This document shows positions 1 to 64,000 of a DNA stretch of 64,000 nucleotides, piece after piece. The notes beneath the pieces were generated by a model. That model was not told where the DNA came from. It did not search any database and was given only the letters and a program-made list of their open reading frames with translations. The translations under genes were made by a program, and so were the position numbers. The stretch spans positions 2,790,001 to 2,854,000 of the forward strand of contig NZ_JABWRY020000001.1 in assembly GCF_014269205.2 (NCBI RefSeq), read 5' to 3'. Every line of letters begins with the position of its first letter. Within the stretch, counting starts at the first letter, position 1. The stretch is from Pseudomonas kermanshahensis. Its GTDB lineage: Bacteria; Pseudomonadota; Gammaproteobacteria; Pseudomonadales; Pseudomonadaceae.

Positions 1-418
1 TTACCGCATCACAGCACGCCTCACCGGCGCGATTGCGGTCTGACTGCGGGTCGTATTTCCACAGCAGCTTGCCGTTGCGGGCATCCAAGGCATACACCAC
101 GGAAAACGGCCCCGTGGTGTACATCACCCCATCGACCACGATAGGCGTGGCTTCTACACCCCGGTCCAGGTCGAGCTTATAGCTCCAAGCCAGGCCCAAT
201 TGATTGACGTTGTCCTGGTTGATGGCCTTGAGCGGGCTGAAGCGTTGTTCATCGTAGGTACGGCCGTGGCTCATCCAGTTGCCAGGTTCCTGGTCGGCCT
301 GGATGATCCGCTTGCCATCCACTTCTGCAGCAAAAGCGGTTGCGCAGCACGCCAAGGCAAGGGCCAGGCAGCCCAAGGCGTGCGGAAGGGGCCGGCGGTG
401 CGGGCCTGTTCGGTTCAT
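1..418 (-). CDS. PQQ-dependent alcohol dehydrogenase, N-terminal part (cut by window edge)
   Basis: About 139 codons are visible, from an ATG preceded by GGAG eight bases upstream; the rest lies beyond the left edge. A signal peptide (Arg/His-rich start, then a Leu/Ala-rich core ending near CCATAFAAE) predicts periplasmic export. The mature start has the quinoprotein features NWMSHGRTYDEQRFSPL, a LGLAW strand, and a propeller-type strand VYALDARNGKLLWKYDP. The adjacent cysteines in EACCDAV match the vicinal disulfide that sits over PQQ in methanol and ethanol dehydrogenases of this family. These enzymes oxidise primary alcohols in the periplasm. Whether it is a plain quinoprotein or a quinohaemoprotein with a C-terminal cytochrome domain cannot be seen here. 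The gene is divergent from the aldo/keto reductase, and a sigma-54-type promoter lies upstream of it. Confidence 0.88.
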   Translation of the reverse strand, partial: MNRTGPHRRPLPHALGCLALALACCATAFAAEVDGKRIIQADQEPGNWMSHGRTYDEQRFSPLKAINQDNVNQLGLAWSYKLDLDRGVEATPIVVDGVMYTTGPFSVVYALDARNGKLLWKYDPQSDRNRAGEACCDAV

Positions 419-474
419 GGTCGGTTCTCCGTTCTTGTTATGGCGACACCGCATCAGGCGTCGATAACAGACAG

Positions 475-490
475 AGCAACGGCTGTGCCA
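475..490 (-). promoter_or_regulatory. candidate sigma-54 (-24/-12) promoter for the PQQ dehydrogenase
   Basis: Read on the minus strand the site is TGGCACAGCCGTTGCT. It differs from the RpoN consensus TGGCACG-N4-TTGCW at one position and has the required ten bases between GG and GC. Transcription would start near 463, leaving a leader of about 45 bases before the ATG at 418. No enhancer-binding-protein site was recognised. Confidence 0.6.
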
Positions 491-580
491 GCATCACCCA
501 GCATCCTCGAAACAGGCATTACAGAGCGGTTGCTAGCCAAACGGCCGGGCAATGGCTGAGGCCTGCACATGCAGCAGCCA

Positions 581-596
581 TGGCACAGCTGATGCA
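581..596 (+). promoter_or_regulatory. candidate sigma-54 promoter for the aldo/keto reductase
   Basis: TGGCACAGCTGATGCA has the invariant GG and GC ten bases apart and matches most of the RpoN consensus, with ATGC in place of TTGC. It lies about 100 bases before the ATG at 695. A partial copy of the -24 element (TGGCACAGG) follows at about 600. It is weaker than the opposite-strand site. Confidence 0.4.
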
Positions 597-694
597 GGCA
601 TGGCACAGGTGTGTCAGCCACTGTGGCGGGCTTTCAATGGCGTGCGGTTGTGTGTAAAACAGGCAGACAAGCCCACTGCAAAGGACTCAACCGC

Positions 695-1705
695 ATGATC
701 TACCGTCCCCTTGGCCAGAGTGGCCTGCAGGTTTCCGCCCTTACCCTGGGCAGCATGATGTTCGGCGAGCAGACCAGCACCGAGGACTCACTGCGGATCA
801 TCGAAAAAGCCTGGGACCAGGGCATCAACTTCATCGACACCGCCGATGTCTACAACAGCGGGCGTTCGGAAGAAATCGTCGGTGAAGCCGTGGCGCGCCA
901 TCGCCAGGACTGGATAGTGGCGTCCAAGGTCGGCTTTGGCCCGGCCGACGGCCTGCCCAACCGCAGCGGGCTTTCGCGCAAGCACATTTTCAATGCCATC
1001 GACGCGACGCTCACGCGCATGGACCTGGACTACCTTGACGTTTACTACCTGCACCGCGAAGACCACAAGGTACCGCTGGAGGAAACCGTGCAAGCCATCG
1101 GCGACCTGCTGCGCCAAGGCAAGATCCGCTATTGGGGCGTGTCCAACTTCCGCGGCTGGCGCATTGCCGAGCTGTGCCACCTGGCCGAGCGACTCGGCGT
1201 GGCCAAGCCGGTGGTGAGCCAACCGTTGTACAACATCGTCAACCGCCAGGCAGAGCCCGAACAGCTGACCGCTGCGGCTTACCATGGCCTGGGCGTGGTG
1301 CCGTTCAGCCCCTTGGCCCGCGGTGTGCTCAGCGGCAAGTACGCACCCGGCTCGGTGCCAGATGCCAGCAGCCGTGCCGGGCGCCAGGACAAGCGGATCA
1401 TGGAAGTGGAATGGCGCCAGGAATCATTGGCCATCGCCCGCCAGATCCAGGCCTATGTTGAAGCCAAGGGCGTGGGCATCGTCGAGTTCGCGATTGCCTG
1501 GGTACTCAATAACCAACTGGTGAGTTCGGCCATTGTCGGGCCGCGCACCGAAGCACAATGGGACACCTATGCCGGCGCACTGGACGTGAAGATCACGGCG
1601 GAGGATGAAGCGTTCATCGATTCGCTGGTAACGCCGGGCCATGCCTCGACGCCAGGGTTCAATGACGTGGCGCACTACGTGAGTGGGCGACTGGCGCGCA
1701 ATTGA
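695..1705 (+). CDS. aldo/keto reductase
   Basis: A 336-residue protein of the aldo/keto reductase superfamily, NADPH-dependent carbonyl reductases with a TIM-barrel fold. The catalytic tetrad is visible: Asp48 and Tyr53 in FIDTADVYNSG, Lys78 in VASKVG and His120 in YYLHRED. The length fits the family. The ATG at 695 was chosen because AAGGA lies nine bases upstream and translation begins with the typical MIYRPLGQSGLQVS; the frame is open further upstream, but that part does not look like the family. The gene is divergent from the PQQ alcohol dehydrogenase, so a role in handling aldehydes or alcohols is plausible, but the substrate cannot be read from sequence. A bidirectional terminator follows. 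Confidence 0.88.
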   Translation: MIYRPLGQSGLQVSALTLGSMMFGEQTSTEDSLRIIEKAWDQGINFIDTADVYNSGRSEEIVGEAVARHRQDWIVASKVGFGPADGLPNRSGLSRKHIFNAIDATLTRMDLDYLDVYYLHREDHKVPLEETVQAIGDLLRQGKIRYWGVSNFRGWRIAELCHLAERLGVAKPVVSQPLYNIVNRQAEPEQLTAAAYHGLGVVPFSPLARGVLSGKYAPGSVPDASSRAGRQDKRIMEVEWRQESLAIARQIQAYVEAKGVGIVEFAIAWVLNNQLVSSAIVGPRTEAQWDTYAGALDVKITAEDEAFIDSLVTPGHASTPGFNDVAHYVSGRLARN

Positions 1706-1775
1706 TGGCAGCCGTTTGATTGAAGCCAAGGGGCTGCAAAGCCGCTTGGCGGTTCTACCGCGTTGCGGCAGATAC

Positions 1776-1813
1776 AAAAAAAGCTCCCTATCTTTCGATA
1801 CGGAGCTTTTCTT
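1776..1813. terminator. bidirectional rho-independent terminator
   Basis: An inverted repeat AAAAGCTCC/GGAGCTTTT is flanked by an A-run on the left and T-rich sequence on the right. It gives a stem with seven Ts on the minus strand (end of the cold-shock transcript) and TTTTCTTT on the plus strand (end of the aldo/keto reductase). It sits between two convergent genes. Confidence 0.85.
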
Positions 1814-1918
1814 TACACGCCACACAATTGCCAGGCTTCACGCCGTTCGATCAAGCACCCAGGTCAACCCGCAAGGTTGCAAGCACCTGTTCGAACGCCG
1901 AGCCGGCGGGTGCGTGTC

Positions 1919-2131
1919 TTACTCAGGTCGCACTTGGGCGGCCTGCATGCCTTTTTGCCCTTTTTCGGCAACAAAGCTAACAGTCTGGCCTTCTTTCAGC
2001 GACTTGAAGCCGTCCGATTCAATGGCTTTGAAATGAACGAAGAGGTCGTCGCCACCACCCGCTGGGGTAATGAAGCCGAACCCTTTTTCATCGTTGAACC
2101 ATTTAACTGTACCGGTTTGTCTGTTGGACAT
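1919..2131 (-). CDS. CspA-family cold-shock protein
   Basis: A 70-residue single cold-shock domain. The RNA-binding motifs RNP1 (KGFGFI) and RNP2 (LFVHF) are intact, and the start [12 protein letters not shown] is typical of the Pseudomonas CspA/CapB group. These small OB-fold proteins bind single-stranded RNA and DNA in the cytoplasm and act as RNA chaperones. GAGG lies nine bases before the ATG. The roughly 200 bases upstream (2132-2335) carry no gene and would allow the long 5' leader usual for csp genes, though no specific cold-box was recognised. The transcript ends at the bidirectional terminator about 100 bases downstream. Family assignment is very safe; which paralogue it is cannot be told. 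Confidence 0.95.
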
Positions 2132-2335
2132 GCTCTGAGCCCTCGATGGCTTATTTGATGCGTTTTACGTGAAATTACAACGAGGGCCTTATCAAACAAC
2201 CAGCCCCTGCAGTGGCATATTGAGCGCTTTGGCGACGATAAGCTACTAAGAATTCCACCAAGCCGCAAAATAGCTGTGCCCTGTACCCGATTTCCCCCGC
2301 AAAATGGGGGCTGCGGCGGTAAACAGAATCTTCGT

Positions 2336-3415
2336 TTAATCGCCCCTGGGCGGTACTGCAGCCGGCCCCAGGTAGCGCGAAGTCCACTCAGCCAGTGGCA
2401 ATGGGGGTTGCTGATCGACGATACGCCGCCAGATCAAGCCCAGGTCATGCCCGTTGAACATCGATGCCACCCCTGCCCCTCGCCACGCCGTGGGCGTGTC
2501 GGCAATCCAGTGCCCCTGGCTATTACGGTGGGCCATGTTGAAGCGGAAGGTGTAGTTGCCGGGGATGCCCATGCGCAGGTCGGTCACCACCAGCGCCCCG
2601 TCGATTTCGTCATAGCGCAACCAGTCATCCGTGAACCAGCGCAGGCGCTGATGCAAAGGCGCACCGCCAAGCGCAGCGGCCAGCTCAAGGTTGCGTGGCA
2701 GGCGCTGCATTTCTGGCGGTTGCTGGTCGAACCCACTGCTGACACCTTCGTAGTAGTCGCCGTCCGGCGTCTTGGCCAGCACGCGCCAGATCAGGCTGTT
2801 GAAGGCAATCGGCACGGCACGTACGTCGCTGACCGTGATGCCCTGCTGGTCCAACGCGGCCTGAAAGCGTTGCTCCGCCTGCATGCGCCCAGCCAGGCCA
2901 AAGCCGAGGTAGGCCGTACTGAAAACCAGTGCCAGGGTCAGCAGCCGCACGGCAGTACCCGTCACGCCCTTGGCGAGGGTGTAGCTCACTGCCGCCAGCA
3001 GCGGCACGGTGTAGACAGGGTCGATGATGAACACCGCAGCCCAGCTTTGCGGGGTCAGCGCCAACGGCCAGAACAGTTGCGTGCCATACACGGTAAAAGC
3101 GTCCAGCACCGGGTGCGTGACCAGCACCAGCCAGAACGCCAGGAACAGGCGCGGAACGGTATAGCCTTTGCCTGGCCAGCACCGGTTGACGCACCAGGCC
3201 AGCAGCAGCGCCAGCCCGGTCAGGACGAAAAGGGAGTGGGAGAACCCCCGGTGGTAGGTCATCTGCGACACCGGGTCGGCGTAGCGGATGACTACGTCCA
3301 GGTCGGGCAATGTGGCCAGCGCTGCGCCGTACAGCAGCGCTCGGCGGCCCTGGATGCGACCGAGCACAGTGCCCTGTAGGGCGGCGCCGAGTACGGCTTG
3401 GGTCAATGAGTCCAA
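2336..3415 (-). CDS. YdjM-like membrane-bound metal-dependent hydrolase
   Basis: A 359-residue protein starting at a TTG codon with AGGA nine bases upstream. The N-terminal half is an integral-membrane domain with several hydrophobic segments (about residues 1-190). It has the conserved histidine/aspartate motifs of the YdjM/DUF457 family: LPDLDVV, YHRGFSHSL and THPVLDAFT. The C-terminal part (about 190-359) is soluble and less conserved. E. coli YdjM belongs to the LexA regulon, but no SOS box was recognised here. The function of the family is poorly known; hydrolase activity is inferred from the metal-ligand pattern. The gene stands alone, 95 bases downstream of benF. Confidence 0.8.
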   Translation of the reverse strand: MDSLTQAVLGAALQGTVLGRIQGRRALLYGAALATLPDLDVVIRYADPVSQMTYHRGFSHSLFVLTGLALLLAWCVNRCWPGKGYTVPRLFLAFWLVLVTHPVLDAFTVYGTQLFWPLALTPQSWAAVFIIDPVYTVPLLAAVSYTLAKGVTGTAVRLLTLALVFSTAYLGFGLAGRMQAEQRFQAALDQQGITVSDVRAVPIAFNSLIWRVLAKTPDGDYYEGVSSGFDQQPPEMQRLPRNLELAAALGGAPLHQRLRWFTDDWLRYDEIDGALVVTDLRMGIPGNYTFRFNMAHRNSQGHWIADTPTAWRGAGVASMFNGHDLGLIWRRIVDQQPPLPLAEWTSRYLGPAAVPPRGD

Positions 3416-3510
3416 GGCGGGATTTCCTGAGAGGATGACGCGTGAAAGCTAACCCCCTCTACCCTCTGGGTGCAAATGCGGCTCAGTGACAAAAGATGGC
3501 AGCTGGGTAG

Positions 3511-4761
3511 TCACAACAACTGCCAGGTGTACACCAGGGTCAAGCGATTCTCGTCGATATCACTGCGGTAGTTGGACCGTGCCATGGCATTTCTCACGCG
3601 AATGCCCAGGCCTTTCAACGCCCCACTCTGCACCGCATAGCCGATATCCAGGTCGCGCTCCCGGTCACGACCCTCGTAGCCCTGCCCGGTATCGACATTG
3701 TTGCCGGTGATGTACCGCACCGTTGCCGTCAGCCCCGGCACGCCCATGGCGGCAAAATTGTAGTCGTAGCGCACCTGATAGGAACGCTCGTCGGTGTAGG
3801 CGAACTCGTAGGTTGGCACCTCGTTGCCCAAGGGGGAGATGTTGGCAAATACCCGCGGGAACGGGCTGTCGCCATAAATGCCCTGATACCCTGCATGGAA
3901 GCTGTGCCCGCCATGGCGGGCAGTGAACAGCGAGAAGAATGCCTGGTTATCGATACTGCCCAGCAGGGCGTCGCCGTCCTCGCGGGCGGTGAAATAGCCA
4001 AGGTTGGCGCTCAGCACCCAGTCGCCGACAGGTTTGCTGTGTTTAAGGCCGACAAAACCTTGCTCGTAGATATCTTCCAACTGCCCGTACCAGAGGCTGA
4101 CACTGCTTTGGTTCGCATTGAACGCGTAGTCGCCCCCCACATAGTTGAACGCGTCACCTTCAGCCTGACGCATTGGCACGTGGCCGAGCATGGCATTCAT
4201 CTTGCCGTCGCCGCCCTCGTTGCGCAGGTGGGTTGAGGTCAGGTGCCCGGCTTGCAAGGTCAGCCCCTGCAGCTCGGTCGACAACAGGCTGGCACCTTGG
4301 TAAGTCGGCGGCAGCAGGCGGATATCACTGAATGTCAGCACTGGCAGGTTGGGCTGCAGTTCGCCCACCCGCAGCTCGGTTTTCGACAGCCTGGCCTTGA
4401 ACGTCGGCGCCAGGCGGCTGTATTCGTCTGCGGCGCGGCCATCGCCATGCACCGGCAACAGGCCGGTATTGACCCGGTCGGGGCTGCTGTCGAGTTTGAT
4501 GCCCAGCAGGCCGAGTGCATCCACCCCGAACCCCACCGTGCCAGGCGTGTACCCCGATTTGAAGTCAAGTATGAAGCCCTGGGCCCACTCCTCGGCCTTG
4601 GACTGTTGATTGGCGCCGACAATGTCGGAGAAGTCGCGGCTGAAATAGTAATTACGGGCACTGAGGCTGGCCTTCGAATCCTCGAAGAAGCCGCCTTCAG
4701 CAGCCAGCAGCGGTGGGCTGAGCAATGTCAGGCCAATAGCGACGCAAGGGGTGTGGTTCAT
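3511..4761 (-). CDS. benF: BenF-like OprD-family benzoate porin
   Basis: A 416-residue outer-membrane channel with a cleavable signal peptide ([24 protein letters not shown]). The mature start, [20 protein letters not shown], is the signature of the OprD/OpdK specific-porin family. Alternating hydrophobic and polar residues suit beta strands, and the C-terminus [10 protein letters not shown] is a membrane strand for BAM recognition. As the last gene of the ben operon, 54 bases after benE, it is expected to pass benzoate across the outer membrane. GAGAG lies seven bases before the ATG, and an A/C-rich Crc-type motif sits just upstream. OprD channels vary in substrate; the benzoate assignment rests on operon position. 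Confidence 0.88.
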
Positions 4762-4778
4762 TCCGAAGCTCTCTTGAT

Positions 4779-4789
4779 CTTGTTTTTAT
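4779..4789 (-). promoter_or_regulatory. candidate Hfq/Crc CA motif in the benF leader
   Basis: On the minus strand ATAAAAACAAG lies 18 bases before the benF ATG and matches the AANAANAA pattern bound by Hfq with Crc. It is the weakest of the four such sites in the ben genes. Confidence 0.35.
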
Positions 4790-4815
4790 GGAATAAAGCG
4801 CTGGGAACACAGGCA

Positions 4816-6015
4816 TCATGGGGTGCGGCGCATTACCTCCCGCGCTTGAGGCCGCCGCAGAACGAGCAGCGCGTGGGCCAGCAGGCCGAACAGCAGCCCC
4901 CAGAACGCCGCCGACAGGCCAAGGAAGGACACCCCCGAAGCGGTGACCAAAAAAGTGAACAGCCCGGCATCTCGCTCAGCAGGCTCGGCGAGGCTGCGTG
5001 CCAGGGCTTCGCTGATTGCCCCGTACAGGGCCAGCCCGGCAAGGGCCGCGATCAGTGCCGCCGGAAATGCCGCGAACAGCGACATCAACGTGGCCCCAGC
5101 AACCCCAAGCAGCAGGTACAGCACACTGCCGGCAACGGCCGCGACATAGCGCCGGCGCGGGTTTTCATGGGCCTCATGGCCTGTGCACAGGCTTGCGGTG
5201 ACGGCCGCGAGGTTCAGGCCGTGGCAACCAAAAGGCGCGAGCACGGCGCCACCGATGGCGCTGGCACTGATCAGCGGGCTGGCCGGTGTGGCGTAACCGG
5301 CGTTGCGCAGCACCGCCATCCCCGGCATGAATTGCCCTGTGAGGGCCACCAGCACCATGGGCAACGCCAGGCTGAACACCGCCGCCAAGCTGAATTGCGG
5401 GGCAATCCATTGCGGCGAGGCCAGTTGCAGCACCAACGCCTCGCTGCGAAACGCCCCGCTGGCCACGGTCACCACGGTGCCCACGCACAGTACGGCGGCC
5501 ACCGCATAGCGCGGCTGAAGCCTGCGCATCAGCACATAGGTGATGAACATCGCCACCACCAGCAGCGGCTGTACCGGCAAGGCGCGGAACACCTCGATGC
5601 CGAAACTGAACAAGATGCCGGCTTGCATGCCGGCGGCAATGGAGCCCGGCAGGCGCGCGATGATGCGGTCGAAGGCCCCGCTGATGCCAATCAGCAGCAG
5701 GACCAGGTTGGCCACCAGGTACGCCCCCACGGCCTGCTCCAAGCCGAGTTCAGGCAGGGCCGTGACCAACAGCGCCGAGCCTGGGATCGACCAGGCGATC
5801 ACAACCGGCACCCGGTAGCGCAGGCTGAGTACAGCGCCGAGCACTCCGCTGCCCATGGAAACGGCCCAGACCCAGGAAGACAGCTGGCCATGGGACAACT
5901 GCGCGGCCTCGGCAGCGTGAAAGATGATCACCAATGGGCCAGCGTAGGAGATCATCGTCGCCAGGCAGCCGGCGACGATGGCGGACAGCGAGCTGTCCTT
6001 GATCAAGGTTTTCAT
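4816..6015 (-). CDS. benE: BenE-family benzoate transporter
   Basis: A 399-residue inner-membrane protein of the BenE family, thought to import benzoate with protons. It is almost entirely hydrophobic with about 11-12 membrane spans, and shows family segments such as PLVIIFHAAEAA, PGSIAAGMQAGI and APFGCHGLNLAAVTASLCTG. The start ATG overlaps the benK stop codon by one base (TAATG), so the two genes are translationally coupled. In P. putida KT2440-type clusters a catechol dioxygenase gene lies between benK and benE; here it is absent. The open frame runs further upstream, but that part lies inside benK and is not coding. Confidence 0.92.
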   Translation of the reverse strand: MKTLIKDSSLSAIVAGCLATMISYAGPLVIIFHAAEAAQLSHGQLSSWVWAVSMGSGVLGAVLSLRYRVPVVIAWSIPGSALLVTALPELGLEQAVGAYLVANLVLLLIGISGAFDRIIARLPGSIAAGMQAGILFSFGIEVFRALPVQPLLVVAMFITYVLMRRLQPRYAVAAVLCVGTVVTVASGAFRSEALVLQLASPQWIAPQFSLAAVFSLALPMVLVALTGQFMPGMAVLRNAGYATPASPLISASAIGGAVLAPFGCHGLNLAAVTASLCTGHEAHENPRRRYVAAVAGSVLYLLLGVAGATLMSLFAAFPAALIAALAGLALYGAISEALARSLAEPAERDAGLFTFLVTASGVSFLGLSAAFWGLLFGLLAHALLVLRRPQAREVMRRTP

Positions 6016-7343
6016 TACGCTTGCGCCGCCGTGGACAGGCCATGGCGCTTGCCACTGACCAGGTGCACGGCCATGGCCAGCGCGGCAATCGCGCCAGGGA
6101 TGGCGAACGCGATGAAATTCAGTTGCAACGGCAGGTTGATGCCCATCAGCGCGCCACCCAGCAGCGGGCCGACAATGGCGCCATTGCGGCCAATGCCCGA
6201 CGCCCAGCCCAGGCCGGTGGAGCGCACCGCCAGGCCATACATCTGTGCCGCGCCGGCATACAGCAGGATCTGCGTGCCGATGGTGGTGGCGCCGGCGATG
6301 AAGATCAGCAGGTACAGCACCGGCATCGGGCTGTTCACCCCCAACAGGCTGATCGACAGCGCGGCTGCAATGAAGAAACCGACGTTGACCTTGACCAGGT
6401 TGTAGCGGTCGCCCAACCAGCCCCCTAAAATCGCCCCGGCCATGCCACCGAAGTTCAGCGCCAACAGGAACGACAGGCTCGAACCCAGGCTGTAACCCGC
6501 GTTGGCCATCAGCTTCGGCAACCATGAACTGAGCGCGTAGACCATCAGCAGGCAGCAGAAGAACGCCAGCCACAGGGCCAGGGTGCGCACGGCCAGGCCG
6601 TTGCGGAACAGCTCGACGACCGAGCTGCCAGCCCCCTTGCGGTCGGTTGCCTGAAGCACGTCACCAGGCTGGATGTCGCACGCGGGGTCAAGCTGTTTGA
6701 GCAGCTTGCGGGCTTCTTCGGTACGCCCTTTACGTACCAGGAAGCCAATGGATTCTGGCAGGTAGTAGAGAATCACCGGCAACAGCAGCAGCGGTACCGC
6801 CGCAGCGAAGAACATCGACTCCCAGCCGAAACGCGGCAGCATGAAAATACCGACGCCTGCCGACAGCATGCCGCCCAGCGAATAACCACTGAACATGATC
6901 GCCACCAGCGTGCTGCGCAGGCGCTTGGGGGCGTATTCGTTCATCAATGCCACGGCGTTAGGCATCAAGCCGCCACACCCGAGACCGGCGATGAAGCGGT
7001 AGATGCCGAACTCGCTGGGGCTGGTGGCAAAGCCGTTGAGGATGGTTGCCGTGGAGAACAACGCGAAGCAGATGGCGATCCCCTTCTTGCGCCCGATGCG
7101 GTCGGCCAGGCTGCCGAATACCAGGGCGCCAAACATCATGCCGAACAGCGCATAACTGCCCAGGGCGCCGGCCTGCAGGGGCGTCAGGCCCCACTCTTTC
7201 ATGATTACCGGCAGTACCACGCCGTAAATGAACAAGTCATAGCCGTCGAAGATCAGCAGCAGGCCGCACCAGGCCATGACCATCCAGTGGAACGCGGTAA
7301 AGCGCGCATTATCGATGATCGGGTGCACGTCAAGGGTTCGCAT
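6015..7343 (-). CDS. benK: BenK-type MFS benzoate transporter
   Basis: A 442-residue member of the aromatic acid:H+ symporter branch of the major facilitator superfamily, with 12 predicted spans and a central cytoplasmic loop (about residues 205-250). Key signatures are FDGYDLFIYG in the first helix, where the Asp is needed for transport in this branch, and GSLADRIGRKKG, the motif A loop between helices 2 and 3. It imports benzoate across the inner membrane. The gene lies 55 bases after benD and its stop overlaps the benE start. A clear A/C-rich Crc-type site precedes the ATG. Confidence 0.92.
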   Translation of the reverse strand: MRTLDVHPIIDNARFTAFHWMVMAWCGLLLIFDGYDLFIYGVVLPVIMKEWGLTPLQAGALGSYALFGMMFGALVFGSLADRIGRKKGIAICFALFSTATILNGFATSPSEFGIYRFIAGLGCGGLMPNAVALMNEYAPKRLRSTLVAIMFSGYSLGGMLSAGVGIFMLPRFGWESMFFAAAVPLLLLPVILYYLPESIGFLVRKGRTEEARKLLKQLDPACDIQPGDVLQATDRKGAGSSVVELFRNGLAVRTLALWLAFFCCLLMVYALSSWLPKLMANAGYSLGSSLSFLLALNFGGMAGAILGGWLGDRYNLVKVNVGFFIAAALSISLLGVNSPMPVLYLLIFIAGATTIGTQILLYAGAAQMYGLAVRSTGLGWASGIGRNGAIVGPLLGGALMGINLPLQLNFIAFAIPGAIAALAMAVHLVSGKRHGLSTAAQA

Positions 7344-7355
7344 GGCATCTGTCTC

Positions 7356-7370
7356 TGTTGTTTTTGTTGT
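7356..7370 (-). promoter_or_regulatory. Hfq/Crc CA-rich motif in the benK leader
   Basis: On the minus strand ACAACAAAAACAACA lies 13 bases before the benK ATG. It matches the AANAANAA repeats that Hfq binds with Crc to block translation during carbon catabolite repression. Confidence 0.55.
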
Positions 7371-7398
7371 GGAGGAAAACGGTTGCCGGGGGGCTGAC

Positions 7399-8160
7399 TC
7401 AGCCGAGGTCGCCGCCCCCTACCGGCAGCGTTACGCCGGTGATGTAGGAGGCTTCGTCGGAGGCCAGGAAGAGGATGGCGCCGACCTGCTCGTCGATGCT
7501 GCCGTAGCGGTGCATCAAGCTGCTGTCGAGGGTCTGGTCGACGATTTGCTGGTACCAGGCCTTTTCCTGCGCGCTCTGCTCGGCGTTGTTGCGTGGCACG
7601 CGCCGTGGCGGTGCCTCGGTGCCGCCAGGGGCAGTGGCATTGACACGGATACCGCGGCCGGCGGTTTCGAAAGCCAGGCAGGCGGTGAGCGCATTGACGC
7701 CGCCTTTGGCCGCGCCGTAGGGCACGCGGTTGACGCCACGGGTGGCGATGGACGAGACGTTGACAATGGCCCCTGCCCCGCGTTCGAGCATGTACGGCAA
7801 CGCGGCATGGCAACACCACAAGGTGGGGAACAACGAGCGGCGCACTTCGGCCTCGATCTGTTCCACTTCGTAGTGTTCGAAAGGCTTGGCCCAAATGGTG
7901 CCGCCGACATTGTTGACCAGGATGTCGAGGCGGCCGAACGCTTCGACCGCAGCGGCCATGACGCGGGCACAATCGCTGTGCAGTTCGAGGTCGGCGGTGA
8001 GGGTCAGCATGCCCTCCCCGGCCAATTCGTGGACCAACTCGGAGCGGTCCACCGCCACCACCTGCGCGCCTTCGGCCTTGAGCCGCCAGCACACGCCGCG
8101 GCCAATGCCTTGGGCGGCGCCGGTGACCAGGGCGACTTTGCCTTGAAATCTTGTGTTCAT
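7399..8160 (-). CDS. benD: benzoate cis-diol (1,6-dihydroxycyclohexadiene carboxylate) dehydrogenase
   Basis: A 253-residue classical short-chain dehydrogenase. The NAD-binding TGAAQGIG motif is at residues 13-20, NNVGG at about 83, the catalytic Ser in VNVSS (about 136) and the Tyr148-x3-Lys152 pair in YGAAK. It oxidises the benzoate cis-diol made by BenABC, with loss of CO2, giving catechol and NADH in the cytoplasm. The ATG at 8160 has GGAG eight bases upstream. The gap of 133 bases to benC contains a REP palindrome pair, which is unusual inside an operon. Confidence 0.93.
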   Translation of the reverse strand: MNTRFQGKVALVTGAAQGIGRGVCWRLKAEGAQVVAVDRSELVHELAGEGMLTLTADLELHSDCARVMAAAVEAFGRLDILVNNVGGTIWAKPFEHYEVEQIEAEVRRSLFPTLWCCHAALPYMLERGAGAIVNVSSIATRGVNRVPYGAAKGGVNALTACLAFETAGRGIRVNATAPGGTEAPPRRVPRNNAEQSAQEKAWYQQIVDQTLDSSLMHRYGSIDEQVGAILFLASDEASYITGVTLPVGGGDLG

Positions 8161-8188
8161 CAGTATTTCTCCATGCTGACGCGGACGC

Positions 8189-8274
8189 TGTGGGAGCGGG
8201 CTTGCCCCGCTAGCAGACCCCACGGTGGATGGCACGGGCTGCGCCCGTGTTCGCGGGGCAAGCCCGCTCCCACA
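8189..8274. repeat. REP palindrome pair between benC and benD
   Basis: Two 22-base arms (8189-8210 and 8253-8274) of the TGTGGGAGCGGGCTTGCCCC type face each other. Inside them is a smaller palindrome, CACGGGCTGCGCCCGTG. This matches the short extragenic repeats common in P. putida. It could fold into a long stem in the ben mRNA. Confidence 0.85.
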
Positions 8275-8293
8275 AGGGCGGCCCCAAGGAAAC

Positions 8294-9304
8294 TCAGGCC
8301 GCGGCGGCGAACTTCTCGTAGTAGAAGTTCGCCGGCGTAATGCCCTGCTCGCGAACGTACTGGCTGACTGCCTCGACCATCGGCGGTGGCCCGCACAGGT
8401 ACACGTCCACATCGCCGTCATTGAGGTGGCGCGGTTCGATGTGCTGGGTGACATAGCCTTTCTGCGGGTACTGGCTGTCTGGGTTGGCCACGCAGGCGCT
8501 GAAGGTGAAGTTTGGAATGCGCGCCGCCAAGGCCTGCAGGCGGTCCAGTTCGACCAAGTCGAAGTCGTTGGTGACCCCGTAGATCAGGTGCAACGGGTAC
8601 TCGCTGCCCTGCTCGGCGATCTTCTCCAGCATCGCGGTGAACGGTGCCAGCCCGGTGCCACCTGCCAGCAACAGCAGTGGGCGCTGGATCGGCCGCAAGT
8701 AGAAACTGCCCAGCGGCCCAGCCAGGCTCATGCTGTCGCCGGCCTTGGCCAGGTTGGTGAGGAAGCTGCTCATCAAGCCGCCCGGCACATTGCGGATCAG
8801 GAAGCTGACCTCGCCGTCCTTTTGCAGCGAGCTGAACGAGTAAGCGCGGCTCTGCTCGCTGCCGGGCACCTTGAGGTTGACGTATTGCCCCGGCAGGAAC
8901 GCCAGCCGGCTCAGCGCCTCGCCCTTGATCGACAGGGCAATGGTGCTCGCCGACAACTGGCGCACGTCGCTGATGGCGGCTTCGAAACTGGCCTGTTCGG
9001 TCTTGCACACGTGCGAAGAGGCCGGGATGCGCACCACACAGTCGGATTCAGCCCGCATCTGGCAGGTCAGCACATAGCCTTCGGCGATTTCGTCCTCGCT
9101 CAGGGCGTCTTCGATGAAGTTGTCGCCCAGGTCGTAGCGCCCGGACTCGGCCTTGCACTTGCAGGTACCGCAGGCGCCGTCGCGGCAGTCCAGCGGGATG
9201 TTGATGCCCTGGCGGTAGGCGGCGTCAGCCACGGTCTCATGGCCAGTGGCCTCGATGAAGCGGGTTACCCCGTCCTCGAAATTCAGTGCGATCTGGAAGC
9301 TCAT
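8294..9304 (-). CDS. benC: benzoate dioxygenase reductase component
   Basis: A 336-residue one-piece electron-transfer protein. The N-terminal plant-type [2Fe-2S] ferredoxin has ligands Cys40, Cys45, Cys48 (CRDGACGTC) and Cys81. It is followed by an FAD-binding barrel (RAYSFSS) and a NAD-binding domain (GGTGLAPF and CGPPPMVEAV). It passes electrons from NADH to the BenAB oxygenase. The ATG at 9304 was chosen over upstream possibilities because GAGG lies six bases before it and MSFQIALNFEDG is the family start. It is 70 bases after benB. Confidence 0.95.
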   Translation of the reverse strand: MSFQIALNFEDGVTRFIEATGHETVADAAYRQGINIPLDCRDGACGTCKCKAESGRYDLGDNFIEDALSEDEIAEGYVLTCQMRAESDCVVRIPASSHVCKTEQASFEAAISDVRQLSASTIALSIKGEALSRLAFLPGQYVNLKVPGSEQSRAYSFSSLQKDGEVSFLIRNVPGGLMSSFLTNLAKAGDSMSLAGPLGSFYLRPIQRPLLLLAGGTGLAPFTAMLEKIAEQGSEYPLHLIYGVTNDFDLVELDRLQALAARIPNFTFSACVANPDSQYPQKGYVTQHIEPRHLNDGDVDVYLCGPPPMVEAVSQYVREQGITPANFYYEKFAAAA

Positions 9305-9374
9305 GTTGCACCTCGCGGGCGAGCCTGCCCGCGGCGCGCCATGCGGCACACCGGGCGGCTCGCGTTACCTCGGT

Positions 9375-9860
9375 TCAGATGTGGTAGATGTCGATGACCT
9401 GACGCACGTAGTCGTTCTTCAGGACCACCTTCTTGGCCTTGATCAACGGCTGCTCGCCGCGCAAATCGAGGGTGTAGAAGCTGCTGCCGAAGTAGCTGTC
9501 GGTGGTCTTGTAGCGAAAGCTCAGTGTGTGCCAGTTGAAGCGCACCTGGCAGTAACCCTCGCCCTGCTCAACGATCTCGATGTTGCTGATGTTGTGCGAG
9601 GTACGGGTGTCCGGCACGGTCGCGCTGGAGCGCTCGGTCTTGATGCGGAACACCCGGTCCTCGAGGCCACCACGGTTGCCGTACCAGATCAGCGAGATTT
9701 CGCTTTGTGGGTCTTCGGTGAGGCGGTCGTCATCGTCCCAGGACGGCATCCAGAAGCTGGCATCGGCTGCGTACAGCTCCAGCCACTGGTCCCATTCGGC
9801 GTCGTCCAGGTAGCGCGCTTCGCGGTAGAGGAAGTCGCGCACGGTTTCGTAGAGGCTCAT
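9375..9860 (-). CDS. benB: benzoate 1,2-dioxygenase small (beta) subunit
   Basis: A 161-residue ring-hydroxylating dioxygenase beta subunit, a small cone-shaped fold that packs with BenA into an alpha3beta3 hexamer. The N-terminal segment [28 protein letters not shown] (shown here only to identify its position, residues 10-37) carries the usual tryptophans, and the C-terminal [10 protein letters not shown] is a typical family end. The start codon overlaps the benA stop (ATGA), so the subunits are translationally coupled, as expected for stoichiometric assembly. Length is normal for the family. Confidence 0.94.
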
Positions 9861-11215
9861 TGTACGGCCTCCACGGGGATCAGTTGCTGTTCATCCTTGA
9901 GCGCCTGGATCATGGTGTCCTGCCAGTACTTGTGTTGCAGCACGAACAGGCCTTCGTCCTCGGTGCGCACGCCTGACAACAGCGGCTTGAGCTCGATTTC
10001 CTGGGCCGCCTCGTCAGCGCCCTCGACCCAGTGGGCAGCGCCGCGGGACATGTCGTTCCAGCCGGTGCCGCCGCCGTAGCCGGTCTGGCACGAGCGGAAC
10101 TCTTCAAGGTCGTCCGGGGTGGCCATGCCGCTGACGTTGAAGAAGTCCTCGTACTGGCGGATGCGCTTGGCACGGGCGTCAGCGCTCTCGCCTTTGGGCG
10201 CGATGCAGTAGATGGTGATTTCGGTCTTGTTCACCGAAATCGGCCGGGCAATACGGATCTGCGAACTGAACTGGTCCATCAGGTACACGTTGGGGTACAG
10301 GCAGAGGTTGCGCGAGTTCTCGATCATCCAGTCGGCGCGCGCCTGGCCGTAATCGGCGGCCAGCTGGTCACGTCGCTCGTAGGCCGGGCGGTCTTCTGGG
10401 TTGGCCCAACGGGTCCACAGCAGCAGGTGGCCATGGTCGAAGGAATAGAAGCCCCCGCCCTGCTTGGCCCAAGCGCCTGCGCTCATGGTCTTGATCTCGT
10501 CACCCGCCTCGCGCTGTTTGCGCTGGTTCTGGGTGGCGGCGTAGTTCCAGTGCACGGAGCTGACGTGGTAGCCGTCGGCGCCGTTCTCGGCGGTGAGCTT
10601 CCAGTTGCCTTCGTAGATATACGAACTGGCGCCACGCAGCACTTCCAGGCCTTCGGGCGACTGGTCGACGATCATGTCGATGATCTTGGCCGACTCGCCC
10701 AGGTGCTCTACCAGCGGTTTCACATCGGCATTCAAGCTGCCGAACAGAAAGCCCCGGTACGACTCGAAGCGCGCGACCTTGGTCAGGTCGTGGGAGCCGT
10801 CGCAGTTGAAACTGTCGGGGTAGCCGGCGTTGCTCGGGTCTTTGACCTTGAGCAGTTTGCCGCTGTTGTTGAAGGTCCAGCCATGGAATGGGCAGGTGTA
10901 GCTGGCACGGTTACCGCGCTTGTGCCGGCACAGCATGGCGCCGCGGTGGCTGCAGGCATTGAGGAAGGCATTGAGTACCCCATCCTTGTTGCGCGCGATA
11001 AAGATCGGCTGGCGCCCCATGGTCAGGGTGAGGAAGTCGTTTTTGTCGGGGATCTGGCTTTCGTGCGCCAGGTAGATCCAGTTGCCCTCGAAGATGTGCT
11101 TCATCTCCAGGTCGAACAGGCGTGGGTCGGTGAACATCTCGCGCTTGCAGCGGTAGATGCCCTGTTCACGGTCGTCTTCGAGCATGGCATTGAGGTAGTC
11201 GAATCCCAGGGACAT
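9857..11215 (-). CDS. benA: benzoate 1,2-dioxygenase large (alpha) subunit
   Basis: A 452-residue Rieske non-haem iron oxygenase that adds O2 to benzoate to form the cis-diol. Rieske ligands are Cys88, His90 (CSHRG) and Cys108, His111 (CPFHGW). The mononuclear iron site has His217 and His222 in [12 protein letters not shown], with Asp214 bridging to the Rieske cluster. The ATG at 11215 is preferred because GGAG lies nine bases upstream; an ATG five codons earlier has no Shine-Dalgarno and would consume this one. A BenR-type operator and a CA-rich Crc motif precede it, but an Rhs-core gene now occupies most of the benR-benA interval. Confidence 0.96.
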
Positions 11216-11229
11216 GGCCAGGGTCTCCA

Positions 11230-11240
11230 TTGTTATTGTT
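11230..11240 (-). promoter_or_regulatory. Hfq/Crc CA-rich motif in the benA leader
   Basis: On the minus strand AACAATAACAA lies immediately before the benA Shine-Dalgarno, a strong match to the AANAANAA motif of Hfq/Crc repression. Benzoate genes are known Crc targets in P. putida. Confidence 0.55.
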
Positions 11241-11278
11241 CAGACCGGGTCAGGTTAGGGATTCGACGGGTGGGGGAC

Positions 11279-11314
11279 TATCCGGATTGTGCAGAGTGTT
11301 ATCCAGCTTTGTCG
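11279..11314 (-). promoter_or_regulatory. BenR/XylS-type operator of benA, distal half degenerate
   Basis: The proximal 15-mer (11279-11293), read on the minus strand as TGCACAATCCGGATA, matches TGCA-N6-GGNTA, the half-site of XylS and BenR, perfectly. Exactly 21 bases upstream (11300-11314) lies CGACAAAGCTGGATA, which keeps GGATA but has lost TGCA. XylS-type promoters use two such repeats 21 bases apart. The distal copy overlaps the last codons and stop of the neighbouring Rhs-core gene. Confidence 0.68.
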
Positions 11315-12228
11315 GGATCTCGCACTTTTGGAACCAGCCGTTTGGGGTCATGGAGCCAACTGGTAATACGAGGGATGTCCTCGGCTGCTTTCATTTTAAC
11401 GTGAAGCGGAGTAAGAAACTTAAGCGCCTCCCATATTCTACGCTGTTGCTCCGCCAGGGGATTGTGAAAGTTGCTCGCTGTAGTCGTTACTTGGGCGTTC
11501 GTGCTGAGTGTTTCTCCGTAATTCTTGGACAGTGTTAAAACACTCCCCTCCACCACTAAATAGTCTCCTTTAGACCATATCGGAGCTTCAACAATTCTCT
11601 GCAATTGGCTCCCATTATTGCGGCCCAGCTCGTTAACTGTAGCTACAACATCCTCGCTCACAACATGAGAGCGCGCCCGTGAATAATCTGGATTGATAGT
11701 ATCCCCACTTTTAGTGTTTCCTGTATCAGGCCTAATGCCAGTTTTATTTTGCTTCCGAACGCCCTTATGACCACTGGGATCAGTATTGTTAACAGGGTCC
11801 CCACCACAGTATATGTAAGAATTGAGCCCTCCTACACCGAATGGGCTCAGACTGTCGGGGCTATTGAACCTCATCAGAACAGGGTTAAACCCACGGTATC
11901 CCTGCCCTAATAAGTAGTGCCCTGTGACGGATACTTTCCGCTGACTGTTGAATCGCAGCAAAGGGGCATCCACGATGTCAGCGTCATGGCCGTAAGGCGT
12001 GTACTGAATCGAATAAGACGTTTTATCACCCGTGAGCCCTATGATCGAACCCTGCAGGTCACTTGAGCACATCGCAACTTGTTCATCTTTTTTCTGGGCG
12101 AGCACCTGCTCTGCGGCGCGCAACATAGTCGATGCCTGCGTACCAGGATATTTGACCATCGCCAGACCCTCCGGCGAGTAAAAATACAATTGCTGCGACG
12201 TAGACATAAGTGCCACCATTTTATCCAT
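11299..12228 (-). CDS. small Rhs-core domain protein inserted between benR and benA
   Basis: A protein of up to 309 residues. The middle (about 95-155) is a single RHS-repeat-associated core with the hallmark GYRGFNPVLMRFNSPD, then PFGVGGLNSYIYCGGDPVNNTDPSG. After the NTDPSGH boundary comes a variable C-terminal tail of about 150 residues that I do not recognise. Full Rhs proteins are huge cage-like toxins; this one keeps only the last core strands plus the tail, like the short orphan Rhs genes of the P. putida group. It is richer in A+T than its neighbours, a sign of transfer. No Shine-Dalgarno is clear for the first ATG; the ATG at 12207, after GGTGG, is an alternative. The gene lies in the benR-benA regulatory interval, co-directional with ben. 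No immunity gene follows it. Confidence 0.78.
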   Translation of the reverse strand: MDKMVALMSTSQQLYFYSPEGLAMVKYPGTQASTMLRAAEQVLAQKKDEQVAMCSSDLQGSIIGLTGDKTSYSIQYTPYGHDADIVDAPLLRFNSQRKVSVTGHYLLGQGYRGFNPVLMRFNSPDSLSPFGVGGLNSYIYCGGDPVNNTDPSGHKGVRKQNKTGIRPDTGNTKSGDTINPDYSRARSHVVSEDVVATVNELGRNNGSQLQRIVEAPIWSKGDYLVVEGSVLTLSKNYGETLSTNAQVTTTASNFHNPLAEQQRRIWEALKFLTPLHVKMKAAEDIPRITSWLHDPKRLVPKVRDPDKAG

Positions 12229-12300
12229 GAAGGCAAATGGTGGGTCCGCGCCAATCCGCCCGCAACTGGCAGAAATAACAGGTACGAAGCACGGCTCCGC

Positions 12301-13257
12301 TTAACCGCGTCGCTTGAAGGTCTGCGATGGCAGCTCACCAAATTGCTGCCGGTACACCTCGGAAAACCGCCCCAAATGCAGGAAGCCGTAATCCAGAGCA
12401 AGCTCCGTCACACTCCGCACCCCACACGTGGGGTCACTCAAACACGCCTGCACCCGCTCTAGCTTGCGTTGCCGCACATAATGCTTAGGCGTGGTAGCTA
12501 GGTGCCGATCAAACAGCGCATACAGCGACCGCACGCTCATGCAGGCCTGCTCCGCCAGCACCTCAGCCGACAGCTCCAGCTTCAGGTTGCGCTCGATGTA
12601 ATCCAGAATCCGCTCCAGGCTAGCCGCCGGTGCACTCAGGCTTTCGCGCCGAATGTTGGTGCTCATCAAGGTCAGCAGTTTGCTGGCCACAATCTGGCTG
12701 TAATGCCCCTGCACCCGCGGCAACGACTCATTCACCTCGGCTTCATGGCACACCATCGCCAGCAGGTTTACGAAGCCGTCCAACTCTTCCAGCCGGTAGT
12801 GGTTACGCAGGAACCGCACGCCGCCATCCGGGCGATGCCAGCGTTGTTCTTCGCAGATCGAATCGAGCAGCCGGGTCGGCACCTTGAGGATAAATTTCTC
12901 GCAGTCTTCCGAGTAGGTCAGGTCAACCGGGTCGTCCGGGTTGATCAGCAACAACTCGCCCGGCACCAAGTGATGCTCACGCTGGGGCCCGCGCCACAGG
13001 CAGTTGCCGTTGAGCAACACTTGCAAGTGGTAGATGGTTTCCAACGCGGGCGAGGTGACGCGCACGCTGCCGCCGTAGCTGATGCGGCACAGGTCGAGTT
13101 CGGCGAATTTGCGGTGGCTGAGGCTGGCCTGGGGGTGGGTGGTGCGCGACAAACCGATGCAGTGCTGGCCCACGTGCTGGTTCACATAATCGGACACAGC
13201 ATAAGGATCGGCGTGGTGAAACACGCTACTGCGCTCGCTCAGCAGGCGGCTTTCCAT
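12301..13257 (-). CDS. benR: BenR, AraC/XylS-family activator of benzoate genes
   Basis: A 318-residue AraC/XylS regulator. The N-terminal effector domain (about 1-200) starts ESRLLSERSSVFHHADPYAV, close to BenR of P. putida as I remember it. The C-terminal double helix-turn-helix (about 215-318) includes LAEQACMSVRSLYALFDRH and ELALDYGFLHLGRFSEVYRQ. BenR binds benzoate and activates the benA promoter at TGCA-N6-GGNTA repeats, one of which is seen before benA. The ATG at 13257 is used rather than the in-frame TTG two codons earlier. A CA-rich Crc motif lies 15 bases upstream, consistent with known translational control of benR by Crc. Confidence 0.93.
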   Translation of the reverse strand: MESRLLSERSSVFHHADPYAVSDYVNQHVGQHCIGLSRTTHPQASLSHRKFAELDLCRISYGGSVRVTSPALETIYHLQVLLNGNCLWRGPQREHHLVPGELLLINPDDPVDLTYSEDCEKFILKVPTRLLDSICEEQRWHRPDGGVRFLRNHYRLEELDGFVNLLAMVCHEAEVNESLPRVQGHYSQIVASKLLTLMSTNIRRESLSAPAASLERILDYIERNLKLELSAEVLAEQACMSVRSLYALFDRHLATTPKHYVRQRKLERVQACLSDPTCGVRSVTELALDYGFLHLGRFSEVYRQQFGELPSQTFKRRG

Positions 13258-13272
13258 AGGCAAGGCACTCGG

Positions 13273-13285
13273 TTTCGTTATTGTT
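13273..13285 (-). promoter_or_regulatory. Hfq/Crc CA-rich motif in the benR leader
   Basis: On the minus strand AACAATAACGAAA lies 15 bases before the benR ATG and fits the AANAANAA pattern. Crc repression of benR translation is established in P. putida; the exact site is my reading. Confidence 0.55.
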
Positions 13286-13693
13286 CTAGTCGCCGCTTCC
13301 TACAGCCTTGTGGGCTGTGGTTGCGGTCGTCACGGTCATTCTATCGGCCCGGTTACGGGTCGCGGGGGCAGGCGACAACCGGTGGTTAGGTACACTACAG
13401 CAAAAAGGCGGGGGTTGGGCAATGTGGCGATGGGATTGCATGGGCGGATAGCGGACAGGTCGGATGCAGCTAGTGTTCGCTTATCGAACAGTATTTTCCT
13501 GTGCTGGCCTCTGTACAGGGCTGCGAAGGTCTCGAGGGCCGAGGAAGACGCTGTGTGGGTTAACCCGCGAAAAGGCCGGCACAGGCAAAGGTAAATGCAG
13601 CTACCTGGTATTTCTGCTAGTTGTTAGCACGCTTACAACAAGTGACAATTCGGAGCTATCTATCTACGAGCGCGAGTGTTGCTGGGTATTCTG
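13286..13693. other. intergenic region between benR and the second Rhs-core gene
   Basis: About 400 bases without a convincing gene; short open frames have no recognisable protein. The part near benR must hold the benR promoter. The only clear structure is the palindrome at 13474-13490. Base composition becomes richer in A+T toward the Rhs-core gene on the right, suggesting that the edge of an imported segment lies here. Confidence 0.5.
13474..13490. promoter_or_regulatory. operator-like palindrome, similar to IclR-family (PcaR-type) sites
   Basis: TGTTCGCTTATCGAACA is a perfect six-base inverted repeat around five bases. Its complement contains GTTCGATAAGCGAAC, close to the P. putida PcaR operator as I recall it (GTTCGATAATCGCAC). 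It lies about 215 bases upstream of benR and a similar distance before the Rhs-core gene. No target gene is obvious. Confidence 0.4.
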
Positions 13694-14524
13694 ATGATTA
13701 ATACAAAAACCGGTTTCACCTTGTTGGCTACCAACAGCCAAAACTCGATAATAATCGCCTACGCACAAGGGAAAACTGGCCTTGTAAATTATTTGCCCTT
13801 TGGGTTCGCCCTCGCGCCTTCTCAGATGCCCATCCGACTTAAATTTACAGGCGAGCAACAAGATCCAATAACAGGCTTATATTTATTGGGAAATGGCTAC
13901 CGCTCGTTCAGCCCAGCCTTGGGCAGATTCGTTTCTCCCGATAAAGTAAGCCCATTCGGGAATGGTGGTTTGAACAGCTATGCCTATTGTAACGGCGACC
14001 CGGTCAACTTGGTTGACCCAGAGGGACGGGCGGGCGAGCCAAACGCGCTAGTTCCAAATGAGCTACTCGTGCTTCGCAGCCGGGCAATTCAACGAACCCG
14101 TCACGACCCAAACAGAGCGGCCAACAGGAGGCACGCCGTTCCCGCGGCGTCAGCTGATCGAAATCCTGCGCCTCTACAGGCTCCAGTGGCTCCAGTGGCG
14201 CCCGAAGCGAGTGCAGCGCAACGCGCGATCAATATAGGTGGAGCCCCGGCTGCCGCACCTAATCCACAAGATGTGCTGGACAACTACGTCATCTCTTCAA
14301 TAACGCTATTGCAAGCGAACAGACAGGGCTTTGGCAATCCTCAATCACCTAACCATGCCAACTACCGGACCTTGAGAAACCATGTTCAAAGTCTTGCCGC
14401 AGAGAATACCCAGATGCTAGCTCAAGAGTTGCCAGAATATATGTCAGATCTGACCCATACGCTCCTGAGACATGCCGACGGAGCCTTGACCATCAACAAT
14501 ATGCAAATCAGGGCAGAAGAGTGA
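13694..14524 (+). CDS. small Rhs-core domain protein with variable C-terminus
   Basis: About 276 residues from the ATG at 13694; a GTG at 13676 is an alternative start. Residues about 45-110 form one RHS-associated core: GYRSFSPALGRFVSPD, then PFGNGGLNSYAYCNGDPVNLVDPEG. The tail after DPEGRAG is about 165 residues, begins with a low-complexity Pro/Ala/Arg-rich linker (RHDPNRAANRRHAV, PAPLQAPVAPVAPEA), and ends in a helical-looking domain that I do not recognise. Its core is clearly related to the Rhs-core gene on the other side of benR, but the tails share nothing visible, as expected for exchangeable Rhs C-termini. Only 39 bases separate it from the convergent AraC gene, so there is no room for a downstream immunity gene. 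Confidence 0.75.
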   Translation: MINTKTGFTLLATNSQNSIIIAYAQGKTGLVNYLPFGFALAPSQMPIRLKFTGEQQDPITGLYLLGNGYRSFSPALGRFVSPDKVSPFGNGGLNSYAYCNGDPVNLVDPEGRAGEPNALVPNELLVLRSRAIQRTRHDPNRAANRRHAVPAASADRNPAPLQAPVAPVAPEASAAQRAINIGGAPAAAPNPQDVLDNYVISSITLLQANRQGFGNPQSPNHANYRTLRNHVQSLAAENTQMLAQELPEYMSDLTHTLLRHADGALTINNMQIRAEE

Positions 14525-14563
14525 CAAGGCACATTCATGGCTCATGGCGCGGAACGCAACCTT

Positions 14564-15619
14564 TCAATGCACCGCCACTTCCTGCCGCCCTGCCCACCCC
14601 TGGCTCCTCGCCCGAAACTGGCGCGGCGCAACGGCGAACAGCTCACGAAAACGCCGGTAGAAATGCGGAAAACTGACAAAGCCGCTGGCCACGGCCACTT
14701 CGGTCAAAGACTTGCTGGTGTGTTGCAGCAACTGCCGGGCATGGGTCAGGCGCAATTCCAGGTAGTAGCGCGGCGGTGTCGCCTGTACATGGCGGCGGAA
14801 CAGCCGCTCCAGGTGCCGACGCGACAAGCCTGCATGTTCGGCGATTTCGTCGATGCCGATCGGGTCTTCGATATTCGCATGCATCAGCTCAAGGGCCAAG
14901 CGTATGCCCTTGGGCAGGCTGGGGTCGATGTCCGCTGCAGTGGCCGGGGCATCGCTCATCACCCGTGCGCGATCGCAGGCCAGCATCTGCTCCACCGCCC
15001 GGCGCAACCCGTTGCCACCCCTGTGTTCGAGCAAGGCCAGCATCATGTCCAGGGCACTGCTAGCCCCTGCGCAACTCAGGCGCCGACCGTCCAGCACATG
15101 GGCTTGGCGGCTGACACGTACCTTGGGGAACAGCTCGCTCATCATCGCCCGGCCATCGGGGTGGAAGGCGCAGTCGTGGTCATTGAGCAGGCCCGCTTCG
15201 GCCAGGAAGTAGGTGCCGTTCCATAGACCACCCAGCTGGCAGCCATGCTGGTCGGCCTGGCGCAGCTTGGCGCGCAGCAGCGGTGCGCTTTCGAGGCGCA
15301 CCCGAAACCCACCGCATACCAACAGGGTATCTAGCACCTGCACATCGAGTTCGGCCAGTGGCGTGTTGACCGGCAAAGCGATGCCCAGGTCGCTCATGAC
15401 CTGTGCTCCATCACCCACTACCTGGATTTGGAACAGTGGCGTGGCGCTCATCAGGTTGGCGGTGACCAGGGTGTCCATGGCCGCAGTAAAGGCCATCATG
15501 GAGAAATGCTCACGTAACACGAAGGCGACGCGTTGGCACGGCATCGACAGCGAGGTACGGCCTGAGGTGTCCAGGTGGGCCAGGTTGGCGTTCTTGAGGG
15601 TGCTTTCGAAATGGTTCAT
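14564..15619 (-). CDS. GlxA-family AraC-type transcriptional regulator
   Basis: A 351-residue regulator with a DJ-1/PfpI-like N-terminal domain (about 28-195) and a C-terminal AraC double helix-turn-helix (about 235-335: IDEIAEHAGLSRRHLERLFRRH and LTEVAVASGFVSFPHFYRRF). This architecture is shared with the Pseudomonas regulators of glycine betaine, carnitine and arginine use (GbdR, CdhR, ArgR). It lies directly downstream of a quaternary-amine ABC transporter on the same strand, separated by a REP pair, so regulation of quaternary amine or related amino-acid catabolism is a reasonable inference. Which compound is sensed cannot be told. Start is the ATG at 15619; no strong Shine-Dalgarno is visible. 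Confidence 0.85.
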   Translation of the reverse strand: MNHFESTLKNANLAHLDTSGRTSLSMPCQRVAFVLREHFSMMAFTAAMDTLVTANLMSATPLFQIQVVGDGAQVMSDLGIALPVNTPLAELDVQVLDTLLVCGGFRVRLESAPLLRAKLRQADQHGCQLGGLWNGTYFLAEAGLLNDHDCAFHPDGRAMMSELFPKVRVSRQAHVLDGRRLSCAGASSALDMMLALLEHRGGNGLRRAVEQMLACDRARVMSDAPATAADIDPSLPKGIRLALELMHANIEDPIGIDEIAEHAGLSRRHLERLFRRHVQATPPRYYLELRLTHARQLLQHTSKSLTEVAVASGFVSFPHFYRRFRELFAVAPRQFRARSQGWAGRQEVAVH

Positions 15620-15649
15620 GGCTTTGACTCAACTGCAAAAATCGCGTTG

Positions 15650-15738
15650 GCTTCTTCGCGAGCAAGCGCGCCTACAGGCAGCGCGCAAACCCAACGCTGG
15701 CACGAACCCTGTGGGAGCGGGCTTGCCCGCGAAGAAGC
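15650..15738. repeat. REP palindrome pair between proX-like and AraC genes
   Basis: Facing imperfect arms of the GCTTCTTCGCG...CTACAG and TGTGGGAGCGGGCTTGCCCG type occupy most of the gap after the transporter operon. They may end or stabilise its transcript. Confidence 0.75.
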
Positions 15739-15756
15739 GCTCACCGATGGAACAGG

Positions 15757-16785
15757 TTACTTGCTGGCCTGTGTCGCCGCCGCGAGCGACGCTTGCAGCC
15801 ACGCGTCGAACTGCTGGCGATGCGCCGCAACCCATTCTTTGGCATGGCGGGTGATGTCAGCAGGTTTTTTCTCACCTTGCTGCATCTTGAGGTTCTGCGC
15901 GCTCTCGTCCGCCGTGGTGATCTGCATCAGCGACAGGAACTTGGTGGCTGCCGGGTTTTCCTGGGCGAATTCCTTGTTCAGCACCGCCTCTACCTTGTCG
16001 ACCGCAAAGCCCAGGTTCTTGCCCTTGTACATCGTGTCGACATCGTTGTTGCCATCCGGCAGGTCGGTCTTCGGTACTTCCAGCCAAACCACGTCCTTGT
16101 CCTCAACCAGCACGGTGGAGATCCACTGTGGCACCCAGGTGAAGTACAGGATCGGCTTGCCTTCCTTGTAGCGGGTGATGGTGTCCGCCATCAGCGCGAA
16201 GTACGAGCCTTGGTCGACGTGCACGCTGCTGTCCAGGTCATAGGCTTTGATGTGGTGCGAGATGATCAGCTCGCAGCCCCAGCCAGGGTTGCAGCCAGTC
16301 AGGTTGGCCTTGCCGTTGCCGTCAGTGTCGAACAGCTTGGCGATCTCCGGCTTCTTCAGGTCGGTGATGTACTTGATGTGGTACTGCTCGGCGGTCTTCT
16401 TGTCGATCAGGTAGCCCTGCAGCACGCCAGGCATGATGTCGCCGGCCTTGACCATCACGTCATCGCCGCCGGCCTGCTGGTAGAACTTGTCGTGCAGCTT
16501 GTCCCACAGGTGCACGGTGAAGTCGGCATCGCCGTTGGCCAGGGCCACCATCATCACGCCGTACTCGGTTTCCTTAGGCTCCTGGACCTTGTAGCCCAGC
16601 TCGCGCAGGCCTTCCATGGCGACTTCGCCGCGGAAGCGCTCTTCGGCGATGGAGGGGAAGATCGGCGTTACCTTCACGCCCTCGCCCGGCTTGTCGGCCG
16701 AGGCGTTGGCGCACAGCGAGGCGATTACCAGGGCCAGCGCGCTGGCGCCTTGCAGGATGCTGCGGGAGAACTTGGATTCCAACAT
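15757..16785 (-). CDS. ProX-like quaternary amine (glycine betaine type) binding protein
   Basis: A 342-residue periplasmic substrate-binding protein of the OpuAC/ProX class. A signal peptide (positive start, core ILQGASALALVIASL, cleavage near ANASA) is followed by TPIFPSIAEERF. Family features include LANGDADFTVHLWDK, NPGWGCELI and YFTWVPQWIS, where aromatic residues form the cage for the trimethylammonium group. It captures the ligand for the ProW/ProV-like transporter encoded just upstream. AAGG lies nine bases before the ATG. Ligand may be glycine betaine, choline, carnitine or proline betaine; sequence alone does not decide. Confidence 0.88.
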   Translation of the reverse strand: MLESKFSRSILQGASALALVIASLCANASADKPGEGVKVTPIFPSIAEERFRGEVAMEGLRELGYKVQEPKETEYGVMMVALANGDADFTVHLWDKLHDKFYQQAGGDDVMVKAGDIMPGVLQGYLIDKKTAEQYHIKYITDLKKPEIAKLFDTDGNGKANLTGCNPGWGCELIISHHIKAYDLDSSVHVDQGSYFALMADTITRYKEGKPILYFTWVPQWISTVLVEDKDVVWLEVPKTDLPDGNNDVDTMYKGKNLGFAVDKVEAVLNKEFAQENPAATKFLSLMQITTADESAQNLKMQQGEKKPADITRHAKEWVAAHRQQFDAWLQASLAAATQASK

Positions 16786-16842
16786 CGTCGCGTACCTTCT
16801 TCTGGTTTTTATGTCGTGTGCGGCAGTACGAATGTGTTTGCG

Positions 16843-17796
16843 TCAGCCGGTCTTGCGCCGCCCTGCAGCGTGCCCTGAGCCGCATAGGCGCAGCACCGCA
16901 CCCACGGGCCCGGTGTGGTACCAGCGCAGGCTCGGGTCGGCATTGGTGCGCGCGCCCATGGCTTGGGTCAGGCGGTCGAGGAAGATCGCCAACAGCACCA
17001 GCCCCATGCCACCGACGGTGGCCAGGCCCATGTCCAGCCGGCCGATGCCGCGCAGCACCATCTGGCCCAGGCCGCCGACCGAGATCATCGAGGCGATCAC
17101 CACCATCGACAGCGACAGCATCAGGGTTTGGTTGAGCCCGGCCATGATGGTCGAGGTGGCCAGCGGCAGCTGCACGCGGGTCAGCATCTGGCGCGGCGTG
17201 CAGCCAAAGGCGCGGGCCGCTTCGATCTTGTCTTCCGGCACCTGGCGGATGCCCAGGTTGGTCAAGCGCACCAGGGGCGGCAGGGCAAACACGATGGTCA
17301 CCAGCACACCCGGCACGTTGCCGATGCCGAACAGCATCACCACCGGCACCAGGTAGACGAACGCCGGCAGCGTCTGCATCGCATCGAGCACGGGGCGGAT
17401 GATGCTTTCCAGGCGGTTGCTGCGGGCGCAGACGATGCCCAGCGGGATGCCGATCACCGCGCAGAAAAACACCGAAGTGAGCACCAGCGCCAAGGTGGTC
17501 ATCGACTCCGACCACACGCCGATCAGCCCCAGCAGGGTCAGGGTGACGAAGCACAGCAGCGCCATGCGCTTGCCCGCCAGCTGCCAGCCGAGCAAGGACG
17601 ACAGCAGGATGCCGATGGTGGGAGGGATGCTCTGCAGGGTGAACTCGATGCCGTTGAGCACCTGGTCGATCGGCCAGCGGATGGCGCGAAATACCTCACG
17701 GAAGTTGTGCACGAGGAAGTTGAGGGTAGCGGTGACCCAGTCGCCCAGGGGGATGGTGGCCGCCTGGAACGGGTCGAGCAGGCTGAATTCGGACAT
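16843..17796 (-). CDS. ProW-like quaternary amine ABC transporter permease
   Basis: A 317-residue inner-membrane permease with about six or seven spans and the EAA-type loop [20 protein letters not shown] that contacts the ATPase. Upstream of it, [18 protein letters not shown] is typical of the ProW/OpuAB family. The tail after [13 protein letters not shown] is unusual: it ends in about 20 polar, Gly/Arg-rich residues. GAGG lies eight bases before the ATG. It is the middle gene of a three-gene operon, 19 bases after the ATPase gene and 57 before the binding protein. Confidence 0.88.
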
Positions 17797-17815
17797 GGGG
17801 CAAACCTCGCGGGGG

Positions 17816-18694
17816 TCAGTGGCGGCTCAGGGACTGCAACGGCGTGCTGTTGGCCAGGCTAGAACACTGGCAGCGGCTGTTGAAGGTCTTGAAGAACGCG
17901 CGCACGTAATCGTTGGCCGGCTGGTTGATCAGCTGCTGCGGGGTGCCGATTTGCACCACCCGGCCGCCCTCCATGATCGCGATGCGATGGCCGATGCGGA
18001 TGGCTTCCTCGATGTCGTGGGAAATGAAGAGGATGGTGCGCTGCTGCTCGGCCTGCAGGCGCATCAGCTCGCCCTGCATCTCGTTGCGGATCAGCGGGTC
18101 GAGGGCCGAGAAGGCTTCGTCCATCAACAGGATGGTCGGGTCGTTGGCCAGCGCCCGTGCCAGGCCCACGCGCTGCTGCATGCCGCCGGACAGCTGGTGC
18201 GGGTAGCTGTGCTCGTGGCCGGCCAGGCCGACCTGGCTCAGCGCCTCGCGGGCACGGCGGTGGCGTTCGGTTTCAGCAACGCCGGCGATTTCCAGGCCGA
18301 AGGCGGTGTTCTGCAGCACGCTCATGTGCGGCATCAAGGCGAAGGACTGGAACACCATGCCCATTTCCTTGCGGCGCACATCGAGCAGGGCTTTATCGGA
18401 CAGGCCGGTAATTTCGCGGCCGTTGAGGTGAATGCTGCCGGCGGTGGGTTCGATCAGGCGGTTGAACAGCCGCACCATGGTCGACTTTCCCGAGCCCGAC
18501 AGGCCCATGATGACGAAGATCTCGCCACGTTTGACGGAAAAGCTTGCATCGAACACGCCGACGACATGGCCGGTCTTTCTGAAGATTTCGTTCTTGTCGG
18601 CGCCCTTGCGGAGCATCTCCATGGCCATGTTCGGGTTGGGGCCGAACACTTTGAAGATGTTGTTTACCGAAAGAATCTCATCGGCATGGCTCAT
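17816..18694 (-). CDS. ProV-like quaternary amine ABC transporter ATPase
   Basis: A 292-residue ATPase. Walker A is GLSGSGKST, the ABC signature [15 protein letters not shown], Walker [13 protein letters not shown] and the switch His is in FISHDIEEA. It lacks the C-terminal CBS domains of E. coli ProV (about 400 residues), suggesting it is not osmotically gated and serves nutrient uptake instead. The ATG at 18694 has GAGG five bases upstream; an in-frame ATG ten codons earlier is less likely. It is the first gene of the operon and is divergent from a LysR gene. Confidence 0.9.
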
Positions 18695-19092
18695 ACGACC
18701 CTCGTTATTATGCTTATTAACCAATCTATCAACATCGCACTGTTCGGTAAGGCGGGTAGATCAGAGCGAGTACGCTTGGCAGTCCGTTCAAGAGCGAACG
18801 TGAGTCAACACCGGCACGCAGAAAGTCCTGCTTCAAAAAGTTATTCGACATCGATGTCTCAATGTCGCGCCGTGGGATTTACGTTATGCCTTGGCCCAGG
18901 GTGGGTCCAACGACATTTGCAGGGCGCTAATCATTACCTGAAGTTATCAATCAAGGCCTGAACCCCGCCCCGCCCTTTGTAGGAGCAGCCTTGTGCTGCG
19001 AAGAGGCCCGCTCATACACTGGTTATGGGATGCCGGTAAGGGCCCTTTCGCAGCACAAGGCTGCTCCTACACAGGACCTGAACCCTACCGAC
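18695..19092. other. divergent regulatory region between proV-like and LysR genes
   Basis: No gene is seen. It holds two operator-like palindromes, CGTTC-N6-GAACG at 18785-18800 and GACATCGATGTC at 18847-18858, and a REP pair at 18978-19071. The palindromes lie nearer the transporter operon and could be sites for the LysR or the AraC-type regulator. Neither was matched to a known consensus. Confidence 0.45.
18978..19071. repeat. REP palindrome pair upstream of the LysR gene
   Basis: Facing arms of the TGTAGGAGCAGCCTTGTGCT type. The right arm ends only about 20 bases before the LysR start codon. It is the same subfamily as the pair at 22583-22680. Confidence 0.85.
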
Positions 19093-20067
19093 ATGGTCAG
19101 ACACTCCGAACCCGATCAGACCTTGATCAAGATGCCTTCGCTGCGCGCGGTCAAAGTCTTCGTCGCGGCCGCCAAATACCAGAATTTCACCCGTGCCGCC
19201 GAGGCCCTGTGCGTCACCCAGGCCGCCGTGAGCCGGCAGATCCGTGAACTGGAAACCTACCTGGGTGCCGAACTGTTTACCCGTGTCGGCCGCGCGGTAG
19301 AGCTGACCGTGGCGGGTTCAATCTTCTTCGATGCGGTGCAGTTATCGTTCGTCAACATCTCCCAGGCGGCCGAGCGAATCCGCAGCAACATCAACCCCAA
19401 GCACGTGGTTACCCTGTGCTGCTCGCCAGCGTTTGCCGCCCTGTGGCTGGGGCCACGGATGCCGAAGTTCTTCGAGCAAAACCCCGACATCGACATCAAC
19501 CTGGTGACGACCCAGAACTTCCTGTCGATGGAGCCTGGCGTACGGCCGGACATCTACATCACCAAGCTGGGCAAGATCCAGGCCGGCTACAGCTGCCACC
19601 CGCTCAACCATGATGTGGTCTACCCGGTATGCAGCCCGCAATACCTGGCACAGCACCCACAGCTGGCTACCTTGGAAGGGATTCGCGACGGCTCCCTGCT
19701 CAACCTCAGCCCCTATGGGCGCTCACAGGTGGCCGAGCACGTCGACTGGAATGTCTGGTTGGCGTTCCATGACGTCGACCTGAAGAGCCGTGCCAGCACG
19801 GCGCCGCATTTCTTCAATGCCAATGACTACAACCTGCTGGTGCAGCTTGCCCTGAGTAGCCAGGGCGTGGCATTGGGTTGGCACCACCTGGTGGGCCCGC
19901 TGGTGGAGCAAGGCTTGCTGGTGCGGCCGGTCGAACAGCAGTTGGTGCTCAAGGACACCTTCCATTTCCTGGCCTTCAACGAAGACAAGGAACATGACGC
20001 CAGTTGCCGACGGTTGCGTGACTGGTTGTTGGCGGAGTTTCAACCGTTGCTGACGGCCGCCACTTAA
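19093..20067 (+). CDS. LysR-family transcriptional regulator (GcvA-like)
   Basis: A 324-residue LysR regulator. The N-terminal winged helix-turn-helix (about 15-75) contains FVAAAKYQNFTRAAEALCVTQAAVSRQIRELE, residues 24-55, abbreviated by its key pieces NFTRAAEALCVTQAAVS. It is followed by LGAELFTRVGRAVELT and a two-lobed effector domain (about 105-320). The opening PSLRAVKVFVAAAKYQNFTR resembles GcvA-type members. The ATG at 19093 is chosen because it leaves a normal N-terminus; its Shine-Dalgarno is weak. It is divergent from the quaternary-amine transporter operon, so control of that operon is the simplest inference. The 3' end is eight bases from the convergent lipoprotein gene. Confidence 0.85.
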   Translation: MVRHSEPDQTLIKMPSLRAVKVFVAAAKYQNFTRAAEALCVTQAAVSRQIRELETYLGAELFTRVGRAVELTVAGSIFFDAVQLSFVNISQAAERIRSNINPKHVVTLCCSPAFAALWLGPRMPKFFEQNPDIDINLVTTQNFLSMEPGVRPDIYITKLGKIQAGYSCHPLNHDVVYPVCSPQYLAQHPQLATLEGIRDGSLLNLSPYGRSQVAEHVDWNVWLAFHDVDLKSRASTAPHFFNANDYNLLVQLALSSQGVALGWHHLVGPLVEQGLLVRPVEQQLVLKDTFHFLAFNEDKEHDASCRRLRDWLLAEFQPLLTAAT

Positions 20068-20075
20068 GGCCCGGG

Positions 20076-20807
20076 TCACTGCACCGGCAAGAAATTCATC
20101 AACAACAGGCTTTGCGCATAATTGAGCCCTATCCGCCGATAGCGCTCGTCCAGCAGCTCTGCCAGCAAATCCAGCCGCGCCACGATCTTGCCGAACTCGA
20201 CGGCGAAACTCAGGTTGCTGCCCTCCTCCGAAATCTCGTTGGAGAACAGCAACAGCACGCCGTTGGCATCCTGCCGCTGGCTAAGCATCCAGGTGGCTTT
20301 CTCGATATTGCGTGCCGCGTTATTGACGAACAGCGGGTCGATGGTGTCCGTCATGTAGAACTCGGTGCGCCCGCCATGGGCGGTAATCAGCATGCTGCCG
20401 ATGGCATAGATGAACGCGCCGACCCGGTCCCCGCGAAACTCGGGGCTCAGCGCGTAACTCAAGGCGGCAAGGTCGCGGCGATTGCCCAGTTGCGCCAACG
20501 GTTGGCGCTGTTCGATGGCTATGCGGATCTGCCGCTCGGCCGTGGCGGCATCGACGTAGCCAGACATTTTCCACTGGTTGGGGTTGCGCAGGTACAGCTT
20601 GTTCATCAGCAGGTACAAGCTCTGCAGGTTGTCGCGCATCGACAACGTCGCCAGGCGGTCGACGCTGGTCTGGAACAGCTCGCTGGGCTTGCCGTTGCCG
20701 AACTGGCTGACGATGTCACGGCCCTGCTCTTGGGTACAGGCGCACAGGCACGTCAGGGCGCCTGCCAACAGCAGGCCGGGGACTATTCTGGAAGGGCTTG
20801 CAACCAT
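20076..20807 (-). CDS. hypothetical lipoprotein
   Basis: A 243-residue protein from the ATG at 20807; the frame extends ten codons upstream to a GTG that lacks an export signal. The N-terminus (MVASPSRIVPGLLLAGALTCLCAC) is a lipoprotein signal with lipobox LCAC, so it is probably anchored to a membrane facing the periplasm. The rest is soluble and helical-looking, with no catalytic motif that I recognise. A segment around VGAFIYAIGSMLITAHGG could be buried or membrane-associated. It overlaps no neighbour and is convergent with the LysR gene, so its context gives no function. Confidence 0.7.
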   Translation of the reverse strand: MVASPSRIVPGLLLAGALTCLCACTQEQGRDIVSQFGNGKPSELFQTSVDRLATLSMRDNLQSLYLLMNKLYLRNPNQWKMSGYVDAATAERQIRIAIEQRQPLAQLGNRRDLAALSYALSPEFRGDRVGAFIYAIGSMLITAHGGRTEFYMTDTIDPLFVNNAARNIEKATWMLSQRQDANGVLLLFSNEISEEGSNLSFAVEFGKIVARLDLLAELLDERYRRIGLNYAQSLLLMNFLPVQ

Positions 20808-20894
20808 CGGCACCGGGTCGATATTCGGCGGCCACACCGGGGATCAGTGCAGCCTGGCCAAGCATAGAGCCCAAGAAACCGAAAAAGTGCGATG

Positions 20895-21686
20895 TCACAT
20901 GGCGTGACGCAACATCTCCACTACCTGCGCATGCAACGCCGGGTCACCACAGGCCACCACACACCCACCATGCTGCGCCGAGCTGCCATCCCAGGCCGTG
21001 ATCACACCGCCCGCCCCTTCGATGATCGGCATCAAGGCCTGCACGTCATACGGCTGCAGGCTCGCCTCCACGATCACATCGACAAAGCCCGACGCCAGCA
21101 TGCAATAGGCATAGCAGTCGCCGCCGTAACGCATCAGCCGAGCCTTGCCGGCCACGGTCTCGAACGCTGCCTTGCGCGCTGCGGTGTCGAACATGTCCGG
21201 GGTGGTGCACATCAGCGTGGCCGAGGCCAGGTCGGCGCAGGCACGGGTTTTCAGCGGCGTGCCACTGCGCCAGGCACCTTCCGGGGTGCCAACGAAGCGT
21301 TCGCCGGTAAAAGGCTGGTTCATTACCCCTACCCGCGGACGCGTGCCATCGTTCAAGGCAATCAAGGTGCCCCACAGCGGCAAGCCGGTGATGAACGCGC
21401 GGGTACCGTCGATCGGGTCGAGTACCCAGGTCAAGGGGCTGGTGCCCACTGCCACGCCCTGCTCTTCACCCAAAATACCGTGCTCGGGATAGCGCGCCTG
21501 GATCAGCGCGCGCATCGCATCTTCAGCCGCCTTGTCGGCCACCGTCACCGGGTCGTACAACCGCCCGCCCTTGTCCTCGACGTCCAGGCTGGCACGGAAA
21601 TACGGCGTGATCGCCACAGCGGCGGCATCGGCCAACTGCTCGGCAAAGGCGCGGAATTCGCCAATCTGTTCAGCACTCAGGGACAT
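20895..21686 (-). CDS. hisN: inositol-monophosphatase family phosphatase, HisN-like histidinol phosphatase
   Basis: A 263-residue Mg-dependent phosphatase of the IMPase superfamily. Metal-binding motifs are all present: GEEQG (Glu), WVLDPIDGTRAF (two Asp) and the C-terminal QPYDVQALMPIIEGAGG (Asp). This subset is annotated as histidinol-phosphatase in many proteobacteria, but related members hydrolyse inositol-1-phosphate or other sugar phosphates; the histidinol role is less certain than the family. The ATG at 21686 has GAGG eight bases upstream, better than the open extension before it. It is cytoplasmic and monocistronic, with no his genes nearby. Confidence 0.78.
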   Translation of the reverse strand: MSLSAEQIGEFRAFAEQLADAAAVAITPYFRASLDVEDKGGRLYDPVTVADKAAEDAMRALIQARYPEHGILGEEQGVAVGTSPLTWVLDPIDGTRAFITGLPLWGTLIALNDGTRPRVGVMNQPFTGERFVGTPEGAWRSGTPLKTRACADLASATLMCTTPDMFDTAARKAAFETVAGKARLMRYGGDCYAYCMLASGFVDVIVEASLQPYDVQALMPIIEGAGGVITAWDGSSAQHGGCVVACGDPALHAQVVEMLRHAM

Positions 21687-21894
21687 GGGGCAGGCCTCTT
21701 GAAGATGATGGGGGCAAGCATCATACCCGACAACCCGCGCCACAGCAGTCGCCTGCCATAGAAGCCATTATTATGCCACTATCGCCACTTCATTTAACCG
21801 TCACTCAATCGTTGTACTAGGATACCCATCACCTCCCGAATGCGGCCCAGGATGCGGGCCAACAGCCAGACGGGAAATTGCACCACCGGACCTC

Positions 21895-22551
21895 ATGGAC
21901 GACACGATGAATTCGCACCTGCTCTACCCACAAATCGGCAAAGTCATTGCCAGCACCGGCAGCCGCCAATTCCCGCGCATGCTGCACGACCTGATCCAGG
22001 CCCACCTGACCATCGACGCCACGCACATACGCCTGCTGCCCGTGGCCCCGGCTGGCCCTGAAGCCAACGCGCCCGTGATCAACGAGACCGTATTTTCCTC
22101 GGACGTGCAGCCAAGCAGGGACTGCAGCGACCCGTCGCGCTTGCACCTGATTCGCCGCAAAGGCGACGCCCGCTACGAAATCCAGGTGCTGCGCGCTGAC
22201 TCCGCCTATGGCTTCTCCGCCTTCGAGCGCAACCGCCTGGATGACATCTCGCCCCTGCTGTTGCCGATGCTGGAAAAGCACATCGATGCCCTGCAACCCG
22301 CCGCCGAGCGCGCCACGCAAGAGAGCCTCGAACAGCGTTTTCTTGACCGCCTGGCGCAATCGGGGCTGAAGCTGTCCGAACGGGAGCGTCAGGTGTGCCT
22401 TGGCCTGCTGGCCGGGCATACCGCACCGGAGCAGGCCGAGCGGCTGGAGTTGAAGGTGAATACGGTCGAAAGCTATTTACGCAGGGCGGCGATCAAGCTG
22501 GGTATCAGCGGGCGGCATTCGTTGATGCGCTGGATGTATACGGCAGTTTGA
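21895..22551 (+). CDS. LuxR-type helix-turn-helix regulator without an autoinducer domain
   Basis: A 218-residue protein; an ATG four codons later (21907) is an alternative start. The C-terminal 65 residues are a LuxR/GerE helix-turn-helix: LSERERQVCLGLLAGH, then NTVESYLRRAAIKLGI. The recognition helix is of the usual TVESY type. The N-terminal 145 residues do not show the acyl-homoserine-lactone pocket residues and are not recognised. Genes of this class flank many Pseudomonas lipopeptide clusters. This one lies beside macB in convergent orientation, so a link to putisolvin is possible. The known regulator PsoR is normally upstream of psoA, outside this window, so this gene is not assigned that name. 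Confidence 0.8.
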   Translation: MDDTMNSHLLYPQIGKVIASTGSRQFPRMLHDLIQAHLTIDATHIRLLPVAPAGPEANAPVINETVFSSDVQPSRDCSDPSRLHLIRRKGDARYEIQVLRADSAYGFSAFERNRLDDISPLLLPMLEKHIDALQPAAERATQESLEQRFLDRLAQSGLKLSERERQVCLGLLAGHTAPEQAERLELKVNTVESYLRRAAIKLGISGRHSLMRWMYTAV

Positions 22552-22582
22552 TCTTGTAATTCCCGCTTGGGCACGAATCACC

Positions 22583-22680
22583 GTGTAGGAGCAGCCTTGT
22601 GCTGCGAAGAGGCCGGTTATAGCAACGAAGATTCACGGTGTTATCACCGGCCTCTTCGCAGCACAAGGCTGCTCCTACAC
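22583..22680. repeat. REP palindrome pair between luxR-type gene and macB
   Basis: Two perfectly complementary arms of about 34 bases (starting TGTAGGAGCAGCCTTGTGCT at 22584) are separated by about 28 bases. They lie between convergent genes and probably serve as a two-way transcript end or 3' stabiliser. Confidence 0.88.
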
Positions 22681-22700
22681 GGGTTGAGGCACAGGGCACC

Positions 22701-24704
22701 TCAATCCCGTGCCAGCGCTTCGATCGGGTCAAGCCGGGCCGCGTTGCGCGCTGGCACAAAGCCGAACACCACCCCAATCAACGTCGAACAGGCAAACGCC
22801 ATCACGATCGACGCCGGTGAGAACACCATCTCCCACTGTTTGACGAACAACTCAAACAGGTAGCCGATGCCGTACGACAAGCCAATACCGACCAACCCGC
22901 CAAACAGGCAGACCATCACCGCCTCCACCAGAAACTGCTGACGGATGTCCGACTGCCGTGCCCCCACCGCCATGCGAATGCCGATCTCGCGGGTACGCTC
23001 GGTCACCGACACCAGCATGATGTTCATCACCCCGATACCGCCCACCACCAGCGAAATCACCGCGATCAGCGACAGCAGCAGGGTCAGCGAGCGGCTGGTC
23101 TTTTGCACGGTCTGCATGATGCTGTCGAGGTTATTGGTGAAAAAGTCCTTGGTGCCATGGCGTTGCAGCATCAGCTTGGTCACCTCCTCTTCGACCCGTT
23201 TGCTGGGCACGCCGTCCTTGATGCGCACGCTGATGCTGTCCAAGTGGCGTTGGCCAAGCACGCGGCCAGCAGCAGTCTCGTACGGCACCCAGATATTCAG
23301 CTGGTTGCTGGCGACGAACAGGTTCTTGTTCTCGGCGGTGACGCCGATCACCGTGCACGGCAGGTTCCCCACCAGAATCACCTGCCCCAGCGGATCTACG
23401 TTGGGGCCGAACAGGCGCTTGCGGGTGTTGTGGTCGATCACCACCACCTGGGCCTGGCGCCTGGCGTCCTCGGCACTGAACACGATACCGGCGGCCAGGG
23501 GAATGTTGCGCACCTGGAAGTAGTGTTCGCTGACGCCATTGAGCTGCACATCGACATCGAGGTTGCGGTAGCGCACCAAGGTACTTTGGCCGATCACCGG
23601 GGTGGCGCTGTCGACGTAGTACAGCGCGTTGAGCGCCGTGACGTCGGCGGGCACCAGGGTTTCGATGGTCTTCGCCCGGCTGTCTCCGAAGTTGCTGCCC
23701 GAATAGATATCGATGGTGTTGCTGCCAATTGCCTGGATGTCCTTGAGCACGTAGCCCTTGGCCCCTTCACCGATGGCCGAGATGGACACCACCGAGGTGA
23801 TGCCAATGACAATCCCGAGCATGGTCAACAAGGTGCGCATGCGGTGCGAGATCAAAGCGATCCAGGCCATCTTGAAGGCCTCGCGGAACATCCCCAGGCT
23901 GGCGACCAGGCGCCTTGCCGGCGAGGCGGCCGGTGCCGGCTCGGCCACCGGGGTGGGCATGGCTGCAGTGCCCGTGCGCCGGTCGCTGACGATCTGACCG
24001 TCGCTGACCTCGATGACCCGTTCGGCATGCGCGGCGACCTTGGGGTCGTGGGTCACCAGGATCACCGTGTGCCCGGCTGCGTGCAGCTCCAGCAGAATAT
24101 TCATCACCTCTTTGCCACTGGCCGTGTCCAGCGCACCGGTCGGCTCGTCGGCGAGGATCACCTGGCCACCGTTCATCAGCGCCCGGCAGATACTCACACG
24201 CTGCTGCTGCCCGCCGGACAACTGGCTGGGGCGGTGTTCCAGATGCCCGGCAAGCCCCAAGCGCGTGAGCAGCTCACGTGCCCGGTCGTGGCGTTGCCCG
24301 TGCGCAGTGCCGGCATACACTGCTGGAATCTCGACGTTGTGCAGGGCATCCAAGTGCGGCAGCAGGTGGTAGCGCTGGAAGATGAAGCCAAAATGGTCGC
24401 GGCGCAGCGCCGCCAGGGCATCGTCGTCCAGCGTGCGCGTCTCTTGCCCGCCGACCTGGTAGCTGCCACTGCTGGCGTTGTCCAGGCAGCCGAGGATATT
24501 CATCAGGGTCGACTTGCCGGACCCAGAGGCGCCAATGATCGCCACCAGCTCGCCACTGTGGATCTGCAGGTCGATACCCTTCAGCGCCAGGAACTCGCGG
24601 TCGCCGGCCAGAAAACTGCGGCTGACCCCCTGCAGGCGCAACAACGGCTCGCCGTTGTTGCAGGCAACGGCGCTGTGTGCGCTCAGCTCGACATTCATGT
24701 TCAT
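22701..24704 (-). CDS. macB: MacB-type ABC exporter (lipopeptide export)
   Basis: About 667 residues. The N-terminal ATPase (about 20-240) has Walker A GASGSGKST, signature LSGGQQQRVSICRAL, Walker B VILADEPTGALD and switch LVTHD. The MacB membrane part has one span at about 290, a large periplasmic domain (about 310-540) and three C-terminal spans, ending ARNAARLDPIEALARD. It uses ATP to drive export together with MacA and an outer-membrane channel; downstream of lipopeptide synthetases in Pseudomonas this pair exports the product. A GTG at 24710 overlaps the macA stop (GTGA), but the ATG at 24704, with GGGG seven bases upstream, is the better start. A REP pair follows the stop. Confidence 0.92.
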   Translation of the reverse strand: MNMNVELSAHSAVACNNGEPLLRLQGVSRSFLAGDREFLALKGIDLQIHSGELVAIIGASGSGKSTLMNILGCLDNASSGSYQVGGQETRTLDDDALAALRRDHFGFIFQRYHLLPHLDALHNVEIPAVYAGTAHGQRHDRARELLTRLGLAGHLEHRPSQLSGGQQQRVSICRALMNGGQVILADEPTGALDTASGKEVMNILLELHAAGHTVILVTHDPKVAAHAERVIEVSDGQIVSDRRTGTAAMPTPVAEPAPAASPARRLVASLGMFREAFKMAWIALISHRMRTLLTMLGIVIGITSVVSISAIGEGAKGYVLKDIQAIGSNTIDIYSGSNFGDSRAKTIETLVPADVTALNALYYVDSATPVIGQSTLVRYRNLDVDVQLNGVSEHYFQVRNIPLAAGIVFSAEDARRQAQVVVIDHNTRKRLFGPNVDPLGQVILVGNLPCTVIGVTAENKNLFVASNQLNIWVPYETAAGRVLGQRHLDSISVRIKDGVPSKRVEEEVTKLMLQRHGTKDFFTNNLDSIMQTVQKTSRSLTLLLSLIAVISLVVGGIGVMNIMLVSVTERTREIGIRMAVGARQSDIRQQFLVEAVMVCLFGGLVGIGLSYGIGYLFELFVKQWEMVFSPASIVMAFACSTLIGVVFGFVPARNAARLDPIEALARD

Positions 24705-24706
24705 GC

Positions 24707-25864
24707 TCACGCCCCTGCTTCGCCAGACACCGGTTCGCCGATCACCACACGGTCACCTTCGGCCAGGCCATCCTTGATCTGCACTTTGACGTTGTTGTTG
24801 ATCCCCGCCTGCACGTTGCGCACCTGAGCGAAGCCCTTGGCATCGAGCACCCGCACTGGGAAGCTGCCGTCGCCATTGCGCGCGCCCAGGGCGGCCACCG
24901 GCACAGTGAGCACGCCTTCGGCCGTGTCGAGCACGATGTGCACCTGCGCGGTCATCGAGATGCGCAGGCGGTGCTCAGGGTTCGCCACCTCGAACAGGGC
25001 GTTGTAAAACACCGCGCCATTGGGTTTCGTGGCGCTGCCATCGCTGTTGTCGGTGCTTTGCGCGTAGTTCTGCGGGGCCGGCTCGGTGCCGCGCAGCTTG
25101 GCGTAGTAGCGTTTGTCTTCACCGAGGATGGTGAAGTACACCGGTTGGCCTGGGCTGATGTGGATCACATCGGCTTCCGACACCTGCGCCTTGACGGTCA
25201 TGGTGTCGAGGTCGGCCAGCTTGAGCAGCACGGGCGCCAACTGGTTGGCGATCACGGTCTGCCCTTCTTGCGTGACGATGCCCACCACATGGCCGTTGAT
25301 CGGTGCATTGATACGGGTGTAGCCCAGGTTGACCTTGGCCGTGTCGATCTCGACCCGGGCACTCTGGATTTGCGCATCGAGCGAGCGCACGGCGGCCTGC
25401 TGCACCTCGTATTCGGACTCGGCGTTCTCGAAGTCCTGGCGCGATACCGATTCGTCGGCCTGCAGTTCGCGATAGCGCTCATACACCCGCCTGGCCTGCT
25501 TGAGCTGGGCCAGGCTAGAACGGCGCTCGGCCTGCAATTTGTCCTCGTCGACCTCAGCCTGGCGCAAGGTATTGCGCAGCACCAGCGGGTCGATTTCGGC
25601 CAGCCACTGGCCCTCGGTGACTTTGTCACCCAGCTTGACCTTCAATGAGCGCAACTGGCCCGACACCTGGGCGCCGACGTCCACCTGCTTGATGCCCTGC
25701 AGCGTGCCGGTGGCCAACACGGCGTTCTCGATATCGCCACGTTCGACCGTGGCGGTGATGTACTGCGGCGGTTTGGCCGGGGCCTGAACGGCATACAGCG
25801 TGATGCCGGCGACCAGAGCCACGGCGATGCCGAGGCTGAATTTGCGGAATCTGGACTTTTCCAT
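24707..25864 (-). CDS. macA: MacA-type membrane fusion protein
   Basis: A 385-residue periplasmic adaptor with an N-terminal membrane anchor (about 8-26). The barrel-sandwich (lipoyl) halves are around GAQVSGQLRSLKVKLGDKVTEGQ and INAPINGHVVGIVTQEGQTV. They enclose an alpha-helical hairpin with coiled-coil character (about 95-165), and a beta-barrel and a membrane-proximal domain follow. It links MacB to an outer-membrane channel; the channel gene is not in this window. The ATG at 25864 is used; a GTG two codons earlier is possible. It starts 63 bases after the psoC stop, across a GC-rich hairpin, and its stop overlaps the macB start region. Confidence 0.93.
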   Translation of the reverse strand: MEKSRFRKFSLGIAVALVAGITLYAVQAPAKPPQYITATVERGDIENAVLATGTLQGIKQVDVGAQVSGQLRSLKVKLGDKVTEGQWLAEIDPLVLRNTLRQAEVDEDKLQAERRSSLAQLKQARRVYERYRELQADESVSRQDFENAESEYEVQQAAVRSLDAQIQSARVEIDTAKVNLGYTRINAPINGHVVGIVTQEGQTVIANQLAPVLLKLADLDTMTVKAQVSEADVIHISPGQPVYFTILGEDKRYYAKLRGTEPAPQNYAQSTDNSDGSATKPNGAVFYNALFEVANPEHRLRISMTAQVHIVLDTAEGVLTVPVAALGARNGDGSFPVRVLDAKGFAQVRNVQAGINNNVKVQIKDGLAEGDRVVIGEPVSGEAGA

Positions 25865-25895
25865 GAACACTCACTATCTCTCGGGGTTCGCATGA

Positions 25896-25916
25896 CCCGG
25901 CCCCAGTGGGGCCGGG
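25896..25916 (-). promoter_or_regulatory. GC-rich hairpin between psoC and macA
   Basis: A perfect nine-base stem, CCCGGCCCC/GGGGCCGGG, around a three-base loop lies just after the psoC stop codon. There is no T-run, so full rho-independent termination is unlikely. Partial attenuation or 3' protection of the psoC message is possible. Confidence 0.5.
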
Positions 25917-25927
25917 AAGGCCCATCT

Positions 25928-26790
25928 TTAAGGGGTAACCTTGCCGTGGTGCAGCGCCTGCCCGTCGTGCCACCAGGCCGCCAGGCTGAACACATCCGGC
26001 ACCTTGAGGATGCTGAAGTGGTCACCCGGCCCCTGCCACAGCGCAAGCGTGGGCATCAGTTGCTGCCAACCGGCCTGCATGGCGGCATGCTCGCGGGCAT
26101 TGCCCAAGGCATCCAGGCCCGGGTCATCCACCAGTACCAGGCCGACCGGCCCGTGGTAGCTCAACGTTGGCCGGTAGGCCGTGCGCAACGCCGTGGCGAA
26201 GGTCCGTACGGTGCCGTCCAGCGCCCCTGGCTGCGACCGCGCCGGCAGTAATTCGACCCGCACCATGGCCGCGTGCAACTGGCTCAACTGCTGGTCGTCG
26301 CTGGCCTCGGCAAAGGCGCGTGGGTCAATACCCAGGGTTTTTCCGGTGGACAGCTGCAACACCTCGATCAGCCGCTGCAAGGCTGCGCCCAGGGTGTAGG
26401 GCTGGCCACAGGTGCCGCCCTCACCCGGCGCTTCGCTGTCGATCAGTGTCAATGAACGCACCTGCCGGCCCTTGGCCTCGAACCGGGCAGCCATGGCATG
26501 TGCTACCCAGCCGCCAAACGAATGCCCGACCAGGTTCAGCGGCCCTTGCGGATAAAGCGCCTCGATGGCCTGCACATGGCAATCGGCAGCAGCCTCCACC
26601 GAAGTGTGCGGCACCGAGCAGCCGTCCAGCCCCCGCGCCTGAAGGCCGTAAAGCGGCCAGTCCGGCCCCAGGGCCTCGGCCAGGCCTATGAAGCTGGTGA
26701 CGCTGTCGCCAGCCCCCGGCACGCAAAACAACGGTGCATGCCCGTGCTGACCAGTCTGGATCGCCACCAAGGGCTGATAAGCCGCTGCCT
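25928..26790 (-). other. PsoC second thioesterase (TE2)
   Basis: An alpha/beta-hydrolase domain starting near PLVAIQTG, with oxyanion segment VPGAGDSV and nucleophile GHSFGG. The expected acid and histidine are plausible at VLVDDPG and GDHFSILK. In related synthetases one TE cyclises and the other helps or edits; which does which is not evident. Confidence 0.85.
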
Positions 26791-29700
26791 TGACGATGTT
26801 CGTGCTAGGCACACTGCCCAGTAGCTGGCCAAGCGCCTGACCGAGCGCGGCCACCTGGGGCGCCTGCATCATGCTGCGGTGGTCCCCCGGCACGCCCAGA
26901 AGGACCAGGGCCTGGGACGGCAGGGTCTCGCGCCAGCCCAGAGTCGACTGGCTGTCACTGCCCTGTTCGGCGCGCAGCAGGTGCACCGGCACGCTCAACG
27001 GTGAAGGGCGGTAATGCGCCAGCGCATGGCCGTGCGCCAGTTCACGGGTGAAGTAGTGCATCAGTTGCGCGTCGGTCATGCTCGCCCACAGCCCATAGAG
27101 CAACTGGTGCTCGCGGCAGCTGGCGACCAGCGTGGCAAAATCGGCCTGACCGGCCTCCAATTGCTGCAGGCGTACCAGCTTGTCGGCGCCTGCCGGGCCT
27201 TGCGTGCGCCAGAACGTGCTGCAGTTCAACAGCAACTGCCGTTCGAGTGCACGTGGTCCCTCCCAGCGCGCCTTGCCCTGGTCGGCCAGGCGCGGCACAT
27301 AGGTGTCGATCAAACCGAGGAATTCGACCTCCTCGTCCACACCCAGCAATTGGTTAGCCATTTCGAAGGCCACTATCCCGCCAAACGACCAGCCTGCCAG
27401 GCGATACGGCCCCTGTGGCTGCACGCTGCGCATTTGTTCGACCTGATAGCGGGCCAGGCACTCGAGCGTCTGTGGCTGCGGTTGAACGGCCGGGATGCCG
27501 GGCAGCCCATAGAGAGGGAAATCACCGGGTAGGTGCTGGCCCAGCACCGGGAAGTAGAAATCCAGGCCGGTGAATTCGTGAACCAGGAACAGCGGCGTCT
27601 GGCTACCCCCTGCACGCACCCGGATCACCCCGCGGTGCGCAGCGTCAGGGCTGCCGAGCCTGGCCGCCAGCAACGCTACGCTGGGGTGCTGGAACACATC
27701 GTTGATGGCCACCTTCAGGCCCGCCTTGGTCATCTTGTCGACCAGCCGGATTGCCGCCAGGGAGTGGCCGCCCAGCTCGAAGAAGTTGTCGTGCCGCCCT
27801 ATCCGCTCAACGCCCAACAGTTCGGACCAGATCGTTGCCAACCGGGTTTCGGTTTCACCTTCTGGCGCTTGGTACTCGCGGTTCTGCAGGGCCTCGGTAT
27901 CCGGTAACGGCAAAGCCTTGCGGTCGAGCTTGCCGTTGGGGCTCAGGGGCAGTGCCTGCAGGTGGACGAACAGCGCCGGCACCATGAAGGTCGGCAGGCG
28001 CCCGAGCAATGCCGAGCGCAGCGCCTCCACAGGGAACGACTCGCCCGTGTAGTAAGCGAGTAACTGCTGCTCATAAGCGATCACCACGGCCTCCTTGACC
28101 CCCTCTATCCGCGTCAGGCTGGCCTGGATTTCGCCCAGTTCGATGCGCAAGCCGTGGATTTTGACCTGGTCATCGTTACGGCCCAGGTATTCGATGTTGC
28201 CATCGGCCAGGTGACGCGCCAGGTCGCCGGTGCGGTACAGGCGTGCACCAGGGCGAGTGCTGAACGGGTCGTCGAGGAAGCGTTCGGCGGTCAGATCGGC
28301 GCGGTTCAGGTAGCCTCGGGCGACTTGCACGCCGCCGATGAACAGTTCGCCGGCCACGCCTTGCGGGACCGGCTGGCCTTGGCTGTCGAGTACGTACAGC
28401 GTGGTGTTGGCGATGGGTTTGCCGATGGGGGTGTTGTCCGGCGCCGTCACGCAATGCCAGGCGCTCACGTCCACCGCTGCTTCGGTCGGGCCGTACAGGT
28501 TGTGCAGTTCAACGGTTGGCAATTGCGCGTGGAAGCGTCGAACCAGGCTGCCCGGCAAGGCCTCGCCGCTGCACAGGACGCGTTTGAGGCCTTCGGCCGA
28601 GGCGTCCCCATGGGCCAGGAACACATCCAGCATCGAGGGCACGAAGTGCAAGGTCGTGACGTTTTCGCTACGGATCACCTGACGCAGGTATTCAGGATCG
28701 CGATGGCCACCAGGACGCGCCATGACCAGACGTGCGCCGGTTTGCAGCGGCCAGAGGAATTCCCATACCGACACGTCGAAGCTGAATGGAGTCTTCTGCA
28801 AGACCACGTCTTCAGCGCCGAGGTTATAGGCGTCTTGCATCCAAAGCAGTCGATTGACCACGCCGGCATGCTCGTTCATCACACCCTTCGGCAAGCCGGT
28901 GGAACCTGAGGTGTAGATCACGTAAGCAAGGTGACGCGGGGTCAAGTTGGTGACAACTGGGTTGCTGCACTGCTGGGCGTTCCAGGTCGGCTGATCGAGG
29001 TCGATAACCTGGGCCGAATCCGGAACGTGCCGCGTAGCGCTGTGCACCAGCACCGCCACTGGCGCGCTGTCGCTCAGCATATGTCGCACGCGCTCCGCTG
29101 GGTAGTCCGGGTCAACCGGCACATACGCGCCGCCGGCCTTGAGGATGGCCAGCAAACCAACCACCATCGACAACCCACGTTCAACGCAGATCGCTACCCG
29201 ATCATCGGGTTTAACACCCAGATCAATCAGGTGATGCGCTAATCGATTGGCCTGCTCATTCAGCTGGCGATAGCTCAGCGCCCCTTCTTCCGCTTTAACC
29301 GCGACCGCATCCGGCGTACGCAACACCTGCGCCTCGATCATCCCGTGCAGGGTCTGTTCAAGGTCATAATCCACCGCCGTGTCGTTAAAGCCCTGCAGCA
29401 ACCGCTTGCGCTCATCGGCATCCGGCAACCCGACATGGCCCGGAATGGCCCGATCGCTCTCCCCGAAGGCCCACAGCAGTTGTTCGAAATACCCCGCATA
29501 ACGCGCGATGGTCGAGCGTTCGAACAGGGCTGTGGCAAACACGATACCGCCGGCAAAACCTTCGGCGCGCTCACCCAGGCTCAGGCTCAGGTCGAACTTG
29601 GCAATGCACGCAGGCCCACTCACTGCGCTCACCGACAGGTCGGCCAATTGCAGCGCCTGGCGCTCCGGGCTGGCGTCCCAGTCCAGGGTGGCCTGGTACA

Positions 29701-32700
29701 GCGGCGTATGCGCAAGGCTTCGGCGCGGGCGCAGCAACTCGACCACCTGCTCGAACGGCAAGTCCTGATGCGCCTGCCCGCCCAGCACCACGGCCTTTAC
29801 CCGGGCCAGCAGCGTGGCCACATCCGGTGCCCCCGAGGTGTCCACGCGCAACGCCATGGCATTGACGAACATGCCGACCAGGCCATCCACTTCAGCCTGC
29901 CTGCGGTTGGCTACCGGCGAGCCGATCACCACTTCATCCTGGCCGGCAAGCCGGCTTAACAACACTGCCCAAGCCGCCATGAACAGCATGTAAGGCGTGA
30001 CGCCATGGCGCCGGCACACGGCTTTGAGCTCGGCACTCAGGCGCGGATCCAGGCTCAGCGCGACGCTGTCACCGGCATACTGCTGACGCTCTGGCCGTGG
30101 GTGATCCCAAGGCAAGCTGAGCAGCGCCGGTGCCCCGGCCAGCTGGCCAACCCAGTAATCCGCCTGTTGGCGCAGCGCATCGCCGCTCAGCCAGCGCCGC
30201 TGCCACAAGGCATAGTCGATGTACTGCACGGGCAAGGCCGGCAAGGGGTCGTCGCCACCGCAACTGAAGGCTTGGTACAACTCGCCAAGCTCGCGCACCA
30301 ACACCCCCAGCGACCAACCGTCGGCCACCAGGTGGTGCAAGGTCAGCAGTAGCAGGTGGTGGTCCTCGGCCAGCTGCAGCAGGCGCCCACGCACCGGCAG
30401 GTCGCGGCTAAGCACGAAGGGTTGGCTCGCCTCCTGGCGGATCAGCGCCGCAATGGCGGCTTCATCCAGGCCCTGGCAAAGGTCCCGGCCAAACAGGAAG
30501 CCTTCGCTACCGGTTGCCAGCACCACCTGCGGCTCGCCTTCCTGTTCGACAAAATGGCTGCGCAGGCTTTCATGGCGCTCGACCAGACGCCTTAACGCGC
30601 GCTCCAGCGCCCCAGAGTCCAAACGGCCCTCCAGGCGCAGGGCCAGGGGAATGTGATAGGCCGCGCTGGCCTCCTCCATCTGCGCCAGAAACCACAGCCG
30701 CTGCTGGGCGAACGAAAGCGGTAAAGCACCGTCACGCGGGCCCGGCTGGATAGCCGGCAAGGTGTCGCCGTCACGCGCAAGGCAGGCGGCCACCGCTGCC
30801 AGGCTGTCATCGGCAAACAGGTCGCCCAATGCCAGCTCCAGCCCCAGGCGTTGGCGAACTTGGGCCAGCATGCGCATCGCCAGCAGTGAATGGCCGCCCA
30901 ATTCGAAGAAGCGGTCGTGTCGCCCGACGCGTTCCAGGTGCAGCAGTTCGCCCCACAACGTGGCCAGCGCCTGCTCGCGCTCGCCTTCCGGTGCTTCGTA
31001 CGCTGTCACCGCCAGGTCCTGTGGTGCCGGCGCCGGCAAGGCCTGGCGATCAACCTTGCCATTGTTGTTCAGTGGCATCCGCGGCAATGCCACAAAAGCG
31101 GTAGGCACCATGTAATCCGGCAAGCGCCCACGCAAGAAGGCACGCAGGTCAGCGGCCTCCACTGGGGCCTCGTGCCGGGTAAACCAGGCCACCAGCCGCA
31201 GTGGGCCCTGCTCGTTCGGCACAGCCATCACCACGACTTCACCGACACCCGGTGCCAGTGCCAACTGTTGCTCGATTTCGCCCAGCTCGATCCGGTAACC
31301 GCGAATCTTGACCTGGTCGTCATTGCGCCCCAGGCACTCCAGTTGGCCGTCGGCCTGCCAGCGCACCAGGTCGCCGGTGCGGTACAGCCGAGCGCCCGGC
31401 TGCGGGCTGAACGGGTCATCGATAAACCGCTGCGCCGTCAGTTCTGGGCGGTTCAGGTAACCCAGCGCCACGCCGTCGCCGCCGATATACAGTTCACCGA
31501 CCACGCCTTGCGGCACGGGCTGTTGCCAGGCGTCCAGCACATACACCTGGGTATTGCCGATCGGCCGGCCAATCGGCACTTGGGCTGCGTCGGGCGCCAA
31601 TTCACGCACTTCGCAGGTCACTGCGAACGTGGTGGTTTCGGTGGGCCCGTAGCCATTGAGCAGGCGCAGCCCAGGTGCTTTGTGCAGCAGCGTGCGGAAG
31701 GCTGCAGGTTCGGCACGCTCACCGCCGCTGATCAGCACGCGCAGCGCGGCCAGGGCCTCGGGGATCAACTGCACGTACTGGTTGAACAACGCCGTGGTCA
31801 AGAACAGAACGGTGATGCCCTGCTCCGCCAGCGCCTTCGCGAAAAGCGCTGGGTCGACCAGCGTGCGGTGGTCGATCACCCGCACCTGCCCGCCATTGAG
31901 CAACGCGCCCCACACTTCCAGGGTGCTGGCATCGAACGCCGGGTTGGAAGCGAAAGCGATGCGGTCGCTGGCCAGCAACCCGGCATACCGCTCGTTCAGC
32001 ACCAACCGCGCAATACCCCGGTGCGGCACGCACACGCCCTTGGGTTTGCCTGTGGTGCCAGAGGTGTACATCACATAGGCCGCACTGCCAGCGTCCTGGG
32101 CCACCCCAGGGTTGTGGCCAGGCTGGTCATCGAGGACCAGTTGGTCCAGGTCGACCCGCCGCACCGCATACTCAACCGGTGTGCCAGCAAGCGTCAGCAA
32201 CGCGGTGGCCTGGCAATCCTCGACCATGAAGGCCTGGCGCTCGGTCGGGGCATGAATGTCGAGCGGTACATAGACCGCGCCACACTTGAGCACAGCCAGT
32301 TGCGCCACCAGCAGGTGCAACGAGCGCGGCAGCAGCACGGCCACATAGGCACCCGGTGCCACACCTGCGCCCATCAGGTAATGGGCCAGGCGGTTGGCGC
32401 GTTCGTTAAGTGCCCCGTAGCACAGCGCCTGGCCGCCCTGCACTGCCGCCACGGCCAGGGGATGGCGCGATACGCGCTGCTCAAACAGCTGCTGCACGGC
32501 CAGGTTACGGGGGTAATCGCGTTGCGTGGCATTGAAACTGTGCAGCAGGGTGTGGCGCTCGGCGTCGCCAAGCAACGGCACCTGTGCCAGCGGCTGTTGA
32601 TCATCGCCGATCATGGCCCAGAGCAAGGTCTCGAAGTAGCCGACATAGCGCCGCACGGTCGCTTCGTCGAACAGCGAGGTGGCGTAGTCCAGGGTGCCGG

Positions 32701-35700
32701 CCAGCGTGTCGCCGAACTCGCCGAGGTTCAGTGTCAGGTCGAACTTGGCGACTTGGCCAGCCTGGGCCACGGCTTCCAGGCGCAGGCCCGGCAGTTGCAA
32801 GGCGCCACCTTCGATCGCCTGCCAGTTGAGCGTGGCCTGGAACAAGGGGGTGTGGCCAAGGCTGCGCACTGGGCGGACGATTTCCACCACCTGTTCGAAT
32901 GGCAGGTCTTGGTGCGCCTGAGCCTCCAGCACGCGCGTACGGACCTGCTCCAGCAGGGTTTGCGCCGTTGGTGCGGCAGCCGTGTCGATGCGCACGGCCA
33001 GGGTATTGACGAACAAGCCCACCAGCGGCTCCAGCTCGGCACGGCCGCGGCCCGCCACAGGGCAACCGATGACGATTTCGCCCTGGCCGGACAGCCGCGT
33101 CAACACGGCGGCCCAGGCACTGAGCACGGCCATGTACAGGGTTACCCCGTGGCGCTGGGCCAGGCTGCGCAGGCCAGCCGCCAGGCGGGGCTGCAACTGC
33201 AGTGGCAGGCTTGCGCCGGCAAAGTCCTGGCGTTCGGGGCGTGGGCGATCACTGGGCAGCTTGAGCAGGCTGGGTGCACCGTCCAGGGCCTGGCGCCAGT
33301 AATCGGCCTGGCGCTGCAACTGGGCGCCGGCCAACCAGCGGCGCTGCCACACGGCATAGTCGCCGTACTGGATGTCCAGGGCCGGCAGCGGATTATCCTG
33401 GCCCTGGCAGCAGGCCGTATACAGCGCGCTTAGTTCGCGGGTCAGCACGCCCAGCGACCAGCCGTCGGCAACGATGTGGTGCACGGTCAGGGCCAGCACA
33501 TGGTGTTCTGCGCCTAGACGCAGCAAACGCGCTCGCAACAGCGGCCCGTGGGCCAGGTCGAAAGGCGCACTGGCCGCTTCATGCAAGCGGGCGGGCAGCG
33601 CATCGACGCTCAGGTCTTCACGCTGGAACCAATCGGCACCCGCGGTGGCGGCCAGCACCACCTCGGCACTGTCATCGCGTGGTACGAAGCGGCTGCGCAA
33701 GGTCTCGTGGCGCTCGATGATGCCCAGCAAGGCTGCTTCCAGCGCATCGGCATCCAGTGCCCCGCGCAGGCCCAGGGCCAGCGGCACATTGTAAGCCTGG
33801 TTACCGCCTTCCATTTGCGCCAGGAACCACAGCCGCTGTTGGGCGAACGACATCGGCAGCGGCGCATCGCGCGGCACTGGGCGTATCGCCGGCAGCTCAC
33901 TGCGCCCGGCGTGGGCCAGTACCTCGGCCACGGCGGCCAGCTCGGGGTTGGCGAACAGGTCGGCCAGGCTCAGTTCGACACCCAGGCGCAGGCGCACCTG
34001 GGAGACCATGCGCATCGCCAGCAGTGAATGCCCGCCCAAGCTGAAAAAATGGTCGCGACGGCCGACTCGCTCAACGTGCAGCAACTCGGCCCATAGCGTT
34101 GCCAGCGCCTGCTCCAACGCCCCTTCGGGGGCCTCGTAGCCCTGCTCGAACAGCGCCGAGCGCTCCGGGCGTGGCAAAGCGCGGCGGTCGAGTTTGCCGT
34201 TGGCCGTCAGCGGCAACGCCGGCAGCTCGACATAGGCCATCGGCACCATGTATTCCGGCAGGTGCGCCTGCAATTGGCTGCGTAGGCCTTCTGGGGTGAG
34301 CGGTTCGACGCCTGCCTGGGCGGTGAAGTAGGCCACCAGGCGCGGTTGGCCGGGCTGGTCCTCACGGGCCAGTACCACGGCTTCATCGATGCCAGCCAGG
34401 GCGTTCAGCCGGCTTTCGATCTCGCCCAGTTCGATGCGCACGCCGCGGATCTTCACTTGGTCGTCGTTGCGCCCCAGGTAGTCCAGGGTGCCGTCCGCCA
34501 GCCAGCGCACCAGGTCGCCTGTGCGGTACATGCGCCCACGGGCGACGAAGGGGTCGTCGAGGAAGCGCTCGGCGGTGAGCGCCGGGCGGTTCAGGTAGCC
34601 TCGGGCAACCCCGGCGCCACCAATGTACAGCTCACCTGGCACACCCAGCGCAACAGGCTGCAGGTGTGGGTCGAGTACGTACAGACGGGCGTTATCGACC
34701 GGCCGACCGATGTGCAGCGCCCCGCCCGCTTCCACCACGCCGGAGCTGGCCACCACCGTGGTTTCGGTCGGGCCGTAGTTGTTGACCACGGCAAAGCGCT
34801 GGGTGCGGTTGAACTGGCGCAGGCGGTCACCGCCGATCAACAGGGTGCGCAGGGTCGGGTGTTCGAGCTGATGGTTGAAGGCATACTCGGCCACCGGCGT
34901 CGGCAAGAAGCTCACGTCCAGGGGCTGCGCCTGCCACCAGGCAAGCATGGCATCCAGGTCGTCGTTGCCCTCCGACGCCGGCGCCAGGTGCAACGTGGCC
35001 CCGGCGCACAACGCCGGCCAGACTTCCCAGGCCATGGCGTCGAAACCAAAACCGGCCAGGCTCGAAGTGTGCCGGCCATGGCACAGGTCGAAGGCGCGGC
35101 AGTGCCAGTCGACCAGGTTGTTGACGGTCTGGTGCTCGACCATCACGCCCTTGGGCTGCCCGGTGGAACCAGAGGTGTAGATCACATAGGCCAGGTGGCA
35201 CGCGCTCAGCCCCGGCACAACCGGGTCGCTCTCGCATACAGGCCAGTGCGGCTGATCGAGCAGCACCACCGGCACCGCGACAGCCCCCAGGCGCTCACGC
35301 AGCGCCTGCTGCGTCAGCACCGCTACCGGGCCGCTGTCGTTCAGCAAGTAGTGCACGCGCTCATCCGGGTGGGCGGGGTCTACCGGCACGTAACCGGCCC
35401 CAGACTTGAGTACCGCCAACAAGCCGACCAGCGTCTGAAGGCTGCGCCGCGCCACCACGGCGACGCGGTCGTCAGGCCGCACGCCCAGGTTGATCAGGTG
35501 CTGCGCCAGGGCATTGGCCTGGCGGTTGAGCTCGGCGTAACTCAAGCGCGCGCCGTCACAGGTGGCGGCGACGGCGTCAGGGTGCAACTCGGCGCGGTGT
35601 GCAATGCGCTGGTGCAGGGTCAGTTGCCGCTCATAGGGGGCCGGATAATGGTTGAACGCTTCCAGCAGTTCCTCGCGCTCGCTGTCGGGGAGCATGGCCA

Positions 35701-37248
35701 ACGCCAGGACCGACGACTGCGGTGCCTGCACCAGGCTTTCGAGGGTCTGCTGCAAGTAAGCACAGACGCGCTGCGCCGGCACTTCGGCGCTGGCCAGCAA
35801 GGTCAGGCGAAATGCTTCGCCCAAGTCGTCGACGCTGAGCGTCAAGGGGTAGTTGGTGGCCTCGGCAGACTCGACGATGTCGATGCCGGCCAGGGCTGCA
35901 CGGCGTGGCTGGGTGCTGTCCACTGCGCTGTGGCGGTAGTTGAGCAAGGCATTGAACAGCGGCGCCGGCGCCGCCACACCGCTGCACCGCTGGGCCAGGG
36001 CCAGTGGCGCGTGTTCATGGCGCATCAATGCGCTCAGCCGTTGGTGGGTGGCGCGGATCGCCGTCGGCAAGTCAGCGCTGTCCAGGTCAACGCGTACCGG
36101 CAGGGTGTTGATGAAAATCCCCAGCGCCCGGTCGGTGGCTTCGGCGCCCTGCAAGCGCCCCATCAGCACTGTGCCGAACACCACCTGCTCGCGCCCCGTC
36201 AGCCCGCCCAGCACGCGGCCCCAGGCCAGGTGGAAGAGGCTGGCGACGCTCACGCCCAGGCTACGCGCCTGGCCGCGTAGCTGCTGGCACAGCGCTAGTG
36301 GCAGGTCGAGCGCGTGCTCGTTGTGCACCTCACCCACGCCTTGCACATCCTGGATGCCGTAGGCCAGGGTCGACGCGTCGATCCCCCCCAGCATGTCGCG
36401 GAAAAACGCCTCGTGTTCGGCCTCGCTGATACCCAGCACGGCTTGTGCCACATAATTGCGAAACGGCACCGGGGTGCCCAGCCGATCACCCTCGCCGGCC
36501 AGAAACGCGATCAGTTCGTGACGCACCACCTCCAAGGCACTGTGGTCCATGGCGATATGGTGGAACTGCAGGGTGGCGGTCAGTGCGCCATCGGCCTGCT
36601 CGGCCTCGCGCAGCAGGCGGATTAGCGGTGCCTGGGTCAGGTCGAGCCTGCCGCGCGTGGGGTCGTTATCGGGTAACGTCGCCACCTGCAGGTCAGCGTG
36701 GCGCCAGACCACCTGCACCGGCGTTTCGAGCCCTTCCCAGTGCACCGAGGTGCGCAGGATGTCATGGCGGGCAATCACGCCACGGAGCGCATCGGCAAAC
36801 GCCTGCAAGCGGGCCTCGCTGGCAAACACGAAACGCGCCTGCATCACGTACGGGTCGCTGTCGGTGGCACTGGCGTGGTGGAACAGCATGCCCTGCTGCA
36901 GCGGTGCCAGTGGGTAGATGTCTTGCACGTTAGCCGCGCCGCCGGGGATGCAGGCGACGATGCGGTCAAGGGTGCCCTGGTCGAGGTCGATCAGGTTGAG
37001 GTGCTGCGGCGTAATGCGCGTGCAGCCCGGCTCGATGAGGTTGGACGGCACGTGTACCGCGCCCTGTTTCACGGCCACGTACTCGCCGCGCTCGATCATC
37101 GCCACCAGCGTTGGCTTGTGTTCACGCAGTTGCGCCACCAACGCGGGGTCGGTCAGGGCCTGGCGGTTGCCCTGGACGGCCAGTTGCCCGTCCTTCAACG
37201 CCAGTTGCACGTTTTTGGCCGTCAGTGTTGCCAGTAGTTGGTTGATGC

Positions 37249-37252
<4 letters not shown>
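25928..37252 (-). CDS. psoC: putisolvin-type synthetase PsoC: three NRPS modules and tandem thioesterases
   Basis: A 3774-residue cytoplasmic NRPS. Domain order is C(dual)-A-T, C(LCL)-A-T, C(LCL)-A-T, TE, TE, adding residues 10-12 of the lipopeptide. Pocket residues read by alignment to GrsA give Leu, Val/Ile and Ser. T-domain motifs LGGHSL lie near residues 1073, 2120 and 3162. The two thioesterase serines are in GWSFGG (about 3290) and GHSFGG (about 3580); tandem TEs are usual for Pseudomonas lipopeptides and close the lactone. Translation starts at GTG, which overlaps the psoB stop (GTGA), with GGAG eight bases upstream, so it is coupled to psoB. Naming rests on module number and predicted residues matching putisolvin; a close relative with the same layout cannot be excluded. 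Confidence 0.92.
26810..27640 (-). other. PsoC first thioesterase (TE1)
   Basis: An alpha/beta-hydrolase domain directly after the last carrier domain, with LFLVHEFTG, nucleophile GWSFGG and histidine in GDHRSMM. By position it should receive the 12-residue chain and form the ester between the C-terminal carboxyl and a side-chain hydroxyl, Ser9 in putisolvin. Confidence 0.85.
27650..30771 (-). other. PsoC module 3 (residue 12), Ser
   Basis: LCL-type condensation domain (LPLSFAQQRLWFL), adenylation domain and carrier. The pocket reads D-V-W-H-L-S-L-V-D(-K), a standard Ser code. The adenylation DNA is a close copy of those of the other two Ser modules. Confidence 0.88.
27900..29396 (-). repeat. 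third copy of the Ser adenylation block (psoC module 3)
   Basis: High identity by eye to 37.4-39.0 kb and 46.9-48.5 kb through the whole adenylation domain. It is more diverged than those two are from each other (for example Q-C in place of P-S after NAQ, and a different phosphopantetheine-domain region). Confidence 0.75.
30772..33904 (-). other. PsoC module 2 (residue 11), Val/Ile
   Basis: LCL-type condensation domain (LPMSFAQQRLWFL), adenylation domain and carrier. The pocket reads D-A-L-F-I-G-G-T-F(-K), near the Val code but with Phe where the Val7 module has Trp. This is the position that varies between putisolvin I (Val) and II (Leu/Ile). Confidence 0.82.
33905..37252 (-). other. PsoC module 1 (residue 10), Leu
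   Basis: An N-terminal linker of about 60 residues is followed by a dual condensation/epimerisation-type domain (DIYPLAPLQQGMLFHH, HHIAMDH), adenylation domain and carrier. The pocket reads D-A-W-F-L-G-N-V-V(-K), the usual Pseudomonas Leu code. Confidence 0.88.
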
Positions 37253-59580
<22,328 letters not shown>

Positions 59581-59680
59581 CGGTAAGCATCCTGCTTTGC
59601 CTGGAATGGGAATCGTGGACACGCTAAAGGATCGTGACCGGTCGGTCTGACATGGGAAGCGGGGACAATTTCGGAAAGCG

Positions 59681-59779
59681 ATCGCCGGCAAGACGGCTCC
59701 CACAGGTATCTGCGCAGGCTTAGACCTTGTGAGCACCCTGTAGGAGCTGGCTTGCCGGCGATGGGCCGCAACGCGGCCC
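59681..59779. repeat. REP pair and extra hairpin between psoA and psoB
   Basis: Facing REP arms at 59681-59705 (ATCGCCGGCAAGACGGCTCC type) and 59738-59762, followed at 59763-59779 by GGGCCGC-AAC-GCGGCCC. The small hairpin starts nine bases after the psoA stop. No T-run follows, so it should weaken rather than fully stop read-through. The psoB Shine-Dalgarno lies about 90 bases further on. Confidence 0.8.
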
Positions 59780-59787
59780 CGGCAATC

Positions 59788-62700
59788 TCAGATGCGCCTG
59801 CGTTTGCCCAGGCTGGGAATGGTGGTCTGCGGTATCACCACCTCGACCTGCTCGAGGCGGGTGCTGGCGGCCAGCGCAGCCAGGGTCGGCTGGCTGAACA
59901 AGGTGCGGGCATCCACATGCAAGCCGGCCTGGCGCATGCGTGCCACCAGGCTGACCGCCAGCAGTGAGTGGCCGCCCAGCTCGAAGAAGTTGTCGTCACG
60001 CCCAACCTGCTCGATCTTCAGCACATCGGTCCAGATCTCGGCCAGCGCCGTTTCCAGCTCGCCGCGCGGGGCCTGGTACTGGCGGCTGATCACTGCCTCG
60101 GCCCCCGGCGCTGGCAAGGCCTGGCGCTCGACCTTGCCGTTGTTGCTCAACGGCAGCTCGGCCAGGGCCACGAACGCCTGCGGCACCATGTAATCGGGCA
60201 TGCGCGCCAGCACGTGGCTGCGCAGCACCTCAAGCGCGGGTGCGCTACTGCCCTCACGGCAGGTGAAGTAGGCCACCAGGCGCTCTTCGCGCATCAGCAC
60301 CACGGCCTGCCCGATGGCCGGATGCGCCGTCAGCGACGCTTCGATTTCCCCCAGCTCGACCCGCAACCCACGCAGCTTGACCTGGAAATCGTTGCGGCCG
60401 ACAAAGTCCAGCTCACCGTCCAGGCGGTACCGCACCAAGTCCCCCGTGCGATACAGGCGGTCGCCCTCGACGAACGGGCTGGCGATGAAGCGCTCAGCCT
60501 GCAATGCCGGCAACCCGAGGTAGCCGCGGGCCACGCCGACGCCGCCAATGTGCAACTGGCCCACCGCGCCGAGTGGCACCGGGCGGTCATGCGCATCGAG
60601 CACATACAGGCGGGTATTGGCGATCGGCCGGCCGATCGGGGGCGCGATCAACGGCAGCGGTTCGTGCGGCTGCAGGGTCCAGGCGGTGCTGTCTACCGTC
60701 GCTTCGGTCGGGCCATAGACGTTGTGCAGACGCACCGTGGGCAGACATTCGCGTAGGCGTTGTACCAGCGCCAATGTCAATTCACCGCCGCCGCAGAAAA
60801 TGTCCGTCAGGCTAGTGCAACGCTCAACACCCGGCTCTTCCAAAAACTGATGCAGCAGCGCCGGGACGAATTTGATCGTGGTCACCTGCCTGGCCTGCAC
60901 CAACTGCACTAGGTACGCAGGGTCGCGGTGCCCATCAGGGCGCGCCAGGACCAGGCGCAAACCGGCGGTCAGCGGCCAGAACAGCTCCCAGACCGAACCG
61001 TCGAAGGTGAACGGCGCCCGTTGCAGCAAAGCATCGCCCGAGCGTGGCGGGCAGATGCGCGAACCCCAGTGCATCAGGTTGCACAGGCCACGGTGCTCGA
61101 CCATCACTCCCTTCGGGGTGCCGGTGGAGCCCGAGGTGTACATCACATAAGCCAACTGCCTCGGGCCCAGGCCTGGCACTTGCGGGTCGGCTGCCGAGCA
61201 GGTGTGCCAATCGCCCCGGTCAAGGTCAAGCACAGGGCCTGGCATTTGCTCGAACAGGCCCAGGGTAGCGCCGTGCACCAGCACCACCGACGGCGTACTG
61301 TCTTCCAGCATGAAGCGCAGCCGCTCGGCCGGGTAAGCGGGGTCGAGTGGCACGTAGGCACCGCCTGCCTTGAGCACGCCCAGCAAGGCGACCATCAGTG
61401 CAACGCCACGTTCGACACAAACCGCCACCCGCGCGTCGGGCTTAACACCCAGGGCGATCAGGTGGTGGGCCAGGCGGTTGGCCTGGGCGTTGAGGGCTTG
61501 GTAATCGAGGCAGCCGTCCTCAGCCTGCAGGGCGATGGCATGGGGTGTACGCCGCACCTGGGCCTGGAACAGCGCCGGCAAGGTCTGCCTGACCGGGCTT
61601 TGCGGGTCTTCGGTGGCGTTGAAGCCCTGCAGCAAGCGGTGCAGCTCGCCGTCCGGCACCGCGCACAGTGCATCCAGGCGCGTGCTGCGGCGCTCGGCCA
61701 GGGCATTGCCCAGTTGGCGCAAGGTGGTCAACAAGTAGTTCAGCACCCGCTGCGCGCCAATCGCACGCGGCGCGCGCAGGGCGAGCTGTAGCCCGTCGGC
61801 ATGGTCGTCCACCGTGAGGACCAGGCCATGGCTGTGTACTTCACTGGCTTCGGCCAGCTCTACGCCGGGCAATACCGGACCGAGCATTACTGCCCCTTGG
61901 CGGTAGTTGATCAGGCTGTTGAACAGCGGCGTGCCGGCGGGCAAACCACTGCACTGCTGGGCGAGGATCAGCGGCGCATCTTCATGGCCAAGCAAGGCGG
62001 CCAACCGCGCGTGGGTCTCGCTCAGCGCCTGGTCGACCGAGCGATTCGCCAGGCCTACCCGCAAGGGCACGCTGTTGATGAACATGCCCAGGGCACGATC
62101 AGCCCCGTTGCCAGCCATGCTGCGGCCCAGCAACACGGTGCCCAGGGTGACCTCATCACGCCCACCGAGGGCGCCAAGCACCTGGGCCCAAGCAAGGTGC
62201 AGCAGGCTGGCCAGGCTCGCGCCCTGGTGCCGGGCCTGAGCGCGCAACAGCCCTGCCAGCGGCGCATCGATCACCTGGCTGTGGCTGTGCAGGTCACCCT
62301 CGTCGACCGGCTCGCCACCCAGCCCGGCAATCGGCGCTGGTGGTTCGATGCCAGCCAGTTGCTCGCGGAAGAAGGCTTCGTGCCGGGCCTGGCGCTCGGG
62401 GGCAGCGCTTAGCGCCACGTAGTCACGATACGGCACAGGTGCCGGCAACGGCTCGCCGCGCCCAGCCATGAAGGCGTCCAGCTCGCCCAACAGCACCTGC
62501 AGCGAAACGGCATCGTTGACCAAGTGGTGGAAGCGCAGCAAGCCCAACCAACGCCCGTGCTGGGCATCCTCGGCGCAGGCCAGCGCCATCATCGGTGCCT
62601 GGCGCAGGTCCAAGGGCCGTTGCTGGGGGTCGAAGTGGCTGCGCATTTGCCCGGCTATGTTGCCTGCGTGTGCCTCCCCCACCCAGTTGTCGACCGTCAG

Positions 62701-63089
62701 AAGGGCCTGGCGCCAGACCACCTGCTGGGGCTGTTCAAGCCCCTCCCAGGCCAGGCTGGTGCGCAAGATGTCGTGACGGTCTATCACCTGCTGCAACGCT
62801 TCGGTGAAGGCCTGTAACTGCATGCGGCTGGCAAAGGTGAACAAAGCCTGCTGCTGGTACGGGTCGCGAGCATCGGTGACGTGGTGGTAAAGCAGGCCTT
62901 GTTGCAGGGGCGCCAGCGGATAAATTTCCTGCACGTTGCCTGCGCCGCCCGGCACCGTGGCAACGATGCGGTCGATATCAACCTGCGACAGTTCGCTGAG
63001 GGTGAGCATGCCCGGCGTGATGTGCTGGCACCCTGGCGGAACCCGGTTGGCCGGCACGCGCGCGGCTTCGCCGACCACTACGCTGGCCG
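59788..63089 (-). other. PsoA module 2 (residue 2), Glu
   Basis: C domain with EIYPLAPLQQGLLYHH but the shortened motif HHVTDARD, and HHLVNDA in place of the usual HHxxxDH: the second His of the catalytic motif is followed by L-V-N-D-A, so the terminal general-base aspartate is kept but the spacing residue before it is unusual. Adenylation pocket D-G-W-K-F-G-V-V-D(-K). Confidence 0.8.
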
Positions 63090-64000
63090 CAAGGCTGGCC
63101 AGGGTCGATTGGCCGAACAGTACCTGTACATCGGCTTGCAGGCCCTGCTGGCGCATGCGCTCTATCAGTTGCACGGCCAGCAGCGAGTGGCCGCCCAGCT
63201 CGAAGAAGTGGTCCTGGCGCCCTACCCGCTCGACCTGCAGCAATTCGGCCCACAGCAAGGCCAGGCGTTGCTCGACGTCGCCGATCGGCGCTTCGTGCTC
63301 GCGGCGCACCTTGGCGGCTTCGTCCGCTGTCGGCAAGGCACGGCGGTCGAGTTTGCCATTGGCGGTCAATGGCCAACTGGCCAGGTTGACATAGGCCACC
63401 GGCAACAAAGCGACTGGCAGCCGCTCGCGCAGGTGGTCATGCAGCACTCTGGGCAGCACCGCCGCCTCGCCAATGAACCAAGCCTGCAACTGGCCATCGC
63501 GAAGCATCACCACGCACTCGCGCACCGCCGCATGGCTGGCCAGGGCGGCCTCGATTTCGGCCAGTTCAACCCGCACACCGCGGATTTTCACCTGGTCGTC
63601 ATTGCGCCCGAGGTACTCCAGCGTGCCGTCGGGCAGCCAGCGTACCAGGTCGCCCGTGCGGTACATGCGTGCCCCTGCCAGCGCGCTGAACGGGTCATCG
63701 AGAAAACGCTCGGCGGTCATCTGCGGCCGATTGAGGTAACCCCGGGCCACCCCCTTGCCGCCCACATACAATTCGCCTGGGGCGCCGATTGGCAGTAGAC
63801 GGCACTGCTCATCGAGGACGTACACCTGGGTGTTGGCCACCGGGCGGCCGATATGCAGCGGGCCGCCGGCGTTTACTTCGCCCGAGGTCGCCACCACCGT
63901 GGCTTCGGTGGGGCCATAGTTGTTGATGACCCGGTAGCGCCGCTCGCGGGCCAGGCGCCGCAGACGGTCGCCGCCAATCAGCAGGGTCTGCAAGGTCGGG
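59788..64000 (-). CDS. psoA: putisolvin-type synthetase PsoA, C-terminal part (cut by window edge)
   Basis: About 1,404 codons of a longer NRPS are visible, entering in the middle of the first adenylation domain at PTLQTLLIGGDRLRR. Order: rest of A1, T1, dual-type C2, A2, T2, then a short basic tail ending GKRRRI. A1 retains pocket residues L-G-N-V-V, fitting Leu1. A2 reads D-G-W-K-F-G-V-V-D(-K), a Glu-type code in which Lys can pair with the side-chain carboxyl. The missing upstream part should hold the starter C domain that attaches the fatty acid. The protein passes the acyl-dipeptide to PsoB. Assignment to psoA follows from the two-module end and the residues Leu-Glu. Confidence 0.9.
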   Translation of the reverse strand, partial: PTLQTLLIGGDRLRRLARERRYRVINNYGPTEATVVATSGEVNAGGPLHIGRPVANTQVYVLDEQCRLLPIGAPGELYVGGKGVARGYLNRPQMTAERFLDDPFSALAGARMYRTGDLVRWLPDGTLEYLGRNDDQVKIRGVRVELAEIEAALASHAAVRECVVMLRDGQLQAWFIGEAAVLPRVLHDHLRERLPVALLPVAYVNLASWPLTANGKLDRRALPTADEAAKVRREHEAPIGDVEQRLALLWAELLQVERVGRQDHFFELGGHSLLAVQLIERMRQQGLQADVQVLFGQSTLASLAASVVVGEAARVPANRVPPGCQHITPGMLTLSELSQVDIDRIVATVPGGAGNVQEIYPLAPLQQGLLYHHVTDARDPYQQQALFTFASRMQLQAFTEALQQVIDRHDILRTSLAWEGLEQPQQVVWRQALLTVDNWVGEAHAGNIAGQMRSHFDPQQRPLDLRQAPMMALACAEDAQHGRWLGLLRFHHLVNDAVSLQVLLGELDAFMAGRGEPLPAPVPYRDYVALSAAPERQARHEAFFREQLAGIEPPAPIAGLGGEPVDEGDLHSHSQVIDAPLAGLLRAQARHQGASLASLLHLAWAQVLGALGGRDEVTLGTVLLGRSMAGNGADRALGMFINSVPLRVGLANRSVDQALSETHARLAALLGHEDAPLILAQQCSGLPAGTPLFNSLINYRQGAVMLGPVLPGVELAEASEVHSHGLVLTVDDHADGLQLALRAPRAIGAQRVLNYLLTTLRQLGNALAERRSTRLDALCAVPDGELHRLLQGFNATEDPQSPVRQTLPALFQAQVRRTPHAIALQAEDGCLDYQALNAQANRLAHHLIALGVKPDARVAVCVERGVALMVALLGVLKAGGAYVPLDPAYPAERLRFMLEDSTPSVVLVHGATLGLFEQMPGPVLDLDRGDWHTCSAADPQVPGLGPRQLAYVMYTSGSTGTPKGVMVEHRGLCNLMHWGSRICPPRSGDALLQRAPFTFDGSVWELFWPLTAGLRLVLARPDGHRDPAYLVQLVQARQVTTIKFVPALLHQFLEEPGVERCTSLTDIFCGGGELTLALVQRLRECLPTVRLHNVYGPTEATVDSTAWTLQPHEPLPLIAPPIGRPIANTRLYVLDAHDRPVPLGAVGQLHIGGVGVARGYLGLPALQAERFIASPFVEGDRLYRTGDLVRYRLDGELDFVGRNDFQVKLRGLRVELGEIEASLTAHPAIGQAVVLMREERLVAYFTCREGSSAPALEVLRSHVLARMPDYMVPQAFVALAELPLSNNGKVERQALPAPGAEAVISRQYQAPRGELETALAEIWTDVLKIEQVGRDDNFFELGGHSLLAVSLVARMRQAGLHVDARTLFSQPTLAALAASTRLEQVEVVIPQTTIPSLGKRRRI
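63090..64000 (-). other. PsoA module 1 (residue 1), Leu, partial
   Basis: Only the second part of the adenylation domain and the carrier (FFELGGHSLLA near 63200) are visible. Remaining pocket residues (L, G, N, V, V) match the Leu code of the other Leu modules. Confidence 0.8.

Follow-up and report, generated by a model that had tools for sequence, protein, structure and literature searches.

The benR–benA promoter of Pseudomonas putida serves as a model for gene regulation and is often built into biosensors. In the 64,000-nucleotide stretch of P. kermanshahensis DNA analysed here (the window), an rhs gene lies between benR and benA, where this fast-evolving gene has bases in common with a core catabolic promoter. 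If several species of the group run a damaged operator, what is learned from them may not apply to other Pseudomonas, and the locus offers a natural experiment on the minimal requirements of an AraC/XylS-type operator. In the open-licence literature, no report of an rhs gene at benR–benA or of the junction letters was found. In KT2440, PP_3160 is presumably the gene between benR and benA.

Read along the minus strand, the window has benR, then rhs, then benA (Table 1), followed by two genes taken by their position to be benB and benC. The rhs gene has a G+C content of 0.494, compared with 0.645 for the window, and the gap from rhs to benA measures 68 nt to the first benA ATG (11230) or 83 nt to the second (11215). 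The sole terminator match (12300–12284) falls in the benR–rhs gap and is at chance level (one found against a mean of 1.0 in shuffles).

Table 1. Features of the benR–rhs–benA locus in the window
Feature	Positions	Strand	Basis
benR, AraC/XylS-type activator	12301..13263	-	Pfam PF14525, PF12833, PF02311
16-nt palindrome CTGTTATTTCTGCCAG, upstream of rhs, common to other rhs genes of the genome	12266..12281	-	genome pattern scan
Orphan rhs gene (309 aa), Rhs core followed by a variable C-terminal tip	11299..12228	-	ORF, TIGR03696
Rhs core, aa 76–154	11767..12003	-	TIGR03696
Variable helical tip, about aa 174–309	11302..11709	-	protein alignment, structure model
Degenerate distal BenR repeat CGACAAAGCTGGATA; box B (GGATA) alone left, forming the end of rhs	11300..11314	-	operator scan, regional comparison
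Intact proximal BenR repeat TGCACAATCCGGATA	11279..11293	-	operator scan
benA, benzoate dioxygenase large subunit; 68 or 83 nt after rhs	9857..11230	-	ORF, Pfam

The operators of XylS at Pm (TOL plasmid pWW0) and of BenR in Pseudomonas consist of two TGCA-N6-GGNTA repeats 21 bp apart before a dioxygenase gene, and both repeats are present in pWW0 Pm (TGCAAGAAGCGGATA-CAGGAG-TGCAAAAAATGGCTA). In contrast, the window strain keeps the proximal repeat (8/8 bases, 11293..11279) and lacks an intact distal repeat 21 bp upstream: box B of the distal 15-mer is complete, whereas box A retains 1/4 bases and is replaced by rhs codons. The distal GGATA (11304..11300) stands exactly 21 nt upstream of the proximal repeat, and the rhs 3' end reads ...GCT GGA TAA, the GGATA and the next A forming the last Gly codon and the TAA stop. 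The 26-nt pattern GGATA-N6-TGCA-N6-GGATA had one exact match in the 64-kb window and two matches with up to two mismatches, against a shuffle mean of 0.17. These data agree with the sequence-only reading, which had described an Rhs-core gene between benR and benA, a perfect proximal repeat, a distal repeat 21 bases away reduced to GGATA, an rhs stop codon inside that half-site and an 83-base gap free of terminators. The open reading frame (12228..11299, minus strand) matched TIGR03696 above the cut-off, and the scan found no terminator in the rhs–benA gap, whose 83 nt holds with the second ATG.

Concerning the distribution of this arrangement, loci were collected from a search of relatives by genome (a benA-like match in 46 of 57), from 80 benR relatives in named species, from 17 of 398 Pseudomonas genomes that matched the junction, and from the benA loci of 22 species without benA at the benR locus; up to 4 kb downstream was fetched, less at contig ends. 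From 169 loci, 41 without a benA match, 10 paralogues and 14 duplicates were removed, leaving 104 distinct benA upstream regions. A region was counted as rhs-free when tblastn with the window Rhs found no same-strand match (E <= 1e-6) in the 1100 nt before benA, a criterion that a very different rhs could escape. The 22 loci, among L039–L102, had no benA beside benR in the fetched stretch, some of them ending at contig ends; the benA loci of those species (L148–L169) kept the distal repeat with 7 or 8 of 8 bases.

A window-Rhs match was present in 11 of the 104 regions. Distal box A was lost in all ten regions with rhs between benR and benA, scoring 0/4 in two, 1/4 in six and 2/4 in two, which is about chance level, and box B was complete in every one of them. 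By comparison, box A had at least three of four bases in 88 of the 93 rhs-free regions. The association of rhs with box A loss was strong by Fisher's test (p = 1.2e-9), although this value is overstated and 10/10 is not a count of independent events, given the kinship among the rhs-bearing strains. In the P. putida group (43 regions, benA at least 93% identical), one of 32 rhs-free regions, L138, lacked box A. Other candidates for a loss without rhs were rejected: L014, L108 and L109 carry both repeats intact at a distance of 22 instead of 21 bases, and L020 has a distant benA (61%) and no recognisable operator. In a genus-wide scan, 97 of 318 Pseudomonas genomes had a perfect double repeat, the window's genome not being among them; the reversed pattern occurred in none of the 318.

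The junction TGGATA[AG]CACTCTGCACAATCCGGATAG was identical in all ten rhs-bearing genomes, and the bases replacing box A were rhs codons in eight of them, the rhs frames of the other two ending earlier. The sequence-only reading had proposed an insertion that replaced or eroded the distal half; the loss does go with rhs, but the insertion is not private to the window strain, since ten genomes have its junction. Likewise, the alignment with rhs-free relatives that it had called for showed that relatives without rhs or an rhs remnant keep distal box A. An rhs-free strain with a degenerate site, named there as counter-evidence, exists to the letter in L138 alone, but L138 contains such a remnant. 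Its interval measures 184 nt from the benR stop to the first benA ATG and has no window-Rhs match, and AGATCCCGGCAGAACTGGATA before the operator is identical at 19 of 21 bases to the rhs 3' ends of L031 and L033. We read L138 as a deletion of rhs that left the damaged operator behind; it is rejected as an rhs-free loss and counts for overwriting because its tail is an rhs remnant. The comparison of these regions gives good support to the reading that rhs overwrote the distal BenR repeat. An rhs gene need not destroy this site, since L137 (the same sequence as L163, P. peradeniyensis) has two tandem rhs genes directly before benA and an intact distal repeat, with the stop codon of the second rhs lying inside the repeat (ACT GCA TAA AAC GGA TA).

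The trees place this junction in different genetic backgrounds. In the benR tree, whose sampling did not include the window strain and L131, eight rhs-bearing strains and L138 formed a clade (99/97), and the sister of this clade was L038, which is rhs-free with an intact distal repeat (100/99). In the benA tree, rhs-bearing and rhs-free strains were mixed, and the window strain paired with P. capeferrum WCS358 (L040; rhs-free, intact site) at 100/96. A 23-row benR tree also grouped the window strain with WCS358 (86/93), outside the rhs clade. The identity of the window benR to that of WCS358 was 87–97% up to about nt 780 and then, over the three 60-nt pieces at the end of the gene, 77, 82 and 56%, compared with 77–92% to the rhs-bearing strains and the scar L138 in the same pieces; the breakpoint rests mostly on the last 60 nt, the sole piece with a clear contrast (rhs-bearing strains 81–91%, WCS358 56%, rhs-free L038 77%), and the WCS358 benR end may itself have diverged. 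The BenR C-terminus PSQTFKR was found in all ten rhs-bearing strains and the scar. The 28 distinct rhs-free benR genes with identities from 85% upwards all lack it, L102 coming near with PSQTFKQ; two more distant rhs-free benR genes (L004, L006) do have it. Further, in its proximal repeat (CAATCC inside) and the following G the window agrees with the rhs type and differs from WCS358. As benA and most of benR are nearest to a rhs-free relative while the operator is of the rhs type, the window strain probably received the rhs block through recombination, and the simplest account is one origin with later exchange of the block, which is likely, by homologous recombination.

This history bears on two other explanations of the damaged operator. 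Box A might have been dispensable already and decayed by drift, with rhs arriving later and incidentally, and the survival of L138 and ten rhs-bearing genomes with a half-operator would fit such a course. We consider it improbable, since rhs-free regions retain box A at the frequency given above, including L038, whose benR is the sister of the rhs clade, and since rhs codons stand in the very place of box A in most rhs-bearing genomes. Several independent insertions of rhs into the operator would account for the scatter of rhs-bearing strains on the benA tree and for L137/L163, where rhs abuts the same operator with another junction, but the other ten agree in their junction, in the palindrome that follows benR and in their benR 3' allele, and repeated insertion appears a little more improbable still.

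On the reading that we prefer, a short orphan rhs gene settled between benR and benA in a lineage of the P. putida group, and its 3' end replaced the distal repeat up to box B, the operator supplying the last Gly codon and the stop; the sequence comparison shows this step. The benR 3' end, palindrome, rhs and half-operator would then form a block exchanged between species by homologous recombination, within which rhs alleles and tips change, as the trees, identity shifts and dS values suggest; such an exchange is the probable source of the block in the window strain, a relative of P. capeferrum WCS358. BenR anchored on the intact proximal repeat would most likely still activate benA, its upstream subunit touching box B only, with an activation that would be weaker or need more BenR. 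The rhs gene would probably be controlled through its own palindrome, with some read-through into benA possible. We assign this account as a whole, from the settlement of rhs and replacement of box A through block exchange to half-operator activation and separate rhs control, a probability of roughly 0.7.

The functional part of this account can be compared with known systems. A first XylS monomer is said to take the proximal site and to help a second onto the distal site (PMC5481539); with box A lost, weaker or more BenR-dependent activation would be expected here. The KT2440 Pb promoter is benzoate-inducible, with a basal activity above and a maximum below those of Pc (PMC3321037), and a plasmid-borne BenR/Pben pair had a high basal output that rose by 81% with 5 mM benzoate, a pattern that its authors attribute to extra BenR (PMC8711041). 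A cell-free P. putida BenR/PBen pair showed little leak and was sensitive down to 1 uM (PMC6461607), which may be evidence against a weak promoter. One could speculate that the rhs block is a travelling promoter-editing module whose half-operator answers BenR and responds poorly to XylS-like relatives. The difference that the P. putida mt-2 Pben promoter reportedly shows in its response to BenR and XylS would then be a by-product of an rhs gene, a proposal that we hold to be improbable as it stands.

The lost repeat would be immaterial if BenR used another upstream half-site. Matches of 6–7 of 8 bases within 300 nt upstream, the distal position excluded, do occur in five of the ten (L033, L036, L037, L062, L131), but the window strain, L031, L032, L034 and L035 have none at 6/8 or better apart from the operator, and most positions are not common between strains, -178 recurring in L033 and L037; we regard this use as very improbable. 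Linked control, in which read-through from rhs would also contribute to benA expression or benzoate signals would act on rhs, draws on the common strand of the two genes and their distance of 68–83 nt with no terminator listed between them. The palindrome CTGNYATTTYTGNCAG that precedes rhs points the other way. In the window's genome it occurs 14 times exactly and 38 times when up to one mismatch is allowed, against one for the reversed pattern; a comparison of positions placed it within 300 nt upstream of 9 of the 20 Rhs-core matches of the genome, and in the rhs-bearing loci it can be made out a short way past benR. Because this palindrome is common to other rhs genes, it suggests a separate control of rhs, and linked control seems unlikely.

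We know of no regulator of the palindrome, and five spelled-out variants were not found in the open-licence literature. Some copies of CTGNYATTTYTGNCAG in G000 precede genes that are not rhs-like (for example L186, L187, L188 and L197), with long frames having lipoprotein-like starts after the palindrome in L186 and L188; the palindrome may mark a wider regulon. In L054, the sequence directly after benR contains CTGACATTTTTG, part of the same palindrome, and no window-Rhs match was found there.

Concerning the Rhs protein, tip exchange at a fixed core is a known phenomenon, the same core bearing different C-terminal tips between strains. In the present locus, by contrast, a catabolic operator forms the right-hand border, and the tip has no immunity gene moving along with it. 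The NCBIfam model TIGR03696 scored 64.3 bits over the core (cut-off 32.5), and Pfam gave no match in the protein at E <= 0.001. Among the eight rhs alleles ending at the operator, dS was 0.56–2.97 in 23 of 28 pairs and saturated in five, far above the benA values (0.11–0.47), and dN was less than half of dS in each computable pair, the ratios being rough near saturation. With dS high and dN below it, the rhs alleles look old or imported and still constrained. The tips differ between alleles while the junction stays unchanged: two tip groups (the window, L031, L033, L037 and L131; L032, L034 and L062) end in the operator-made Gly-stop. In L035 and L036, rhs stops earlier and TGGATA is kept, as it is in the scar L138; its retention in these three lineages, few as they are, hints that box B is used as an operator. 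Of the 34 proteins in alignment A1, few of which have a known genomic place, 31 have Gly as their last residue.

The protein has the Rhs core and the variable C-terminal tip behind it that characterise Rhs polymorphic toxins. As in the KT2440 T6SS effectors Tke2 and Tke4 (PMC5363822), the core is ended by a PxxxxDPxG motif; unlike them, the window Rhs has only 309 aa, with no PAAR match in Pfam, no long Rhs shell, no recognised toxin domain, and no immunity gene directly downstream, benA following after 68–83 nt. The tip was modelled as helical (mean pLDDT 53 overall, 65–93 in ten-residue blocks from aa 171 to 290). Its fold had no match in the PDB at E <= 0.001 (best E 0.2), and no family was assigned to it in Pfam or PADLOC; it may be an undescribed domain. 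Viral contigs yielded one partial core match only.

Tip A occurred in 4 of 398 genomes and the tip-B query matched in 2 of 398, in each case at benA. A special confinement of the tips to the benA locus was rejected after a control with the tip of another orphan rhs gene of the window, which was likewise found in 4 of 398 (the window genome, G286 and two weak matches, L216 and L217, with no AraC or benR match in the fetched stretch); confinement of tips to one locus may be general, the numbers being small. This second rhs gene (13676–14524, plus strand; 282 aa, TIGR03696) flanks benR on its other side and has a variant of the palindrome at about 13605, and its 76%-identical copy in G286 adjoins the same AraC gene.
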